Assembly (NCBI RefSeq): GCF_006716645.1
Contig: NZ_VFPL01000001.1
Span: 2,790,001 to 2,854,000, forward strand
Direction of reading: 5' to 3'
Length of the DNA: 64,000 nt
Source of the DNA: Arcticibacter tournemirensis
GTDB lineage: Bacteria; Bacteroidota; Bacteroidia; Sphingobacteriales; Sphingobacteriaceae
In this document: piece after piece, positions 1-64,000 of the stretch
How positions within the stretch are numbered: position 1 is the stretch's first letter
How the letters are laid out: each line of letters opens with the position of its first letter
The notes under the pieces: generated by a model
Database searches by the model: none
Told to the model about the DNA's origin: nothing
What the model saw: the letters and a program-made list of their open reading frames with translations, nothing else
Program-made: the position numbers and the translations under genes

Positions 1-591
1 TTGCAGGTTCATCAGGCTGGCCTGCCGGTTAAAGTGCCTCAGGAAATTGAGCTTATCGCGCGTGTCTTCAAAGATCCGGTCGATGGCCTGAAGCCGCTCG
101 TCATCACTCATGCGCAGCTGGGAAGAAGTTATGACTGTGGTCAGATCGTCCAGGTTCCGGAGGCTTTGGGTAGTCAACTGACTATAAACTTGATTCAGAT
201 ACCGGATTTCATTTTCGTTGAAATTCCCCGAAGCGACGAATCTTTTATACGCGGTTTTGTATTCAGAAACAATATCCTTCTGATCTGTAATGATGTCCGC
301 TATCCGGTGATACTTTTTAATTTCAGGGTTCACCAGGAGCAAGCCGTCGAGAAATACTTCGTGTAAAGAAAAATTTCCCTGAGCAATATTCTTTATTTTC
401 GAGTACCCCTCGCTTACGATCTGGTAGCCCTTCTTCATGTCCTCCAGGATGTTTTTCAGCTGACTAAGCTTTTCGACGTTCAGCAGCAGTTGCTGGGCTT
501 CGGTGGATTGGGCCTGACTACCGCTTGCTATCCCAAAAGCCAGGAGCAACAGCAAAAAGCAGCTTTTCATTCTTCCGCTAATCGTTTTCAT
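1..591 (-). CDS. TerB-like conjugation protein, partial (runs off the left edge)
   Basis: The minus-strand frame opens at ATG 591 and stays open to base 1 (197 codons, no stop), so the C-terminus lies outside the window. A second in-frame ATG is at 570. The protein starts with a signal peptide (MKSCFLLLLLAFGIA) ending near SQAQS, followed by a mostly helical exported domain with KKGYQIVSEGYSKIKNIAQG and a late MSDDERLQAIDRIF segment. The same two blocks occur in the next two upstream genes, so the three are tandem paralogues. From memory, such proteins are annotated as TerB-family or TraI-like in Bacteroidota conjugation operons. The start overlaps the preceding gene by 14 bp, which suggests translational coupling. 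A role in the transfer apparatus is inferred from the operon. Confidence 0.75.
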   Translation of the reverse strand, partial: MKTISGRMKSCFLLLLLAFGIASGSQAQSTEAQQLLLNVEKLSQLKNILEDMKKGYQIVSEGYSKIKNIAQGNFSLHEVFLDGLLLVNPEIKKYHRIADIITDQKDIVSEYKTAYKRFVASGNFNENEIRYLNQVYSQLTTQSLRNLDDLTTVITSSQLRMSDDERLQAIDRIFEDTRDKLNFLRHFNRQASLMNLQ

Positions 592-1273
592 AAAATCGTC
601 CTAATTTTTTAAGTGATTCCTGTTCTGACCTTCTCTGATTGGTAAGCAGAAGTACTTCACCGGAAAAGTTCTGTACGAAGTCGGATTTATTCTTCATCGA
701 ATGATAGATATTGTCCAACCGTTTCAGCCGCTCATCGTCCTTCATTTCGGTTTTCCCTGCTGTGATCACCAGCAGCAGTTCATCCAGGCCGGAGGCACAT
801 TCTTTTAGTACAGTGCTGGACACATCGGTGATATATTCGATATTTTCCGGTGTCAGATTATCTTCTTTTTTGATCTCCTTCAGGGCGCCGCTCACCGCCA
901 GTTGCATCTCAATGATTTCAGCGACCCTGGTGTTGTTGCGAATGACCGGGCTTACCGCTTTTAGAGAAGAAAAAAACGCGCTGTGCAGGCTAAACTCACC
1001 GTCCTGGATCGACTTTACGGTACTTATTCCCTCATCCGCTATTTCATAGCCTTTTTGGACATACCCGATATACATCTGCAATGCTGCAATCTGCTGAAGT
1101 AAGTATTTCTTCTGCGTCTTTTTCTGCTTAAAGAACTCATTCCAGATCTGCGCCTTGCCCGTTGTCAAAAAAGAGGTTAGGAGAGCAGTCAATATCGTGT
1201 AAGTGAGCAGGGCGCCAGCCCTTTTCCGCAGGCAGGCCGTCGCCCTGATAACAGGCTTATTGTTCGATTCCAT
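578..1273 (-). CDS. exported TraI/TerB-like conjugation protein
   Basis: 231 residues. A hydrophobic stretch (about residues 20-42, ending near TGKAQ) looks like a signal peptide, followed by a helical domain. It shares with its two neighbours the blocks QKGYEIADEGISTVKSIQDG (around 75-95) and KDDERLKRLDNIYH (around 180-193). The N-terminus is longer and more basic than usual, so a later start is possible. It overlaps the upstream gene by 17 bp and the downstream gene by 14 bp, giving a coupled three-gene chain behind traG. I infer a periplasmic accessory of the mating-pair apparatus; no catalytic motif is visible. Confidence 0.7.
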   Translation of the reverse strand: MESNNKPVIRATACLRKRAGALLTYTILTALLTSFLTTGKAQIWNEFFKQKKTQKKYLLQQIAALQMYIGYVQKGYEIADEGISTVKSIQDGEFSLHSAFFSSLKAVSPVIRNNTRVAEIIEMQLAVSGALKEIKKEDNLTPENIEYITDVSSTVLKECASGLDELLLVITAGKTEMKDDERLKRLDNIYHSMKNKSDFVQNFSGEVLLLTNQRRSEQESLKKLGRFYEND

Positions 1274-1958
1274 AGAGCTCTCGTAAAACGGTTACTTCAT
1301 CTGCCGACTGGGCCCTTTGAATGCTGAGCAGGCTATTCTCGGTATTGAACTTTTTGAGGTCCGTATAATTCTCATCGATCTGGGCTGCGGCTGTGTTGAT
1401 GATTTCCAGCCGTTTCGCGTCAGTCATCTGCGTTTTGAAGCTGTTTACCACCAGCAGGATCTGATCGACATTTTTGATACTCGCATCCAGGATGCCCTTG
1501 TACACCGACTCCATGAAACTCAGTTCTTCCGGTGTAAAGTGTTTATCACGGGTAAAGAGGTTCCATGCCCAGCGGTATTCGTCCACAATAGCCACCTGCT
1601 TTTCAGTCAGGTCTTTGATCCTCCGGTAATAGGTGATTGCCGTTTTAATCTCCCACAATTCATTAAAATACTTCGAATAAAGTTCCCTTTGCCGTTCAGA
1701 CCAATCCGCGATCTCGGCAAGTTTCAGCTTGGAGAGCTGGTTTTCCAGTACCTTTTGGGTGTTTTGAAGCCAGATCGTCTCATTTTGAAGGCGTTGAACT
1801 TTGAGGTCCACCGCCTTGATCACTTTCTTTACTCCGGCCTTAATGACTTCAGCTACCGCAATCTGTGCGCTTGCCTTGACTGGAAGTGCTACAAACAGCG
1901 TCATGGCGCTGACAGGTAGCATGACCATATACTTTTTCATACTGCTTATCAATTTCAT
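1257..1958 (-). CDS. TraI-like conjugal transfer protein (DUF4141-type)
   Basis: 233 residues with an N-terminal signal peptide ending around VKASAQ. The conserved-looking segment IAVAEVIKAGVKKVIKAVDL is followed by coiled-coil-like helices (LQNETIWLQNTQKVLENQLS) and a C-terminal block MTDAKRLEIINTAA / NSLLSIQRAQ. This matches my memory of the protein placed directly after TraG in CTnDOT-like elements of Sphingobacteriaceae and called TraI there. The gap to the traG stop is 15 bp, consistent with one operon. The paralogous downstream genes share the helical repeat-like blocks. A surface or periplasmic role in mating is inferred from position only. Confidence 0.75.
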   Translation of the reverse strand: MKLISSMKKYMVMLPVSAMTLFVALPVKASAQIAVAEVIKAGVKKVIKAVDLKVQRLQNETIWLQNTQKVLENQLSKLKLAEIADWSERQRELYSKYFNELWEIKTAITYYRRIKDLTEKQVAIVDEYRWAWNLFTRDKHFTPEELSFMESVYKGILDASIKNVDQILLVVNSFKTQMTDAKRLEIINTAAAQIDENYTDLKKFNTENSLLSIQRAQSADEVTVLRELYGIEQ

Positions 1959-1973
1959 AGTGAATTGTTTTTG

Positions 1974-2084
1974 TTAATTTTTCCTTAGTTCGGCTGCCAG
2001 GGCGGCAATGCCTTTTTCTATACTGTCATACTTTTCCGCGAATTCCCGCACGCGGATCTTTTCACTTTCCTCTGTGGTATAGCA
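1974..2084 (-). CDS. traG: traG exon 3 (C-terminal 36 residues)
   Basis: The last exon of the split transfer ATPase. It begins directly after the 3' end of group II intron 2 (terminal CCTAC, last base 2085) and encodes CYTTEESEKIRVREF... to the stop at 1974. Joined to exon 2 it restores ...LEEYL-CYTTEES..., which matches the usual C-terminal tail of Bacteroidota TraG ATPases. An 88-codon open frame (1974-2240) also covers this stretch, but its first part is intron domain V/VI sequence and should not be treated as a separate gene. The exon lengths 1873 + 470 + 111 sum to 2454, a multiple of three, which supports the boundaries. Confidence 0.85.
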   Translation of the reverse strand, partial: CYTTEESEKIRVREFAEKYDSIEKGIAALAAELRKN

Positions 2085-2147
2085 GTAGGATAAGAACCCA
2101 GCGCCTTGCCACGTTTTACCGTGGTAGGTTTCCAAGAACTCTCCCCC

Positions 2148-2181
2148 GAACCGTACGTACCTGTCTCCAGGTATACGGCTC
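2148..2181 (-). ncRNA. group II intron 2 domain V
   Basis: A 34-nt hairpin beginning GAGCCGTATACC and ending GTACGTACGGTTC on the minus strand. It has the catalytic AGC triad in the first strand, the expected two-base bulge region and an apical GAGA-like loop. It lies 13 nt after the ORF stop, so domain IV is almost entirely coding. Domain VI follows and ends at 2085. Confidence 0.85.
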
Positions 2182-2194
2182 TCCATTAATTTAT

Positions 2195-4009
2195 TCAGTC
2201 TAGCTTGCCTGCGTGTATCTTGTCGTGACATTTTGAACATACTGCTAAGGTTTTTCTATTTCTTGCGATCATCCTCTTTTCCCAATCCTGTTTTCCCTTC
2301 AGGTCTTTGACTTTGCGTACATGGTGCATTTCCAATTTCTCGGTTGCCCCACATTGTTCACATTTCTCAGTTTGCAACCTTGCAATAAGGCTGTTTCTTC
2401 CACCTGTTGTTGTAATAGTTTTGGGAACGTTGTCAACGTAAGCTCCACGAGCTACTTTTTGTCTCTTGAAACCTTCCTTGTAGAAGCGTCTAAGGAGTGT
2501 TTTTCCTTCCTTATTTTTGTAGGGGATTGTAAACACACCGTTGATGCATCTCTTGGTTTTTTCCTTACCTACGGATGTCTGGTATTTAAGCGCATAGGTC
2601 TTATACATACTATATTCCATGATGTAAGAAAAGGATTGGACGTAAGCACTGTTATTGGCAATTGAGTAGTAATTAGCGAATCCTCGTAACTCGGAATTTA
2701 CTTGACTGATAATTTCTAGGTCGTCAAGATCTTTCATGTAGTAACGTGAACGTGGCTTCCATACTTCTTTACTTTTTTGCGTGACTAATTTCATCGCATT
2801 ATAGCTTAGAAGCTTTTTCTGCATCACTTCAGTTGTTACATAGAGCACGATTTTATCGCCGAAACACCTTACTGGTCTTCCTAACTTGTCTCGCTTTTTG
2901 TCATTGGATTGACGAACAAAGATGTCGTATCCTAGAAATTTAGCAGGTTTCTTCGCATTAGTTATCAGTGTTTTTTCGTCCGAGAGTTCTAGCTTTAGTT
3001 TTTCATTAAGATAATTCCTAATGTCATCCTTTATTGCTTTACAATCTTCCTTAGTTCCAATGACACCAATTAAAAAGTCGTCCGCGTATCTCACGTACTT
3101 CATTCTCTTGTAGAGACTATCCATCTTATTATAAGCTGGATATTTACTTCGTTCCTGCACCAACTCCTTAAGCTTTACAATCATTTGCTTTTTAACATTT
3201 TCATCTTCTTCCTCTTTTAGTTTCATCGCTAAGCGGGCTCTTCTTTGTTCGTTTAATGCCCAAGGTCGGTTGTGCCTTTTTCTTTCCCCTTTGTTGAATT
3301 TGTCAATATATTCCTTGATGTATTTATCAAACTTGTCAAGGTATATGTTAGCAAGAAGAGGACTTATAATTCCTCCTTGAGGTGTACCACTATATGTTCT
3401 GTGGAATACCCAATCTTCAACATAACCCGCATTTAAGAACTTCCTGATTAATCGGATGAATCTATCGTCAGCAATACGTTCCTTTAAGATGTCTATCAAT
3501 ACTTCATGATTGATATTGTCAAAAAATCCCTTTATATCGCCCTCAATAAACCATCTAGTAGCAGTGAATGATTGTTGTACACCTAGTAAAGCTGTATGGC
3601 AACTTCTTTTGGGTCTGAACCCGTGAGAAGTATATTCAAAACTGCCTTCATATATGGCTTCCAATATCATTCTGATAACTTCCTGCACCAGTTTGTCATC
3701 AAATGAAGGTATTCCAAGTGGACGCTTTTTACCGTTCTTTTTTGGTATATAAGTCCTTTTGGAGGGGTTTGGCTGATACGTTTCATTTCTGAGCGTATCA
3801 ATCAACCGTTCAATGCGAAGCATACTCATGCCGTCGATGGTTTTACCGTCAACTCCCGCTGTCATATTACCCACATTACTGTAGATGTTCTGGTATGCGG
3901 CATAGTACATTTCTTCATTGAACATAACCTTGTATAGCCTTTCGAATTTATAATCCGAGTTGCCGCTATGCTTGGCTAGACTGTTCAACACTTTTTCTGG
4001 ATTTCTCAT
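2195..4009 (-). CDS. group II intron 2 reverse transcriptase / maturase / HNH endonuclease
   Basis: An intron-encoded protein of about 604 residues that assists splicing and retrotransposition of its host intron. Visible parts: RT0-RT7 fingers-palm with KKNGKKRPLGIPSFDDK, YTSHGFRPKRSCHTAL, FIEGDIKGFFDNINH, SGTPQGGIISPLLANIYLD and the catalytic YADDFLIGVIG; a maturase/X region around LRGFANYYSIAN; and a C-terminal HNH domain with CEQCG, LEMHHVRKVKD and CSKCHDKIHAG. The frame extends three codons upstream to 4018, but the homologous start in the partner intron (MRSPQKVLNSL) aligns with MRNPEKVLNSL at 4009, which I prefer. All catalytic residues appear intact. Confidence 0.93.
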   Translation of the reverse strand: MRNPEKVLNSLAKHSGNSDYKFERLYKVMFNEEMYYAAYQNIYSNVGNMTAGVDGKTIDGMSMLRIERLIDTLRNETYQPNPSKRTYIPKKNGKKRPLGIPSFDDKLVQEVIRMILEAIYEGSFEYTSHGFRPKRSCHTALLGVQQSFTATRWFIEGDIKGFFDNINHEVLIDILKERIADDRFIRLIRKFLNAGYVEDWVFHRTYSGTPQGGIISPLLANIYLDKFDKYIKEYIDKFNKGERKRHNRPWALNEQRRARLAMKLKEEEDENVKKQMIVKLKELVQERSKYPAYNKMDSLYKRMKYVRYADDFLIGVIGTKEDCKAIKDDIRNYLNEKLKLELSDEKTLITNAKKPAKFLGYDIFVRQSNDKKRDKLGRPVRCFGDKIVLYVTTEVMQKKLLSYNAMKLVTQKSKEVWKPRSRYYMKDLDDLEIISQVNSELRGFANYYSIANNSAYVQSFSYIMEYSMYKTYALKYQTSVGKEKTKRCINGVFTIPYKNKEGKTLLRRFYKEGFKRQKVARGAYVDNVPKTITTTGGRNSLIARLQTEKCEQCGATEKLEMHHVRKVKDLKGKQDWEKRMIARNRKTLAVCSKCHDKIHAGKLD

Positions 4010-4571
4010 GTCTCTCACATTTTCCTTTAATCGTATTAAACTAAATTAACTGCCCCCCTTCGCCATGTACAAGGCTTTCCCTTGCTCGGACTACTACGGG
4101 GGCTCCGTTACCATATCGGATATTCAGAGGCAAATCCTCATAGCCACGCCAGTGGCATTCCGACTTAGGTAATCCCCATTTAGACATATAGTAACTATCT
4201 GGCGCGATAGATTGTCGGATGCGATTTTCGTCCTTTTCTGCTTGCTGCAGCTACGTTGTGGTTTGTTTATGCTATAACTACTACCTAACATTAGTATAGT
4301 ACCACATATATGACGTTAGTAACTGTCTTCCGTCATAGCCTCGGAACCGGCCGTTTAGACTATCGTTCAATCAATCCAGATTTCATCCTCATATCTACCT
4401 TTTCAACTTGCCACTCAGTCGCAACACGACAATTAGTTGACTTGTGGCTTTTCCGACATGCTACACTCCCCGTTCAGTTTCCATTCCGGATAAGTCGGCT
4501 GTTGATAGGCGTTATAAACACTTGCCTAGTGGTTGCCAAACCACATTTACTATATGCCCTTATGGGCGCAC
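4010..4571 (-). ncRNA. group II intron 2, 5' RNA domains I-III
   Basis: About 560 bases with no credible gene on either strand; the plus-strand open frame at 4310-4639 is a shadow. The region begins with the intron 5' end GTGCG and shares blocks with the corresponding part of the other intron (6964-7533), so it is structural ribozyme sequence (domains I-III). EBS1/EBS2 loops must lie here but I did not assign them. Confidence 0.75.
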
Positions 4572-5041
4572 GAGATATTCTTCCAATGAAAGTTCGTTCC
4601 GGTAAACCTTTATGGATTGGCCGCCCTGATCGATCATGACCTCCCGGTAGTTCCTGCCCGGTTCATTGGCCCGGTTTAAAGACAGTAGCAGCGTCTTTGC
4701 TTTATCCGGCATGCCCATTACCTGTTGCAGGCGCTCGAACTTACCGGCGAACTTGCGCATGTCCAGCAGAAGTTTGGTATCCGAAAGATTAATGACGGTT
4801 TCCCGTATGATTGGTGAACTGATCAGGTCATCCACCTCCTGGGTAATCAGGGCTGCTATTCCATTGAACTTCCGGACGGTCTTATAGAGGTATTTAATGA
4901 ATTCAGCCATCCCGGACTTCGCAATTGCCACCCAGGCTTCATCAATGGCCAGCATTTTACGCAGACCTTTGAGCTTTCTCATTTTTGAGATAAAAAGCTC
5001 CATGATAATGATGGTGACTGCCGGGAAAAGGATTGGATGGT
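4572..5041 (-). CDS. traG: traG exon 2 (Walker B / ATPase core)
   Basis: The middle exon, 470 nt, about residues 625-781 of the spliced protein. It begins within codon 625 (C from exon 1 plus AC here gives His) and ends exactly on codon CTC before intron 2. It encodes HHPILFPAVTIIIMELFISK, the Walker B segment KMLAIDEAWVAIAKSGM (Asp near spliced residue 658), a sensor-like ALITQEVDD, and the distal ATPase part FERLQQVMGMP ... LSLNRANEPGRNYREV. Open frame 4560-5165 includes this exon plus flanking intron sequence and is not an independent gene. Confidence 0.9.
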
Positions 5042-5102
5042 GTAGGCTAAGCGCCCGGCGCCTTACTCTATTACTAAAGCAGGTTTCCAAACACTCGCCT
5101 CC

Positions 5103-5136
5103 GAACCGTACGTACACGTTCCCGCGTATACGGCTC
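5103..5136 (-). ncRNA. group II intron 1 domain V
   Basis: A 34-nt hairpin starting GAGCCGTATACGCG and ending ACGTACGGTTC on the minus strand, with a GGAA-type apical loop and the catalytic AGC triad. It is identical at both ends to domain V of intron 2 and differs only in the distal stem, where changes in the two strands compensate, as expected of a functional ribozyme core. Confidence 0.85.
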
Positions 5137-5154
5137 TCCACTAATAATCGCAGT

Positions 5155-6963
5155 TTAACTTCCATAATGAATCTTCTTGTGACATTCTCGGCATACTGCC
5201 ATAGTTTTCCTCTTTCTTGTAATCATGCGCACTTTCCATTCTTCCATTCCTTTCGGAATGTCTTTCAGTTTGCGCACATGGTGCATTTCGAGAGTTGATG
5301 TTTCCCCGCATAGTTCACAAGTCAATGCATTCAGCCTGTCAATCAGGCTTGTCCGCATTCTGACTTGATAGTAATCGGGTAGTTTGTCGAAGAAGGCTTC
5401 TCTTGCTTCGGATTTTCTTTTAAAGCCGTTGTTGTAGAATGTGCGGTATCGGGTTTCACGTCTGCTATTGGTATAAGCGACGGTAAATACGCCATCCTTC
5501 ATGTATTTCCTACAAATGTTGGGTACAGTTGTACGGTACTTTGCTGCGAAAGTCTTGTACATGCTGTACTCCATAATGTGTTTGAACCTGTTTACGGTAG
5601 CAGCATTAAGGCAAATCGAGTAGTAGTTATAAAAGCCAAGTATCTCGGAATTGTATTTACTAAGTATCTCAAGGTCATCGTTAAATACCAAGCCCATGCG
5701 CTCTTTCGGTTTCCATTGCTCTTTGCCATTGTGAAGCCGAATATCTAAGACCTCATAGGCAAGCAGTTTCTTCCTAATTGTGTCATGAGGAATCCTGATG
5801 ACGATTTTCTTGTGTAACTGGCGTTTCATCTTCCCATTTACATCCCTTTTGGTCAGATCGGACTTGCGTACAGTGACATCAAATGAAAGGAATTTGGCAG
5901 GCTTCTCCGTATGGGTTATCAGCGTCTTTTCATCTGATAATACAAGCTGTAACTTATCATTCAGGAACTTAGTAATATCCTGTTTGATTTGCTTGCAATC
6001 AGCAAGACTGCCGATTACTCCGATGAGGAAGTCGTCTGCATATCTCACGTATTTGAGTTTTCTGTAGTCACTGTCCATTTCATCGCAGCTGGGAATCATG
6101 GCTCTTCTTCTATCAATCGCTTTAATGCGCTGTCCGATTAACTTTCTGTCGGCAACATCATCTTCGGCTCTGAGCATACTTAAAGCAAGTATCTTATCGT
6201 ATTCACATTCAAGGCGTTCTCGGTTTGGTTTCCGACCATTTCCTTTATCAAAGTTTTGGATGTATTCCTTTACGTACTTATCCAGTTTATCCAGATAGAT
6301 ATTAGCCAATATGGGGCTGATAATGCCGCCCTGTGGCGTACCGCTGTATGTTCTGTGAAATACCCAATCTTCGACATACCCCGCATTTAGGAACTTTCGC
6401 ATTAGCCTGATAAATCGGTCATCCGAGATGCGTTCTTGCAAGATGTTCAATAACACATCATGATTAATGTTGTCAAAGAACCCTTTAATATCGCCCTCGA
6501 TGAACCATTTGGCTCCGTTGAAAGTCTTGCTGACTTGTAGCATTGCAGTATGGCAACTTCTTTGGGGTCTGAAACCGTGTGAAGTATGCTCAAAGCTTCC
6601 TTCATATATGGCTTCCAGAATCATTCTAATCACCTCCTGCACTAACTTGTCATCAAATGAGGGTATCCCTAAAGGGCGTTTTTTACCATTTTTCTTGGGT
6701 ATGTACGTCCTTCGTGAGGGATGGGGCTGGTAGCTTTCATCCTTGATTGCACCAATTAGTTTTTCAATTCGGTCAAGGCTCATTTGGTCGATAGTCTGAC
6801 CATCTGACCCCTGGGTCATATTACCTGGCTTTGCGTAGATATTTTCGTAAGCGATGTAATACATTTCCTCGTTGAATAGAATACGATAGAGCCTTTCGAA
6901 CTTATAGTTTGAAAGTTTGCTATGCTCTGTTAAACTGTTTAATACCTTTTGCGGACTTCTCAT
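5155..6963 (-). CDS. group II intron 1 reverse transcriptase / maturase / HNH endonuclease
   Basis: 602 residues. It has the same domain order as its sister protein: RT core with KKNGKKRPLGIPSFDDK, HTSHGFRPQRSCHTAM, FIEGDIKGFFDNINHDVL, SGTPQGGIISPILANIYLD and catalytic YADDFLIGVIG; a maturase region around ILGFYNYYSICLNA; and a C-terminal HNH with CELCGE, LEMHHVRKLKD and CRECHKKIHYG. The RT core is nearly identical to the intron 2 protein, while the segment after the RT palm and the thumb/maturase region differ much more, so the two introns have diverged rather than being a recent tandem copy. No frameshift or missing catalytic residue is seen. The stop lies 18 nt before domain V. Confidence 0.93.
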   Translation of the reverse strand: MRSPQKVLNSLTEHSKLSNYKFERLYRILFNEEMYYIAYENIYAKPGNMTQGSDGQTIDQMSLDRIEKLIGAIKDESYQPHPSRRTYIPKKNGKKRPLGIPSFDDKLVQEVIRMILEAIYEGSFEHTSHGFRPQRSCHTAMLQVSKTFNGAKWFIEGDIKGFFDNINHDVLLNILQERISDDRFIRLMRKFLNAGYVEDWVFHRTYSGTPQGGIISPILANIYLDKLDKYVKEYIQNFDKGNGRKPNRERLECEYDKILALSMLRAEDDVADRKLIGQRIKAIDRRRAMIPSCDEMDSDYRKLKYVRYADDFLIGVIGSLADCKQIKQDITKFLNDKLQLVLSDEKTLITHTEKPAKFLSFDVTVRKSDLTKRDVNGKMKRQLHKKIVIRIPHDTIRKKLLAYEVLDIRLHNGKEQWKPKERMGLVFNDDLEILSKYNSEILGFYNYYSICLNAATVNRFKHIMEYSMYKTFAAKYRTTVPNICRKYMKDGVFTVAYTNSRRETRYRTFYNNGFKRKSEAREAFFDKLPDYYQVRMRTSLIDRLNALTCELCGETSTLEMHHVRKLKDIPKGMEEWKVRMITRKRKTMAVCRECHKKIHYGS

Positions 6964-7533
6964 AATGTCTCACACATTTTCCTTTATTAGCATTAAAAAC
7001 TATTAGCTGCTTCCCTTCGCCATGTACAAGGTGTTACCTTGCTCGGACTACTACGGAAGCTCCGTTACCATATCAGATATTCAAGGGACTGCTCCCTATA
7101 GCCGCGCCAGCGGCATTCTGACTTAGGTAATCCACGTTTAGCGGCATAGTAACTATGGCTTTGCAGATTGTCGGATACGACTTCCACCCTTTATTGCATA
7201 TTGCAATTGCGCTGTGATCTGTTCTTGCTCTCCCTTCTCAAAAACCAAAAGGAGAGTATCACAGTATGACGAGTTCAGTTGTCTTACGTCACAGTTACAA
7301 CTCGGAGCCGCTTGGGTTATCATTCAATCAGTATGGATTTTATCCTCGTATCTGCTTTTCATCCTTCTATTCAGTCGCAACCTGACAACTGGTTGACTTA
7401 TAGTTTTTGGTCGGCATGCTACACTCCCTGTCCGGTTTCCCTTTCAGATAAGCCGACGGATGATAGGCCATTTTGAACACTAGCCTAATACCCTGCCATG
7501 GGTATATTTACTATGCTGCCTTTACGTGCGCAC
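6964..7533 (-). ncRNA. group II intron 1, 5' RNA domains I-III
   Basis: About 570 bases holding the ribozyme domains I-III. Plus-strand frames at 7214-7396 and 7279-7476 overlap this structure and have no recognisable protein character. The stretch TTCGCCATGTACAAGG near 7016-7031 recurs in the other intron near 4060-4075. Confidence 0.75.
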
Positions 7534-9406
7534 GCTTCACATTGTCCAGCTCAAACACAATGAACCGTTCATTCAGCATATCCAGGTTTTCCCGCGCGTT
7601 CAGGAGATAATCGAACTCACCGCCTTTATAGTAGGGTGAAAGGACATAGAGGAACCCTTCAACATTAAAATCCCGGTCCTGAACCTTGCTTTCTGTCAGG
7701 ATCGCCCGGTAGTGCTTTTGCAGAAATTCATAATAGCTATTAAAGCAGGGAAATATTTCCGGGTTGCTGTCAAGATAGTCGTAGTAAAGCGTCAGGGAAT
7801 TCGAAATGGCCACATATTCGCTGCGTGAGTAGGCCTCATCTTCTTTTTTCCAAAGCGCCACCAGAAGCGTTTTCAAACTTTCCTTCTTTTCGGTATCCAG
7901 CACATCGCCGGAAGACAGGTAGAAAGGGTTAAAACGAATCGGATTTTCTTCGGTATAGATAAAGTAATATCCATTTAACAGATCACAAAGCCCCTTGTAA
8001 CTTCCTCCGATATCGATCACCACGCAATGGGTGCCCTGTTCGTAAAGCGTGCGAAGCATGTGGTTCATGAGCATTGACTTTCCGCCGCCGCTGCCCCCGC
8101 AAACAAAGAGGTTACGATTGGTGATCAGCCCGGATTTCATCGGCCCATCAAATAAATCAACTTTTACAGGTCTGCCCGAGAGCCGTTCCCCGAGCCGGAT
8201 ACCCTCATGATCAGACCGATAGTTGCCATCGGTATTTAAAAAGCATGCAGCTTGTTCCAGGAACGTATCAAAGGTGTCGTTCATTGGAAAGTCGGCCCCA
8301 TTTCCCGGAACGCCGGCAAACCAGATCTGCGCAGCACCGTCGGTTTCAAGCTTCGCCGTCGCGTCAAGCCTGGCTATAGCGGCTCCTGTCATAGTTCGCA
8401 CTTCCTGTAACAGTTCCGGTCTGTCCGTCCAGGCAAGGACATTAAAGTGAGCCTTTACGGGAAGCCGTTGCTGAGCAATTGCTTCATTAAGGTAATCGGA
8501 CACCGCATCCCGTGCAATGGCATTTTCCCTTGAATAGGCAGACAAGGACTGCAACCGTAACCTTTTACGTTCAAGTTCTTTCAGCGTCTTTTGACCATCC
8601 GCAATGAAAATGTATTGACTGTAAATGTGGTTACAAGGAAGCAATAGCCCCAGAGAGGACGCAAACCCGGTGCTAAACCTGGTCTGATCTGTGCTGTAGG
8701 GTTCATAAGTCATCCGGCTTGCGCAGAGGGACGGGAGATCTTCCACGTCAGCCAGCGTAAACAGCTGACACTGCTGATCGCCGATCCGTAAGTTGTTTTT
8801 CACGTGAACATCCTTCAGCATTGGCAGTTGATCCTTGCCGGTCAGCAGCATATATTGCTCGATGATGCCTGCCTGTTCCTTTGTTCCGGCAAGCTCATCA
8901 TCGGTTAACCTCCTGAGATGAATGAAGCCGCTGTCGGAAATAACGCGGGAGAAGCGTGCTGCGCTGTCCAGGAAATCATTAAAAAGTGCCTCGCTGATCA
9001 TCTGTTGCGGCACAATCGACTTTCGAAGAATATTGCTGTAGGCAGAGCCGGACAGTTTTCTTCCTTCCGGTTTTTTCGTAAGAAAGATATAGCAGCAGTG
9101 ATCGTAATAGGGGCGACCCTCGAAGTACCGGTTTGCAGAAGCCTCCAGCAAACTGATATTTTTGCGCTGATTCCTGCCTGTATACCGCCTTTCTGTAAAC
9201 CAGTCCTGTTTACAGAAGACACTATGAGCCGGAAGTACCCGGACCGCTTTTACCAGCGTTTGATGAATCGCCTCATAATCCTGGGAAGAACGGGTAAAGA
9301 TCTCCGGGAGGATCGCTTCATAAGTAATAGTGATGTCTCCCTGAGCGGACAGGATGGCATTATGCTCTACTTTAGAGAGCGGCAGAATTTTCTCTAAGGG
9401 CATCAT
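7534..9406 (-). CDS. traG: traG exon 1: conjugation ATPase (VirB4-like), N-terminal 624 residues
   Basis: First exon of the VirB4-type ATPase that powers the mating apparatus of CTnDOT-like elements at the inner membrane. It carries the N-terminal family domain (LEKILPLSKVEH... start) and Walker A GGSGGGKSMLMNH (Lys near residue 443), then KKEDEAYSRSEYVAISNSLT and FVVFELDN-type sequence (here FIVFELDNVK) up to the intron. Unspliced reading runs into intron 1 and stops at 7511, giving a protein without Walker B. Joining exon 1 (1873 nt), exon 2 (4572-5041) and exon 3 (1974-2084) gives 817 residues, the normal family length. The start overlaps traF by 4 bp (ATGA), so translation is coupled. Confidence 0.92.
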
Positions 9407-9732
9407 GGCGTGATCCTATCTTTTAACCGGGTGAATACTTTTCTTGATCTGATGCAGAGATAGTCCGGCAGACTGCGTTTCGCCAGGTACTTTCCCAGGC
9501 CATGTTCACCGAAGCGGCGGTTAAGCCGGAAGACTCCGGAGACAAGACCGGCCCCGCCTCCGAAAATCAGAGGCAGGATAATATAGAGGCTAAGCCCGGA
9601 AATGTAAAGAAGGGCGAAGACTATCAGCAGAAAAACCAGTCCGCCGGCCAGCCAGCCGATATACTGCCCGCGCAACCCCCGGAACTCAATAGGCTTGCCA
9701 ATCCCTTTGTTGATCTGATATACGGTAGCCAT
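9403..9732 (-). CDS. traF: TraF, DUF4133 family membrane protein
   Basis: 109 residues starting MATVYQINKGIGKPIEFRGL, the typical opening of DUF4133/TraF in Bacteroidota conjugation operons. Two adjacent transmembrane helices follow (about residues 24-65: IGWLAGGLVFLLIVFALLY and LYIILPLIFGGGAGLVSGV), then a basic cytoplasmic tail. The family is thought to be a small inner-membrane component of the transfer channel (VirB3-like position before the VirB4-like ATPase). It lies between traE (3-bp gap) and traG (4-bp overlap). Confidence 0.88.
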   Translation of the reverse strand: MATVYQINKGIGKPIEFRGLRGQYIGWLAGGLVFLLIVFALLYISGLSLYIILPLIFGGGAGLVSGVFRLNRRFGEHGLGKYLAKRSLPDYLCIRSRKVFTRLKDRITP

Positions 9733-9735
9733 AAC

Positions 9736-10080
9736 TTAAATGCCGAAGAAGGATTTGAGAACTGTGGCTACTACGACCAGAAAGATACAGGAGCCGAACC
9801 AGGCGGCTGCAACCTTGTTGGTGTCCGGCTCTCCCGCATTCCATTTGTTAAATACTTTCACGGCACCGATGATACCCACGACCGCACCGATGGCGTACAT
9901 CAGATCGCAGCCTGTGTCGAAATAGCCTTTAACTTTATTGGTTGCTTCGGCTATACCGGCATTGCCGTCCTGGGCGAATGAACTCAGGGAAAAGAAGCAA
10001 TTTGTCAGCAGCGCCGAGGCGAATAGTAAGGTGTTCAATAGTGTCTGTTTCTTAGACGAAAGGGTGTTGTGATTTTTCAT
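9736..10080 (-). CDS. traE: TraE, DUF4134 family membrane protein
   Basis: 114 residues with an N-terminal signal peptide (TLLNTLLFASALLTNCFFSL, cleavage near SFAQDG) and two further hydrophobic helices (CDLMYAIGAVVGIIGAVKVF and AAAWFGSCIFLVVVATVLKS). Size, topology and the block AVVGIIGAVKVFNKWNAGEPD fit DUF4134/TraE, a VirB2-like small membrane subunit placed before TraF. First recognised member of the cluster in the transcription direction. Confidence 0.88.
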   Translation of the reverse strand: MKNHNTLSSKKQTLLNTLLFASALLTNCFFSLSSFAQDGNAGIAEATNKVKGYFDTGCDLMYAIGAVVGIIGAVKVFNKWNAGEPDTNKVAAAWFGSCIFLVVVATVLKSFFGI

Positions 10081-10137
10081 GATGTGGATTTTTTGATATG
10101 ATGATGGATTGTATGATGTGCAAGACTTATCTCTCAG

Positions 10138-10680
10138 CTATTCCCAAAGGGCGTCTAACTCTTCCTCAGACAGAGGAAACGGCAAGTTTTCGAGAATGTA
10201 GGCATTGAGCTGCGCCAGATGAGGTGAGTGCTTTATGCCAGGGTATTTTGATTTGATCAAACTGAATAGAGAGAAGAAATCCTCCTTCGTGCCGCTTTCA
10301 TTTTGCAGAATATTGAAGAGGGTCTTCATTTCATCGAGGACATCCGGAATAAGTCCAAGGCGGTCATTGTTCTCTGGTTCAGCCTCAGTTTCTTCCCGCT
10401 TCGGCGCAAATGAAATTTGTGACATGGAGAGTTCCTCTACGCCTTCCGGAAGTGAGGGTTTTCCGATTAAATTATTATCCTGATCATCGCCCGGCTCTTC
10501 GTCTATTTCCTCCCGAGGGTCATACGAAGACTGAATCCGTGGTCTTGATGGAAGGGACTTCCTTTTGATTGTGTCATTCAGCCTTTTGCGGTAGAGCAGA
10601 ATAACGATAATTGCGTACCAAATCAGAGAAAGTACAAGTGCAGCGATCAGGAACTGCTGCCAGGTGAATTGCTGTAACAT
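10138..10680 (-). CDS. membrane-anchored protein upstream of traE, function unknown
   Basis: 180 residues. One N-terminal transmembrane helix (FLIAALVLSLIWYAIIVILL, about residues 11-30) is followed by a basic stop-transfer (RKRLNDTIKRK), an acidic low-complexity linker (PREEIDEEPGDDQD) and a C-terminal helical domain of about 70 residues ending SEEELDALWE. Same strand as traE with a 57-bp gap, so probably co-transcribed. Small proteins of this layout commonly open tra operons in Sphingobacteriaceae elements, but I do not recognise the family. A scaffold or regulatory role in transfer is a guess from position. Confidence 0.65.
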   Translation of the reverse strand: MLQQFTWQQFLIAALVLSLIWYAIIVILLYRKRLNDTIKRKSLPSRPRIQSSYDPREEIDEEPGDDQDNNLIGKPSLPEGVEELSMSQISFAPKREETEAEPENNDRLGLIPDVLDEMKTLFNILQNESGTKEDFFSLFSLIKSKYPGIKHSPHLAQLNAYILENLPFPLSEEELDALWE

Positions 10681-10832
10681 AAACCTTTGCTTTTACCCGG
10701 AGCCCCATTGCGCCGGGATAACAAAAGCAAAGGTTGAAAGAGTGGGAGTGGAGGTTTGACAAGGTATTGGGTAGTGGTTAAAAATATGATTAGCCCTCTT
10801 TACATATTTCATTTGTATGTAGCTTTATAGCA

Positions 10833-12563
10833 ATGAAAATGATTGTAATTCCGAGGTATAAAGATTTGTTTGACGGTCCTATACCCAATCTTGACGACCT
10901 ATTGCAGGGGATTCCTTCAGAACTTATTCTAGAACTATTGTCTCTTATTCAAGCCAAAGTGTATTTAGGCCGCTCCGATATCGACCAAATGGAGGTACTG
11001 AATCTCTTTTTATCCCGGCAGCCAGCCCAAATTCAAACGAAGATAATAAGGGGGATCTTCGTCGCTGAAAACCCTGAAAAGCACAGATGGGCTCCACTAT
11101 TCGAGATGAATTACATATTAGACTTTATGCACTATATATTAGTGAACTTTAGAGAAGGACCCTCCGACTTCCTGGATACAAATGCGGATCAGGAATTATA
11201 TCTACTTCAAGCTTATGTTATTTTCATTGAAAATAGGAACAATTATGATAATAAGCTTTTTGAAAGAGAGGAAACTACCGCTGAAGACTTCTTTTATAAA
11301 AAGACATGGCCAATGTTATCAGGCCAATTTGGGGCAAACATCCGCTCCAATCCATTTACGTCGATGATTCGTGGTGTTTGTTTGCTGAACTTTCTTCTCT
11401 ATGACTCCGAATACAAGGAACTAACAGCTTCATTTCTATTGGAACGAGGCCATCCAGGTCCTTGGTCTTATATAATGTCGCTATCAAATATCATCATGCA
11501 ATCCTGGGGTAATGAGGAGCCAGCAACGAGAAAGACGACTAAATTTTCTATTTCAGCTGATTCGGAATTTAAGCAAATGTTTGATTCTTTTGCTCTTGAT
11601 CCAGCTTTATATAGAAATCAATATAAAGAGACGCATCAGAATTACGAGGGAATTAAAGCCCGGCCTTTATATCGTACAATAAATGGGGATTACATTATTT
11701 TGAATTGGAACTTCCTTTCGAATAAATTACATGATAGCCTGATCTTCGACCTACATAAACACTTCGGTCCAAGAGTGGAATCTTTTAAAAAACTTCCTGA
11801 TTTTAAAAACTATATCTCATCGAAAGTAACGGAACCAGTTTTATTTCGAAGATTAATCTCGACTGTGCTGAAAAACCGAAAATACGACGTGCTCATTTTT
11901 GATGAAAGTCAAAAACAAGGAGCGCCTGATGCATATTTTCGAAGATGCAATGATATTTTCCTGTTTGAATTGAAGGATGCCTTTTTCTCAGCCGCTGCAG
12001 TCCATCAAACTTATGAGGCGATCAAAATAGAAATAGACAAGAAATATAATCGCCCTAACAAAGGCATCGGACAGCTGATAGCTCATTTAAACAGAATGAG
12101 GGTTAGTTCGTTTGAAGAACCTAAGAGGTATAAGCATAACCGAAATCTTGTCATTTATCCAATAATGATATATACAGACCACTTCTTTGGAATGCCAGGT
12201 GTAATTAATTACTTACAAAAGGCTTTCAGCGAAAAAATCACGGAGGGAGATCTAAAAAAAGAATTTAAAATAATTAAACCGCTCATTTTTATCGACCTGA
12301 AATTTCTGATAAACATAATTGATCTTTGTAACAATTCAAATATTCAGATCAAGGAGCTTTTTGAACTATTTTATAATGAACAGAAACGGGCAAATAGAAA
12401 GGAGCAACGTACGCAGACGGTTGAAGATTACTTTTCTTGCTACGATTCTTTTGAAACGGTAATTACAAATAGGTTCTCAAAGGAATTATATAAGAGTAAG
12501 GGATTTGTACAAAAACTATTCAATTCTTTAGATCTTACTCACGGACTACCACAATCTGATTGA
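10833..12563 (+). CDS. unidentified 576-aa protein with PD-(D/E)xK-like motif
   Basis: I do not recognise the family. The first ~330 residues are helical and featureless. In the C-terminal third, GAPDAYF (Asp366) is followed 12 residues later by FLFELKDA (Glu379-x-Lys381), and then by a helix with KGIGQLIAHLNRM. This D...ExK plus downstream Gln arrangement is what PD-(D/E)xK nuclease-fold domains look like. No signal peptide or membrane segment is seen, so it is cytoplasmic. The gene is oriented against the tra operon, stands alone between two minus-strand genes, and is more AT-rich than its neighbours, suggesting separate acquisition. A TTCATTTG box close to a -7 consensus lies about 15 bases upstream. 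A defence or DNA-processing nuclease is an inference from the motif only. Confidence 0.75.
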   Translation: MKMIVIPRYKDLFDGPIPNLDDLLQGIPSELILELLSLIQAKVYLGRSDIDQMEVLNLFLSRQPAQIQTKIIRGIFVAENPEKHRWAPLFEMNYILDFMHYILVNFREGPSDFLDTNADQELYLLQAYVIFIENRNNYDNKLFEREETTAEDFFYKKTWPMLSGQFGANIRSNPFTSMIRGVCLLNFLLYDSEYKELTASFLLERGHPGPWSYIMSLSNIIMQSWGNEEPATRKTTKFSISADSEFKQMFDSFALDPALYRNQYKETHQNYEGIKARPLYRTINGDYIILNWNFLSNKLHDSLIFDLHKHFGPRVESFKKLPDFKNYISSKVTEPVLFRRLISTVLKNRKYDVLIFDESQKQGAPDAYFRRCNDIFLFELKDAFFSAAAVHQTYEAIKIEIDKKYNRPNKGIGQLIAHLNRMRVSSFEEPKRYKHNRNLVIYPIMIYTDHFFGMPGVINYLQKAFSEKITEGDLKKEFKIIKPLIFIDLKFLINIIDLCNNSNIQIKELFELFYNEQKRANRKEQRTQTVEDYFSCYDSFETVITNRFSKELYKSKGFVQKLFNSLDLTHGLPQSD

Positions 12564-12594
12564 TAAAAGTTCCTGAACAGAGGACTTTGTTATC

Positions 12595-13440
12595 CTACCT
12601 CCCCGGCCTATACTCATCATCATCCTCAATCTTCTTATTGATCGCCCTGCTCATCTCCTCGAGGAACTTGGTTTTACTCAAACGTTTCCGCTGTCGTATC
12701 TCCGAAAACCTGCGATAAGGCTTACCCAAATTCACATTAAATACCCTTTCTACTTTTCTCACCAAATCGGCAATAGTCGCTTGCCCGTTATTGATCTGCC
12801 CTGTATAATACCAGCCAAAAACATTTTCCAAGAGATTAATCGAATCCCCTGTCCAGTTGATGGCCGGTTCATCACCAGAGAAAGGCCTGAACTCAAGTCC
12901 ATTAATCGTATTTTCCAGATACCGGGCAATCTGCTCTTTCGCTTTTATCCTGGCGAATATCAAATCAGCGGCAGTAGAAAAACGCTCATCCTGATCAACC
13001 GGCCCTTTACACATCCATCTTGGAGCAGTATTACCACGGATGAAGAGCTGATGGTCGAGATAGGTATCGCCTGATCTGAAGTAAGTATAAATCTCCCTGT
13101 TCCTGCCAAAGAATTTATCGACTGCAACAAGTTCATGCTCGTAATACGACTTCACATGAGCCAGACTCCCTTCAGGTTTACCCAGCTCTATCCGGTCGAC
13201 AGACGAATAATAGATAAGCATACTGGTGAAGCGCGGTTTGATTTCCTTAAAGAAATGGATCTCTTCTTCGGGTGAAGTAAATAAATACGCTAATGCACGT
13301 TTCTTGAGTTCCATAAGGAAACGGAAAACGGTTTCCGTTTTGGTCTTACGTTGCACAGATGGCTCTATTACTGTACTGTCAATTTCTTCAAGGGCCGAAA
13401 CAACGCCCTTATAAAGCTCTTCTGAAAACTCTTGTATCAT
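12595..13440 (-). CDS. rteC: RteC family regulator
   Basis: 281 residues from ATG 13440 (MIQEFSEELYKGVV). The frame continues upstream to 13545 but that extension (MSTVLLLIFVSHARVDSN) is unlike the family. The C-terminal part (NLLENVFGWYYTGQINNGQATIADLVRKVER) followed by the tail NLGKPYRRFSEIRQRKR / KTKFLEEMSRAINKK is characteristic of RteC, the CTnDOT protein that activates excision genes. The C-terminal half of RteC forms a winged-helix DNA-binding domain. It sits between tra and mob modules, as expected for a transfer/excision regulator. Its partners RteA/RteB are not seen here. Confidence 0.85.
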   Translation of the reverse strand: MIQEFSEELYKGVVSALEEIDSTVIEPSVQRKTKTETVFRFLMELKKRALAYLFTSPEEEIHFFKEIKPRFTSMLIYYSSVDRIELGKPEGSLAHVKSYYEHELVAVDKFFGRNREIYTYFRSGDTYLDHQLFIRGNTAPRWMCKGPVDQDERFSTAADLIFARIKAKEQIARYLENTINGLEFRPFSGDEPAINWTGDSINLLENVFGWYYTGQINNGQATIADLVRKVERVFNVNLGKPYRRFSEIRQRKRLSKTKFLEEMSRAINKKIEDDDEYRPGR

Positions 13441-13740
13441 AGGTGGTGGTGAAGGAAATTGATCCTCATTGCAAAGTTCTGTACGACGATGGTTTGAGTC
13501 AACCCGCGCATGTGACACGAAGATCAGTAACAAAACTGTACTCACAGGTTACGACAAACAGGCGCCCCGGGTAATATGTGACAAAAAATAGCACAATTTT
13601 CTTATTGAATTAACTTTGAGTACATTAGAACGTAAATTGCATCACAAAGTGAGATAATCTAAAACACACTAGCAGATAAAAAAGTATTTTAATCAGGCCT
13701 GCACATAGGCTGATCTTTAGTAATTATAAGCTTTAGCGCA
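13441..13740. other. intergenic region between divergent rteC and a small gene
   Basis: 300 bases between the rteC start and the plus-strand gene at 13741. AT-rich from about 13580, consistent with promoter sequence in both directions. I see no clear inverted repeat or structured RNA. Confidence 0.5.
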
Positions 13741-13992
13741 ATGAATATAACAGACAATCAGGAAGAGCTCCTTAACGCCCGGATATCCCACCTTCCTTTC
13801 TCTGAAAGTTTTATTTATCATAGTCAAAACATGGGCTTCACATCTCTTAAGGAAATTACGGATCTCGGCTGGGTAAGGCTTACCCGGCGGGAGGGGTTCA
13901 CCAATATGTGGTTCGGAGAGTTGTTAACGTTGCTTAAAAAAGAAGGCCTGCTATCCCTGCTATACCGGCAGGAGCAAGATATTTTTGATTGA
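13741..13992 (+). CDS. small protein with RNA-polymerase-alpha-CTD-like pattern
   Basis: 83 residues. The pattern ARISHLPFSESFIYHSQNMG followed by FTSLKEITDLGWVRL and NMWFGELLTLLKKEGL resembles the helix-hairpin-helix layout of the alpha C-terminal domain (LPFSxxxxxxLxxxGFxSLxEI...). This is a pattern judgement, not a family assignment. Its 3' end overlaps by 59 bp the 3' end of the convergent gene 13934-15160, so the transcripts are antisense to each other at their ends. Possible small regulator of the element. Confidence 0.6.
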   Translation: MNITDNQEELLNARISHLPFSESFIYHSQNMGFTSLKEITDLGWVRLTRREGFTNMWFGELLTLLKKEGLLSLLYRQEQDIFD

Positions 13993-15160
13993 TCAGCCGG
14001 GTCATCTCCATCAGAATATCTTTAACCTTTTTAGCGGTCGCCTGTCTTCTGCTGGCAAAGGCATTCCTAAGGCTTCCACGTGAAAAGGTCTTTCTTTCCT
14101 CTGTTCCAATATGCAGATGAATGAAATCATAGAGGTCTGCCTTTCTTTTGATAATCACAATGCCTGTTTCAATTAATAAGCGAAACAAGAACAGAAGTTG
14201 TTCAAGGGTGATACTAACAGTGAAAAATATCCTGGGCAGAGCGATAGCCTGTGCTGCCGGAGTGTGTAAATCCAATTCCTGCATCTGCTGAATAGATTTA
14301 ATCTCCTCCGAAAAACTTTTGGCCAGTATTTCCTTCAGAGGTTCAGATGCTGGGTCATATGGCCGACTTCCTGCCGGGTATTGCTGCAATATGCGCAACT
14401 GTGCCGCTGCTTCCAGTAATTCCTCCTGATAGCTCTCCGCCTGTTGATACTCACCTTTTACGCTTGAGATATACAGCCATGCAGCATGAGGATGATTGAA
14501 GTTTAGTAAGAGGAGCTCTTTATATACCTCTCTTTCGAGATCCGCAACACGCCTGTTTGAGACCGCATTCAAAGCACTAACGAAGTTCTGAATATACTCC
14601 AACTGGTAAAAAGTTTCTGTTCTGAACTCAGTCTTTCTTTTCAACGAGTTCATATACGAGTCGAGCAAAATGAACAGCCCTTTGTCTTTTCCTTTCCTGC
14701 CAAGCTCAGATAGAAAAGCATCTACATGTCCCGCAATATGATCCCGGCAAAGATCCCTGAATGCAGCAGGAGCAGTAGCATGCTTATTAAAATAGACAGG
14801 GTAATGCTCAATCAGATGTACCAGTAGTTTGTTGAGTTCCCGGAGAAGAGTTTCAACAAGTTTCGTGAAGCGGCTGTTACCTGAATTGTCCGGCCCCGTT
14901 TCCTGCGGTGCATTGCTATACCAGAAGTCCGAAAGAAGGATCAGCTCTCCTGTTATAAATTCGATGTAAATGGCAGCCCGCGCACGGTCGTCGCCAAAAC
15001 TAAGTATAGACGATCTGATCGACGTTCGTATGCGGATGCACTCCGTTTCAATGAAGTGGGTATTATGGAAGTTTCCACCGTTCTTTTCTTTTTCCTCAGC
15101 CCTTTCATGCATGAAAAGACTTAACTTTTCGAATTCATTGGTAAGAATGTGCTGAACCAT
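13934..15160 (-). CDS. RteC-like protein of unknown function
   Basis: 408 residues, helical, no signal peptide. The C-terminal ~120 residues (TLEQLLFLFRLLIETGIVII, then KADLYDFIHLHIGTEERKTF, FSRGSLRNAFASRR, and a KVKDILMEMTRLINQKYL tail) follow the same order as the RteC C-terminal region: a helix pair, a winged-helix-like block, then an Arg/Lys helix and MxxxIN tail. The N-terminal ~280 residues are unassigned (FIEFITGELILLSDFWY; HAAWLYISSVKGEYQQ). Together with rteC and the TetR gene this makes three regulator-like genes in a row on the minus strand. The 3' end overlaps the small plus-strand gene. Confidence 0.65.
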   Translation of the reverse strand: MVQHILTNEFEKLSLFMHERAEEKEKNGGNFHNTHFIETECIRIRTSIRSSILSFGDDRARAAIYIEFITGELILLSDFWYSNAPQETGPDNSGNSRFTKLVETLLRELNKLLVHLIEHYPVYFNKHATAPAAFRDLCRDHIAGHVDAFLSELGRKGKDKGLFILLDSYMNSLKRKTEFRTETFYQLEYIQNFVSALNAVSNRRVADLEREVYKELLLLNFNHPHAAWLYISSVKGEYQQAESYQEELLEAAAQLRILQQYPAGSRPYDPASEPLKEILAKSFSEEIKSIQQMQELDLHTPAAQAIALPRIFFTVSITLEQLLFLFRLLIETGIVIIKRKADLYDFIHLHIGTEERKTFSRGSLRNAFASRRQATAKKVKDILMEMTRLINQKYLAPAGIAGIAGLLF

Positions 15161-15170
15161 AGGTATTCAT

Positions 15171-15836
15171 TTAATCTTTGTTACCTTCCCTTGCGGTGCG
15201 TTCAAATGCCCAGTTGATAATCAGACGAACCGCTTTTAAAATCTCCTGCTGTCCTGCCTCAGAGCTGACATTGATCTCACATATCGTACTCTCGTTTTTC
15301 TTAGCATGCAGTATCATGTAATAAATCCCGCTCACCAGAAGCGCTGAAATAGCACGCAGATTGATATCGGTATCCTTAAAAACGGTGTCCATCTTTTCGA
15401 AAATTACCTGGCCAATGATTTCCCTCACGTTACTGATACTGTTAAGGAGTTTCTCGTGTTCGGTTATTTCCCAAAGAATGATATCCTGCATTGGCTGATG
15501 CTGAAGAAAATAAGCAAATTGCCCTTCAAGTAGTGATACGATTACTTCTTTCATCTCCTGCGGATCCGACTTACATTCAATTACGGTATCCATCTTCCTG
15601 GAAACATTCATCCAGTAGTCATTCTCCAGGATATACGCCTCTACGAGTTTATCAAAGGTTCCGAAGTAACGGTAGATCAGTTTTTTATTGACGTCTGCTT
15701 CTTTGGCAACGGCATTCACCCCTAAATTTTTATATCCTTTTGTCCGAATGACGCCCCCCACTGCGTCAATCAGCCTTCTTTCTGTCAGAGCCCGGTTTTT
15801 CGGCCTTGCCGAAATATCCCTGTAACGATTAGGCAT
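15171..15836 (-). CDS. TetR/AcrR family transcriptional regulator
   Basis: 221 residues from ATG 15836 (MPNRYRDISARPKNRA); an alternative ATG at 15875 would overlap the upstream gene by 38 bp. The TetR HTH is clear: LIDAVGGVIRTKGYKNLGVN, AVAKEADVNKKLIYRYFGTF, DKLVEAYI. The C-terminal ligand domain is generic. The chosen start lies one base after the TGA of the alpha-oxoamine synthase gene, so the two are translationally linked. TetR proteins usually repress their own operon, and the regulator probably controls synthesis of a metabolite made by the upstream enzyme. Confidence 0.85.
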   Translation of the reverse strand: MPNRYRDISARPKNRALTERRLIDAVGGVIRTKGYKNLGVNAVAKEADVNKKLIYRYFGTFDKLVEAYILENDYWMNVSRKMDTVIECKSDPQEMKEVIVSLLEGQFAYFLQHQPMQDIILWEITEHEKLLNSISNVREIIGQVIFEKMDTVFKDTDINLRAISALLVSGIYYMILHAKKNESTICEINVSSEAGQQEILKAVRLIINWAFERTAREGNKD

Positions 15837-15837
15837 A

Positions 15838-17097
15838 TCATAAAGGTTTAGGTCCGGATAAGGCGAGTTTGTCATTTACAACTTCAAATGCACTGATCAC
15901 CTTATCAATCTGTTCAGCAGTATGCGTTGCCATGATATTCAGGCGGATTCGGGAATCCTTTTTAGCGACAGCCGGATACATGATCGGGTTGGTATAAATA
16001 CCGGCTTCCAACAGGAGCTTTCCTGCTTCCAGCGTTCGGGCAATATCTCCAATCTTCACCGGTATAATGGCCGATTCTGTTTCTCCGATATTAAGCCCCA
16101 GGCTTAACAACCCAGCTTTCAAGCGATCGATATTCCCCCATAACTTTTCCCGCCAGAAGGGCTCCTCATCAATCAGGTCCAAAGCCTTCAGGATTCCCAT
16201 CGTTGCCGGGGTTGCAGTAGTAGAAAACAGATGCTGGCGCGCCTGAAACTTCAGGAAATTAATAAGTTCTTTATCCGCAACCACATACCCTCCGATATGC
16301 CCCAGTGCCTTACTGAACGTTCCGGTGACGATATCTACCTTCCCGTACAGATCATATTTCTCCATCACCCCCCCGCCGGTATCTCCAACCACTCCGGTGC
16401 CATGAGCATCATCGACCAAAAGATAAGCACCGTAGTGATGAGCAAGTTCTGTAATACGATCGAGTTTAGCGATATCCCCGTTCTGGCTGTACACGCCATC
16501 AACAACGACAAGCTTTGTCCGGTAATGATCCTTGGCATTTTTAAGGACCATTTCCAGCATATCCATGTCATTGTGAAGGAACCGCTTCACATTGGTCAGT
16601 TGGCAGCCTTCCATCACACTTGCATGTACTTCCATATCGAGTATGGCGATATCTTCCTTCTTCAGCAAACACTGAAGAGTAGCGCTGTTGGCTGTATAAC
16701 CGGTAGTATATAAAATGGCGTCTTCCTTTTTGTAAAAATGAGCGATACGATCTTCGAGTTGCTGGTGATAGATGAAGTGTCCTCCTATTGCGGGGGAAGC
16801 TCCTGCGCCTGAACCAAACTGAGAGATAGCTTGTATTAATGCTTCTTTTATAGCAGGGTGCTGGGTAAACCCAAGGTAGTCATTCGATACCAGGCAAATA
16901 CACTTTCGTCGTTTTCCGTTCACTAAAAGTTCCATCTCCGGGCCGCATCCCGTAGTGGAAAGGATCCTGTAGTTTAAATGTCCGTTTTGTTTGAGAAAGT
17001 CGAGATAAGTTTGAAAGTAATCTGCCCTTTTGAAAGCGTCGAGATCAGGAATGTTTTCAAAATCTTTGAAAGAAGCAGTAGAAAAGTCAATTTTCAT
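15838..17097 (-). CDS. alpha-oxoamine synthase (PLP enzyme; AONS / KBL / SPT / CqsA superfamily)
   Basis: 419 residues. A fold-type I PLP enzyme that condenses an amino acid with an acyl-CoA or acyl-ACP and releases CO2. Motifs: YLGFTQHPAI, GSGAGASPAIGGHFIYHQQL, the PLP-stacking His in LDMEVHASVMEGC, the Asp in LVDDAHGTGVVGDTGGG, and the Schiff-base Lys in TGTFSKALGHIGGYVV. Subfamily cannot be read with certainty: candidates are serine palmitoyltransferase (Bacteroidota make sphingolipids), a biotin BioF homologue, or an autoinducer-type synthase. No bio genes are nearby, arguing against BioF. Coupling to a TetR gene inside a conjugative element suggests a regulated accessory lipid or signal. 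Confidence 0.85.
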   Translation of the reverse strand: MKIDFSTASFKDFENIPDLDAFKRADYFQTYLDFLKQNGHLNYRILSTTGCGPEMELLVNGKRRKCICLVSNDYLGFTQHPAIKEALIQAISQFGSGAGASPAIGGHFIYHQQLEDRIAHFYKKEDAILYTTGYTANSATLQCLLKKEDIAILDMEVHASVMEGCQLTNVKRFLHNDMDMLEMVLKNAKDHYRTKLVVVDGVYSQNGDIAKLDRITELAHHYGAYLLVDDAHGTGVVGDTGGGVMEKYDLYGKVDIVTGTFSKALGHIGGYVVADKELINFLKFQARQHLFSTTATPATMGILKALDLIDEEPFWREKLWGNIDRLKAGLLSLGLNIGETESAIIPVKIGDIARTLEAGKLLLEAGIYTNPIMYPAVAKKDSRIRLNIMATHTAEQIDKVISAFEVVNDKLALSGPKPL

Positions 17098-17589
17098 AGC
17101 GATAAATTTTAAGTGAGCGACCTTTAAATTAACGATTACTTAAAATTAGGTTCAATTTTTTAGAAAAGTGGAGACATCCATTGCGTTTTTCAACCGATCA
17201 CGCATTTCATATGATGAAAACCTTCAAGAAAACAGCATTATAGGATGAATTAAAAAAAAGAAGACAGACCAGCGTCATGTAATGTATGCGGATTCAGTTA
17301 AGCTGAGCCCGATTTTGATAGTGTATTACGCAAATGATCGTCATGTGCGCATGTTGACCGCCAGATCAGGTATCGATAATTTTACATCAAACGAGTAACA
17401 TCTATGAGAAATGTACACAACTGCCAGAATGCTGTATTTCAGCGAAAGCTGTAGGATTAGTAACAATGGGAGGACGCAGCCCAGAAAAGGGTACCTCTTC
17501 CCGGGGCGCTCACCTAAGAGGCAAATAAAAAATCGAATATCTCATTTAACGTTTTTGGAGCCCTTTTTTAGCAAAAAAAGTTCATCAAT
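17098..17589. other. intergenic region, 492 bp
   Basis: Lies between the alpha-oxoamine synthase (minus) and a small exported protein (plus). It should hold promoters for both. A G/C-rich, partly self-complementary patch at about 17470-17525 precedes the plus-strand gene and could be a structured leader. The open frame at 17411-17593 shows no protein character. Confidence 0.4.
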
Positions 17590-17922
17590 ATGAAAAAGCT
17601 ATTTTCTTTTCTGTTTTTCTTTTTGCTCATTTCAGTCGGTGTATTCGCCGCCTTCAAAGTGATCGGTAGTTCTCCTGAAAAATCAAAGGGAGCTGCGACA
17701 AACTATCATTATAAGATCAGGAGCGCAGATATCACCGACCTGAGAACAATGAGTAACTGGGAGGTTGGAACCGGTGGTTCCGACTGTGGTGACGGATCGG
17801 ACGTCCCCTGTGTAATCGCATTTACACCGGGTACTTCAGATCCCGACTTTCAAACCTTCCTGAATAACAGGAACCTTTCAGGCCTGTTAGCTGCTTCTCA
17901 ATCACAAAAGGAGTCAGATTAA
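17590..17922 (+). CDS. small exported protein with a Cys pair
   Basis: 110 residues. A strong signal peptide (KKLFSFLFFFLLISVGVFAA) is followed by a short secreted domain with two cysteines in SDCGDGSDVPCVIAF. Size and layout resemble the small exported DUF6520-type proteins common in Sphingobacteriaceae, but I would not assign the family. It is convergent with the SusD gene and separated from it by a strong hairpin terminator. Function unknown. Confidence 0.65.
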   Translation: MKKLFSFLFFFLLISVGVFAAFKVIGSSPEKSKGAATNYHYKIRSADITDLRTMSNWEVGTGGSDCGDGSDVPCVIAFTPGTSDPDFQTFLNNRNLSGLLAASQSQKESD

Positions 17923-17930
17923 TCAGAAAG

Positions 17931-17970
17931 CCGGTGGAATGGGTGTGAACTCATTCCACCGGTATCTTTT
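17931..17970. terminator. bidirectional hairpin terminator
   Basis: Perfect 11-bp stem (CCGGTGGAATG at 17931-17941, CATTCCACCGG at 17952-17962) with a 10-nt loop, followed by TATCTTTT on the plus strand and preceded by an A-containing stretch that gives T's for the minus strand. It lies between convergent genes ending at 17922 and 17969. Confidence 0.8.
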
Positions 17971-19324
17971 ACCTCGGGTTTTGCTTCATACCTGACAGCA
18001 GAATGACATCTTCCGGAACAGGAAGGGCAAACCGAAGGTCATCCGGTTTTAATTCATGCTCAACACCATTGATGATTCTTTTCATTCTGATTGCGCGTCC
18101 TTCCTCTCTGTTCAGCCTTTTAATGTCCATCCACCGGATCCCCCTCATTACTAATTCTTTTCTTCTTTCATTTAAAATAAAAGAAAGTATCTCCTTATCA
18201 TTTGCAAATACCGGAAGATGGTAATCTTTTATCCTCATTTTTAAAAGCTTATCCATGTCCTGCAAAGCCTGCTGCGGATTACCGGTGCGGACGAGGCACT
18301 CTGCGCGCGTCAAATACATCTCGTCGGCAGAAAGGCCGCTAAACAGAGCGGCGCTTCCTTCGTAACTGCCGCGAAAACCATAGGTGCCATTTCCGTTACT
18401 TTTAAAAAACAGGCTTTTCCGGTAATCACCATCCGCATACATACTGTACAAATCAGCGCTTATTTTTGCCCTGCTATTTCCCAGTGGCCTTGGCGGACTT
18501 GCCATGCTTTCGAAAATCACCTCATTATTAAATTGTGTAAAAGGATAGGTTTTTGACCCCGGGACCGTTGCATAGTCAATTAAGGTATTCCGTATCCTCA
18601 AACAAGAATCAGCATAAAGAGCCGCATCCGTGTACACACGCATTGACAGGAACACTCTCGATAACATCCCGTACGTCGCTGCCCGGGATGCCCGCATGAC
18701 ATGGCCCGGCTGATCTTTCAGCACTAAGGCTGCTGTTTTCAGATCATTAATAATGCGGGCATAGGTCTGTTTCACTGAACTTCTTTCGGACACTTCGTTA
18801 AAATTTATGTTAAGCCGAAGTGGGAGACCCTGATCTGTCTCAGATGTTGCCTCATTGTAAGCCGGACAGAAGATGAATGCCAGTTGCGCGAATGCTTTTG
18901 CTCTCAGAAACAGGGCCTGCCCCTTAAGATCGTCCCATTCTGTTTGATTTGCCGTTGTTTTTTCAATGTCTTCCAGTCCGGTCAGCACTGAATTGGCGTA
19001 ATAGACAACAGCATAGCACTGTGACCAGTCGTTTGGCGTTGTATCAAACAGATAATCGGGCAACCAAAGGTACATCCTCTTATGTCCTTCTGTTGTCAGA
19101 GCGCTCCAGTCTGCATCCGTCAGATAATAGTCTGTCGCCGAGATTTCTCCTGAGAAAGGGTCGCGGTTATTAATTATTGCATAGTTGTCAATCAGGGCCT
19201 GAAGATCTTTCAACCCGGAAGGAACAGCCAGGGTCTTGTCGGGCTTTTCGTCCAGATAATCCTTACAACCAAAAGGAAGCAGGACTACGGCTATATACGG
19301 GATAATACGCTTTATTTTTAACAT
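17969..19324 (-). CDS. SusD/RagB-type nutrient-binding lipoprotein
   Basis: 451 residues. Lipoprotein signal with lipobox LPFGC (Cys near residue 20) followed by KDYLDEKPDKTL, the usual SusD opening. TPR-like helices carry the landmarks ANSVLTGLEDIEK, LKGQALFLRAKAFAQLAFIF and DEMYLTRAECLVRTGNPQQA, with the C-terminal NERRKELVMRGIRWMDIKRL. This surface lipoprotein partners the SusC-like pore to take up an oligomeric nutrient. Shorter than carbohydrate SusDs (about 500-600). It lies 17 bp after the SusC gene. No glycoside hydrolase or peptidase is nearby, so the substrate is unknown. Confidence 0.9.
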   Translation of the reverse strand: MLKIKRIIPYIAVVLLPFGCKDYLDEKPDKTLAVPSGLKDLQALIDNYAIINNRDPFSGEISATDYYLTDADWSALTTEGHKRMYLWLPDYLFDTTPNDWSQCYAVVYYANSVLTGLEDIEKTTANQTEWDDLKGQALFLRAKAFAQLAFIFCPAYNEATSETDQGLPLRLNINFNEVSERSSVKQTYARIINDLKTAALVLKDQPGHVMRASRAATYGMLSRVFLSMRVYTDAALYADSCLRIRNTLIDYATVPGSKTYPFTQFNNEVIFESMASPPRPLGNSRAKISADLYSMYADGDYRKSLFFKSNGNGTYGFRGSYEGSAALFSGLSADEMYLTRAECLVRTGNPQQALQDMDKLLKMRIKDYHLPVFANDKEILSFILNERRKELVMRGIRWMDIKRLNREEGRAIRMKRIINGVEHELKPDDLRFALPVPEDVILLSGMKQNPR

Positions 19325-19341
19325 AATCTTATCATAAAAAT

Positions 19342-22300
19342 TCAGAATGACACTTTAATTCCTGCGGAGATACTTAAGGAAGGGGGGATCGTCCCGGCAA
19401 AATAATCCGGATCCAGGCCCTGTTTATTGCTCCTCCAGATTATTCCTATATTATTCATATTGAAATACACATTCACCTTCTTAAAGGAAGTTTTCCGGGG
19501 CGCGAGATCATAACCGAGGGTAAGGTATTGAAGCCGCACATGGTCCCCTTTCTCTACCAGTACTTCCGAATTGGAATAAAAAGCATCGCGGGAGCTGACG
19601 GAAGGATAGACCAGAGAGGGAATGCTGGTAAACTTCTCATCTCCGGGGTTTTGCCACCGGAGACTATAGTCGGAATGTCCTTTTCTGCTGGCGAAAAGTG
19701 AGGTATAGTTAATAGAACTGCGCCGGAAATAATAGCCAAACTTACCCGTAAAGCGAATCCCGAGGGTCACCTTCTTCCAACTGAACGTATTTCCTAATGA
19801 TCCAAACAGCGATGGCATAGCAGGGCCATTGTATTTCAGGTCGTCCGCAAGAACAGAGCTGCCTGTTAATGCTGTGTAATCTTTGCTGATCTCCCCGGCG
19901 AAATATCCGAGCGGATCTCCGGTTTGGGGATCTAATCCCGCCCACCGGTATGAAAAAACAGAATATACCGGCTTCCCTTCTATTCCTGCAATCTGGGCCC
20001 CTCCGTTCAGAAAATCGCTTCCTTGTCTGGAAGGCAGATAATATTTGGTGACTTTATCCCTGTACACATTGAGGTTCAGATCGGATTCCCAGGAAAATTG
20101 CCCGCGAAGGTTTTTTGAACGCAATGAAACATCGGCGCCTTCTGCTATCATAGACGCCACATTCTTTACAATACTCATGTCAGGGATAGCTGTGTAATCC
20201 ACCGGATAGGTTCCAAACAGGTCAGTACCGTGCTTTTTATAGTATTCAATGCTGCCGCAGAGCACTCTGTCCTGCGTGCTGAAATCCAGTCCTAAATTAA
20301 GTGTCGATATTTTCTCCCATTTAAGATCGGGATTGGCATAGGATGAGAAACGGGCATAAGATGACTGGGTATAAGGAGAGGCTGCAACATACTGCATCGT
20401 TGTGAGAGCAACCCTGCCCTGATCGGTATTCCCGCTGTAACCGAAGGTTCCCCTGATTTTTAACTCAGGCAGCGCGGAGAAATGATAAAACGGCTCTTTT
20501 GAAATATCCCAGGCGAGACCGGTAGACCAAAGTGGTTTCCACAGGTTATTTGTCTCAACCCCAAATAAATTAGAGGCATCGCGGCGCGCGCTGAACGACA
20601 GGGTATACTTGCTGTTAAGGGTGTACGCCCCATTGGTGTAGACAGAAACAAAACGGTCCTGTAAATCACTGAATCCGTTATTGTTTGGGATAAAAGACTG
20701 GATTCCGGACACCAGTGAGGGGTAAGTCCGGGTATAGTCGGCATAGCCAAAGGAAAGCAGCTGATCATCGTATCCATACGTTCTGTACCGGTCGCCTTCA
20801 GTCCGCGCTTTTCTGAGTTCTGCTCCTGCAATGATTGTCAGTTGGTGTTGTTTCCATTGTTTAATGTAATTCAACTGCCCCCTGAGCTGATGGGTTTGCA
20901 TCAGGACATTTGAAAGGTCGAGGATCGAACCGGGTGGTATGGGATGTATCACTTCTCCGGTTTCTTCATCGATCCGGGTAAAGGAATTGACGAGGTCTCT
21001 TGCGAAATAACTTTCAGATCCATAAAGGGTTCGTCCTCCGGTCACCTGTCTTTCATACTGATATTTTAAATCAAGAGAGAGGCTGGTGTTTAACTTTAAT
21101 GACAGGCCGGCGTTCGCTACGATATCCTGAAGGGTACTTTCAGCTTGAGTTTGCTTGTAATCATCTAAAGGGTAGTAATTCCAGTCTGACAAAAGGCCTC
21201 TCCCTGCTGTATCGATATAGCCCTGCCGGTAGTCTTTCATGATTGACAGCGGGTTTCCGGCTGCATCTGCGAAGCGGGCATAGGGATAAAGATTTCCGCT
21301 GCTGGTAGCTATTGATCCGTAAGCCGGCCGTCCTCCACCCGTGCGGGTCCGCGTGAAATAGAGATCGGAAGATAAAGTAATAAACCCGGCAGGCCTGGAA
21401 GTCCCGGAAGCGTGTGCGTTGATCCTTCCGTAATCAGAATGCAGGGTGCTGATGTTGCGGTCATACCCGGAAGACAACTGCCAGCTATGGTTGTCCGATC
21501 CGCCTGATAAATGTAAGGCATACTGCTGGTTCAGGCTCTGCCGGTACATATACCTGCTGAACTCATCCCTTACATCCACCTTCTTTAATTGTTCTATAAG
21601 GGAGTCAGCATCTGCAAAGCCGCTGTTTTTCCTTATCAGCAGTTCAACCACCGGAGTAAGGGCCGGATGGTCGCCTGCATTGATCTGACTGTTGTAATAC
21701 CCCTTTTCATACAGCATCTTCTCTGCATCAATGAAATCGGCCGGGGAAATGTCTTTAAGATAAAACAGGTCAGGTTTGCCTGTTACCGTTACGCTGGCAT
21801 TTAAAGACACCTGTAAAGGCTGGTTAAATTTCCCCTTCTTCGTAGTAATAACAATTACACCGTTACCCGCCTTTGTTCCCCATATTGATGCCGCCGCCGC
21901 ATCTTTTAAAATGGTGATATTTTCCACATCGTTGGGGTTAATGTTATTGAGATCGCCTTCGTAAGGAAAGTTGTCCAGTATAATAAGCGGCGATGTCACG
22001 CCCTGAATGGTACTCATTCCTCTGATCATGATCCTTTGTGCCCCATTCTGGTCCCGGTAGACAGAATAGGAATTTGTTATCGCTTCCAGACGATCCGGAA
22101 TGCTGGTGGAAACCTGCTGGTTAAATAAACGCTGATCGATCACTGTAAAAGACCCGGTTGCCCTTTCTTTCGGAATCCGCTGGTAACCGGTCGAAACAGC
22201 CACCTCCTGTAATTCGTTTTGAGTCATCTGCAAAACTACCACGATTGGCTTGCTATCGTGCAGCACCCGGACCTGCCTGCTGACATATCCGACAAAAGAG

Positions 22301-22509
22301 ACGGAGATCTCACACGTGTCTGCTGAAAAGGTGAGGGTAAACCGGCCGGTTTTGTCTGTTTTTACGCCTTCGCCGCTATTTATCATCCTGACGGTTGCCC
22401 CGGCCAGGGGTATCCCGCCGGGGGATGTTACGGTTCCGCTTATTTTGTGCTGGCCCAACAACGCTCTGCTGCTTATGGTTAAGAGAAAAAGTGCGATATA
22501 GAATTTCAT
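19342..22509 (-). CDS. SusC/RagA-type TonB-dependent outer-membrane transporter
   Basis: 1055 residues. Signal peptide (FYIALFLLTISSRALL), carboxypeptidase-regulatory-like domain (about 22-108; ISGTVTSPGGIPLAGATVRM), TonB-dependent plug (about 115-225; ERATGSFTVIDQRLFNQ, IRGMSTIQGVTSPLIILDN, TILKDAAAASIWGTKAGNGV) and a long beta-barrel ending in SLSISAGIKVSF with the expected terminal aromatic. The plug signature is that of SusC-type porins that open under TonB and take up ligand via the SusD lid. Operon order on the minus strand is tlpA-like, susC, susD. No FecR/sigma pair is adjacent, so regulation is not visible. Confidence 0.92.
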   Translation of the reverse strand: MKFYIALFLLTISSRALLGQHKISGTVTSPGGIPLAGATVRMINSGEGVKTDKTGRFTLTFSADTCEISVSFVGYVSRQVRVLHDSKPIVVVLQMTQNELQEVAVSTGYQRIPKERATGSFTVIDQRLFNQQVSTSIPDRLEAITNSYSVYRDQNGAQRIMIRGMSTIQGVTSPLIILDNFPYEGDLNNINPNDVENITILKDAAAASIWGTKAGNGVIVITTKKGKFNQPLQVSLNASVTVTGKPDLFYLKDISPADFIDAEKMLYEKGYYNSQINAGDHPALTPVVELLIRKNSGFADADSLIEQLKKVDVRDEFSRYMYRQSLNQQYALHLSGGSDNHSWQLSSGYDRNISTLHSDYGRINAHASGTSRPAGFITLSSDLYFTRTRTGGGRPAYGSIATSSGNLYPYARFADAAGNPLSIMKDYRQGYIDTAGRGLLSDWNYYPLDDYKQTQAESTLQDIVANAGLSLKLNTSLSLDLKYQYERQVTGGRTLYGSESYFARDLVNSFTRIDEETGEVIHPIPPGSILDLSNVLMQTHQLRGQLNYIKQWKQHQLTIIAGAELRKARTEGDRYRTYGYDDQLLSFGYADYTRTYPSLVSGIQSFIPNNNGFSDLQDRFVSVYTNGAYTLNSKYTLSFSARRDASNLFGVETNNLWKPLWSTGLAWDISKEPFYHFSALPELKIRGTFGYSGNTDQGRVALTTMQYVAASPYTQSSYARFSSYANPDLKWEKISTLNLGLDFSTQDRVLCGSIEYYKKHGTDLFGTYPVDYTAIPDMSIVKNVASMIAEGADVSLRSKNLRGQFSWESDLNLNVYRDKVTKYYLPSRQGSDFLNGGAQIAGIEGKPVYSVFSYRWAGLDPQTGDPLGYFAGEISKDYTALTGSSVLADDLKYNGPAMPSLFGSLGNTFSWKKVTLGIRFTGKFGYYFRRSSINYTSLFASRKGHSDYSLRWQNPGDEKFTSIPSLVYPSVSSRDAFYSNSEVLVEKGDHVRLQYLTLGYDLAPRKTSFKKVNVYFNMNNIGIIWRSNKQGLDPDYFAGTIPPSLSISAGIKVSF

Positions 22510-22523
22510 CTTGCTTTTTTGAT

Positions 22524-23786
22524 TTAGTGTGCCGGGTTACTTCCCGGCCTTTCGGATAATACGAACATGTCTGCCAGGCGCTCCGCTGTTACCAAAGACA
22601 GCCCGAAGGTGCCGGCCCGCCTCCTGACAGTTTCCAGATCAACAGGCTCGGATAATGAAATATCTATTTTACCTCCATATCCGGATTCATCAAGCACAGG
22701 GAACGGCACGGAGTCCGACAGGTTCAATGCGTCTATTAAAGATTGCAGTGGTTTGCCCGCAGAAGCGTGGCTTCTGCCAGGGGGAGTCTTACCGTTACTG
22801 ATAAACACCAGGCACCTGACCTTTCTTTTCTCCATCCGGCCATAAAAGCCGGAATAGCGGTTCAGATCAGAAAGCATATAATTATAGAGTGAATCCGATT
22901 TGTTCACCGGCAGAATCAGATCATAGTTATAAAGAGATTTAGCCCGGGACTTATTCCTGGATAACGAAACTTTTACCCGGGCGGTGTCTTTTAAATCCAG
23001 AACCAGACGCTTTCTGCTGTATGTCAGGCCCATTCGCCCGAAAAGCCCTGCCGCCGCAGCTTCATAAACGGGAAGTAGCTCAGAGTTCGTTACGGCCCTG
23101 CCTCTTAGTATACTGTCCTTCAGACGGAACCTGTTTCCGGTGGGCAATCCCGTATATCTTCCCTTTAAGAAAACGGAATAAAAGGAGCTGTCATTGATGG
23201 AAACCTGGTCATTGATGAAGAGAGGCCGGTCGCCGTCAATATCTGCTTTGGTCTTTAAAGTCACCTTCCGGTCTTCAATGGCGGAAAGAATTTTCTCTTC
23301 CGTCAATTCTTCTGCCGAGGTCTGACCGACACAGACTCCAGCCCTGTCGATCCAGACATAATGGGGTATAAGCCGGTGCGGGAAGTATTTATTGAGTATT
23401 GTGTCGTTTACGACAGAAGTAATATGGAGTGCCCTTGTTAAATGGTTTGACGCAAGAAACGACCGGGCTTTTTCAGGCTTTTCCTGCGTCACGGCCAAAA
23501 AGCTGACACTCTCCTTGTACTTGTCCTGAATGCGGTGAGTGATGGGCATTGCCGCTATGCATGCCGTACACCAGGTGGCCCAGAAATCGACAATAATTAA
23601 CTTTCCCCGGTAGTCATTCAGGGTGATGGTATTTTTCCCCAGGGGATGGTTGACAACCTGCAGGGGCATGTTCCAGAGAGATTCCGGAATCGAATCACCG
23701 ATTGTAAGTGGCTTTATTTCCTGTGCCGATGCGGCAAAAAAAGGACAAAGCACGGCCAGTGCTATCGTTAGTAGCTTTTTTTTCAT
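22524..23786 (-). CDS. TlpA-like thiol-disulfide oxidoreductase with C-terminal extension
   Basis: 420 residues. Signal peptide ending near ASAQE, then a TlpA/ResA thioredoxin domain (about 30-165) with active site WATWCTACIAAMP and the cis-Pro region RLIPHYVWIDRAG. The remaining ~250 residues form an extension seen in large Bacteroidota TlpA proteins next to SusC/SusD genes, with STN/secretin-like C-terminal sequence LSLSEPVDLETVRRRAGTFG. It lies 14 bp upstream of the SusC gene and is probably first in the operon. Likely periplasmic; its substrate is unknown. Confidence 0.85.
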   Translation of the reverse strand: MKKKLLTIALAVLCPFFAASAQEIKPLTIGDSIPESLWNMPLQVVNHPLGKNTITLNDYRGKLIIVDFWATWCTACIAAMPITHRIQDKYKESVSFLAVTQEKPEKARSFLASNHLTRALHITSVVNDTILNKYFPHRLIPHYVWIDRAGVCVGQTSAEELTEEKILSAIEDRKVTLKTKADIDGDRPLFINDQVSINDSSFYSVFLKGRYTGLPTGNRFRLKDSILRGRAVTNSELLPVYEAAAAGLFGRMGLTYSRKRLVLDLKDTARVKVSLSRNKSRAKSLYNYDLILPVNKSDSLYNYMLSDLNRYSGFYGRMEKRKVRCLVFISNGKTPPGRSHASAGKPLQSLIDALNLSDSVPFPVLDESGYGGKIDISLSEPVDLETVRRRAGTFGLSLVTAERLADMFVLSERPGSNPAH

Positions 23787-24438
23787 GAACGTTCTTTAAT
23801 TAATGATTAAGAAGATGATATTCCAAAAAGGGTAGAGCCAGGGGGACTGGCCGGTATTTGTCACTCGGGAGATTTAAAGATATTCATTATCGGATCCTGA
23901 AGGGAAGTAGATTCAATAATGCTTAAGCTTATTTCTGTGTCGTTAAAAACAGTAAAAAGGAAGATGGAAAGTGATGCGAAAAGAATAAAAGAGTCATTAT
24001 TCACTAACAATGACAGGCATCCTGATATAGGATGCCTCTGGAAAAAAAAGCTGTAAATCTTAGTTTCTTTCATTCTCGCTACTGTCAGTAACGAGTCTCT
24101 TAATATACGTACGGGCGCATGTACTATAGCGGGCCCCTTGATATCGCCGCGCTGGCTTCCGAGGGCCTACAGAACGATAAACAATAGGGCCCATAATGCT
24201 ATAGTTTGCGCAAAAATACGCAAAAGTCATTATGGGCACTAACCTATTGTCTCGTCTGCTAGCAAAACTCGGAATTTGCGCGCGAGACTCTTTTGTTAAT
24301 ACCTCTTCTTTAAAATTATGATGCCTTTTATTTGTTTATATTAATAATTAATACATAATACTAAGGTACAAATACTTACAATAATTCCAAAATAAATTTG
24401 GAACCAATGCATATTTTTTCATTGCCCGACCTTAGAAT
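23787..24438. other. intergenic region, 652 bp, with hairpins
   Basis: Contains the operon promoter for the tlpA-susC-susD genes, a short hairpin (AGGCATCCT / AGGATGCCT at 24015-24037) and the large nested hairpin at 24181-24250. A 70-codon minus-strand frame at 23861-24073 (hydrophobic middle) is possible but unsupported. The last 130 bases before 24439 are very AT-rich. Confidence 0.5.
24181..24250. repeat. large nested inverted repeat (hairpin)
   Basis: Arms ACAATAGG + GCCCATAATG (24181-24198) pair perfectly with CATTATGGGC (24228-24237) and CCTATTGT (24243-24250), leaving a 5-nt one-sided bulge. Inside, TTTGCG (24205-24210) pairs with CGCAAA (24219-24224). The result is 18 bp of outer stem plus a 6-bp inner stem. 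No T tract follows, so it is not a typical terminator. It lies about 190 bases before an HTH-like gene pair. Confidence 0.8.
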
Positions 24439-25032
24439 ATGGCAAAAAGCAACTCAAAACCTTGCTATATTTCAGCAGTTGATCAACATATAATTAACGT
24501 TGTTCGAACTTTTAGATACAATTTAGATTTATCACAGAAAAAACTCTCTTCAAAATCAAATGATTCAGCAAATCTATCTCTTGTGGGGAAAGCAGAAGGA
24601 ATATCGAGCGAACATAAATATTCTGACGACCAGTTGCATGCATTCTTGCACATTTTTTCAGCTGAAGCAGCAATAATTAATAATAGATTTGAAATGGATG
24701 GGTCGAACGAGAGGGTACAGGAACAATATTCAATGTATGATTTTTATCCTCTCACTGTTCTACCTGACGTATTGGTACCGAAATCTATTAGCGTTATATC
24801 AAATAAAATATATCCAACTGGCGCACTTAACTATATACTTGACGAATCGATTTTTTTTAATTCCTATAAGTCTGCAAAAGAAGTCACCGAGTTTGCCAAT
24901 ACACTGTTTAGTAAAAGCTGGAGGCAATCAGATTTCGGATCGCCTTTAGACCGATTCGCGATAAAAGGGCGTTTGATAAAACGTGAATTAGAAAACTCCA
25001 TTTCCTACTGTACGGCTAAATTAGTTAAGTAA
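24439..25032 (+). CDS. HTH-like protein, first of a coupled pair
   Basis: 197 residues, AT-rich. The N-terminal ~65 residues resemble an XRE-type helix-turn-helix region: INVVRTFRYNLDLSQKKLSS then LVGKAEGISSEHKYSDDQLH. The C-terminal ~100 residues are unassigned but share a block (SAKEVTEFANTLF ... PLDRF) with the next gene (TPGEVKEYLEDIL ... GLELF), so the two are probably diverged paralogues. Stop and next start overlap as TAATG. No relation to the radC or SusC genes is evident. Function unknown; DNA-binding is inferred from the N-terminal pattern. Confidence 0.6.
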   Translation: MAKSNSKPCYISAVDQHIINVVRTFRYNLDLSQKKLSSKSNDSANLSLVGKAEGISSEHKYSDDQLHAFLHIFSAEAAIINNRFEMDGSNERVQEQYSMYDFYPLTVLPDVLVPKSISVISNKIYPTGALNYILDESIFFNSYKSAKEVTEFANTLFSKSWRQSDFGSPLDRFAIKGRLIKRELENSISYCTAKLVK

Positions 25033-25685
25033 TGAAGAAAGGAAACCTTCCCGAAAATCAAACCTCCCATTCCTTTACAGTAACATCCATTGACTTTAAG
25101 AAGAGTTATAACGTAATGGACCTGAGGCTCTCACACGGTTTTTCAGACCGTGACCTGTCATTTTTATTGGGATACCAGCCTTTGTTTGTTCGGGATATCG
25201 AAAATCCACTTCACAGTAAACGATACAAACCAAAGGACACTAACTATCTCTTGCACATCTTTAATTGTCAACTATCTGCTATTTTGGATAAGTCATTGCC
25301 AACCCTTACATACAAACTTAAAGTGGTGACCACGACCAACAGTAACGCAACAAAAAACTATCAGATATACATAGAAGATCCTGATAAGAAATATCGTTTG
25401 TTCCGCTCGTTTACAGAATTAGCAAAAGATCAATTACTATCTCCTAAAAGCATTGCAACACCCGGTGAAGTGAAGGAATACCTTGAAGATATCTTAAAAG
25501 GTAGCTATTTTAAAACCCCAAGAACGGGGCTTGAACTGTTCATTAAATGCACAGAATACTTTAATGGGCATATTAAACCGGTCTTTATTCAATCAGCGAT
25601 TGATGGTATAAATAAAGAAGCAAAAACAAGCCGGATAGTTGTGGGCAAGAACGAAATGCGGCGGTTGGTTTATAGCATCAGATAG
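25032..25685 (+). CDS. HTH-like protein, second of a coupled pair
   Basis: 217 residues. Starts on the ATG of a TAATG overlap with the previous gene. The N-terminal region (VMDLRLSHGFSDRDLSFLLG, then VRDIENPLHSKRYKPKD) fits the same XRE-like layout, followed by TNYLLHIFNCQLSAILDK, which parallels FLHIFSAEAAIINN in the first protein. The C-terminal part ends in a basic helix (KNEMRRLVYSIR). A strong terminator follows at 25960. The pair forms a self-contained two-gene unit of unknown role. Confidence 0.6.
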   Translation: MKKGNLPENQTSHSFTVTSIDFKKSYNVMDLRLSHGFSDRDLSFLLGYQPLFVRDIENPLHSKRYKPKDTNYLLHIFNCQLSAILDKSLPTLTYKLKVVTTTNSNATKNYQIYIEDPDKKYRLFRSFTELAKDQLLSPKSIATPGEVKEYLEDILKGSYFKTPRTGLELFIKCTEYFNGHIKPVFIQSAIDGINKEAKTSRIVVGKNEMRRLVYSIR

Positions 25686-26003
25686 GGCAAATGTCGACTA
25701 TTTGACACGCCACCCATTGTCGTATCAGTGAAGCGTGCTAATTGTCTCGACAGCGCCGGGACAATGGGATTCTCACGAAAACAATCAGCAAGGTCCATAC
25801 AATACCGTTGTTGCCTTTCGTTCCAACCGTTTCCAACTTAGACAGTCAACTGTGGAGCAAGATGGCGACAACCTATTTTTCAGATGAATATCCAATTTTA
25901 ACAAAAATAAAAACACTATTCCGGATTTGTATTATTTTTACCCTTGATAAGGTTTAGGTGCCCTGTTTGTGCTCATCACAGGCAGGGCTTTTTATTAAAG
26001 GGC
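25686..26003. other. intergenic region, 318 bp
   Basis: Between the HTH pair and convergent radC. Holds a spaced inverted repeat (CCCATTGTC 25713-25721 / GACAATGGG 25760-25768) and the terminator at 25960. ATTGTCTCG at 25741-25749 also occurs at 24246-24254. The open frame at 25742-25957 looks non-coding. Confidence 0.45.
25960..25995 (+). terminator. Rho-independent terminator after the HTH pair
   Basis: 12-bp stem with two G-T pairs (GCCCTGTTTGTG 25960-25971, CACAGGCAGGGC 25977-25988), 5-nt loop, then TTTTTATT. It lies between the HTH pair (plus) and the 3' end of radC (minus) and could serve both. Confidence 0.8.
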
Positions 26004-26474
26004 TTAAAGCAGCCCTTCATCAGCGAATGAGAAAAATCCATCTGCTGTAACGATGATATGATCAAGAACCGGCATGTCAAGCATTTCCCCGGCAGATGCA
26101 AGTTTTCTTGTAAGATTTATATCAGCCTGGCTGGGTTTTAGAGAAGAGGAGGGATGGTTATGAGAAATTATAACAGATGAACAATTCGCTTTCAGCGCGG
26201 CGCCGAAAATCACCTTGGGATCAGCAATTGTTCCCGATACTCCTCCTGTAGAAGCTTCGAATATCCCTAATACCCGGTTTCCCCGGCTTAATAGAATTAC
26301 TTTGAATTGTTCCACATACTGGATCTTTCCCTGGTCCCAGTTAGCCATCAATATTTCAAAGGCACTTTTTGCCCCTGTAATCACCGGACGTTCTGAAGCC
26401 TTAAATTTGGGGAAGTAACTTACCTGGATCTCTGCTACCTGATACAATGCCAACTGATTTCTGCGCTTTTCCAT
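26004..26474 (-). CDS. radC: RadC-like JAB/MPN-domain protein
   Basis: 156 residues, the short form without the N-terminal helix-hairpin-helix region. The JAMM metal site is present: SHNHPSSSLKPSQADINLT, with an upstream Glu in VLGIFEASTGG. Such short RadC proteins are a hallmark of Bacteroidota mobile elements, and are often placed next to dinB/dnaE pairs, as here. The biochemical role is unproven; the name DNA repair protein is historical. Divergent from dinB. Confidence 0.88.
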   Translation of the reverse strand: MEKRRNQLALYQVAEIQVSYFPKFKASERPVITGAKSAFEILMANWDQGKIQYVEQFKVILLSRGNRVLGIFEASTGGVSGTIADPKVIFGAALKANCSSVIISHNHPSSSLKPSQADINLTRKLASAGEMLDMPVLDHIIVTADGFFSFADEGLL

Positions 26475-26538
26475 AACTTATTGATTTAATGAATTAATTA
26501 TGGTGCACTGAGCGGCATCCGGCAGCACTAAAGGCAAG

Positions 26539-26600
26539 GTGGAGGTCAGAAAAATGCGGAGGCTCCGCCTTAGGTGGATACCCATTTTTCTGACCTCCAC
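26539..26600. repeat. 18-bp perfect inverted repeat with inner stem
   Basis: GTGGAGGTCAGAAAAATG (26539-26556) and its exact complement (26583-26600) enclose a second palindrome, GCGGAG-G-CTCCGC. The right arm runs straight into the 56-bp direct repeat that begins at 26599. It lies in the divergent radC/dinB region, where a terminator would not be expected. Confidence 0.85.
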
Positions 26601-26654
26601 TTTGGCGAAGCGAACCTGTGTGAGGCGGGATGGCGAACTTTGTACGGAATTAAT
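26599..26654. repeat. left copy of 56-bp direct repeat flanking dinB-dnaE
   Basis: Begins ACTTTGGCGAAGCGAACC and ends GGAATTAAT. It matches 31421-31476 at 52 of 56 positions; the first 25 bases are identical. Together the two copies enclose the dinB and dnaE genes. Confidence 0.88.
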
Positions 26655-26713
26655 GAGCCCATTATTTCCCGGCTTTTTGCAGGCTTTCGTGAAACTTTTC
26701 AACTGCTTATTCG

Positions 26714-26741
26714 TAATACTAAAAATATTAGCATAAGTTTG
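26714..26741 (+). promoter_or_regulatory. putative dinB promoter with operator-like palindrome
   Basis: TAAGTTTG at 26734-26741 matches the Bacteroidota -7 box TAnnTTTG, 25 bases before the dinB start. Directly upstream, TAATACTAAAAATATTA (26714-26730) is palindromic at its ends and lies where a repressor would block the promoter. The -33 element is weak (TTCG). An SOS-type control is an inference from the gene function. Confidence 0.35.
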
Positions 26742-26766
26742 CGGTGCAGAATTGTAGTATTATCAG

Positions 26767-27918
26767 ATGGAGCGGCAGATTATTCATATGGACCAGGATG
26801 CTTTCTTTGTTTCGGTAGAGGTGAGGAAGGATCCGCGACTGGCCGGGAAACCGGTGATTATTGGGGGCACGTCCGACAGGGGCGTGGTTTCCTCCTGCAG
26901 TTACGAAGCCCGCAAGTTTGGTGTGCATTCTGCCATGTCGTCGAGGATGGCAAAGATGTTATGCCCGCATGCCGTCTTTATTAAGGGAAATATGGATGAG
27001 TACTCCAAAGCCTCCCATGAAATAACCGACATTCTGAAAGAGCGCGTCCCGCTGATTGAGAAAGCTTCGATCGACGAGCATTATATCGACATGACGGGGA
27101 TGGACCGCTTCCACAACACGCGGCTTTATGCCCACGAATTACGAGGGAAGGTGATCAAAGAAACCGGGCTTCCGATATCTTTCGGGCTTTCGGTAAATAA
27201 AACAGTTTCCAAGATGTGCACCAATGAGTGTAAGCCTAATGGCGAGCTGAACATCGGCCAGCCGGAGGTGCGCAACTTCCTGAACCCTCTTTCCATAAAG
27301 AAGATCCCAGGACTGGGTGAGAAGACCTTCCTGAAGCTGAGCGACATGGGGATTAAAAAGATCTATACGCTCTCGCAGATGCATCCCGATCAGATGAACA
27401 CCGTGCTCGGCAAAAACGGGCTGGTGCTGCTTCAGAAGGCTAAAGGGATTGACTTGTCGCCCGTGATCCCTTTCCACGAGCAGAAGAGCATTGGCACGCA
27501 GAGCACTTTCCGCGCGGATACCATCGACGTCGACTCTATTAACCATCTTCTCACTTCGATGGTGATGGGCATAGCCTACGAGCTGAGGCAAAAGCGGAAG
27601 CTCGCCGCCTGCGTTACCGTAACCGTGAGGTATTCCAATTTTGAAGATGTCACCAAACAGGCTGTCATCCCGTATACCTCTTTAGACAGCGTGCTGATCC
27701 GGAAGGCTAAAGAGCTCTTCCGGCAGGTATACCAGAAGCGGATGCTGATTCGCCTGGTGGGGGTGCGGTTATCAAACCTGGTGAGCGGCTTTGAGCAGAT
27801 CGACCTCTACAGCGATTCCACCGAGCAGTACAGCCTTTGCCAGGCGATGGACAAGATCAGGCAGCGTTTTGGTGAGAATGCTATTTCGCTGGCCTCTACC
27901 ATGGATATAAGCTTATAA
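26767..27918 (+). CDS. dinB: DNA polymerase IV (DinB, Y-family translesion polymerase)
   Basis: 383 residues. Y-family signatures: HMDQDAFFVSVEVRKDP with the first catalytic Asp, SCSYEARKFGVHSAM, and the second catalytic site KASIDEHYIDMTGMD. Helix-hairpin-helix region KKIPGLGEKTFLKLSDMGI, then the little-finger domain with a beta-clamp-like C-terminus lacking an extended tail. It lies five bases before dnaE, so the two form an operon. Such a pair gives the element an inducible mutagenic bypass activity; induction control is not proven here. Confidence 0.93.
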   Translation: MERQIIHMDQDAFFVSVEVRKDPRLAGKPVIIGGTSDRGVVSSCSYEARKFGVHSAMSSRMAKMLCPHAVFIKGNMDEYSKASHEITDILKERVPLIEKASIDEHYIDMTGMDRFHNTRLYAHELRGKVIKETGLPISFGLSVNKTVSKMCTNECKPNGELNIGQPEVRNFLNPLSIKKIPGLGEKTFLKLSDMGIKKIYTLSQMHPDQMNTVLGKNGLVLLQKAKGIDLSPVIPFHEQKSIGTQSTFRADTIDVDSINHLLTSMVMGIAYELRQKRKLAACVTVTVRYSNFEDVTKQAVIPYTSLDSVLIRKAKELFRQVYQKRMLIRLVGVRLSNLVSGFEQIDLYSDSTEQYSLCQAMDKIRQRFGENAISLASTMDISL

Positions 27919-27923
27919 ATGCC

Positions 27924-30872
27924 ATGTATTTAAACGTTCACTCCTGGTACAGCCTCCGCTATGGGACTATGTCTGTAGACAAGCTGATTGAAGAAGCGGA
28001 GGGGCGTGGAATTACGCGCATGGTGCTTACCGATATCAATAACTCGACGGGCGTCATGGAGTTTATCCGCAAATGCCGCAAGTCGGGTGGTATTGAACCC
28101 ATCGGAGGCATAGAGTTCAGGCGCGATAAGAAGCTGCTCTATATCGGCATTGCCCGGAGTAAGGAAGGGATGAAGGAGCTCAATGATTTTCTTACAGAAC
28201 ATAACCTGGCAAAGAAAGAACTTCCGGACCGGTCTCCCTTGTTCGTACACGCCTTTATTGTTTACCCTTTCAGCATGCATGGTCACCCCCTGGGGCCGAA
28301 TGAGTTTTTAGGGATACGGGCCGACGAACTGCATCTTCTTTATAAGAATGTCACTGAGGATATTAAAGATAAGTTGCTTGTGCTTCAGCCTGTATTTGTT
28401 TCTAACCGGATTGAATACCGCCTGCATGAGTACCTGAGAGCGATTGATTTAAACACCGTACTGAGTAAAGTGGCGGCTGAGGACAGGTGCCGGGAAACGG
28501 ACCAGTTTCTGATGCCCGGAGAACTGGAGGCGAAGTTTGCCAAATATCCTTTTATCCTGGATAATACCAGGCGGCTGCTTGACCAGTGCCGGATGGACTA
28601 CCCGGAGGGTAAGATAAAGCTGAACCGGAAGACTTTTACGGGCAACCGGAAGGACGACACGGCCCTGCTGGAGAAACTTGCATGGGAAGGCATGCTTTAC
28701 CGTTATGGCAAAAACAACAAGGAAGCTCAAAAGCGGTTGAAGTATGAGCTGAAGGTGATCAATGCCCTTGACTTTTGTTCTTACTTCCTGATCACCTGGG
28801 ATATTATCCGCTACTCGATGTCGCGGGGCTATTACCATGTAGGCCGTGGCTCGGGGGCCAACAGCATTGCTGCTTACTGCCTGCGGATCACGGATGTAGA
28901 TCCGATTGAACTGGACCTGTATTTCGAGCGCTTCCTCAATGAACAGCGCACTTCTGCTCCCGACTTTGACCTGGACTTTTCATGGGACGAGCGGGAAGAT
29001 GTGCAGGATTATATCTTCAAACGGTACGGCAGCACGCATACTGCTTTGCTCGGCACCATGACGACTTTTCGCGACCGCTCGGTGATCCGCGAGATCGGAA
29101 AAGTAATGGGACTGCCCAAGGCTGAGATCGACAGTTTTACCGACCGCTCGAAGGAGCGCCAGAACCGCGATAATGAAACGTTTAAAAAGATCTTGGCCGT
29201 ACATGCGCTCATGAGCGACATGCCCAATCAGCGGAGTATCCATGCCGGAGGTGTGCTGGTATCGGAAGAGCCCATCACGTATTATACGGCGCTCGACCTG
29301 CCTCCCAAAGGCATGCCTGTAGTGCAATGGGATATGTATGAAGCGGAGGATATTGGCTATGATAAATATGATATCCTGAGTCAGCGGGGTATTGGTCACA
29401 TCAAGCAGGCGGTAAATCTTGTTGAAGAGAACCGGCAGCGCAAGATTGATATCCATAAAGTGAAGGACTTTATGAGTGACCCCAGGCTGAACGAGCGACT
29501 GAAAACAGGGGAGACCATCGGCTGCTTCTATATTGAATCGCCCGCTATGAGGCAGCTGCTCAATAAACTTCGATGCGATAATTACCCGGTATTAGTAGCG
29601 GCAAGCTCGATCATCAGGCCAGGAGTGGCCTCTTCGGGCATGATGTCGGCCTACATCCGCTGTCACCATCGTCCGGAAGACGTCAAATACCTTCACCCGG
29701 TATTAAAAGAACAGCTCGGCGAAACCTATGGGGTGATGGTGTACCAGGAAGATGTAATTAAGGTGTGCATGCATTTTGCAGGTATGGATGGTGCGGATGC
29801 GGATATCCTCAGGCGGGGAATGAGTGGAAAATACCGCTCGCGCGTGGAGTTCGACCGCCTCGTCGACCGTTTCTTTGAAGGGGCGCTGCGTCTTGGCCGG
29901 CCCGAAGAAACGGTTAAAGAGGTGTGGCGGCAGGTTTCGAGCTTTGCAGGATACAGCTTCAGCAAGGCCCATTCTGCGAGTTTTGCTGTGGAAAGTTATC
30001 AGAGCCTTTTTCTGAAAACATACTATCCTATTGAGTTCATGGTGGCGGTGCTGAACAATTACGGCGGTTTCTATACCCGCTGGCTGTACGTTCACGAGCT
30101 GCAAAAAGCAGGAGCAAAGGTGCATCTGCCCTGTGTAAACCACAGCGACGATGTGGTAAATGTGAAAGGAAAGGACTGCTGGCTGGGCTTTGTGGGTATC
30201 CAGGGACTGGAGAACAAGCTGATTAGCCTGATCCCCGAAGAGCGAAAGCTAAATGGAGCTTACCATAACCTTGAAGATTTTGTAAAACGGACCGTTATCA
30301 ACCTGGAGCAGGCCATCATCCTGATACGGGTCGGGGCATTGCGCTTTACCGGTAAAAATAAGAAGGAGCTGCTCTGGGACGTTCACACCTTGCTGGGCAA
30401 CAAAGTAAAGCCGCTGAATGAGGCCGAGCTTTTCCAGGTGGAGGCGAAACACTATGAGCTTCCGGAGCTGACCACTACCGCCCTGGAAGATGCTTATCAC
30501 GAGCTGGAGCTTCTGGGTTATCCGCTCTCGCTTTCGATGTTCGATCTGCTGAAAACTGGCTTCCGGGGGAATGTGATGGCCCGGCAAATGAATGATTACG
30601 TCGGTACCGTTGTGAGGATGGTGGGCCTGTATGTTTGCGAAAAGACGGTGCACACCAAAAACAATAAAAAGATGTGGTTCGGTACCTTCCTGGACGTAAA
30701 GGGCGACTTCTTTGATACGGTGCATTTCCCCGATTCAACCTCCGGCTATCCCTTCAGGGGAGCAGGATGCTATTTAATTGAAGGGAAAGTAGTAGAAGAC
30801 TTCGGGTATGCCGGGTTGGAAGTGCGGCGCTTCGCCAAGTTGGAGATTAAGGGGAACCCGGTAATGGAGTGA
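27924..30872 (+). CDS. DNA polymerase III alpha-type / error-prone polymerase (DnaE2-like)
   Basis: 982 residues, shorter than replicative DnaE. N-terminal PHP domain with VHSWYSLRYGTMS and MVLTDINNS: the second motif has Ile-Asn where proofreading-competent PHP domains carry His-Gly/Asn, so metal binding looks impaired. C-family palm: HVGRGSGANSIAAYCLRITD and the catalytic aspartates in APDFDLDFSWDER. Later motifs VMVYQEDVIKVC, ADILRRGMSGK and GYSFSKAHSASFAVESYQSL are present. The C-terminus has an OB-fold-like part (MVGLYVCEKTVHTKNNK) but no tau-binding extension. Operonic with dinB, so a translesion role (like ImuC/DnaE2) is likely. Confidence 0.9.
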   Translation: MYLNVHSWYSLRYGTMSVDKLIEEAEGRGITRMVLTDINNSTGVMEFIRKCRKSGGIEPIGGIEFRRDKKLLYIGIARSKEGMKELNDFLTEHNLAKKELPDRSPLFVHAFIVYPFSMHGHPLGPNEFLGIRADELHLLYKNVTEDIKDKLLVLQPVFVSNRIEYRLHEYLRAIDLNTVLSKVAAEDRCRETDQFLMPGELEAKFAKYPFILDNTRRLLDQCRMDYPEGKIKLNRKTFTGNRKDDTALLEKLAWEGMLYRYGKNNKEAQKRLKYELKVINALDFCSYFLITWDIIRYSMSRGYYHVGRGSGANSIAAYCLRITDVDPIELDLYFERFLNEQRTSAPDFDLDFSWDEREDVQDYIFKRYGSTHTALLGTMTTFRDRSVIREIGKVMGLPKAEIDSFTDRSKERQNRDNETFKKILAVHALMSDMPNQRSIHAGGVLVSEEPITYYTALDLPPKGMPVVQWDMYEAEDIGYDKYDILSQRGIGHIKQAVNLVEENRQRKIDIHKVKDFMSDPRLNERLKTGETIGCFYIESPAMRQLLNKLRCDNYPVLVAASSIIRPGVASSGMMSAYIRCHHRPEDVKYLHPVLKEQLGETYGVMVYQEDVIKVCMHFAGMDGADADILRRGMSGKYRSRVEFDRLVDRFFEGALRLGRPEETVKEVWRQVSSFAGYSFSKAHSASFAVESYQSLFLKTYYPIEFMVAVLNNYGGFYTRWLYVHELQKAGAKVHLPCVNHSDDVVNVKGKDCWLGFVGIQGLENKLISLIPEERKLNGAYHNLEDFVKRTVINLEQAIILIRVGALRFTGKNKKELLWDVHTLLGNKVKPLNEAELFQVEAKHYELPELTTTALEDAYHELELLGYPLSLSMFDLLKTGFRGNVMARQMNDYVGTVVRMVGLYVCEKTVHTKNNKKMWFGTFLDVKGDFFDTVHFPDSTSGYPFRGAGCYLIEGKVVEDFGYAGLEVRRFAKLEIKGNPVME

Positions 30873-31420
30873 GGGGCACTTTTAAAAAGTGAGATACTTA
30901 TATTACTTCAGCAAGTTTATAGACCTTGGTTTTCAAACGCCTGTTTACTGGCTATCCAACATTAGAATTTCTATTTTTCTGGTCACAGATTCAGAGATGT
31001 GCAGGCGTGTTCGTATTGGTGCTGTTCCCTCGAGAAACGGATACTTCAGGAGGATCTGAGAGTTATTTTAATAATTTCAATAATAATCAGTTACATCAGC
31101 AATAAATGGTAACGGCAGTTTCCGAGACTTTTCATAGAGCAATAAAGAGAACAATACCACTCAAAATTCTTTTAATGATTACATTACTAACCAGGTGCAA
31201 TAACTTAGCGTTTTTTGCACTATACGTGGAACCAAAGAAGAAGATACTTCCTTGCAATAGCCCCGATGTTTTAGTAGGTAAGGCAGTAAAGTGTACGGAA
31301 TATAGTCAGGTCTATAGTAGTAACCTGTTGAACTTAGTGTTCCAGGCTGATAAAACAGTTGTCCAAAAGAGGTGAGTTTTTCCAAGAGATTTTATGTCTG
31401 TGGACTAAGCTTTAAAGAAT

Positions 31421-31476
31421 ACTTTGGCGAAGCGAACCTGTGTGAAGCCGGATGGCGAGCTTTGTATGGAATTAAT
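31421..31476. repeat. right copy of 56-bp direct repeat flanking dinB-dnaE
   Basis: Same orientation as 26599-26654 with four substitutions (positions 26, 29, 39 and 47 of the repeat). The distance between copies is about 4.8 kb and covers exactly the polymerase pair plus spacers. Confidence 0.88.
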
Positions 31477-31590
31477 AGAACGGGTCTATAGATTTTTCTA
31501 TTTGACGACTTTCTATAGGCTACATCAATAATTCAATCATTACAGGATGCCGCTTTTTAACAAGATCCTAAAATAGAGATTGCATTTACT

Positions 31591-31598
31591 TAAATTTG
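31591..31598 (+). promoter_or_regulatory. putative -7 box of the chromate operon
   Basis: TAAATTTG is an exact match to TAnnTTTG and ends four bases before the ATG at 31603, which would give a leaderless or nearly leaderless transcript. No convincing -33 TTG at the right distance was seen. Confidence 0.35.
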
Positions 31599-31602
31599 AG
31601 GT

Positions 31603-32442
31603 ATGAGATGGATCACACGCGAAAGACCAAAGATTGACCGTATTGCTTGCCCTTGGTTGATCAGGCGTTTTGTTGACCTGGAAGCCGAATTCATTTACGT
31701 GCCGGCTGAACTGGTCTTACAACAGGCTGAGCTGTTATCGGCCATTCCTTTTGATATGCCGGGCGTAGAATATACTCATTATAACGACGAGTGCACATTT
31801 GACTATATACTCAAAAGGCACCGCATAAAAGATCCTGCACTTGATCGTATCGCCACTATTGTTCGAGGGGCAGATACGGATCGTCCTGATTTTGCACCAC
31901 AGGCGGCCGGACTGGAAGCAATATTTTCAGGGCTTGCCTATAATATCGGCAGCGATGCAGAACTTTTAAGCCTGGGCATGATTATTTACGACGGCTTATA
32001 TAGCTGGGCAACGCATTTGTTCAAAAAGAAACATGTTCAGGACGGTCCGGTTGAACAACTTCTATTGCAGGTTTATCGTCAGTACCTGAAGAGGGAGAAA
32101 GGCAGGAAAATGCCGGAGTGGGCAGAAAATCTCAAGGAAATGATCCAGGATCAAATGGATACCAACATGACACTCAGTTTGCAGCAGGCCTCGCAGGAAC
32201 TGGAGATCAATCCGGCGTATCTATCGAGGGAGTTCTCAAGATATTTCGACAACCTCAGCTTCGGCGACTATATGCGCAAGCTACGTATTGACAAAGCCAA
32301 ACTACTGATCGAAACAACGGTGCACAGCCTGACTGAAATTGCCTATCTTACCGGCTTTTCTGATCAGAGCCACTTCAACCGGATCTTTAAAAAGCATACG
32401 GGGCAAAGTCCTTCGTCTTATAAAAAATCACTAAAAAAGTAA
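31603..32442 (+). CDS. ChrB-domain / AraC-family fusion regulator
   Basis: 279 residues. The first ~150 match the ChrB C-terminal-type domain: RWITRERPKIDRIACPWLIR, FVDLEAEFIYVP, the conserved THYNDECTFDYILKRH, and RGADTDRPDFAPQAAGLEAI. The last ~95 form a standard AraC/XylS double HTH: SLQQASQELEINPAYLSREF and LTEIAYLTGFSDQSHFNRIF ending KKHTGQSPSSYKK. ChrB proteins act in chromate sensing or resistance, so this fusion reads as a one-component chromate-responsive activator. It is followed by the outer-membrane gene and chrA on the same strand. Confidence 0.88.
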   Translation: MRWITRERPKIDRIACPWLIRRFVDLEAEFIYVPAELVLQQAELLSAIPFDMPGVEYTHYNDECTFDYILKRHRIKDPALDRIATIVRGADTDRPDFAPQAAGLEAIFSGLAYNIGSDAELLSLGMIIYDGLYSWATHLFKKKHVQDGPVEQLLLQVYRQYLKREKGRKMPEWAENLKEMIQDQMDTNMTLSLQQASQELEINPAYLSREFSRYFDNLSFGDYMRKLRIDKAKLLIETTVHSLTEIAYLTGFSDQSHFNRIFKKHTGQSPSSYKKSLKK

Positions 32443-32524
32443 AAATCAGACCAAAGGTTATATAGATACAATTTTGCTATTGCCGGCATGGATAACATTG
32501 CATTATAACAATTCAATGTTGACT

Positions 32525-33034
32525 ATGAACAAATTCTGCTTAGTGCTTTTCACTACCGGACTAATCACAGCCACTGGTTCTGCACAAACTACCTCCCGGC
32601 AAAACTACCCGAAGATTACCGGACATGTCGGCATTCTGCACCCTATCGTTACTTTCAGCAGTGCGGGTACTGAAAGCAACTTTGATCAGCATTACGTAGT
32701 AGGTATGCCCACGGGCATTAATATCTGGAAAAGTGATAAGATCGGCTTCTCAGCTGAGTTCGTTCCGACCATCCGTGCCGAAAATGGGACCAGCAAAATG
32801 AGTAACTTCCTTTTCCATCCGGGAGTACTTGTCGCTTTAGGCAAGGGCTGGACTTTTGCCGGGCGAGCGGCGTTCGAAACGTCCGGGCGTTATGGACTTA
32901 CGCCCGTATTGAGTAAAATGGTGATCAGGGGAAAAAGCAGCGGCCTTTTTGCTGCCTTGCCTTTGCCGTTGCGTGTTGGTAACGAGCGGCCTGCTTCTTT
33001 CGGCATCGGATTTCAGTTTGGTATTGCCTTTTAG
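32525..33034 (+). CDS. exported outer-membrane-type protein in the chromate operon
   Basis: 169 residues from ATG 32525 (MNKFCLVLFTTGLITATGSAQ, signal peptide); upstream ATGs at 32474 and 32516 would precede the signal peptide with unlikely sequence. The mature part alternates hydrophobic residues and glycines (VGILHPIVTFSS; FGIGFQFGIAF) and ends in Phe, as outer-membrane beta-barrels do. Eight strands would fit the length. It ends 2 bp before chrA, so it is part of the same transcript. Its role in chromate handling is unknown. Confidence 0.7.
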   Translation: MNKFCLVLFTTGLITATGSAQTTSRQNYPKITGHVGILHPIVTFSSAGTESNFDQHYVVGMPTGINIWKSDKIGFSAEFVPTIRAENGTSKMSNFLFHPGVLVALGKGWTFAGRAAFETSGRYGLTPVLSKMVIRGKSSGLFAALPLPLRVGNERPASFGIGFQFGIAF

Positions 33035-33036
33035 TT

Positions 33037-34200
33037 ATGGGAAATAAGAAATACACTTTAAAGGAACTCACTTTGTACTTTCTAAAGCTGGGCACCTGGG
33101 GATTCGGTGGACCAGTAGCGCTGATAGGGTACATGCATCGCGACCTTGTGGAACAAAAGCAATGGCTCACAGAACAGGAATACAAGGAAGGACTGGCTTT
33201 GGCACAGCTGGCCCCGGGACCGTTAGCGGCACAGTTAGGAATCTACATTGGTTTCGTCCATTATGGTCTTGGCGGAGCTACGCTGACCGGCCTGGCTTTC
33301 GTGCTGCCATCTTTTGTAATGGTGGTATTACTGGGTATGGTATATCAGTTGTACAGCGGTCTGGCCTGGGTACGGGATGTTTTCTATGGAGTCGCCCCTG
33401 CCGTAATCGGCATCATTACCATAAGCGCCTATAAACTTACAGTCAAATCGTTGGGAAAATTGAAGATGAATGAGATTAAAGTTAACTGGCTGCTCTGGCT
33501 GTTTTATCTTCTGGCGATTGTGATCACCATTATCACTCAGCAGGAACAGATTCTGCTTTTCATTGGGTGCGGCCTGTTATATATGATAATAAAAGCACCA
33601 CCTGCCGGGTTGAGAAAGAATCGGGTTTTGCCCGTAGTGTTGCTGACGAACCTTAGCTTTTGGAATTACTCTAAGGATACATTGGCTGAGATCGGCTTGT
33701 TCTTTTTGAAAGCGGGGACATTCGTATTTGGAAGCGGACTGGCTATTGTGCCGTTTCTTCATGCAGGTGTCGTTATTGAACGGAATTGGCTTACCGAAAA
33801 TCAGTTTCTCGATGCCGTGGCGGTTGCCATGATCACACCCGGTCCGGTCGTGATTACGGTTGGATTTATTGGCTACCTTGTCAATGGTTTTCCGGGGGCA
33901 GTGGTAGCTGCATTGGCTACTTTCGTCCCTTGTTTTCTGTTTACCGTCATCCTGGCGCCCTCATTTAAAAAGATTGCCGCGAATGCGAGTGTCAAAGCAT
34001 TTGTTGATGGTATCACCGCCGCTGTGATCGGCGCACTGGTTGGTTCGGTAGTAATAATAGCCTCTCGTTCTGTTGTTGATCTTCCAACTGCTCTTATCGC
34101 CGTAGCGACGGGATCGGCTCTGGTTTATATAAAGAAGTTACAGGAAGTACAACTGATTGCAGTGGCGGCCATATTAGGCATCCTGATAAAAAGTATTTGA
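33037..34200 (+). CDS. chrA: chromate transporter ChrA
   Basis: 387 residues, long-chain form with two homologous CHR halves. N-half: LGTWGFGGPVALIGYMHRDL and EGLALAQLAPGPLAAQLGIY. C-half: KAGTFVFGSGLAIVPFLHAG and VAVAMITPGPVVITVGFIGY. About ten membrane helices. Exports chromate across the inner membrane using proton motive force, as known for the family. It begins 2 bp after the outer-membrane gene. A 12-bp hairpin terminator overlaps its stop codon. Confidence 0.95.
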   Translation: MGNKKYTLKELTLYFLKLGTWGFGGPVALIGYMHRDLVEQKQWLTEQEYKEGLALAQLAPGPLAAQLGIYIGFVHYGLGGATLTGLAFVLPSFVMVVLLGMVYQLYSGLAWVRDVFYGVAPAVIGIITISAYKLTVKSLGKLKMNEIKVNWLLWLFYLLAIVITIITQQEQILLFIGCGLLYMIIKAPPAGLRKNRVLPVVLLTNLSFWNYSKDTLAEIGLFFLKAGTFVFGSGLAIVPFLHAGVVIERNWLTENQFLDAVAVAMITPGPVVITVGFIGYLVNGFPGAVVAALATFVPCFLFTVILAPSFKKIAANASVKAFVDGITAAVIGALVGSVVIIASRSVVDLPTALIAVATGSALVYIKKLQEVQLIAVAAILGILIKSI

Positions 34201-34239
34201 AAAGCATTGATATATTTAGAGTGCATTAATGCTTTTCAA
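34197..34239. terminator. bidirectional hairpin between chrA and mobC
   Basis: Perfect 12-bp arms TTGAAAAGCATT (34197-34208) and AATGCTTTTCAA (34228-34239). The left arm contains the chrA stop codon. It separates chrA (plus) from the convergent mobC stop at 34246. Confidence 0.7.
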
Positions 34240-34245
34240 ATACTT

Positions 34246-36213
34246 TCAAGGAGATTGAGCTGACCGAATGTTCTCAACGCCTTCTGTTTGTTTTTGAACG
34301 AGCTCAAATATCTCCCGTTTGATCCATTGGTAATTTTCCTGAACGTCTACTGTGCTAACTTTTTTGATGATAGGAATGTGCTTGTACAAAATTTCGTCAG
34401 CTGCTATCGTCTGATGATCATTCTGAATCTCACAATGAAAGGCCTTAAGACTTATTTTCTCTTCAGGATTATCAGCTATTGTTCCGACAAATTCCCCTGA
34501 GGATAATGATGCAATTTTCGCAGCAGGTACAGCATAGTCTAATTGGGTAGATTTCGTCAGGGAAGTATCGCTGCTGTTAATGCTCGTGCTGCTTTTATCC
34601 TGAAGGATTTTGCCAAGCATTTCCGAGAGCTTACGCGCAGTGTCCCCTGTTACCTGACCACTGATGATGTTCCCCACAATGCCTGTTATCACATCTGCCT
34701 GTTCTGAGCCGTAATCTTTTTTTAGCTGATTAAAATCCTGCACAGCCAGGGTAGTAGCGACTTTATTACTACGCGCAGTTGCGATCAGGCTGTCGATATT
34801 GTTAAAATATATAGTAGGGAACTCGTCGAATATCAGGCTGCATTTTAGCTGATTTTTCCGGTTAACAAGTTTGATCATGCGGGAGATGTATAAGGACAAA
34901 ACAGCCCCGTAGACCTGAAGCTTCTGCGGGTTATTTCCCATGCAAACAATCTTCGGTTCTTCCGGATTATTGACATCCATGGTAAAATCATTACCGGACA
35001 ACACATAATACAACTGAGGTGAAGAAAGACGTGCCAGGCCGATCTTTGCGGAAGCAATCTGTCCTTCCAGTTGCTCTTTAGCCTTATTCTGAAAGGCAGA
35101 AACAAAAGGATTGATCAGCACTTTGATCTCTTCTTCCTGTCCAAGCACATGAAAAAGCTTCTCGTACTCGACCTGCATAAGTTCGATAACATGAGGCAAA
35201 GTGCAGTACTTTCCATCCTGATACTTCCGTAGATACCAGATAATAGCCGTTAGAAAATTAATAGGCGATTCTACAAAGAAGTCACCTTGCTTTTTAATCC
35301 AGTCCCGGTTCAGGCCCAGCATGATTGTCCTGCTTGCTTCCGTTGCATCGGTAATGTCATCCATTGCCTTTGGGTCTAAAGGGTTACACCTGTGAGTATG
35401 GTTAAGATCATCGAAATTGATCACATAGAAGGACGGCTTTACTTTATAGTTGCGGTAATACTTCAGTAATTTATTGTAGGCAATCTTGCTAAGGTCGTCA
35501 TATTTGAAGTCATACAGAAACATCGAAAAGCCCTTCCGGATGTGTTGGTCAATAATATGCCGGATCACGAAATAAGATTTACCGGCACCCGGCGTTCCTG
35601 CTACAAGTATCCCTCTGAAAGGGTTGATGATATTGATCCAGCTATCCCTTACCTGCTTCTTTAATCGATATTTTGCTGGAAGGTTAATGGAGAACTCGTT
35701 TTCCAGGAGCCGTTCCTCCTGAGGGAACGTCTCGTTTTCTGTGTTGAAAATATCCTCCTGCTGGCCGACCTTGAGGATCCGGGAAAGCCTGGCGCCTCCG
35801 CTCAGCATAAGCAGATATCCGGTCACAGTGGTCAAGATATAACATAGAACAACCGCCTCTTCCGGCAGAGACACATAAAAATAAAGGATACTGGCGAAGA
35901 ACAACAGTAAACCCAAACTGATGAGTGGCATGATGTTTCCCCATGAAACTTTCTCTTCCTTCCTGCCTTTTGCACCTACAAGGGATATTGCAAGAAGAAG
36001 CAGGGCAGCAATCTTCGGCTTCATGATGTTACTGAACAGTCCGGTTTTGCTGATATTCAAAATGATCCGGTTTGTAATATCTGCCGTCCATCCCCACTGA
36101 TAAAAGGCTGCGTAGCAACTGATATAGAAATGAATAGCTAATATGGCAATACTGATATACCTTGTCAGATCTATGATCTTGCGTAATCCCTGAATGTCTT
36201 CTCCTGTTTGCAT
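34246..36213 (-). CDS. mobC: MobC, type IV coupling protein (VirD4/TraG-like ATPase)
   Basis: 655 residues. N-terminal membrane region with about four helices (ISIAILAIHFYISCYAAF, IAALLLLAISLVG, LISLGLLLFFASILYFYV, VVLCYILTTVTGYLLML). P-loop ATPase with Walker A GTPGAGKSYFVIRH, Walker B-type LIFDEFPTIYFNN, and the motif TTLAVQDFNQLKKDYG. It docks the relaxase-DNA complex to the transfer channel at the inner membrane. Ends the mobA-mobB-mobC cluster; it lies 26 bp after mobB. Confidence 0.92.
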   Translation of the reverse strand: MQTGEDIQGLRKIIDLTRYISIAILAIHFYISCYAAFYQWGWTADITNRIILNISKTGLFSNIMKPKIAALLLLAISLVGAKGRKEEKVSWGNIMPLISLGLLLFFASILYFYVSLPEEAVVLCYILTTVTGYLLMLSGGARLSRILKVGQQEDIFNTENETFPQEERLLENEFSINLPAKYRLKKQVRDSWINIINPFRGILVAGTPGAGKSYFVIRHIIDQHIRKGFSMFLYDFKYDDLSKIAYNKLLKYYRNYKVKPSFYVINFDDLNHTHRCNPLDPKAMDDITDATEASRTIMLGLNRDWIKKQGDFFVESPINFLTAIIWYLRKYQDGKYCTLPHVIELMQVEYEKLFHVLGQEEEIKVLINPFVSAFQNKAKEQLEGQIASAKIGLARLSSPQLYYVLSGNDFTMDVNNPEEPKIVCMGNNPQKLQVYGAVLSLYISRMIKLVNRKNQLKCSLIFDEFPTIYFNNIDSLIATARSNKVATTLAVQDFNQLKKDYGSEQADVITGIVGNIISGQVTGDTARKLSEMLGKILQDKSSTSINSSDTSLTKSTQLDYAVPAAKIASLSSGEFVGTIADNPEEKISLKAFHCEIQNDHQTIAADEILYKHIPIIKKVSTVDVQENYQWIKREIFELVQKQTEGVENIRSAQSP

Positions 36214-36239
36214 AGACGAGTTCGTTTAACTATTTGATA

Positions 36240-37151
36240 CTAAAGCCGCAATCCCTGGTCGTTCCTCCTCCTTTTTTTCTTCCTCCTGAAAACAGCGGGA
36301 GAATAATCCGGCTCTGGTTTGAGCAATAAGGAGTCCAGCAGAGATTCTTTAACAGGCTCGTGTTCCGGGGAAAGTTGATGCGAATAGATAGTATTTTCCG
36401 TGTTTATCCCTCTTCCTTTCCGCATCAGCAGCCGTTGCTCTACCGTTCCATTCTTCATGGTATTAGTGTATAAAAATGATTCTGTAAGTCCCCGCTCAAA
36501 ACCGAACTTTTCATCAAAGATCCGTTCACCCGATGCTGCAAATGCTTTGCGGTCGAACTGACCAATCCTAAGAGAATGCTTTTGATTCCTGCCTCTCGAC
36601 TTGTTCATCGGGCTGAGTTTGATGCGATTGGTGATATCCTTCCTGCTGACAACTACCTGCACGTGCCACTGGTCCCCTTCCTTCAATTCACCACGTTTCT
36701 TTACCCCCTGCTTCACTTCCGAATCTTTATGTGAATAGTACCGGTGCTCTTCGACTTTACCGAACCAAAGTAGGTCTTTGCTGCTTTCAACCCCGGGCCG
36801 TTTGAAATTCCTCGCATATTCATCCATCACTGAGATTGAATATTCCTTCAACTTTTCTTTGATTTGGGCTTCTCCATATCGCTCCTTCAGAAAAGCCAGC
36901 TCCTTCCTGCTGGGGCTGATATTGATGAGAAAGAACTTTGCATCAGTCTTGCTTAGTTTGGCGACATTGTTATCCAGTGCAATACGCACTTCGTAAGATG
37001 GAACGTCCCTCCGTTCCTGGTTGAACCAGTATTCCGGATCTTCCTCTCCGTATTTCGGTCGCACCCTGTTTTCTTTTTCAAGGTAATGCACTAACTGTGA
37101 GCTGCTCCCTTTGTTAGTCCCTTCTTCACTATCTGTAATATTGATATGCAT
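36240..37151 (-). CDS. mobB: MobB relaxase (DUF5712-type mobilisation protein)
   Basis: 303 residues. Opens MHINITDSEEGTNKGSSSQL, typical of this Bacteroidota relaxase group. The probable metal-binding segment is GDQWHVQVVVSRKDITN: it has His-x-Gln where classic relaxases have His-x-His, which I recall as normal for DUF5712. Other conserved blocks: KFFLINISPSRKELAF, MDEYARNFKRPG, EEHRYYSHKDSEVKQG. A basic tail (FRRKKKRRRNDQG) probably binds DNA. It would nick oriT and lead strand transfer. Three bases separate it from mobA. Confidence 0.85.
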   Translation of the reverse strand: MHINITDSEEGTNKGSSSQLVHYLEKENRVRPKYGEEDPEYWFNQERRDVPSYEVRIALDNNVAKLSKTDAKFFLINISPSRKELAFLKERYGEAQIKEKLKEYSISVMDEYARNFKRPGVESSKDLLWFGKVEEHRYYSHKDSEVKQGVKKRGELKEGDQWHVQVVVSRKDITNRIKLSPMNKSRGRNQKHSLRIGQFDRKAFAASGERIFDEKFGFERGLTESFLYTNTMKNGTVEQRLLMRKGRGINTENTIYSHQLSPEHEPVKESLLDSLLLKPEPDYSPAVFRRKKKRRRNDQGLRL

Positions 37152-37154
37152 TGG

Positions 37155-37706
37155 CTAAAGATTTTTTACCTGCTGTTTTACTTTGCTGACTAATTCATCT
37201 TTCTCCCTGGCTGACGTCATCAGGCTAAATTGCTCCCGCGCTTTGATGTAGGCTTCAAGAATGAGCATGAACTGAGATTTGAGCTGTTCTTTTTGTTGCA
37301 GCTGTTTACCGATCTGTCGAACGAGCAAATCTATTTCGCTCAGTTTTTGTGTTTGGTGCTGTAAGTTCGAAGCCGTGCTATTGTGATGGGCAGCCTCTTC
37401 TTTAGTCAGCCACTCCAATATTCTGCGCTGGGAGTTAATCATGCGCTCTGTATCTTGCCTGATAGGGATCAGCAGCGACTGCTCCTGAGCCTTGATGAAG
37501 CCGGTGAGGTGCTGATTGCCTTTAAGAATAGCTGTCTTCAATGCCTCGTCGTTCAAATCAGCCGGGTCTTTCTTCGTATGGTAGAAATAGTCCACCATTT
37601 GGATAAAGAGCTGGACCTTGGTTCGCCCCAGCTTTCTCGCTGTCTTCTCAAGCTTACTTCCCGTTTCGTTCGGAAAGCGGATCGTTTTTTTGTTCACATC
37701 TTCCAT
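37155..37706 (-). CDS. mobA: MobA, BfmA/BtgA-type mobilisation protein
   Basis: 183 residues. N-terminal ribbon-helix-helix-like region (KKTIRFPNETGSKLEKTARKL, GRTKVQLFIQMVDYFYH), then a long helical/coiled-coil C-terminus rich in Gln and Lys. Matches the BfmA/BtgA family that binds oriT and assists the relaxase. First gene of mobA-mobB-mobC. Two GTATAC palindromes lie 11-83 bases upstream of its start and fit binding sites for such a dimer. Confidence 0.82.
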   Translation of the reverse strand: MEDVNKKTIRFPNETGSKLEKTARKLGRTKVQLFIQMVDYFYHTKKDPADLNDEALKTAILKGNQHLTGFIKAQEQSLLIPIRQDTERMINSQRRILEWLTKEEAAHHNSTASNLQHQTQKLSEIDLLVRQIGKQLQQKEQLKSQFMLILEAYIKAREQFSLMTSAREKDELVSKVKQQVKNL

Positions 37707-37716
37707 TTCAACAGCC

Positions 37717-37736
37717 AGTATACCAGCTGGTATACT
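37717..37736. promoter_or_regulatory. palindromic site 1 upstream of mobA
   Basis: Perfect 20-bp palindrome AGTATACCAGCTGGTATACT starting 11 bases from the mobA start codon. Half-sites AGTATACC are repeated in site 2. Likely bound by the ribbon-helix-helix MobA for autoregulation or relaxosome assembly. Confidence 0.65.
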
Positions 37737-37768
37737 TTTTTAAGGGTTCATGATATTTTCAGAGCAGT

Positions 37769-37789
37769 AAGTATACCCGGAGTATACTT
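37769..37789. promoter_or_regulatory. palindromic site 2 upstream of mobA
   Basis: AAGTATAC-CCGGA-GTATACTT: 8-bp arms around a 5-bp centre, sharing the AGTATAC half-site with site 1. Centre-to-centre distance is about 52 bp, close to five helical turns, so both sites face the same side of the DNA. Confidence 0.62.
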
Positions 37790-38452
37790 CAAACCCCGTT
37801 TGCAGCGCATACGGGCCGAAAAGTGGGGCATTGCCCAACTTCGTCTTGCTCCATTTTTTTACTCTATTTCTTTTTAAAACGGACACCTTCTCAAGGCTTT
37901 CGAGTAAAGGCCATCTACGAAGTAAATTTCTGAATGTCAGTAGAATTAAATTGACAAGCATCTAGGTAGTTCCCAAGAAGCCTTACTGGTTTATTCGTAT
38001 TAGCGTCGATGTGATCTTTGGTCATTTGGCATATGCGGGATAAAATGTCAGGAAATACTTGTGAAATTTTCAAAAGCTATATCTCGAATCTTAACGTGAC
38101 GAGAAAGCAAGATAGAAATGTGGCAGATGCGGCAACCGTATCTTTTCAGAAGCCACTAATCAGATAGTGTTTGAATCCAATAATAATCACCATCAGCCCT
38201 GGAGTAATCATAGCGACTGCGACTAAAAATTGCTTCTTATTCAACCAATGATGTTCGGTTGCTACCCCTGGCCGCCCTTATCAGCCAGGGGCAAGCTATC
38301 CGGTTAATTTTAGATCTGTCACGTGTAATTCATTTTATGATCAAATCTCCCCCAATTTTATACTTAAATTATCTATTGTTTGAAAGAGTGTTATTTATTT
38401 AGTTAAATATATCTTATTTTAGCACCCTGTTCAGCTATCATTTTTCATCCTG

Positions 38453-38860
38453 ATGAAATTTATCAAGTATATTTTGTTTCTTCTGGCACTTTTTATGATA
38501 ATGGGACACGACATTATCCCTCACAAGGATTCGTCGGATGAGGTAGCGCATGAACATAATCCAGGAGAACACCAGTCATTGCCCGTACAGTTCTCTTTCT
38601 CATTTGGAGAAGTATTAGGACACCTGTTTTCTCATGTTCAGCATGAAAATTCTGCAAAAACTCTTGTTTACCTTAATTTCATTGAGAAGAAAGCAGGTGC
38701 TCATATAAATGCATTTTATCATATTGGTGGGTTATCAGAGTTTAGTGACAACGAGTTCTGGTATGCTAATTATAAGAAGCAGCGTTTCTGGTATAATGAA
38801 TCGCCTGCACTTTATTCTCTTCGACATTCCCTGATTCTCAGGGGACCTCCTGCCTGCTAA
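38453..38860 (+). CDS. small His-rich exported protein opening the metal-efflux operon
   Basis: 135 residues. Hydrophobic N-terminus (FIKYILFLLALFMIMG) followed by a His/acid-rich segment (HDIIPHKDSSDEVAHEHNPG) and further His (HLFSHVQHEN). The His cluster suggests periplasmic metal binding. Small proteins of this kind commonly precede CzcA/CusA genes in Bacteroidota. It lies 149 bp before the RND gene. Confidence 0.7.
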   Translation: MKFIKYILFLLALFMIMGHDIIPHKDSSDEVAHEHNPGEHQSLPVQFSFSFGEVLGHLFSHVQHENSAKTLVYLNFIEKKAGAHINAFYHIGGLSEFSDNEFWYANYKKQRFWYNESPALYSLRHSLILRGPPAC

Positions 38861-39009
38861 CATCTTCATTAGTGATGCGATTTAACCTTCGCATCCAACT
38901 TCAATTTATAGTGGCGATAGCCAGTTTGTTTGAATGCACCTGGACGTACTGTGCATCAGGCATTCTGCTGTTCCTGCCATTTGGGTAATCACATTTACTA
39001 TACATTCAG

Positions 39010-42000
39010 ATGTTAGATAAGATCATTTATTTTTCAATAAAAAATAAACTGGTGATCGGGTTGTTTACGCTTGCATTAATTTGCTGGGGCGTATATTCTG
39101 TAACAAAGCTGCCTATAGATGCAACTCCCGACATTACAGACAATCAGGTAATGGTCATCACCGTATCACCTACGCTGGCCGCACAGGAAATAGAGCAGCT
39201 GGTCACTTTCCCGGTCGAGCAGACGATGGTGAGTATACCCGGGATTAAGGACATGCGTTCGTTCTCCCGATTCGGGCTTTCAATTGTAACGATAGTTTTT
39301 GAAGAGAAAGTCGATATTTACTGGGGACGACAGCAAGTGCAGGAGCGCTTGTCTATTGCGGCTAAAAACATACCGCAAGGGGTAGGCACGCCTGAAATGG
39401 CCCCCCTTACCACTGGTCTGGGCGAAATCTTTCAATACGTAGTTCATGCAAAGAAAGGTTACGAAGATAAATACAATGCTACGGAGCTGCGCACCATTCA
39501 GGACTGGATTATTAAGCGTCAGCTGCTCGGAACTCCCGGAGTGGCTGAAGTAAGCGGTTTCGGAGGATTTGTCAAGCAATATGAAATTGCCATAGATCCT
39601 GATAAGATCGGCAGCCTTGGAGTTACCATTACAGATATATTCAATGCACTCAACCGTAACAATCAGAATACCGGCGGGGCCTATATAGACAAAGGGCCTA
39701 ACGCTTATTTTATCCGGAGCGAGGGTCTGGTTAAAAATATAGAAGAAATAAACAGGATCGTTGTAAAAACGAATAACGGCATGCCGGTGCTGATCCGTGA
39801 CCTGGCCAAAGTACAATTTGGCAACGGCGTGAGATACGGTGCTGCCACCAGAAACGGGCAGGGCGAAACGGTAACAGGGATCGTAATGATGCTGAAAGGA
39901 GCGAATTCCTCTGAAGTAATCAGCGACGTGAAAGAAAGGATCACACAGATCCAGAAGACACTTCCTGAAGGTGTGGTCATAGAGCCCTTTCTTGATCGCA
40001 AGAAACTCGTTGATAATGCGATCAGTACCGTAACGACTAACCTGATTGAGGGAGCCCTGATTGTTATTTTTGTATTGATCCTATTCCTGGGTAATCTTCG
40101 CGGCGGCCTGGTGGTAGCCTCCGTAATTCCCCTTGCCATGCTTTTCGCTATTTCCATGATGAACCTGTTTGGTGTTTCGGGTAACCTGATGAGCCTGGGA
40201 GCTATCGATTTCGGGATTATCGTTGACGGCACAGTGATCATTGTGGAAGCTGTGATGCACCGGATCAAAGGCGGTGGCGGGAAGTATCCGGGGATCTCCG
40301 TGCTCAGTCGGGCACAGATGGATGAGGAAGTATATGAATCGTCCCGTAAGATCCGCTCGGCTGCGGCGTTTGGTGAGATCATTATCCTGATCGTCTATCT
40401 GCCCTTACTTACTTTGGTAGGCGTCGAGGGGAAGATGTTTATGCCGATGGCCCAAACGGTATCCTTTGCAATACTGGGAGCATTCCTGCTTTCATTCACC
40501 TATGTGCCCATGATGTCAGCACTGGCTCTCAGCCGAAACACCACGCATAAACACAATTTCTCCGACCGGATGATGGAAGCTATACAGCGTGCTTACACAC
40601 CGATTATTGAAGGTGCAATGCGCCGAAAATTACTGGTAGCAGTTATCGCTGTTTCCTTATTCACTGTCACCCTGTTCGCGTTTACACGTATGGGCGCTGA
40701 GTTTATTCCACAGCTCGATGAAGGTGATTTTGCTGTGGAAACCCGCGTTCCGGTCGGAAGTTCTATCAATCAGATGATCGACGTTTCTCAAAAAGCGCAG
40801 ACGATCCTGCTAAAGAACTACCCGGAAGTCAAACAGGTAGTTAATAAGATCGGTTCAGGAGAGATTCCCACAGATCCGATGCCCATTGAGGCAGGAGATA
40901 TGGTGGTTACGCTCAAGCCAAAAAAGGAATGGCGAAGCGCAGAAAACAGGGAAGAACTAATCGAAAAAATGCAGGCATCCCTGTCTGTGATCCCCAATGC
41001 AACATTCAGTTTCCAGCAACCCATCCAGATGCGCTTTAATGAACTGCTAACCGGCGCTAAGCAGGATGTTGTACTGAAAATTTATGGCGAAGACCTCGAT
41101 GTTTTGTCGGACCTGGCCCGTGAGATCGGCCGGAAGATCAGGCCGGTTGACGGAGTGGAAGATCTCTATATAGAGCAAATTACCGGGCTGCCGCAAATCG
41201 GCATCCAGTTTAACAGAGATAAGATTGCGTTATATGGATTGAACATTGAGGATGTCAATGCTGCCATAGAAGCCGCATTTGCAGGTAAAATGGCGGGGCT
41301 GGTATATGAGGGCGAACGCCGGTTCGATATGGTGGTACGCCTGGACCGGGCCAACCGGAGAGATATTACCGATGTCCGAAATTTATACATCGGTACACCT
41401 ACAGGTCAGCAGATCCCGCTGAGCGAAGTCGCCGAAATATCGTATAAACCCGGGCCGGTGCAGATTCAGCGGGACAACGCTAAAAGACGCATTACTATCG
41501 GCTTTAATGTGCGTAACCGTGATGTCAAGAGTATCGTCACTGATATCCAAAATGTAATTGCCCGTAGAGTAAATATGCCTGCCGGTTATTATGTAACCTA
41601 TGGCGGACAGTTTAAAAACCTGGAGGAAGCGAATGCGCGTTTAGCAGTGGCCCTTCCTGCTGCCTTGCTGCTGATCCTGCTGTTACTGTATTTTACATTC
41701 CGATCTGTAAAGCAGGGACTGCTGATCTTTACCGCTATCCCGCTGTCGGCAATTGGTGGAGTGTTTGCCCTGCTGATCCGGGATATGCCCTTTAGTATCT
41801 CTGCCGGTGTTGGTTTTATTGCCTTGTTTGGGGTTGCCGTTCTCAATGGTATTGTTCTGATCGCAGAATTTAACCGTTTGGAAGCGGAGGGTGTCTCCGA
41901 TATCTACGAACGTATTCGCCTGGGCACAAAAGTAAGATTACGTCCAGTCCTGATGACTGCTACAGTTGCCTCGTTCGGATTCCTGCCGATGGCGCTTTCA

Positions 42001-43410
42001 GGGTCGTCAGGGGCAGAAGTGCAACGTCCACTGGCTACAGTAGTAATCGGCGGGCTGATAACAGCTACTATTCTCACACTCGTGGTTTTGCCGGTTTTAT
42101 ATATCTATTTCAGTAAATCAAAAGGGAAACTAAATAAACAACCGGCGACCCTGTTAACAATCTTTATTGCTTTAGGATTTACACTGCCGTTTAACTCAAA
42201 AGCACAGTCGGCGGCAACTCCGGCCAACAGGGTCCTCACCCTCGAACAAGCGATTAGTGAAGCCTTACAGAATAACAACGAGATCAGAATTGCTGCTTAC
42301 CAGATCAGTGAACAACAGGCCCTAAAGCCAGGAAGCATCAGCCTGCCCAAAACGGAATTATCTTATACGCAGGGCGTGGTCAGCAACCCGACGATTTCCG
42401 ACAATATTATTTCTGCCAGTCAGCGGATTGATTTCCCGACACTGTATGTGAGCCAGGGCAGATTAGCCAATGAGCGTGTCGCCAGCAGGGTGAAATATAA
42501 AGCGGTCAAAGAAAATGAACTCAGGGAAAATGTAAGACGCGCTTATCTCCAGTATCAGTATGTTCTTGGCAAAAGGGAGCTGCTGATGCAGTTGGACAGC
42601 ATTTACGCCAACCTGAGCAAGGCCAGTGGAATAAGGTACCGCACGGGCGAATCTACGAGTCTGGAGAATATGACTTCAACCGTCCAGTCCCGGCAAATAA
42701 AAAATGAGCTGGAAAAAAACGGTGCTGATCTGACAATAGCGGCAGAGCAGCTGCGGACGCTTCTGAATACTACCGACAACATTACCGTTGCCGATAAGGA
42801 TCTTGTTCCGGGAACACTGGTTTTACCACTGGAAGACACATCTTCCGTTTCCCGGAACCCGACCATTGCTTATTTAAAGCAGGAACTAAATGTTAGTAAA
42901 CAGATGACCTCAGTAGAGAGAAACCGGATGCTGCCTGAAATTATCCTGGGATATAATGGTCAAACCTATAAAGGTGTGCAAATGATCAATGGTGATGAAC
43001 GCCGGTATACAGGCAGCGACCGTTTCAATTTTTACCAGGTTGGCCTTGCCATTCCAATCTTTCCGGGAGGTTACCGTTCAAAGATCAGGTCATTGAAAGT
43101 CAGTGAACAGATTGCACGGTCACAGGTAGAACTGGCCACGGTAAACCTTAACGGTCATTTGAAGCAGATGATCCAGGAGTATCAGAAGCTAAAAAAATCG
43201 GTGGAGTATTATAGATCGGAGGCCCTGCCTCAGGCCGATCTGATCATCGGAAACGCAGAGAAAGCTTTCAGAAGCGGGGATATTTCCTATACCCAATACC
43301 TTCAGAATCTGACTATATCCACGGATATACACACCCAGTATCTGGATAACCTCTTTAATTATAATCAGGCGATAATCTCTATTGAGAGTGTTTTAGGATC
43401 CATACAATAA
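39010..43410 (+). CDS. CusA/CzcA-type RND metal pump fused to a TolC-like outer-membrane domain
   Basis: 1466 residues. Residues 1 to about 1035 form a heavy-metal-efflux RND protein with 12 helices; landmarks are KLPIDATPDITDNQV, the proton-relay helix GAIDFGIIVDGTVIIVEAVM, and ALFGVAVLNGIVLIAEFNRL. Residues about 1065-1466 are an outer-membrane efflux protein (LTLEQAISEALQNNNEIRIA ... GLAIPIFPGGYRSKIRSLK). The junction (about 1038-1066) contains a signal-peptide-like segment, TLLTIFIALGFTLPFNSKAQ. With the downstream adaptor it forms a tripartite exporter for divalent or monovalent metal ions. Such fusions are known in Bacteroidota. No Met cluster was assigned, so the ion is undecided. Confidence 0.93.
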   Translation: MLDKIIYFSIKNKLVIGLFTLALICWGVYSVTKLPIDATPDITDNQVMVITVSPTLAAQEIEQLVTFPVEQTMVSIPGIKDMRSFSRFGLSIVTIVFEEKVDIYWGRQQVQERLSIAAKNIPQGVGTPEMAPLTTGLGEIFQYVVHAKKGYEDKYNATELRTIQDWIIKRQLLGTPGVAEVSGFGGFVKQYEIAIDPDKIGSLGVTITDIFNALNRNNQNTGGAYIDKGPNAYFIRSEGLVKNIEEINRIVVKTNNGMPVLIRDLAKVQFGNGVRYGAATRNGQGETVTGIVMMLKGANSSEVISDVKERITQIQKTLPEGVVIEPFLDRKKLVDNAISTVTTNLIEGALIVIFVLILFLGNLRGGLVVASVIPLAMLFAISMMNLFGVSGNLMSLGAIDFGIIVDGTVIIVEAVMHRIKGGGGKYPGISVLSRAQMDEEVYESSRKIRSAAAFGEIIILIVYLPLLTLVGVEGKMFMPMAQTVSFAILGAFLLSFTYVPMMSALALSRNTTHKHNFSDRMMEAIQRAYTPIIEGAMRRKLLVAVIAVSLFTVTLFAFTRMGAEFIPQLDEGDFAVETRVPVGSSINQMIDVSQKAQTILLKNYPEVKQVVNKIGSGEIPTDPMPIEAGDMVVTLKPKKEWRSAENREELIEKMQASLSVIPNATFSFQQPIQMRFNELLTGAKQDVVLKIYGEDLDVLSDLAREIGRKIRPVDGVEDLYIEQITGLPQIGIQFNRDKIALYGLNIEDVNAAIEAAFAGKMAGLVYEGERRFDMVVRLDRANRRDITDVRNLYIGTPTGQQIPLSEVAEISYKPGPVQIQRDNAKRRITIGFNVRNRDVKSIVTDIQNVIARRVNMPAGYYVTYGGQFKNLEEANARLAVALPAALLLILLLLYFTFRSVKQGLLIFTAIPLSAIGGVFALLIRDMPFSISAGVGFIALFGVAVLNGIVLIAEFNRLEAEGVSDIYERIRLGTKVRLRPVLMTATVASFGFLPMALSGSSGAEVQRPLATVVIGGLITATILTLVVLPVLYIYFSKSKGKLNKQPATLLTIFIALGFTLPFNSKAQSAATPANRVLTLEQAISEALQNNNEIRIAAYQISEQQALKPGSISLPKTELSYTQGVVSNPTISDNIISASQRIDFPTLYVSQGRLANERVASRVKYKAVKENELRENVRRAYLQYQYVLGKRELLMQLDSIYANLSKASGIRYRTGESTSLENMTSTVQSRQIKNELEKNGADLTIAAEQLRTLLNTTDNITVADKDLVPGTLVLPLEDTSSVSRNPTIAYLKQELNVSKQMTSVERNRMLPEIILGYNGQTYKGVQMINGDERRYTGSDRFNFYQVGLAIPIFPGGYRSKIRSLKVSEQIARSQVELATVNLNGHLKQMIQEYQKLKKSVEYYRSEALPQADLIIGNAEKAFRSGDISYTQYLQNLTISTDIHTQYLDNLFNYNQAIISIESVLGSIQ

Positions 43411-43418
43411 GTATTAAC

Positions 43419-44615
43419 ATGAAGAAAATGAATAGTTTAACAAGAATATACCTCCCTTTCTTGCTTTTAGGCATTACCTTATACTCTTGCGGGGGAAAAC
43501 AGGCAGGTGATTCGGCAGAGCAAGAGGCCCCCGTTCAAAAGGATACAGTTGCTGCCTCAGTCAATAAGGTATCTTTCACCTCAGAGCAGTATAAATTGGC
43601 CGATATCCAAACCGGACAAATCGAACAGCGCAATCTCAGCAGTATCATTAAGCTGAACGGCGTGATCGATGTGGAACCCAGCAGTACAGCTTCCGTTTCG
43701 GCCCCGCTCGGGGGCTATATCCGGACGGCGGGGCTACTGCCGGGCGAATTTGTAAAAAAAGGTCAGATACTTGCGCGTTTGGAAAACCCGGAGTTCATTT
43801 CCATGCAGCAGGAATACCTGGAAAGCATTGGAAAGCAGGAATACCTGGAACAAGAATATAAACGGCAGCAGGTTCTGAGACAGGAAGATGTAAATGCCAC
43901 CAAAACATTTCAGCAGGTTAGCTCGGATTATAAAGTAATCAGGGCGAAGATTGCAGGCCTGGAACAGCAAATGCTACTTGCAGGCCTGAACAGCAATGCT
44001 GTAAAGCGTAGCGGACAGATTGTACGAACAGCCAGTCTGTATGCCCCGATATCCGGTTATATTAAAACCAGTAATGTCAACATCGGTAAATATGCAGCTC
44101 CAACGGACATTCTTTTTGAGATTGCAGGCAGGGATGATCTGCATCTGTCCTTAAATGCTTTTGAACGCGATATGGTAAAACTCAGGATTGGCCAGAACGT
44201 AAAATTCTCACTGGCCAGCGAAAATAACTATGACCGTACAGCGAAGGTCTTTCTTATCGGACAGGCTGCCGGAGAAAACAAACAGATCCCGGTACATTGT
44301 CATTTCAGCAGACAGCCCGGACTGGTTGCCGGAATGTATGTGAAAGCATGGATAGAAACCGGCACAGAAAAACAAAGTTCGGTGCCAACGGATGCTGTTG
44401 TGCAGCTTAATGGTAAAGATTATGTGATCGTCCAAACCGCACAGTCGGATAAAGGGTATGAATTTACTCTCGAAGAGGTGAGAAAAGGTGTAGAACAGGA
44501 GGGCTACACTGCAATTTCAGTCAGTCCAGGCTTCGATACTGCCACTTCCCGCATCGTTATTAAAAATGCGTATGCAATACTCTCCGCATTGAAAAATGCT
44601 GAAGAAGAAGAATAA
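43419..44615 (+). CDS. RND efflux periplasmic adaptor (CusB/CzcB-type), lipoprotein
   Basis: 398 residues. Lipobox GITLYSCGG (Cys near 24). Membrane-fusion-protein layout: barrel-sandwich hybrid (VEPSSTASVSAPLGGYIRTA ... GEFVKKGQILARLENPEF), coiled coil (about 115-190), LYAPISGYIKTSNVNIGKYA, then a beta-barrel domain (LVAGMYVKAWIETG). Bridges the inner-membrane pump and outer-membrane channel, here with both partners supplied by the fused upstream protein. Eight-base gap to that gene. Confidence 0.92.
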   Translation: MKKMNSLTRIYLPFLLLGITLYSCGGKQAGDSAEQEAPVQKDTVAASVNKVSFTSEQYKLADIQTGQIEQRNLSSIIKLNGVIDVEPSSTASVSAPLGGYIRTAGLLPGEFVKKGQILARLENPEFISMQQEYLESIGKQEYLEQEYKRQQVLRQEDVNATKTFQQVSSDYKVIRAKIAGLEQQMLLAGLNSNAVKRSGQIVRTASLYAPISGYIKTSNVNIGKYAAPTDILFEIAGRDDLHLSLNAFERDMVKLRIGQNVKFSLASENNYDRTAKVFLIGQAAGENKQIPVHCHFSRQPGLVAGMYVKAWIETGTEKQSSVPTDAVVQLNGKDYVIVQTAQSDKGYEFTLEEVRKGVEQEGYTAISVSPGFDTATSRIVIKNAYAILSALKNAEEEE

Positions 44616-44635
44616 ATGAAAATAATAAAAGAGTT

Positions 44636-46480
44636 ATGAAAAAGGCATCCGTATTTTTCTCGCGTACATTTCTCTGGGAGATCATTCGCATTATTACTGT
44701 AGGCACCGCCTGCTTATTGTTCTTCTGGGAAATGATCCCATTACCGGTACTGCTTGGGGCGATGGCTTTCGGTTTGTATGCCCTCTTAAAAACAGCTCTG
44801 AACGACTTGGTCAAAGAACGGAAAGTAGGCACGGAAACTTTCATCACCATAGCTGTGATCATTTCTGTAGTAGGAGCAGAATACCTGGCAGGTGCTGTTG
44901 TATTAATGATCATTCTGATTGCAGAGTACATTGCCAGCGCCAGCGGAGAGCGGGCAAGAGCTTCTATCAAAGAGCTCATAGGGTCTGTACCCAAAACAGC
45001 TATGGTTAAAAAAGATGGTCAGGTGGTAAACACCGGTATTGACGATCTGAAAGTAGGTGACGTTATCCTGGTAAGAGCTGGCGAAAAGATCCCGGTCGAT
45101 GGCAAAGTTGTCTCCGGATCGGGTTCCGTAAACCAGGCTCCGATCACTGGCGAAAGCAGACCGGAAGAAAAAACACCCGGTTCGGAGGCCTTTGCCGGAA
45201 CGATCCTGGAGCTGGGCGCTTTAGATATAGAAATGACCAGGCCTGGTAACGATACTGTTTTTTCCAGGATTATTTCTCTGGTTGAAGAAGCCGAAAGCCG
45301 GCAGGCTCCGATTGAAAAATATACAGATAAGGTGGCCTCTTACCTGATCCCGGTTGTGTTCATCTTCGTCCTGGCAGTGTATATCATTACCAGGGACGTT
45401 AAACTGATCATTGCCTTGCTGATCTTTACTTCACCGGCAGAACTTGGCCTGGCTACACCACTGGTGACCATCGCTGCCATCGCCCGTGCAGCAAGAGAAG
45501 GGATATTGATCAAGGGAGGCTTATATCTTGAGGAACTGGCGAAGATCGATACCATTGTCTTTGACAAAACCGGCACGCTTACAGCAGGAAGCCCTGCTGT
45601 GAATAAGGTGGAAATCATAGAGGATACCAAAAATGAAGCCGAACTGGTCCGGCTTGCCGCTGCTGCAGACAGGCGCTCCAGTCACCCGCTGGCCAAAGCA
45701 ATACTTAATTATGCCGAATCGCTAAGCCTGGAATATCCCGAACCCTCCTCTTTCGAAGTTATTAAAGGAAGAGGTGTGAAAGCGGATATTGAACAGCAGA
45801 TTATTTTGCTGGGGAATAAAGCCTTTATGGTGGAAAATGGAATTTCTATACCAGCAACCAGGGTCAACCTTGCGGATACTGCTATCTACCTGGCTGCAGA
45901 TCGAAAAATCCTGGGAGTCTTTTATATAGCTGATTCGATCAGAAAGGGGGCCGCCAATATGCTCAGGGAGCTGAAGATTGCAGGAATAAACAAAGTCATT
46001 ATGCTGACCGGCGACAACCAGGAAACGGCCAAACATGTGTCCGAACAGATTGGAATCAGCGACTACCGGGCGAATCTGCTTCCTGAAGATAAGATTAGTA
46101 CAATTAAAGAACTGCAGGCTTCGGGGGCGAAGGTCGCGATGGTGGGTGATGGTATAAACGATGCCCCTGCGCTGGTTCAGGCTAATATCGGTATTGCAAT
46201 GGGGATCATGGGGACCGAAGCTGCGATGGAAGCCGCCGATATTGTACTGATGGAAGATAAGCTGGAGAAAGTGGCCAGAGCACGGGCAATCAGTAAAAAG
46301 GCGTTCCGCACCATTCGGGAGAATATCTTTGTCGGTGTTGGAGTGGTGCATGTGATCGGCATTACACTGGTTTTGCTCAAAATACTTGGCCCGGTACAGG
46401 CGGCTGCTATTCACTTGCTTCCTGATACCCTGGTTTTTATTAATTCTATTAAATTATTAAAAGTCAAGATCCGGGATTAG
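44636..46480 (+). CDS. heavy-metal P1B-type ATPase lacking the CPC motif
   Basis: 614 residues. Catalytic parts are complete: TGES in NQAPITGESRPEE, the phosphorylated Asp in FDKTGTLTAGSPAV, TGDN, and GDGINDAPALVQANIGIAMG. There is no N-terminal metal-binding HMA domain. The membrane metal site, normally CPC, CPH, SPC or TPC, reads LIFTSPAELGLATPLV here, so the cysteines are absent. The N-terminus has fewer helices than usual before TETFITIAVIIS. It belongs to the efflux operon (20 bp after the adaptor). Metal and direction of transport are uncertain because of the changed motif. Confidence 0.9.
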   Translation: MKKASVFFSRTFLWEIIRIITVGTACLLFFWEMIPLPVLLGAMAFGLYALLKTALNDLVKERKVGTETFITIAVIISVVGAEYLAGAVVLMIILIAEYIASASGERARASIKELIGSVPKTAMVKKDGQVVNTGIDDLKVGDVILVRAGEKIPVDGKVVSGSGSVNQAPITGESRPEEKTPGSEAFAGTILELGALDIEMTRPGNDTVFSRIISLVEEAESRQAPIEKYTDKVASYLIPVVFIFVLAVYIITRDVKLIIALLIFTSPAELGLATPLVTIAAIARAAREGILIKGGLYLEELAKIDTIVFDKTGTLTAGSPAVNKVEIIEDTKNEAELVRLAAAADRRSSHPLAKAILNYAESLSLEYPEPSSFEVIKGRGVKADIEQQIILLGNKAFMVENGISIPATRVNLADTAIYLAADRKILGVFYIADSIRKGAANMLRELKIAGINKVIMLTGDNQETAKHVSEQIGISDYRANLLPEDKISTIKELQASGAKVAMVGDGINDAPALVQANIGIAMGIMGTEAAMEAADIVLMEDKLEKVARARAISKKAFRTIRENIFVGVGVVHVIGITLVLLKILGPVQAAAIHLLPDTLVFINSIKLLKVKIRD

Positions 46481-46546
46481 CAGTTTTCCCGGACGGTAAT
46501 ATTCAATCAGAAAATCCATAATTATCTAATAACACAATTTAAAACA

Positions 46547-46753
46547 ATGAAAAAAGTAATTTTTATCGCACTATTAGCTTCTGCAATGATGGCCGCCTGT
46601 TCTTCCGAAACAAAAACGGGAGAAACCTCTGACACCATGTCGGTGGATAGTATTCCAGTGGTTACAGACGAGCCTGTTCTGGCAGATTCCACTTCTGCAG
46701 CAGATTCAGCCACTCTGGATAGCGCCGCTAAAGCACACGGGCACGTACATTAA
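46547..46753 (+). CDS. small acidic lipoprotein with His-rich end
   Basis: 68 residues. Lipobox SAMMAACSS; the mature part is low-complexity Ser/Asp/Thr and ends AKAHGHVH, a likely metal-binding tail. Likely anchored in the inner or outer membrane. Co-directional with the ATPase (66-bp gap). Function is inferred from context as metal binding. Confidence 0.7.
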   Translation: MKKVIFIALLASAMMAACSSETKTGETSDTMSVDSIPVVTDEPVLADSTSAADSATLDSAAKAHGHVH

Positions 46754-46765
46754 TCAGTTTAATCA

Positions 46766-46795
46766 GCCAGTTTCGTCCCGTAGTGCGAAACTGGC
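46766..46795 (+). terminator. intercistronic hairpin
   Basis: Perfect 10-bp stem GCCAGTTTCG / CGAAACTGGC with a 10-nt loop, between the small lipoprotein and the HupE-like gene. Followed by ATTGTTGTTA rather than a T run, so it may attenuate or stabilise rather than fully terminate. Confidence 0.55.
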
Positions 46796-46812
46796 ATTGT
46801 TGTTAGCACATT

Positions 46813-47502
46813 ATGAATTTTAAAAATATTATTTCAGTCGTTACATTCCTGCTGCTGAACGCAGCTACCGGTACTGTTTTCGCACATGGCGTTGACGGGG
46901 ATACACAAACATTTCTTACCGGGAACAGTGGTGTTGCTTTCGGCCCCTTTCTATACATCGGAGCAAAACATATGCTGACAGGATATGACCACCTGCTTTT
47001 CCTGGTAGGGGTAATCTTCTTCCTGTACAGAACCAAGGAGGTTCTTCTCTACGTTAGCTTTTTTACTATAGGTCACAGTATTACACTGCTGCTGGGTGTG
47101 CTGGCCGACATTGCCATCAACGCCTACCTGATCGACGCCATTATTGCATTGTCTATTGTGTACAAGGGCTTCGACAATCTGGGAGGCTTCCAGCGATTCT
47201 TTGGAAAACAGCCTAACACCAAAGCGGCCGTATTGATCTTCGGTTTATTTCATGGTTTCGGACTGGCTAGCAAGCTCCAGGATTTTCAATTCAGTAAGGA
47301 GGGGCTGGTAACCAATCTGCTGGGTTTCAACATCGGGGTAGAGATCGGTCAGTTTATCGCATTGGCCCTGGTGCTGGCGCTGATCACCATGTGGCGAAGG
47401 CATAGCAGTTTCATGAAATTTTCTGCCCTCACCAATACCCTGCTTATGGCAGCAGGCTTCCTTCTTTTAGGATTTCAATTAACAGGATATTTTACAGCTT
47501 AA
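46813..47502 (+). CDS. HupE/UreJ-type membrane protein
   Basis: 229 residues with a signal-like N-terminus (VVTFLLLNAATGTVFAHGVD) and about six membrane helices. The family marker GYDHLLFLVGVIFFL is followed by FFTIGHSITLLLG and GLFHGFGLASKLQD; these His residues are typical of HupE/UreJ-type nickel/cobalt permease-like proteins. In a metal-efflux operon it may transport Ni/Co or related ions, but direction and substrate are not evident. Confidence 0.82.
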   Translation: MNFKNIISVVTFLLLNAATGTVFAHGVDGDTQTFLTGNSGVAFGPFLYIGAKHMLTGYDHLLFLVGVIFFLYRTKEVLLYVSFFTIGHSITLLLGVLADIAINAYLIDAIIALSIVYKGFDNLGGFQRFFGKQPNTKAAVLIFGLFHGFGLASKLQDFQFSKEGLVTNLLGFNIGVEIGQFIALALVLALITMWRRHSSFMKFSALTNTLLMAAGFLLLGFQLTGYFTA

Positions 47503-47512
47503 CAATCTCATC

Positions 47513-48136
47513 ATGTCAGAAATGAATCATCAGGTCCTTGAAAAAGGTAAAATAATAAAGTCTCTAGTTTTTGCATTGGTCATCGCGTCGGTTCTCTTAA
47601 TAACAGCAGTCTTACCAGCCGAATACGGTATAGATCCCATCGGTACGGGAAAAGCATTTGGTTTCAGCAAACTCTATGTGCCAGAAGAAGGAACCGGAGA
47701 CTCGGAAATGATCGTCCGGGAAGCGAGATCCGTAATTAAGTTAGAAAAGGCAGGTTCCGGACCGGAAGTAAAAAGGCCGGCTGAAGCAGATTTACCTCCC
47801 CCGGCACAGCAGTACACAAAAAGGGAAGACAGCGTCCAGGTAACCGTTCCGGCAGGAGAGGGCGTTGAATATAAGATCAAAATGCTCAAACACGGGCAAA
47901 TGAAATATGAATGGCTGACCACCAGCGGTGAACTTTACTTCGATTTTCATGGCGAACCTAAAGAGGTGAAGCCTTCGAAAAATACCTACTTCGATAGTTA
48001 TACCATTGCCTATTCCGATAACATGGTTGGTACGTTTCTTTCGCCGTTTGAAGGAAAGCATGGATGGTATTTCAGGAACAACGGAGATAAAGATATTGTG
48101 GTAACCATCAGAATGAAGGGCGAGTACGTTTTATAG
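47513..48136 (+). CDS. single-pass membrane-anchored protein at the end of the metal operon
   Basis: 207 residues. One N-terminal helix (SLVFALVIASVLLITAVLPA) followed by a conserved-looking YGIDPIGTGKAFG, a proline-rich linker and a C-terminal beta domain of about 90 residues (EYKIKMLKHGQMKYEWLTTS, LYFDFHGEPK, GWYFRNNGDKDIVVTIRMKG). It resembles so-called transmembrane anchor proteins that travel with HupE and RND genes. Ten-base gap after the HupE gene; a hairpin terminator follows. Confidence 0.75.
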   Translation: MSEMNHQVLEKGKIIKSLVFALVIASVLLITAVLPAEYGIDPIGTGKAFGFSKLYVPEEGTGDSEMIVREARSVIKLEKAGSGPEVKRPAEADLPPPAQQYTKREDSVQVTVPAGEGVEYKIKMLKHGQMKYEWLTTSGELYFDFHGEPKEVKPSKNTYFDSYTIAYSDNMVGTFLSPFEGKHGWYFRNNGDKDIVVTIRMKGEYVL

Positions 48137-48151
48137 AAAATTTGTTAATAA

Positions 48152-48181
48152 GGACAGTATAAGCCAAAGCTTATACTGTCC
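48152..48181 (+). terminator. hairpin at the end of the metal-efflux operon
   Basis: Perfect 12-bp stem GGACAGTATAAG / CTTATACTGTCC with loop CCAAAG, 15 bases after the last stop codon. Confidence 0.7.
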
Positions 48182-48818
48182 CTGCATGTTTGCTATGCCT
48201 ATTTCCAAAAGAAGAAAGCCCTCTGGCAAAAAAAGAGGCAGATATACAAGGTGGTACCAATCAATGACGCCACCCAAGGGAAAAACTGCTTTGAGATAGC
48301 TTCAGAACCTCAAGGCCTTTGATATCCTGAAAGAAAATAAATATCTTTTCTTCCAGGGTTTATTCTATAAGAACTTTTTAGTTAACATTCATTTTAATAT
48401 CTTTATATTCAGATAGTTCTTTAATTCATCCAAGTAATTACAAATAGTTCGGTTTCCCTTTCGGTTACCAGTATTGTTTGAAGCTTGACATTTGCTTGAT
48501 AACGAGATGGTTATATGTAAACATTCAGACCTCAGCGGGGTCACCAGATTTCCAAAATCGCTTCTATGGATAATAGAGGCGATTTTGGTTTAATGGCGAT
48601 TTTAATATTGGGTTTCCGTGCAAAACAAAATCGTTTGGATTCGAACCTTCTCAAATAACCTTATTGGATTATCCAACTCCTAATTACTTGATTATTGCAA
48701 AAATTTAGCACATAGATAACAAATCGGTGGGCCTTAAATACCCACGAAATATTTTTTAAAGAAAGGATGAATCTTTTATGGTTGGTAGGTTACCATAGCT
48801 GCTACCTTACACTCTAAA
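48182..48818. other. intergenic region, about 640 bp
   Basis: No credible gene. Contains a 16-bp hairpin at 48552-48588 and an AT-rich stretch. Minus-strand GGTTCGAATCC near 48637-48647 looks like a tRNA T-loop but the flanks do not pair, so no tRNA is called. Confidence 0.5.
48552..48588. terminator. 16-bp hairpin, terminator-like
   Basis: CCAAAATCGCTTCTAT (48552-48567) pairs with ATAGAGGCGATTTTGG (48573-48588), with one G-T pair, around a GGATA loop. It lies between the metal operon and the LytTR gene (3' ends facing each other). Confidence 0.6.
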
Positions 48819-49565
48819 TCACAATTCCTTCAAAAGATGTTTTCTTTGCCTGCTGACCGGTACGCTCATCTTGTTATCCATCATCAGATAACCTCCATCC
48901 GCCTTCTTAAAAGATTCTACACGGTTTTTGTTAATGAGCCATGACTGATGGATGCGGATAAAGCCATACAAAGAGAGAATTTGTTCATATTCGGAAATAG
49001 GCTTCGAAACGATAATTGGCCGGCTTTCATTATGTATATAAAAGCTGGTGTAGCTATTTTCGGCACCACAGCAAATGATGCTTTCTATGAGCACATACCT
49101 GATTTCGTTCTGATCTGCCAATGCAATTCTCTTCTGTGTATTAAGCCGCTGCTGTTCGTAAGACTGTAGCAGCATGGAAGTCTGGTCTGTATAACTGTTT
49201 TTATTTGACAGGATCACTTTATGTACAGCGGCAATCAGTTCCTCGGGCACCACAGGTTTCAGCAAATAATCTGTTGCCGAAAATTTAATCGCCTGTATGC
49301 CATACTCATCGTGTGCGGTAACAAATACAATGTGCAGAAACTGCTTGGGAAGCAGTCTTAAGAGATCAAAACCGGTTTCCTGCTTCATTTTAATATCCAG
49401 AAATAAGATATCCACAGTGTGGTTATTCAGAAAGTTCAGCGCCTGTTCTACGGAGTTCGCACTGCCGCTAATTGTTAAAAAAGGACAGTAACGTTCTATC
49501 AGCACGGTAAGCGTTGTAACAGCGCCTGGTTCATCATCTACAATAAAACAGCTAAGATTGGTCAT
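48819..49565 (-). CDS. LytTR-family response regulator
   Basis: 248 residues. Receiver domain with SCFIVDDEPGAVTTL, phosphoacceptor Asp in VDILFLDIKMKQETGFD, and the Lys in DYLLKPVVPEELI. C-terminal LytTR DNA-binding domain (about 145-248; IRYVLIESIICCGAENSYTS, FIRIHQSWLINKNRVESFKK). Its start overlaps the stop of the kinase gene by 4 bp (ATGA), so the pair is coupled. Probably regulates nearby genes; targets are unknown. Confidence 0.93.
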   Translation of the reverse strand: MTNLSCFIVDDEPGAVTTLTVLIERYCPFLTISGSANSVEQALNFLNNHTVDILFLDIKMKQETGFDLLRLLPKQFLHIVFVTAHDEYGIQAIKFSATDYLLKPVVPEELIAAVHKVILSNKNSYTDQTSMLLQSYEQQRLNTQKRIALADQNEIRYVLIESIICCGAENSYTSFYIHNESRPIIVSKPISEYEQILSLYGFIRIHQSWLINKNRVESFKKADGGYLMMDNKMSVPVSRQRKHLLKEL

Positions 49566-51304
49566 GAAAGCCAGTTTTGAAGGGTAAATGTAGTAATTGT
49601 GCCGCTTCCCTCGCTGTAGTTTACGTTCATTTGAATAGACATTCCTTCAAGCTTTTCGTTATAAACAGCGATACGTTTCCTGGTAAGCGAAAGCCCATGC
49701 CCCTGCTGAACCCCATCGCTATTCCAGAAAGTGATGCCGTTGTCTGCCAACTTAACGTTAAGATTATTAGTGTCCCTGAATATCTGAATAGTTATTGTAG
49801 GATCAGAAAGGTTTTGACCAAAGGCATGGCGGATAGAGTTCTCCAGCACTGGTTGTAATAATAAAGGCGGAAAATCGATCAACGATGGCCTCAAATCTGT
49901 TGAAACTGAAATGGTGTAAGAGAAAGCAGACCTTTCCTGTTCCAGCTTTAAATAGTCTTCCTCTTGCTTTAGTTCCTCTTGCAGGGATACAAACTCCTTT
50001 TTGCTATTATCCATTACATCCCGCATAAAACTTGCTACACTGGCTATGTATGCATTTGCCTTCTCCTGGTTATTGTTTATGGTTCCCTGTATAGCATTTA
50101 AGGAATTGAAAAGAAAGTGCGGATTGAGCTGGCCGCTTAATAAGGATAGGCGGGTCTCGGTATCTTCGTTTTTTTGCTTAAGCGCAGCAAGTTTTCTTTT
50201 GTTCCGTTTGTTGCGTAAATAAAACCAGGTTAGGCCAAGAGTCAAAATTAAAATGCTTATTACCGCTATCTGAGCCCAGGGAATTTCAAAAGGAGGCGGT
50301 TTTACACTCACCGTTATGCTGTGCACCGTTTCGGGCTGACTTTTGTATCTGAGATAAATGTCATGGTCTTTTCCGGCAGTCATATCACTTGGGAGAACCA
50401 GAAATACCCCATGCCCTGGGTCGAGCGCCGTCAGCGACTTCCATTTGTAAGGATTTTTCCCGAAAGAATATTCGACCTCGTCCTGAAAAGTTAGGCCTTT
50501 GTATAACAGGATACCGATAGAGCCGTAGTCTTTTTTAAATATGGTGGAGGTATCTCCACCGAATGCAACGGGCTCGCCCCGTCCTAAATTGAGAATGTCC
50601 TGAAGGTTCGCGTTAAGCCCACCATCGCCTAATGGTAGCTGATAATAGATAAAGTTATTGGCTGTATCTGCCGCACGGAGGATTGATATCCGTTGTAGCA
50701 ATTTTTTTGTTGTGATTTCCCTGACAGTAACTTTCAATGAATCCATGATGTCCAGATTGAAATCACCAGCATAAAAAGTTCGTTTCCAGAGTACTGGAAT
50801 GAATTTATCTTCAGGGAAGTTAATCCCCAAAATAGCATAATTGCTGTTTTCTCCCAAAGCAGAAAGTGGCATCCATGGCTTAATCACTTTTCCGTTCTGC
50901 TCTGCCCTAAACTCCAGCTTTGTATAATCCGGTCCGCCAAAATTTCGGTAAAGTTGGATTTTATTACCATTCTCCTGTAAAAAATTGGGCAAAAAGCTTA
51001 TCCCTATATTTCTTTGGGAGATAACATAAGCGCTCACTAAAGGTGCCCGGGGCCTTGATGGCCCATAGCTAAAGCTACCCTTTAAGCGCCCAAACCGATG
51101 TGGAGTATGCCCGGCACCTGTAATAACATAATTGAAATCGTATTCTTTGGTGACCACAGAAACAGCCCTACAGCTATCGCATATTTTACCATTGATTTTT
51201 TTCTTAACGATAACGTCTGAAAATCCAGTTTCAGGTATTTGCTCCTGGCTGTATCCCTGCCGGTTAGCGCATAGCATTAATGCCAGTATAATTAGGTATT
51301 TCAT
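49562..51304 (-). CDS. LytS-type sensor histidine kinase
   Basis: 580 residues from ATG 51304 (MKYLIILALMLCANRQGYSQ, signal peptide); upstream open sequence to 51397 overlaps the preceding gene and is not needed. A ~360-residue periplasmic sensor region is followed by a helix (IPWAQIAVISILILTLGLTW), a short coiled coil and the His_kinase domain with SGQLNPHFLFNSLNAIQGTI (phosphorylated His), then the ATPase N-box LLLQPVLENSIRHAFGQ. Partner of the LytTR regulator. The sensor ligand is unknown; the neighbouring thioredoxin suggests an envelope cue, which is only a guess. Confidence 0.9.
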   Translation of the reverse strand: MKYLIILALMLCANRQGYSQEQIPETGFSDVIVKKKINGKICDSCRAVSVVTKEYDFNYVITGAGHTPHRFGRLKGSFSYGPSRPRAPLVSAYVISQRNIGISFLPNFLQENGNKIQLYRNFGGPDYTKLEFRAEQNGKVIKPWMPLSALGENSNYAILGINFPEDKFIPVLWKRTFYAGDFNLDIMDSLKVTVREITTKKLLQRISILRAADTANNFIYYQLPLGDGGLNANLQDILNLGRGEPVAFGGDTSTIFKKDYGSIGILLYKGLTFQDEVEYSFGKNPYKWKSLTALDPGHGVFLVLPSDMTAGKDHDIYLRYKSQPETVHSITVSVKPPPFEIPWAQIAVISILILTLGLTWFYLRNKRNKRKLAALKQKNEDTETRLSLLSGQLNPHFLFNSLNAIQGTINNNQEKANAYIASVASFMRDVMDNSKKEFVSLQEELKQEEDYLKLEQERSAFSYTISVSTDLRPSLIDFPPLLLQPVLENSIRHAFGQNLSDPTITIQIFRDTNNLNVKLADNGITFWNSDGVQQGHGLSLTRKRIAVYNEKLEGMSIQMNVNYSEGSGTITTFTLQNWLS

Positions 51305-51323
51305 TTTAATCTTAAAGCAGCTA

Positions 51324-52469
51324 TTAATTAGTATGGATCTTAGTTTCAAGCTCTTTTTTAATAGCATTTTCCAGGTTGCTCTCTGTGGCTTCACCAAATC
51401 CAGTCTCTACCAGCTTTACTTTGCCATCTTTGCCGAGGACTAAAGTAGTTGGAAAAGCCTGTAATTTATAATCCCAGCCTACCCACTTCTCCGTTTGATA
51501 GTACTGCGGATAGCTAATATGCTTTTCGTTTAAGAACTTAATAATTGTTTTAGAATCGACGTCCCGGGGATTTATACCAACAACAAGCACATTTTCTTTC
51601 CCGAATTTATCTTGTAGTTTTTGCAGTTTAGGCATCAGTTGCCTGCAGGGATAACAGGAAAGATACCAGAAATCCAACACTATCACTTTCCCTTTGAGCG
51701 CATTAAGACTAATCCTTTTTCCTGTTCTCAAATCCGTTGCTTTAAAAAGCGGCGATACGGTACCGGTTTTTAGTGTTTCAAAGCGGTCGCTCTCCTCCAC
51801 GGCAGGGGTATCAAAAAATACCGCAGGTTTAAAGGCAACCGGGTTAGTATCAAGCGATACAGAGAAATCATAAATATCTATCGCCTCCTTACCTTCATCC
51901 ATAAACATTCCATGCATTATTCTCCTATAAGCGAACAGGCTTTTTTTATCGATAAAATATCGGTTCACTTTCGAATCCCCTTTTCTATCTTCAGAACTGA
52001 AATTGTAGCTTTCGTCGATAACATAAAATTCCCCTGCGGATGTATCCCGAACAAACTTGAGCAAAGCAAGGCTTTTATCCAGCCGAGGTCGGGTCGTACC
52101 CAGTATACTATGAATACTGGAAGATCCTACTTTGTGTCTGTCCCAGTCTTTAGTGAAAACAACCTGAGCATCTGGAGTTTCTTTTTTATACAACGTATCG
52201 CCACGAACAAGCCATTCTGCTTTATTCTCCAGGCGAAGGTGCCAATACGCATTCTTTTTAATAGTACCATTTACTGTGAACCAGCTGACATGGAAACTAT
52301 TCTCCCTTTTCATGGTATCTACCATCGTTATTCGGTAATGGATGGTTTTCATGGCCGCAAGTTTATCGAAGCTTTTTTGCAGGATATGCAAAGCAGAGGT
52401 GTCAATTGTTTGAGCCTGACAAATACCGGTAATTAGGCTAAGGATAAATAAGGTGAATGATCTTTTCAT
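51324..52469 (-). CDS. TlpA-like thioredoxin with N-terminal extension
   Basis: 381 residues. Signal peptide ending near ICQAQT. The N-terminal ~210 residues form a LolA-like outer-membrane-lipoprotein-carrier type region seen in Bacteroidota TlpA proteins (HILQKSFDKLAAMKTIHYRI). The C-terminal thioredoxin domain has active site FWYLSCYPCRQLMPKL and cis-Pro in LQAFPTTLVLG. Periplasmic thiol-disulfide function. It lies 19 bp upstream of the kinase gene and is probably the first gene of that operon. Confidence 0.88.
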   Translation of the reverse strand: MKRSFTLFILSLITGICQAQTIDTSALHILQKSFDKLAAMKTIHYRITMVDTMKRENSFHVSWFTVNGTIKKNAYWHLRLENKAEWLVRGDTLYKKETPDAQVVFTKDWDRHKVGSSSIHSILGTTRPRLDKSLALLKFVRDTSAGEFYVIDESYNFSSEDRKGDSKVNRYFIDKKSLFAYRRIMHGMFMDEGKEAIDIYDFSVSLDTNPVAFKPAVFFDTPAVEESDRFETLKTGTVSPLFKATDLRTGKRISLNALKGKVIVLDFWYLSCYPCRQLMPKLQKLQDKFGKENVLVVGINPRDVDSKTIIKFLNEKHISYPQYYQTEKWVGWDYKLQAFPTTLVLGKDGKVKLVETGFGEATESNLENAIKKELETKIHTN

Positions 52470-52661
52470 ATTCGTTTATTTCTCACAAATATGTTGGGCA
52501 TAATGATGAAATTATTATCGATAACTGAATCTGGTTGCGTTTTCCTTGAATTTGGCGTTTAAACAGAATCCTTCAATCCTATAAGACCAATGTTAACATT
52601 CCTTAATACGTTTTTTCTTTACCTTTCAGGGCTATAGTTTTGATGCAAATCAAACATAAAT

Positions 52662-53070
52662 ATGAAACTTAAAAGCCTATTTTGATTGCTCTTTTAGGCT
52701 ATATGATAAAGTTAATCATCAGCCAAAAGCAACTACCCGAGATAAAGAACGACTTTATAGCAAACATCTCTCACGAACTTCAAACACCCATAACCACATC
52801 GCTCACTGCAGTTCAGGGGCTTCAATATTATGAAATCCTGAATGATCCTGATAGACACAAATGTATTTAGAAATAGTAAAGATACTTTATCACCACCGCT
52901 TTCGATCCCTGAGCAGAAAAGAATTATTAATACAAGCCTGGGGAAACGATGATTTCTTTAGCTCACGTAGCATGGATGTCTTCATCTCAAAATTAAGGAG
53001 GTACCTCACCCTGGACCCGCGTATCAGAATCATTAATCAGAAGGGTGTAGGATATAAGTTAATTTGTTAA
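52662..53070 (+). pseudogene. collapsed two-component system (kinase plus OmpR-type regulator)
   Basis: A short ATG-led start, MKLKSLF (52662), stops at once, then the frame at 52682 continues with a membrane helix (LIALLGYMIKLIIS) and a phosphoacceptor helix, NDFIANISHELQTPITTSLT. At 52861 a second frame gives only the OmpR-type DNA-binding wing: SRKELLIQAWGNDDFFSSRS, MDVFISKLRRYLT, GVGYKLIC. The kinase sensor region, kinase ATPase domain and receiver domain are all missing, so at least two deletions removed them. The intact order (kinase then regulator) fits Bacteroidota operons. Non-functional as a signalling system, although the DNA-binding fragment could still be made. Confidence 0.85.
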
Positions 53071-53235
53071 AGTTGGGGAGGATAACATAAATTATATGTG
53101 TGACAAAATTATCTTCCTTCTCCGGAAGGCTATTTTAGTTTAACTTTATACGTACCTGTTCCAGGCATGTCTGTGCCGGGAAGGTAGATGAAACCAATTT
53201 TCAATGAACACAATTAATCATGTAAACAAATAAAA

Positions 53236-53475
53236 ATGGACAACAAAGATGAATTCAATCCGGTAGAGGTATTTGCCGGAGATTATTGGGAAGCCAGTAT
53301 CATCAAAGAGATTCTTGAAGACAACAACATTCGTGTTTTCTTTAAAGATGAAATAATGGGAAGTATCTTACCATACTATGTCGCCGCAGGCGGAGCAGGT
53401 GCCGTGAAAATAGTGGTTTCGAAAAGTGAAGAAGAAGCATCATTGAGGCTTATAAAGGAGTACAAGGAAGGCTAA
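53236..53475 (+). CDS. DUF2007-type putative signal-transducing protein
   Basis: 79 residues: VEVFAGDYWEASIIKEILED and NNIRVFFKDE match the short DUF2007 (GlnB-like fold) pattern, ending with KIVVSKSEEEASLRLIKEY. Cytoplasmic. It lies 33 bp upstream of a small membrane protein gene. Function unknown. Confidence 0.78.
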   Translation: MDNKDEFNPVEVFAGDYWEASIIKEILEDNNIRVFFKDEIMGSILPYYVAAGGAGAVKIVVSKSEEEASLRLIKEYKEG

Positions 53476-53508
53476 GGGTTAGATTAAGGGTCAAACAATA
53501 AACAAATA

Positions 53509-54006
53509 ATGATCGCATCAAAATTTCGGTTCTTTGTACTGCTGCCTGTTGTAATTACAATAATCATGTTGGCAGCGCCAGTTGTATTTGTGTTCAATAG
53601 TCAAGAGCAATTCGATTATTCAGGCTCCGCTGGATTTTTGATATTTATTTCAAGCCTCTACCTGTTGTTTCTTGTATTGTTGATTATGGGCGAATTAAGG
53701 GCCAAAGCGATCGTGGTTTCTCTTAACAACGATTCTTTAGAAGTTAAGAACTTCCTGGGATTAGGAAGACCAGGCTCTTTTAGCTATAGCAGTTTAGAAG
53801 GATATCGAACATCTGCCGTACCTTCGCGTGGCGGCACATACGAGTATTTATATTTAATACATCAAGGGAAAAAAATAGCAAAGATTTCAGAATTCTATCA
53901 TCGAAATTACGAAGAGTTAAAAGCATCGCTTCAGAGAATGAATATTAAAAACCTGGGGGAGGAGCAATGGAGTTTTACATCTGAAATGAAAGAGCTGTTT
54001 AGTTAA
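53509..54006 (+). CDS. small membrane protein, PH-like domain possible
   Basis: 165 residues with two N-terminal helices (FFVLLPVVITIIMLAAPVVF and GFLIFISSLYLLFLVLLIMG) and a C-terminal cytoplasmic beta-rich domain (AIVVSLNNDSLEVKNFLGLG ... SYSSLEGYRTS), which has the look of a bacterial PH-like domain. Not identified further. Co-directional with the DUF2007 gene. Confidence 0.65.
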   Translation: MIASKFRFFVLLPVVITIIMLAAPVVFVFNSQEQFDYSGSAGFLIFISSLYLLFLVLLIMGELRAKAIVVSLNNDSLEVKNFLGLGRPGSFSYSSLEGYRTSAVPSRGGTYEYLYLIHQGKKIAKISEFYHRNYEELKASLQRMNIKNLGEEQWSFTSEMKELFS

Positions 54007-54106
54007 AGTGACTAGTCTAGTAGCTAAAACGCTTTTCAATCTTTATCAATGCAGCCACACTGTATTAAAGCCCCTGTGTCGAATATTTTGTTAACGTCCC
54101 TGCTTG

Positions 54107-54811
54107 TTATAAGACGAAGTCTATGTTACTCATGACCAATCTCAAATATCCATTTTCTAACTTTTTGCTTTCATTTTTCTCGTTAAAAACCATTGCATTA
54201 AATTTAGCCTCCAAAATGTAAGTGCCCGAGTTTAATTTCTCCATACTGGTAATTTCAAATTTTGAATATTTTTGAGCGTCTGGGCTTAATTTCGGAGGTT
54301 CCCTGAATGATTCTGAGCCGTATGTTTTAAAACCATCAGAAAAACTCAGGGCAATGCCATTTTGTATATTGTCGCGGCCATAATCTATAGCATAATTTCT
54401 AGATCCGACAGTAAATAAATCCATAACATCTTTTGGTCTCAAAATAAAAGCCTGTACCATTGATGTCTTGGCATAAGTTTTAATAAATATTACATCAACC
54501 TTGTTCTGATCATTGTATATTCCATAGGTCCTTGAGTATAAAACAGAATCCTTAAGGCCGGATATATAATAACTATTCTTTACTATAGAATCTACTTTAG
54601 AATAAGGTTGTCTATTTGACGCGCTATAAAAACTAGAAAATTTAGACAGGTTATACGTGACTCCATCAATGCTATAAGAAATACTATCCGTGGCATATTC
54701 CAGCGGGTCTTCTTTAACAGTTGTTGGTTGCTCAATTAATGGATTATCTTTTTTGCAGGCGGAAAAAAAGAAAACGGCCATTGCTGCTCCCAAAAAAATA
54801 TTGATTTTCAT
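54107..54811 (-). CDS. lipoprotein of unknown function
   Basis: 234 residues. Lipobox FFFSACKKD (Cys near 19). The mature domain has beta-rich blocks (SISYSIDGVTYNLSKFSSFY; SRTYGIYNDQNKVDVIFIKT; SGTYILEAKFNAMVFNEKN) and no catalytic motif. It resembles the many surface lipoproteins of Sphingobacteriaceae. No operon partner. Confidence 0.65.
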   Translation of the reverse strand: MKINIFLGAAMAVFFFSACKKDNPLIEQPTTVKEDPLEYATDSISYSIDGVTYNLSKFSSFYSASNRQPYSKVDSIVKNSYYISGLKDSVLYSRTYGIYNDQNKVDVIFIKTYAKTSMVQAFILRPKDVMDLFTVGSRNYAIDYGRDNIQNGIALSFSDGFKTYGSESFREPPKLSPDAQKYSKFEITSMEKLNSGTYILEAKFNAMVFNEKNESKKLENGYLRLVMSNIDFVL

Positions 54812-54988
54812 ACTAAAGAATTATTTATGATAAAGATCTATGTATGCGTCTTCAAAAGTAAGAAAAATACTGACTTAGAATCAACATATGCAAAAGATAA
54901 AGACATTGAAAAAAATGTTCAAGGAGTATAATACTTGCTGGCTTGGGTTCTACTTTTAAAATTTTGTTTGGCGAAAAGTCAGTAGTGT

Positions 54989-55708
54989 TCAATGCCGGAT
55001 AACAGCATCAATTAAGCTTCCAGCTGCCACGATTAAAAGCAGGAAGCTTAACATTCCCAGTATGTAAGAGGCGAAGGCCTTCATGTAATTTCCTGCTTTT
55101 TTTCCGTCAAAGAACTGGCCTATAGCCCAGGAGCTATAAATGACCACTAAATATCCGGCAATCGACATCACGTTAAGGTGGGCAACTCCCTCAATAACTG
55201 CAAAAACAGCCATAAATAACATGCCCATTCCCATAACAAAGCACAAGAGGATCAAAATCTCAAAAAGGTTATAATGATATTTTCGGAAAAATACTTTTGC
55301 CCAGAAAGCTATAAATATTCCCATGATAATGTTTGCGTAGCCGTAGTGTCCCTGTACCCAATTAAAAAGAAGCCCGGTCGTTGTTTTCTGGTTTTCGTTA
55401 AACTCTACGTATTCATCCTCAATGTGAAAGAAATGGTTCAGAAGTGAATACACCAAAGACGTTATAATGATAAAAATAACCGGTTTTACCAGCCTGCTTC
55501 TGTCTTCCGTAATAAAATGCCTGACACTTCTGCCCGGGCTTACTAAAAGTTCTCTTACAGAATATAGAATTCCGCGTTCCAGATGTAAAACGTGTTCAAT
55601 TTCATGCATGATATAATGCCGGTCAATTCTTTTCAGGTTTGAAGGTTTTCCGCAAGCGGGACAGTAATTGAAATTCACTTCAGCATTGCAATTTTTACAA
55701 GTAGTCAT
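54989..55708 (-). CDS. DUF3667-type zinc-ribbon membrane protein
   Basis: 239 residues. N-terminal zinc ribbon (CKNCNAEVNFNYCPACGKP) followed by RIDRHYIMHEIEHVLHLERG and LLVSPGRSVRHFITEDRSRL, typical of DUF3667. About five membrane helices follow. Function unknown. Stands alone between a lipoprotein gene and a pseudogene. Confidence 0.8.
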   Translation of the reverse strand: MTTCKNCNAEVNFNYCPACGKPSNLKRIDRHYIMHEIEHVLHLERGILYSVRELLVSPGRSVRHFITEDRSRLVKPVIFIIITSLVYSLLNHFFHIEDEYVEFNENQKTTTGLLFNWVQGHYGYANIIMGIFIAFWAKVFFRKYHYNLFEILILLCFVMGMGMLFMAVFAVIEGVAHLNVMSIAGYLVVIYSSWAIGQFFDGKKAGNYMKAFASYILGMLSFLLLIVAAGSLIDAVIRH

Positions 55709-55968
55709 GTAGTTTAGTCTGTGACAGTTTAGTGGATGTAAGTACCAGCACTAAATATACAGCTTTTTCTGGTACGTTGGATATATGCTGAAATTTGATA
55801 TATCAGACCAATTATTCATCCCTACAGGTAGACATGAACGTGTTCAATGTCCTCTTCCAGGTCCTTTTATTGGGCTTTTAAGACAGCATCTTCAAAATCT
55901 CCAGTCCCCGGAATTCAAATGCCTGATTTACAGCATAGATATATGTGGATGAATTGGTCGTGATGTTT
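55709..55968. other. intergenic region with coding debris
   Basis: On the minus strand a short frame after the glyoxalase pseudogene reads STYIYAVNQAFEFRGLEILK then stop, which looks like the C-terminus of a lost protein. No complete gene. Confidence 0.35.
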
Positions 55969-56352
55969 TCATCTTGCTGAATTGTCGTATTGCATTCCGC
56001 AGATCAAATTTCCCTCCGTGTCCAAAAACTTGGCAATGTAACCTACATAGGGAATAGCTGTCTTTTGCATTAGTACGTGTCCGCCATAGGCTTTTACTTT
56101 TTCAATGGTTTCATCTATGTTCTCAACGCCAAATGTGCATTCCAAACCAATAATTTTTTCAGGGACAGGTGAATATTTTCTTCATTGCATTGCTCCAATT
56201 AGTTCTCCATTCTCAGACTTGTCCGCCTTGATCTGTAAAAAGTCGTCTTGACCATAAGAGTTGAAACCCCATTCAAAAACTCCGGCATAAAATTTTTCTG
56301 CCCGTTCAATGTGGTCAATGTGAATGGCAAAATGTGTCATTTTGTTTTTCAT
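55969..56352 (-). pseudogene. VOC/glyoxalase-fold protein, interrupted by one in-frame TGA
   Basis: Starting at ATG 56352 (MKNKMTHFAIHIDHIERAEK) the frame is interrupted by TGA at 56184-56182 (codon 57) but continues in the same frame with RKYSPVPEKIIGLECTFGVE, YGGHVLMQKTAIPYVGYIAK and LDTEGNLICGMQYD to the stop at 55969. The layout is a normal ~127-residue VOC protein. A single nonsense change is the simplest explanation; a sequencing error or recoding is less likely. Confidence 0.8.
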
Positions 56353-56370
56353 GCTTTTTATTTTTAGTTG

Positions 56371-56586
56371 TTACTGATTTTTCTCGTTTACATATTCTAA
56401 AATATCAGCAGGCTGACAGTCTAAAGCCTTGCAAATCGCCTCTAATGTGCTAAAGCGAATGGCTTTTGCTTTTCCTGTTTTTAAAATGGAAAGATTTGAA
56501 AGGGTTAGCTCCACTTTTTCAGATAGCTCATTAAGCGACATTTTTCGCTTTGCCATCATCACGTCTAAGTTTACAATGATTGGCAT
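56371..56586 (-). CDS. Cro/CI-type HTH regulator (YozG-like)
   Basis: 71 residues, essentially a single HTH: VNLDVMMAKRKMSLNELSEK, VELTLSNLSILKTGKAKAIR, FSTLEAICKALDCQPADILEY. Lies 3 bp after a DUF2975 gene; this pairing (DUF2975 membrane protein plus YozG-like regulator) is common. Probably regulates its own operon. Confidence 0.88.
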   Translation of the reverse strand: MPIIVNLDVMMAKRKMSLNELSEKVELTLSNLSILKTGKAKAIRFSTLEAICKALDCQPADILEYVNEKNQ

Positions 56587-56589
56587 TGT

Positions 56590-57126
56590 TTATACGGTTA
56601 AGTCGTTTTCGTTTTGAATATCTACCCCTTTTTTGAAAATAGTCGCAATGATATAGATTACAGCTCCCATCAAAATGAATGCTTGACTGTCTGCCCAAAA
56701 TTGATTTAAGTTGTCGGGAACAAAACTGTGATGCACTAAATTTTTAACGAACTGCCTGGCGATGTAACTCAACAGTCCAATTGAAAGGGTGTAGTAACTG
56801 ATTTTTGAAATTTGCCTGGAAACAAAGCTGTGGAATGGTTTTGAAAAATCCATTTTGTGCATTAGTGTGATGACTGTATAAAATAAGCAGGCTTTTAAAA
56901 TTGAAATAGTTAGAATAAAGCCATAGGTACCGAAAAAAGCTAATCTTCTGCTGTTGTACATTTCTGTTAAGTCCAACTTTTGATAAAGATTTTGAACGAA
57001 TTCGGGCTTGTAAAGACTGAAAAAGAAATTTACTGTTAAGCCTCCTGCTTCAATAGACAAGCCTACAAAAATGAGCCAAGCCACAATATATAAGCCCCAA
57101 AATACGAATTTGTTTGTTTTTGACAT
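56590..57126 (-). CDS. DUF2975 family membrane protein
   Basis: 178 residues from ATG 57126 (MSKTNKFVFWGLYIVAWLIF); the longer frame to 57291 adds sequence unlike the family. Four membrane helices and the block MDFSKPFHSFVSRQISKISY are typical of DUF2975. Coupled to the HTH gene downstream. Function unknown. Confidence 0.82.
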   Translation of the reverse strand: MSKTNKFVFWGLYIVAWLIFVGLSIEAGGLTVNFFFSLYKPEFVQNLYQKLDLTEMYNSRRLAFFGTYGFILTISILKACLFYTVITLMHKMDFSKPFHSFVSRQISKISYYTLSIGLLSYIARQFVKNLVHHSFVPDNLNQFWADSQAFILMGAVIYIIATIFKKGVDIQNENDLTV

Positions 57127-57661
57127 CGTTGCTAAATTTAGATTATTGTCGAAAGATAATACATTTTTATTGTTTTTCAATAAAAATGTATTTAAAAACG
57201 TTAGGTGTTTGCCTTGTCGAAAAGTCAAGGGGATAAAACTGTCGAAAGAAGATGTTTCCAAGCTGCCGCATAACTCCCAAGTACGCGGCAATCCACTTTT
57301 TGAGGATATACAGCACGGCTTCCGGGTTGTAATTTATGCAGAGGAAGAGAAAACGTCGGAGAAAATCATTTCTCTTATCCAAAAGAAGTAATATATATCA
57401 ATCGTTGCGGGGAGCTTTGTTTGTCAAAAACGTATACATTAAAGTGAAAGTCACCCTTTACCGGTACACGGTCTGTTACCTTTCCGGTTTCAATATTTGT
57501 GAATTCTGCTACGGTATCGATAGAAATCGTAGCTTGAAGGATACGGATTTGCCTTAAATCCCCATTGTGCCTAATCCAGCTTTGTATGGTTGTACCCTGA
57601 ACGGTTCGATTGCTATAGTGAAACTTTGAAAGCGGTGGCGTGAGAAATTGCCTGAAGATCT
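57127..57661. other. non-genic stretch with coding remnants
   Basis: On the plus strand about 57224-57391 reads VKGIKLSKEDVSKLPHNSQV then FEDIQHGFRVVIYAEEEKTS to a stop, which looks like a genuine protein C-terminus without its start. On the minus strand about 57384-57600 there is a second fragment (GKVTDRVPVKGDFHFNVYVF). Neither is complete. Confidence 0.35.
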
Positions 57662-58270
57662 TTACTCTAAGTTGGCGGTGGGGTAAAACGAACACCCCCC
57701 AGCCCCCCGTCCCAATAATGACAACAATAGGATAAAAAATAGTTCTTTTAACCAAAGGAAGGGCTCTATCAGGCCAATAGAAAACAATTTACTTTCTGAT
57801 AAATTACCAAATTTTACAAAAGCCGAAAAAGATCTTGAAACAGACCTTGATACTGAGAAAGTATTTAGGCCGCCCTTGCGCTCTTCCGTGAAATCCCACC
57901 AGCGTTTGCCTGTATCGCTATGCTCGATGAAATGCACCAGCAGGCGGTAGGAGTCTTCCACACAGGGATCGGCCCAGGCCCCCGCATGCCGCTCGAAAGC
58001 GTCGAACAGTTCGACGGCCGTCCTGCCCCGCAACTGTTCCAGCGAATAATAGCCCTGGGCGATCAGTTCTTCCGCGAAGTTGATACCCAGCGAAGGAATG
58101 CGCTGAAATTCCGCCAGCGCCAGTAGCTCACGGGTCCGTTCGGGAGAAGCCTTCAGGGCGGCAGCTACCTCATCCGCGGCCATGCTCTGCATCTGTTTCT
58201 GCGTAAGCCTTTGGGCCTTCAGCACCTGTTTCTCTGCCGATGTAAGCTTATACTCAACCCTCTTTTTCAT
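57662..58270 (-). pseudogene. Cdd1-type helix-hairpin-helix protein, copy 1, chimeric C-terminus
   Basis: Residues 1 to about 132 match the intact copy at 62764-63261 (RIPSLGINFAEELIAQGYYS, LRGRTAVELFDAFERHAG, RLLVHFIEHSDTGKRWWDFT). After WWDFTEERK, near base 57875, the similarity ends and the frame runs into unrelated sequence (GGLNTFSVSRS... SLLGRGAGGCSFY), so the last ~30 residues of the normal protein are lost. The helix-hairpin-helix part is intact and could still fold. Upstream sequence (TTTTCATGATCTGTAGG and beyond) is also shared with copy 2. Confidence 0.8.
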
Positions 58271-58386
58271 GATCTGTAGGTTCCTGAAAACAAAGTTGTG
58301 AAAAAATATAAATATCTATCAGCTTATGTTGCCTTACGTTGTATTTTCCACATAAACTTATTATCAGAATTTCGCTTAATTTGAAT

Positions 58387-58755
58387 ATGAATGTAAACAG
58401 TCATATCATAAATAATAAAAAGATAGCAGAAGTAGGAGAAGACGGTGTTTTTATTAAAAGAGCCGAAGACGCTCTCGATCTGTTGGGCGATCTTTATTAT
58501 CAGGGATTCGACGGAATAATTATCCGTGAGCAGAATATTACTCCCGATTTTTTTGATTTAAAAACCGGCATGGCCGGTGAAATTCTACAGAAGTTCTCCA
58601 ACTATCGAGTCAGGCTTGCCATCATAGGCGATTTTTCATCCTACAAGGCAAAAAGCATCTGCGACTTTATTTATGAAAGTAACAAAACCGGTCATATCAA
58701 TTTTCTGAGCTCCATGGAGGAAGCTTTGAAGAAAATATCTAATACAACACCATGA
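58387..58755 (+). CDS. DUF4180 domain protein
   Basis: 122 residues from ATG 58387 (MNVNSHIINNKKIAEVGEDG). The middle block DALDLLGDLYYQGFDGIIIR and the later FSNYRVRLAIIGDFSSYKAK, SICDFIYESNKTGHINF match DUF4180. A -7-like TTAATTTG lies just before the ATG, so the mRNA may be leaderless. The same upstream element occurs before the DMP19-type gene at 63441. Confidence 0.8.
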   Translation: MNVNSHIINNKKIAEVGEDGVFIKRAEDALDLLGDLYYQGFDGIIIREQNITPDFFDLKTGMAGEILQKFSNYRVRLAIIGDFSSYKAKSICDFIYESNKTGHINFLSSMEEALKKISNTTP

Positions 58756-58809
58756 GCAATTACAGCACATACGGGCGAGGAATTTCTCTATAAAAAACCA
58801 TCACTTATA

Positions 58810-59292
58810 TTGTATGGATTATTGTTACTTCCATATATTCTTTTTCTAGTTAATATTTCGTTGTCTGTTCTTTACCTGTATGCCGAACGGGGGAGAGGTG
58901 CCATGGGCGTAAAGGCTGTAATAATATTCTCATTAGCTTTGCCTCTTTATTCCATTGCAGATCGTGCCAGCAAAGATTACGGGCAAAGCCTTTATGCAGA
59001 GATCGAGTTGCGGAAAGACGGAGGGGTTGCGCTGACATGCAGGCCTGGCTTTGCCGATTCCCGTCAGTTTTACTTGGTAGTGAAATCCCTGGAGCTGGCT
59101 GAAAAATTGAAAGCCAATGCACAAAGTTATAAGGGATCCTTATATATTTCAGATCTCCAGATCGTTAAATCTTTCCCGTTCAGGCAATTTTTACGGTTGA
59201 AGATTAAAGCCGCTAATGGCGCCAAAATCGCTGAAGGACCGGTATGGAAAGTAGCAGACATTAGCGGAGACCTGTCTTTTTTGAGGCCTTAG
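58810..59292 (+). CDS. small membrane protein, N-terminus uncertain
   Basis: 160 residues from a TTG. One or two N-terminal helices (GLLLLPYILFLVNISLSVLY, VKAVIIFSLALPLYSIA), then a soluble domain (CRPGFADSRQFYLVVKSLEL). An ATG at 58752 followed by MSNYSTYG is in another frame, and the open frame upstream of 58810 (EEFLYKKPSL) suggests that a one-base frameshift separates the true start from the body. The last ~40 bases and following spacer recur at 61729. Function unknown. Confidence 0.5.
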   Translation: MYGLLLLPYILFLVNISLSVLYLYAERGRGAMGVKAVIIFSLALPLYSIADRASKDYGQSLYAEIELRKDGGVALTCRPGFADSRQFYLVVKSLELAEKLKANAQSYKGSLYISDLQIVKSFPFRQFLRLKIKAANGAKIAEGPVWKVADISGDLSFLRP

Positions 59293-59360
59293 CGCATTCT
59301 TTTCCGGAATATTAAAGACACTCCGCCAGTGCTGCATCTTGGGAGCGTTGGGACGCTGCT
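59253..59360 (+). repeat. duplicated 108-bp segment, copy 1
   Basis: Covers the 3' end of the preceding gene and its spacer (AGCAGACATTAG ... ACGCTGCT). It matches 61729-61838 at high identity in the same orientation with a few substitutions and small indels. Confidence 0.82.
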
Positions 59361-59449
59361 ATTTTTCCGTACGCGAATATATGTTTTTGCCAAATGGCAA
59401 ATGTTCTTTTTAGGATTAGATGGAGATTTGCATTAAAATTAAAAAGAAC

Positions 59450-60262
59450 ATGGCAAAAACAGTATTAGTAACGGGAGCGTCGTCGGGTATAGGTAAGGCA
59501 ACTGCAACTTTGCTTGCACAAAGTGGATATGTTGTCTATGGTGCGGCGCGGAGAATCAACAGGTTAAAAGCTTTAAGTGAATATGGTGTAAAGCCGGTGA
59601 CGTTGGATGTTACCAGTGATGACAGTATTGTTAGTTGCGTGAACCTTATAACTTCGGAAGCAGGAGGCATAGATATTCTCATTAATTCGGCCGGTTTGGG
59701 GTCTTATGGAGCACTGGAAGACGTTCCGATAGCAGAGGCAAAAAACCAATTAGAGATCAATTTATTCGGAGCGGCCCGATTGATTCAACTCGCATTACCG
59801 GGCATGCGCAAGAAAAAGTTTGGGAAAATTGTCAACCTTTCATCAATAGGAGGCAAAGTTGGCCTGCCAATGGGTTGCTGGTATCACGCCAGTAAGTTTG
59901 CTATAGAAGGACTAAGTGATTCGCTGCGTAACGAGGTGAGGCAGTTCGGCGTTGATGTAATTGTGGTTGAGCCGGGGGGCACTAAAACAGGAATGATGGA
60001 TATTGGCGGCGATGACCTAATGAGGGTTTCTGGCCACACAGAATATAGTAAATTAGCAGCGGCGTTGAAAAGGTCGTATGAGAATATGGAGAAGAACTCT
60101 TCCGATCCTTTGGTCATCGCAAAGCTGATCAGGAAAAGCATTGAAGCAAAAGTACCAAAGGCGAGGTATGCAGGCGGCGCTATGGCGAAACCGATGCTGC
60201 TTTTAAGAAAAATGTTACCTGACAGGCTATTTGACAAAATGTTGATGGCACAAATGAAATGA
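59450..60262 (+). CDS. short-chain dehydrogenase/reductase (classical SDR)
   Basis: 270 residues from ATG 59450 (MAKTVLVTGASSGIGKATAT). NAD(P)-binding TGASSGIG, AARRINRLK (Arg after strand 2 favours NADP), NSAGLGSYG, and catalytic Ser in IVNLSSIGG with YHASK. The C-terminus resembles oxidoreductases such as the Bacteroidota SDRs near Crp regulators. Substrate unknown. It lies 6 bp before the Crp/Fnr gene. Confidence 0.92.
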   Translation: MAKTVLVTGASSGIGKATATLLAQSGYVVYGAARRINRLKALSEYGVKPVTLDVTSDDSIVSCVNLITSEAGGIDILINSAGLGSYGALEDVPIAEAKNQLEINLFGAARLIQLALPGMRKKKFGKIVNLSSIGGKVGLPMGCWYHASKFAIEGLSDSLRNEVRQFGVDVIVVEPGGTKTGMMDIGGDDLMRVSGHTEYSKLAAALKRSYENMEKNSSDPLVIAKLIRKSIEAKVPKARYAGGAMAKPMLLLRKMLPDRLFDKMLMAQMK

Positions 60263-60268
60263 TGTATT

Positions 60269-60838
60269 ATGGACCAAATGATTGATTACCTTTTACAATT
60301 CGGCCAATTAAATCAGCACCAGATCGATCTGATAAAAAGCAAAGCTCTTCTGAAAAGCATCGAAAAGGACGCATATTATCAGGAGGCCGGAAAGATTCCA
60401 AAAGAAGTTATCTTTTTGATCAAGGGTATAATGCGGGTTTGTTATTATAACAAAAACGGCGATGAAATCACAAAGTATTTCCTGGATGAGGGCCACTTTA
60501 TCGCTGATATCCATAATTTCAACCAGGGTACCCCCTCAACCGAATACCTGCAGGCGATCACCGATTGCGAATATGTCGTTTTATCTAAACGATCACTTGA
60601 AGAACTTTCACTTACAATTATTGGATGGGATGCGATCATCTCGAAAGTAACCGCCAAAGGATTGGCTGATAAGATCAACCGGATCAGCCCGATGATGGCA
60701 GAAGACGCTAAAGAGCGGTACCAGAATTTTTTGAGAGATTTTCCAACCATGGCGAACAGAATCCCGCTCTCTTATCTGGCATCATATTTAGGAATAACAC
60801 AGTCATCACTCAGCCGAATAAGAAGAGGAGTAATTTAA
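60269..60838 (+). CDS. Crp/Fnr family regulator
   Basis: 189 residues. Cyclic-nucleotide-binding-like domain (YYQEAGKIPKEVIFLIKGIM, GDEITKYFLDEGHFIAD) and a C-terminal HTH (NRIPLSYLASYLGITQSSLS, RIRRGVI). The nucleotide-contact Arg region is not obvious, as in many Bacteroidota homologues. Co-transcribed with the SDR gene and may regulate it. Confidence 0.88.
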   Translation: MDQMIDYLLQFGQLNQHQIDLIKSKALLKSIEKDAYYQEAGKIPKEVIFLIKGIMRVCYYNKNGDEITKYFLDEGHFIADIHNFNQGTPSTEYLQAITDCEYVVLSKRSLEELSLTIIGWDAIISKVTAKGLADKINRISPMMAEDAKERYQNFLRDFPTMANRIPLSYLASYLGITQSSLSRIRRGVI

Positions 60839-60955
60839 ATTTGATCTTTGCATCAAATAAGTATGACGATAATGATAATGAACCCCATGCAACGTCTCAA
60901 AGCAATTCGTAGTCTTTAGATGAAAATGCTTATCATGAGTACCAGAGCCGGATTC

Positions 60956-61189
60956 TCAATCACCCTCCGGTTTAACGGGAACGGTCGCTTCAATAGCCTC
61001 AATTACTGCCTTTATCAATCCGGAGCTCATTTGCAATTTATTCCATATAGCGTTTCTCCATTCCTTGCCCTGCTTTAAAAAGATATAGGCAGTCTTATAC
61101 ATCGTTATCATTATTGTTTCTGTATCCTTGTTCTCAATGGTGAAATAGTAAATCCTGTTCTCAAAGTGAGCTTCTAACGGTTGTTCCAT
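60956..61189 (-). CDS. small hypothetical protein
   Basis: 77 residues, start ATG 61189 (MEQPLEAHFENRIYYFTIEN). The block EWRNAIWNKLQMSSGLIKAV with regular codon use makes it a plausible real gene. Family not recognised. Confidence 0.5.
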   Translation of the reverse strand: MEQPLEAHFENRIYYFTIENKDTETIMITMYKTAYIFLKQGKEWRNAIWNKLQMSSGLIKAVIEAIEATVPVKPEGD

Positions 61190-61826
61190 GTGTGTCTAAA
61201 GGCTGCAAGTTAAGACAATTTTACATACACTATTCTGGTGTCCAGGTGGAATGTCAGGCCGGGATATAAAACCGTCTGATCAATTGTATGTTATGAAACA
61301 AATACTAAAACGATGGATGGAAGATCGAGTTTGTTAAGCAACAGCTAAAAAAAGGGGAGTAGGCAGAGCAAAGGTATGAATCCGGATAAAAGCCGAAGAC
61401 TGTGAGTTCTTGAAAGAAAATATTATATGTTGAATTTTATCTTCAATGTAGCCAGATCAGGCATTACTTTCTAAAGGAAGTTAGTTTCCGGAAGTCCTAT
61501 TATGGTCTTTTTGAACAGAATGTCGCAATCCATTGTTGAGTTCCCTGACGAAGAATTCCCGGTATTGTCCAGCCGAGTACAAACAGCGGAATACAATCTG
61601 CGTTCCAACCCAAACATAACACTGGTAAGACGATTACAGGAGAATTAAAATCACAGATAGATAGATATGGGGGGATAGGAGCGTGGCGTAATAATCTAAT
61701 CTTTTTGAGACGGTGTGGCTTACGCAGCAGCAGACATTAGGGGAGACCTGTCTTTTTTGAGGCCTTAGCGCATTCTTTTCCGAAATAATATTAAAGACAT
61801 TCCGCCAGTGCTGCATCCTGGGAACG
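61190..61826. other. intergenic region, 637 bp, mostly debris
   Basis: Only the duplicated segment starting at 61729 is recognisable. A minus-strand stretch around 61510-61620 has protein-like character (REFFVRELNNGLRHS) but no start. No complete gene or RNA is seen. Confidence 0.4.
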
Positions 61827-61838
61827 TTGAACGCTGCT
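61729..61838 (+). repeat. duplicated segment, copy 2
   Basis: Matches 59253-59360 but here no gene precedes it: the sequence upstream is unrelated. It marks a rearrangement junction, with coding debris starting right after it. Confidence 0.82.
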
Positions 61839-62204
61839 TACAAGAGCTTATATAATTATCATCCATTATTTATTAAATATTTCGTTACTTTGTTTTACCC
61901 AAAAGTCCGAATGTCGTTCCCTGCTTCAGGAGAGGTTACCCCCCAGGTTACCCCCCAGGTTACCCCCCAGGTCGAACGTTTGTTGGCGGTAATTACAGGA
62001 GAGCACAACAGACAGGAGTTGCAAGATTTACTTGGATTATCCGACAGGAAGAATTTCAGGACCAAATATTTAAATCCGGCAATAGACGCAGGACTGCTCA
62101 ACTTATTAGACCCCGAAAATCCAACAACGAGTAAGCAGCGGTACATGCTGACAGAACTAGGCAAGCAATATTCTTCATGGCTAAAAAAGACGATAACTTC
62201 ATAA
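61839..62204 (+). pseudogene. C-terminal fragment of an ATP-binding (AlbA/AAA_4) or Fic-type protein
   Basis: About 120 residues with no proper start. Three perfect tandem copies of GTTACCCCCCAG (61935-61970) encode VTPQ repeats, followed by VERLLAVITGEHNRQELQDL, LLGLSDRKNFRTKYLNPAID and a C-terminal KQRYMLTELGK. From memory, VTPQ linkers plus this wing-like end occur at the C-terminus of large AlbA/AAA_4 or Fic-type regulators. The body of the gene is missing and begins right after the duplicated segment. Confidence 0.6.
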
Positions 62205-62672
62205 AAATACTCTTTCACGTTTACAGCAAGGTGCTTGATCAATGGAAAGGGTACCTAATAATCTTCTTAGCATTAACCACAACTGCTGGATGTTCAAGCA
62301 GCACACAAAATTGGGTCTTATATCTCGATAAGTATAGTATAGGCACAATTTCGATGCCGTCTGCACCAACTGAAATGCTTGATACGATTAATACTTCCGA
62401 ATTTAAGCTTGTCGTATCCCAGAACATCGGATATTATGATAGCCCTAAAAAAAGTCCATTTTTTCTATCCTGAGCCAGGCGTCAAGATAACATTGTTTAA
62501 TTCCGAATCAAATATAAAGAGCATATGCCGGATTATAATTTTCGACAATTGCGTTATATCTATCAGTGCAACGGGAGCAAACGACGGCTATAATAGCGAT
62601 GCCGAGGAAAAGTTCTTCAACAGTCTAAAAGTAAATCCAGGGAATCGCCATCGTAAAAGGAGAGCCCTTTGA
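62177..62672 (+). pseudogene. lipoprotein broken by a +1 frameshift at an A7 run
   Basis: The first frame gives a lipoprotein (LIIFLALTTTAGCSSSTQNW) up to IGYYDSPKK; the frame then stops at about 62473. A second frame continues KKVHFFYPEPGVKITLFNSE, IIIFDNCVISISATGANDGY, EEKFFNSLK to 62672. Seven A's at 62447-62453 lie at the switch; six would keep the frame. Point insertion, sequencing error or programmed slippage are all possible. The start overlaps the previous fragment. Confidence 0.7.
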
Positions 62673-62763
62673 TAAATAAATACTGTAAGGGAAATTTGGC
62701 GGTCATGTCAGTACTATTGACAACCGGAAGCCTCAAAATAAACGGTTAGTTCATACCTCAAAG

Positions 62764-63261
62764 CTACTTGCTTTGCAGATAAGCTTTCATTTTCGGATAA
62801 GCTTCGGTTTCATACCAGGCTTTTGACGGCCGGTTGGCCGGGAAGCCGTACCGGGCACGGTAAGCCTTGCGTTCTGCCGTGAAATCCCACCAGCGTTTGC
62901 CGGTATCGCCATGCTTGATGAAATGCACCAGCAGGCGGTAGGAATCTTCCACACAGGGATCGGCCCAGACGCCCGCATGCCGCTCGAAAGCGTCGAACAG
63001 TTCGACTGCCGTCCTGCCCCGCAACTGTTCCAGCGAATAATAGCCCTGGGCGATCAGTTCTTCCGCGAAGTTGACCCCCAGCGAAGGAATGCGCTGAAAT
63101 TCAGCCAGCGCCTGTAGCTCGCGGATCCGTTCGGAGGAAGCCTGCAGGGCGGCAGCCACCTCATCCGGAGCCATCTCCTGCATCTGTTTCTGCGTAATCC
63201 TCTGCGCCTTCAGCGCCTGTTTCTCTGCCGCTGTAAGTTTATAATCAACCGTCTTTTTCAT
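62764..63261 (-). CDS. Cdd1-type helix-hairpin-helix protein, intact copy
   Basis: 165 residues. Basic N-terminus (KKTVDYKLTAAEKQALKAQR), then helix-hairpin-helix IPSLGVNFAEELIAQGYYSL, LRGRTAVELFDAFERHAG and Cys-containing DPCVEDSYRLLVHF, ending with RYGFPANRPSKAWYETEAYP. Matches Cdd1/pathogenicity-locus proteins (from memory). Function unproven, possibly nucleic-acid binding. The first ~130 residues are nearly identical to the chimeric copy at 57662. Confidence 0.82.
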   Translation of the reverse strand: MKKTVDYKLTAAEKQALKAQRITQKQMQEMAPDEVAAALQASSERIRELQALAEFQRIPSLGVNFAEELIAQGYYSLEQLRGRTAVELFDAFERHAGVWADPCVEDSYRLLVHFIKHGDTGKRWWDFTAERKAYRARYGFPANRPSKAWYETEAYPKMKAYLQSK

Positions 63262-63440
63262 GATCTGTAGGGTCTTGAAAACAAAGTTGTGAAAAAAATG
63301 TAAATACTTATTGAATTAACAAAGGTATTAGCATGACTTTGCAGATCTGAATTCGATCAGTTATGCTTGCAAGGAAAGAAGATATCATTGGTGTATAACT
63401 TTGGAGCATACTTATAATCAGAAATTTTGTTAATTTGAGT

Positions 63441-63986
63441 ATGCGCATCCTTCCAACGTCGCTTCATCCATCCGAGTACCTTTATTTAACAATCAGCAAG
63501 ATTGATAAAACCTCTGATAGCCGTCTGATTCAAGTTGTTTTCCGTAATATTCGTGAGAAGATAAAATCACTCGCAGACGACGAGTACCAAGCAGTGTCTT
63601 CACTATCGAAGTCAAGACAGGCAATCTATGTGATTTGGCATTTACAAGCCGAAGTAAATAACGGAGGCTTTAACCAGTTCTATTTTAATCCGGTGGGAAA
63701 GTATGCACATCTGGCGCCACAAGCACTCTCTCATGTAGGAGCAAACAAGTTCTCGCAGCTTGTGGTAAAAGCAAACATGACATATGAAGATTATTACGAT
63801 AAGATAACCTGTCAACAGGACGGCACAATTGAAGGTTTCAGCAGATCATATAACGACAACCCCTTAAATGAGTTAGACAGGCAATTCTACCAGCTATATA
63901 GCAAAGAAGACCTCACTGCGATTCTTATTCACTTCATAAGAACCCATAAACAAGATTTCAGCGATTGCCCCGACGATTCCTGCTGA
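63441..63986 (+). CDS. DMP19-family (DUF4375-like) protein
   Basis: 181 residues from ATG 63441 (MRILPTSLHPSEYLY); a TTG at 63435 is less likely. The block VIWHLQAEVNNGGFNQFYFN is the recognisable DMP19/DUF4375 signature, followed by ALSHVGANKFSQLVV. Some DMP19-type proteins are DNA mimics, but that function cannot be read here. It shares its upstream TTAATTTGA element with the DUF4180 gene, which suggests a duplicated promoter. Confidence 0.75.
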   Translation: MRILPTSLHPSEYLYLTISKIDKTSDSRLIQVVFRNIREKIKSLADDEYQAVSSLSKSRQAIYVIWHLQAEVNNGGFNQFYFNPVGKYAHLAPQALSHVGANKFSQLVVKANMTYEDYYDKITCQQDGTIEGFSRSYNDNPLNELDRQFYQLYSKEDLTAILIHFIRTHKQDFSDCPDDSC

Positions 63987-64000
63987 AAGTCTCCCCCAAA

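Follow-up and report, generated by a model that had tools for sequence, protein, structure and literature searches.

Among the known systems closest to the introns reported here are Ll.LtrB and Ef.PcfG of Lactococcus and Enterococcus, which reside in conjugation genes and are targeted through EBS1, EBS2 and delta pairing (PMC5072309, PMC6003770). Introns of the Ll.LtrB type are described as homing to the same relaxase site in homologous genes, across genera (PMC5072309), and Ll.LtrB as restraining its own relaxase and conjugation (PMC6003770). A gene annotated as TraG/TraD family, pXO1-42 of Bacillus cereus group plasmids, is the host of the group II introns B.th.I6 and B.c.I16 (PMC3261151). 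In the account of PMC4649490, the ribonucleotide reductase gene of Trichodesmium carries three group II introns. Bacterial group II introns in general are reported to lie mostly outside housekeeping genes, many of them among mobile DNAs (PMC4424553), and those of gut mobile elements are treated in general terms in PMC6907783. In B. thetaiotaomicron, ltrA and traG are neighbours in a published table (BT2297/BT2298; PMC10434189), possibly representing a traG with a single intron. A term search of the text of PMC8919778 returned no mention of traG. Our literature search, which covered mostly papers available without subscription, found no paper on a conjugation gene that is interrupted by two introns of group II.

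We analyzed a window of 64,000 nucleotides from Arcticibacter tournemirensis that contains such a gene: a TraG/VirB4-type ATPase gene, traG, of a Bacteroidetes-type conjugative element, in three exons on the minus strand with two group II introns between them. The introns resemble Ll.LtrB and Ef.PcfG in their nearly end-to-end LtrA homology, HNH domain, targeting by EBS1, EBS2 and probably delta, and residence in a conjugation gene. Ll.LtrB and Ef.PcfG differ in that the host gene encodes a relaxase, there is one intron per gene as described, the hosts are Firmicutes, and splicing and mobility have been established experimentally. B.th.I6 and B.c.I16 share the type of host gene, but are class B introns with a 3' extension in Gram-positive hosts, and their description mentions no second intron (PMC3261151). 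The Trichodesmium gene is likewise a bacterial protein gene with more than one group II intron (PMC4649490), although it is not a conjugation gene; the Trichodesmium twintron, for its part, is nested. The introns of the window lie side by side, and a twintron arrangement is absent because the 470-nt exon 2 separates them. What is unusual is that a single conjugation gene holds two introns of different kinds, several introns per bacterial gene being already known.

Structure of traG and its introns

The three exons (minus strand) are 1873, 470 and 111 nt long and together make 2454 nt, encoding 817 residues and a stop, which matches the 818 codons counted in an earlier sequence-only reading of the locus. 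Exon 1 (7534..9406) supplies 624 codons plus one base and scores 703 bits against TIGR03783, the profile for TraG family conjugative transposon ATPases (profile 10-638; cut-off 261.55); exon 2 (4572..5041) scores 205 bits (profile 640-795), by itself below that cut-off; exon 3 (1974..2084) consists of 36 codons and the stop. None of the exons contains a stop or a frameshift. They align to consecutive stretches of Pfam P-loop_TraG, exon 1 to positions 1-223, exon 2 to 225-380 and exon 3 to 381-412 (26.1 bits, cut-off 25.8), so that one codon, position 224, is split at junction 1 and none is missing at junction 2, which falls between codons. The base C at 7534 is identical to the last base of intron 1 (5042), and junction 1 could therefore equally be placed one base farther 5', leaving the product unchanged (His codon).

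The exons separate the two nucleotide-binding motifs, as the sequence-only reading had stated. Walker A (GGSGGGKS, residue 437) is encoded by exon 1 and Walker B (IDEAW) by exon 2. Translation of an unspliced message ends at 7511, after 631 amino acids and ahead of Walker B. Given this stop and the distribution of the motifs, full-length TraG should require removal of both introns, and we infer that its synthesis would depend on two splicing events.

Intron 1 (5042..7533, minus strand; 2492 nt) and intron 2 (2085..4571, minus strand; 2487 nt) each start with GTGCG and end with CCTAC, in keeping with the conserved group II ends (GUGYG ... AY). These boundaries, first drawn in the sequence-only reading, agree with Rfam family RF00029, with the exon alignments and with the guide test described below. 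A covariance-model search placed domains V-VI at 5042..5138 in intron 1 (RF00029, 59.5 bits, E 3.8e-9) and at 2085..2183 in intron 2 (59.7 bits, E 3.3e-9), both on the minus strand and in line with the proposed domain V positions; no other match in the window reached the gathering score of 40.

There are two intact maturase genes, one inside each intron, on the minus strand. Intron 1 encodes a protein of 602 amino acids (5155..6963; Pfam RVT_1, Intron_maturas2, AI2M-like_HNH) and intron 2 one of 604 amino acids (2195..4009), and each unbroken frame contains reverse transcriptase (YADD), maturase and HNH domains by Pfam. The best relative of solved structure is LtrA for both, over residues 7-598 (E 3e-144 for intron 1 and 4e-151 for intron 2), the next best having E values of 3e-42 and 3e-39. 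Against TIGR04416 (cut-off 300) the intron 2 maturase scores above the cut-off (310.6 bits) and the intron 1 maturase just below it (293.3). The two proteins are 60% identical and fall in different clades of the maturase tree. The sequence thus confirms that traG is interrupted by two different full-length LtrA-like group II introns, which we take to be of the mitochondrial-like / IIA class (LtrA type).

Other genes of a conjugative element surround traG. Upstream of traG are two tra genes on the minus strand, DUF4133 (9403..9732; Pfam PF13571) and DUF4134 (9736..10080; PF13572). TraJ, TraK and TraM are located to the left of traG, TraM half a bit below its NCBIfam cut-off and above its Pfam cut-off, and no further transfer genes were found in this left flank. 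A MobC-type coupling protein (34246-36213, minus strand) and a MobB-type relaxase (36240-37151, minus strand) are recognized by the NCBIfam pair NF041326/NF041495 over cut-off. The cargo includes chromate and heavy-metal efflux genes. One of the window's frames, a CzcA-type efflux pump of 1466 amino acids (39010-43410), runs about 420 amino acids past the CzcA profile and may be a fusion with an outer-membrane efflux protein. Positions 57662-58270 and 62764-63261 encode a pair of small, very similar proteins (MKK.V.YKLT.AEKQ...), the first with a differing C-terminus, which suggests a duplication or an interruption. Near the element, at about 2770149-2771285 of the contig (L241:149-1285; G000:C1), is an RVT_1 reverse transcriptase with a low group II maturase score.

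Introns in traG genes of related loci

We retained the 80 loci with the closest maturases out of 536 confirmed, and because the window's own maturases were the queries, this set is biased toward traG introns. In 25 of the 80 loci traG is interrupted: at the intron 2 codon (site B) in 14, between KYL and LKT in six, at the intron 1 codon (site A) in two, and at two further places in one and two loci. The 14 site-B loci span Bacteroidales, Flavobacteriales and Sphingobacteriales (two viewed from the 3' side only), and site-B introns also occur in two family genomes, G548 and G650. Two KYL-site cases were met in one genome, G020; an assembly overlap at its contig ends was ruled out, intron ends being present at both. 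Five more of the 80 loci have a traG nearby that is not interrupted by the intron. For 30 of the 55 loci whose intron does not interrupt traG one flanking piece was scanned, giving a Pfam family in 19 and none in 11. These 19 flanks contained a coupling protein/MobC (6), an SNF2-type or other helicase (4), an integrase (3), an ArdC/PolyVal peptidase (2) and, once each, a relaxase, TraJ, a topoisomerase and a MutS-domain protein.

Introns of this lineage have taken at least five separate traG codons, and one of these codons was reached by two branches. In a quick maturase tree without bootstrap, intron 2 clusters with the site-B introns, and intron 1 with L096, L105 and L116, apart from the site-A introns L091 and L114. 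This separation (two changes forced by supported branches) indicates at least two separate arrivals at site A. The closest relatives of the intron 1 maturase are L105 and L116 (82%); the L105 intron is without its 5' part, and the L116 maturase (Mucilaginibacter psychrotolerans) has an internal stop. Four of the occupied traG positions rank at percentiles 0.19, 0.34, 0.03 and 0.11 for conservation (sites A, B, D and C), which is only suggestive of a preference for conserved positions; according to PMC2814812, group II introns show no such bias.

Among the 25 interrupted relatives, 17 could be viewed over the whole gene, and none of these has a second intron; one of them, L071, is frameshifted in exon 1. 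Two loci, L133 and L138, were suspected of carrying two introns since the match to traG ends at about profile position 650 after one intron. The fetched stretches contain no second domain V or intron maturase, and we counted both as truncated: they have one intron at profile position 504, and traG has lost its 3' part beyond about 5900 in L133 and 5451 in L138. L133 also contains an Rfam abiF RNA (568-532). A Bacteroides faecis plasmid (NZ_CP103143.1; L239) has a maturase flanked by a 'conjugal transfer protein TraG' and a separate 'conjugal transfer protein', with piece lengths compatible with the KYL site (lengths only, unaligned). These traG genes of Bacteroidota share the intron lineage and the gene with the window, including the 14 loci at the intron 2 codon, and differ in having one intron per traG, which the B. 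faecis record annotates as separate proteins. Single traG introns are common in this intron lineage, and two in one traG were met only in the window. The earlier remark that a doubly interrupted ATPase is unusual therefore stands for the pair of introns and not for traG introns as such, nor for bacterial genes with several introns.

The association with traG seems particular to this intron lineage. A survey of 295 genomes of the class, not steered by traG, gave a match in 38 genomes besides that of the window, and for 29 of these the single best domain V locus was inspected. None of the 29 loci lies next to traG; a contig end shortens the view in 13 of them. In an even sample of the class, 395 genomes were searched for TraG and two candidates scored in each, and no clear intron-split traG was found outside the window's genome. 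A general role of traG as a hotspot for group II introns is thus unsupported.

The same genome (G000) holds further group II introns. In a second traG (L034:4219-9089; G000:C1, about 1452218-1457088), a third, unrelated group II intron interrupts Walker B between EEAW and KAI. This intron, whose 554-aa maturase is very different from the two of the window, occupies a sixth traG codon. All three introns known at first were in traG, and the idea that every group II intron of this genome is in traG was refuted by a count of seven clear group II maturases. The other four (L201-L204; G000:C1 1508162, 3296239, 3427608 and 4944689) lie outside traG, with a 454-aa frame and identical reverse-transcriptase stretches of 1035 nt. 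The one of these that was scanned (L203) matches another Rfam type, group-II-D1D4-3.

Guide sequences and target sites

Without presupposing any structure, we located the guide sequences by comparing intron columns with 5' exon bases among 69 related introns, which between them have 64 different 13-base targets. The 25 covarying runs with the highest scores were confined to two loops, one covarying with exon positions -7 to -13 (EBS2) and the other with -1 to -6 (EBS1), and the best runs were 73% and 81% paired versus 42% and 44% expected. On the minus strand, intron 1 has EBS2 (AGTTGTA) at 7296..7302 and delta (T) plus EBS1 (TTTTGA) at 7238..7244, and intron 2 has EBS2 (TTCCGAG) at 4340..4346 and delta (T) plus EBS1 (TAGGTA) at 4282..4288; in intron 1, EBS1 lies in a hairpin loop. 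The delta-delta' pair, between the base 5' of EBS1 and the first base of the 3' exon, is a feature of IIA introns. Its column was the second-best single column, with 58.7% Watson-Crick pairs versus about 37% expected; the pair is T-A in intron 1 and T-T in intron 2.

The guides of each intron were scored along 27 uninterrupted traG genes (about 2,480 positions; more divergent and partial TraGs excluded). The intron 1 guides placed site A first in 10 of the 27 genes and within the top 1% in 19, with a median rank of 2 and a worst rank of 355. The intron 2 guides placed site B first in 2 of 27 and within the top 1% in 23, with a median rank of 4 and a worst rank of 218. When the guides were swapped between the introns, the median ranks were 1640 and 1299. 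Each set of guides singles out its own site and fails when swapped, which is consistent with the arrival of both introns in traG by retrohoming.

Both the EBS1-IBS1 and the EBS2-IBS2 pairings are thus supported by covariation and by rank, and both are weak with the window's own exons. The own-exon pairing score of intron 1 is 14, among the lowest 14 of the 69 introns, and that of intron 2 is 9, tied for the lowest, versus a median of 18; only 3 of 7 EBS2 positions of intron 2 pair with its own exon. The best empty-allele sites score 21 (intron 1) and 20 (intron 2), and many empty alleles pair better with each intron's guides than its own exons do. Both introns of the window are mismatched at -1, as are 8 of the 69; intron 2 is mismatched at -1 and +1, a combination found in 4 of 69.

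Uninterrupted alleles and the condition of the gene

We consider it probable that two LtrA-type introns retrohomed separately into one traG, that both are expected to splice, and that they persist through precise excision. The main rival, which we regard as unlikely, is a decaying gene: after arrival by retrohoming, one or both introns would now splice poorly, and traG would be turning into a pseudogene. The weak splice-proximal pairing in both introns would fit such decay, but equally poor pairing occurs in other introns of the lineage. The other observations that bear on it come from relatives of the gene.

A search for empty traG alleles, proposed in the sequence-only reading, found exon 1 matches at E 1e-60 or better in 205 of 399 family genomes; among the matches listed, every traG except that of the window (634 aa) has an open frame longer than 800 aa. 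Of the 29 uninterrupted alleles nearest to the window, 28 have a gap of 3 nt between exons 1 and 2 and one has no gap there, whereas the gap between exons 2 and 3 is 0 nt in all 29. The continuity of the family sequence over both junctions is therefore borne out by spacing as well as by profile. A genome of the same genus (G005; L012) has an intact traG allele with identical spacing, and the nearest two alleles, L172 and L173, are uninterrupted and share 71% and 70% identity with the window over exon 1.

Compared with the nearest empty allele, pN and pS are 0.20 and 0.83 in exon 1, 0.11 and 0.79 in exon 2 (83% identical), and 0.29 and 0.61 in exon 3 (36 codons, 56% identical). The low pN relative to a nearly saturated pS shows the signature of past purifying selection on the traG exons, although at this level of pS the selection is not datable relative to the intron insertions. 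An idea of relaxed constraint, raised by changes in 13 of 58 exon-2 columns that are invariant among 26 reference genes, was dropped because L172 and L173 are 79-83% identical to the window in exon 2.

Two further points might favor decay. The codon at junction 1 is His in the window, and Asp in 26 of 27 uninterrupted genes. The case for a necessarily damaging His is weakened by variation at this residue in the 29 nearest empty alleles (D in 20, S in 5, N in 2 and G in 2), nine of which carry a residue other than D. Some one-intron relatives also look broken (the frameshift in L071, and the loss of 3' traG in L133 and L138), but in the window itself the exons have no stop or frameshift, and the maturases and domains V are unbroken. 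The evidence for selection on the exons likewise argues against decay.

Discussion

The reading that we favor is that two mobile introns, guided by EBS1 and EBS2 and probably also by delta pairing, entered two sites in traG by separate retrohoming events, each bringing its own reverse transcriptase/maturase/endonuclease. Both would splice out of the traG message, each presumably aided by the maturase that it encodes, to yield the 817-residue TraG. We propose that the introns persist because precise excision keeps the transfer gene working while the element carries them to new hosts.

Splicing might instead be a regulator, the two introns and their different maturases acting as a two-step brake on TraG and hence on transfer of the element. 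Both introns must go before Walker A and Walker B can share one full-length protein, and there is precedent in Ll.LtrB, described as lowering relaxase mRNA and conjugation (PMC6003770). However, the TraG relatives among the matches listed in the family search are free of introns, and a mild cost without regulation accounts for the same anatomy. We think this role quite unlikely; the idea that splicing controls transfer is speculative and draws on analogy. Assembly of TraG from separately translated pieces without splicing is very improbable: an open frame does cover each exon, but for exons 2 and 3 this frame begins within an intron, at 5165 and 2240, the two Walker motifs would sit on different chains, and the exact intron boundaries favor splicing.

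A bolder proposal, doubtful in our view, is that LtrA-like introns in Bacteroidota land preferentially in traG, and that two stacked introns with non-interchangeable maturases form an AND gate on conjugation. If this were true, transfer of the element would be conditional on two splicing systems. Independently of this proposal, a TraG gene that an annotation breaks into two or three pieces may prove whole once its message is spliced. With several branches of one lineage homing to different traG codons, and two of them coexisting here, the gene offers a natural test case for the persistence of group II introns in bacteria. It opens to testing whether intron load limits the spread of conjugative elements, and how two related maturases may discriminate between introns in one message.
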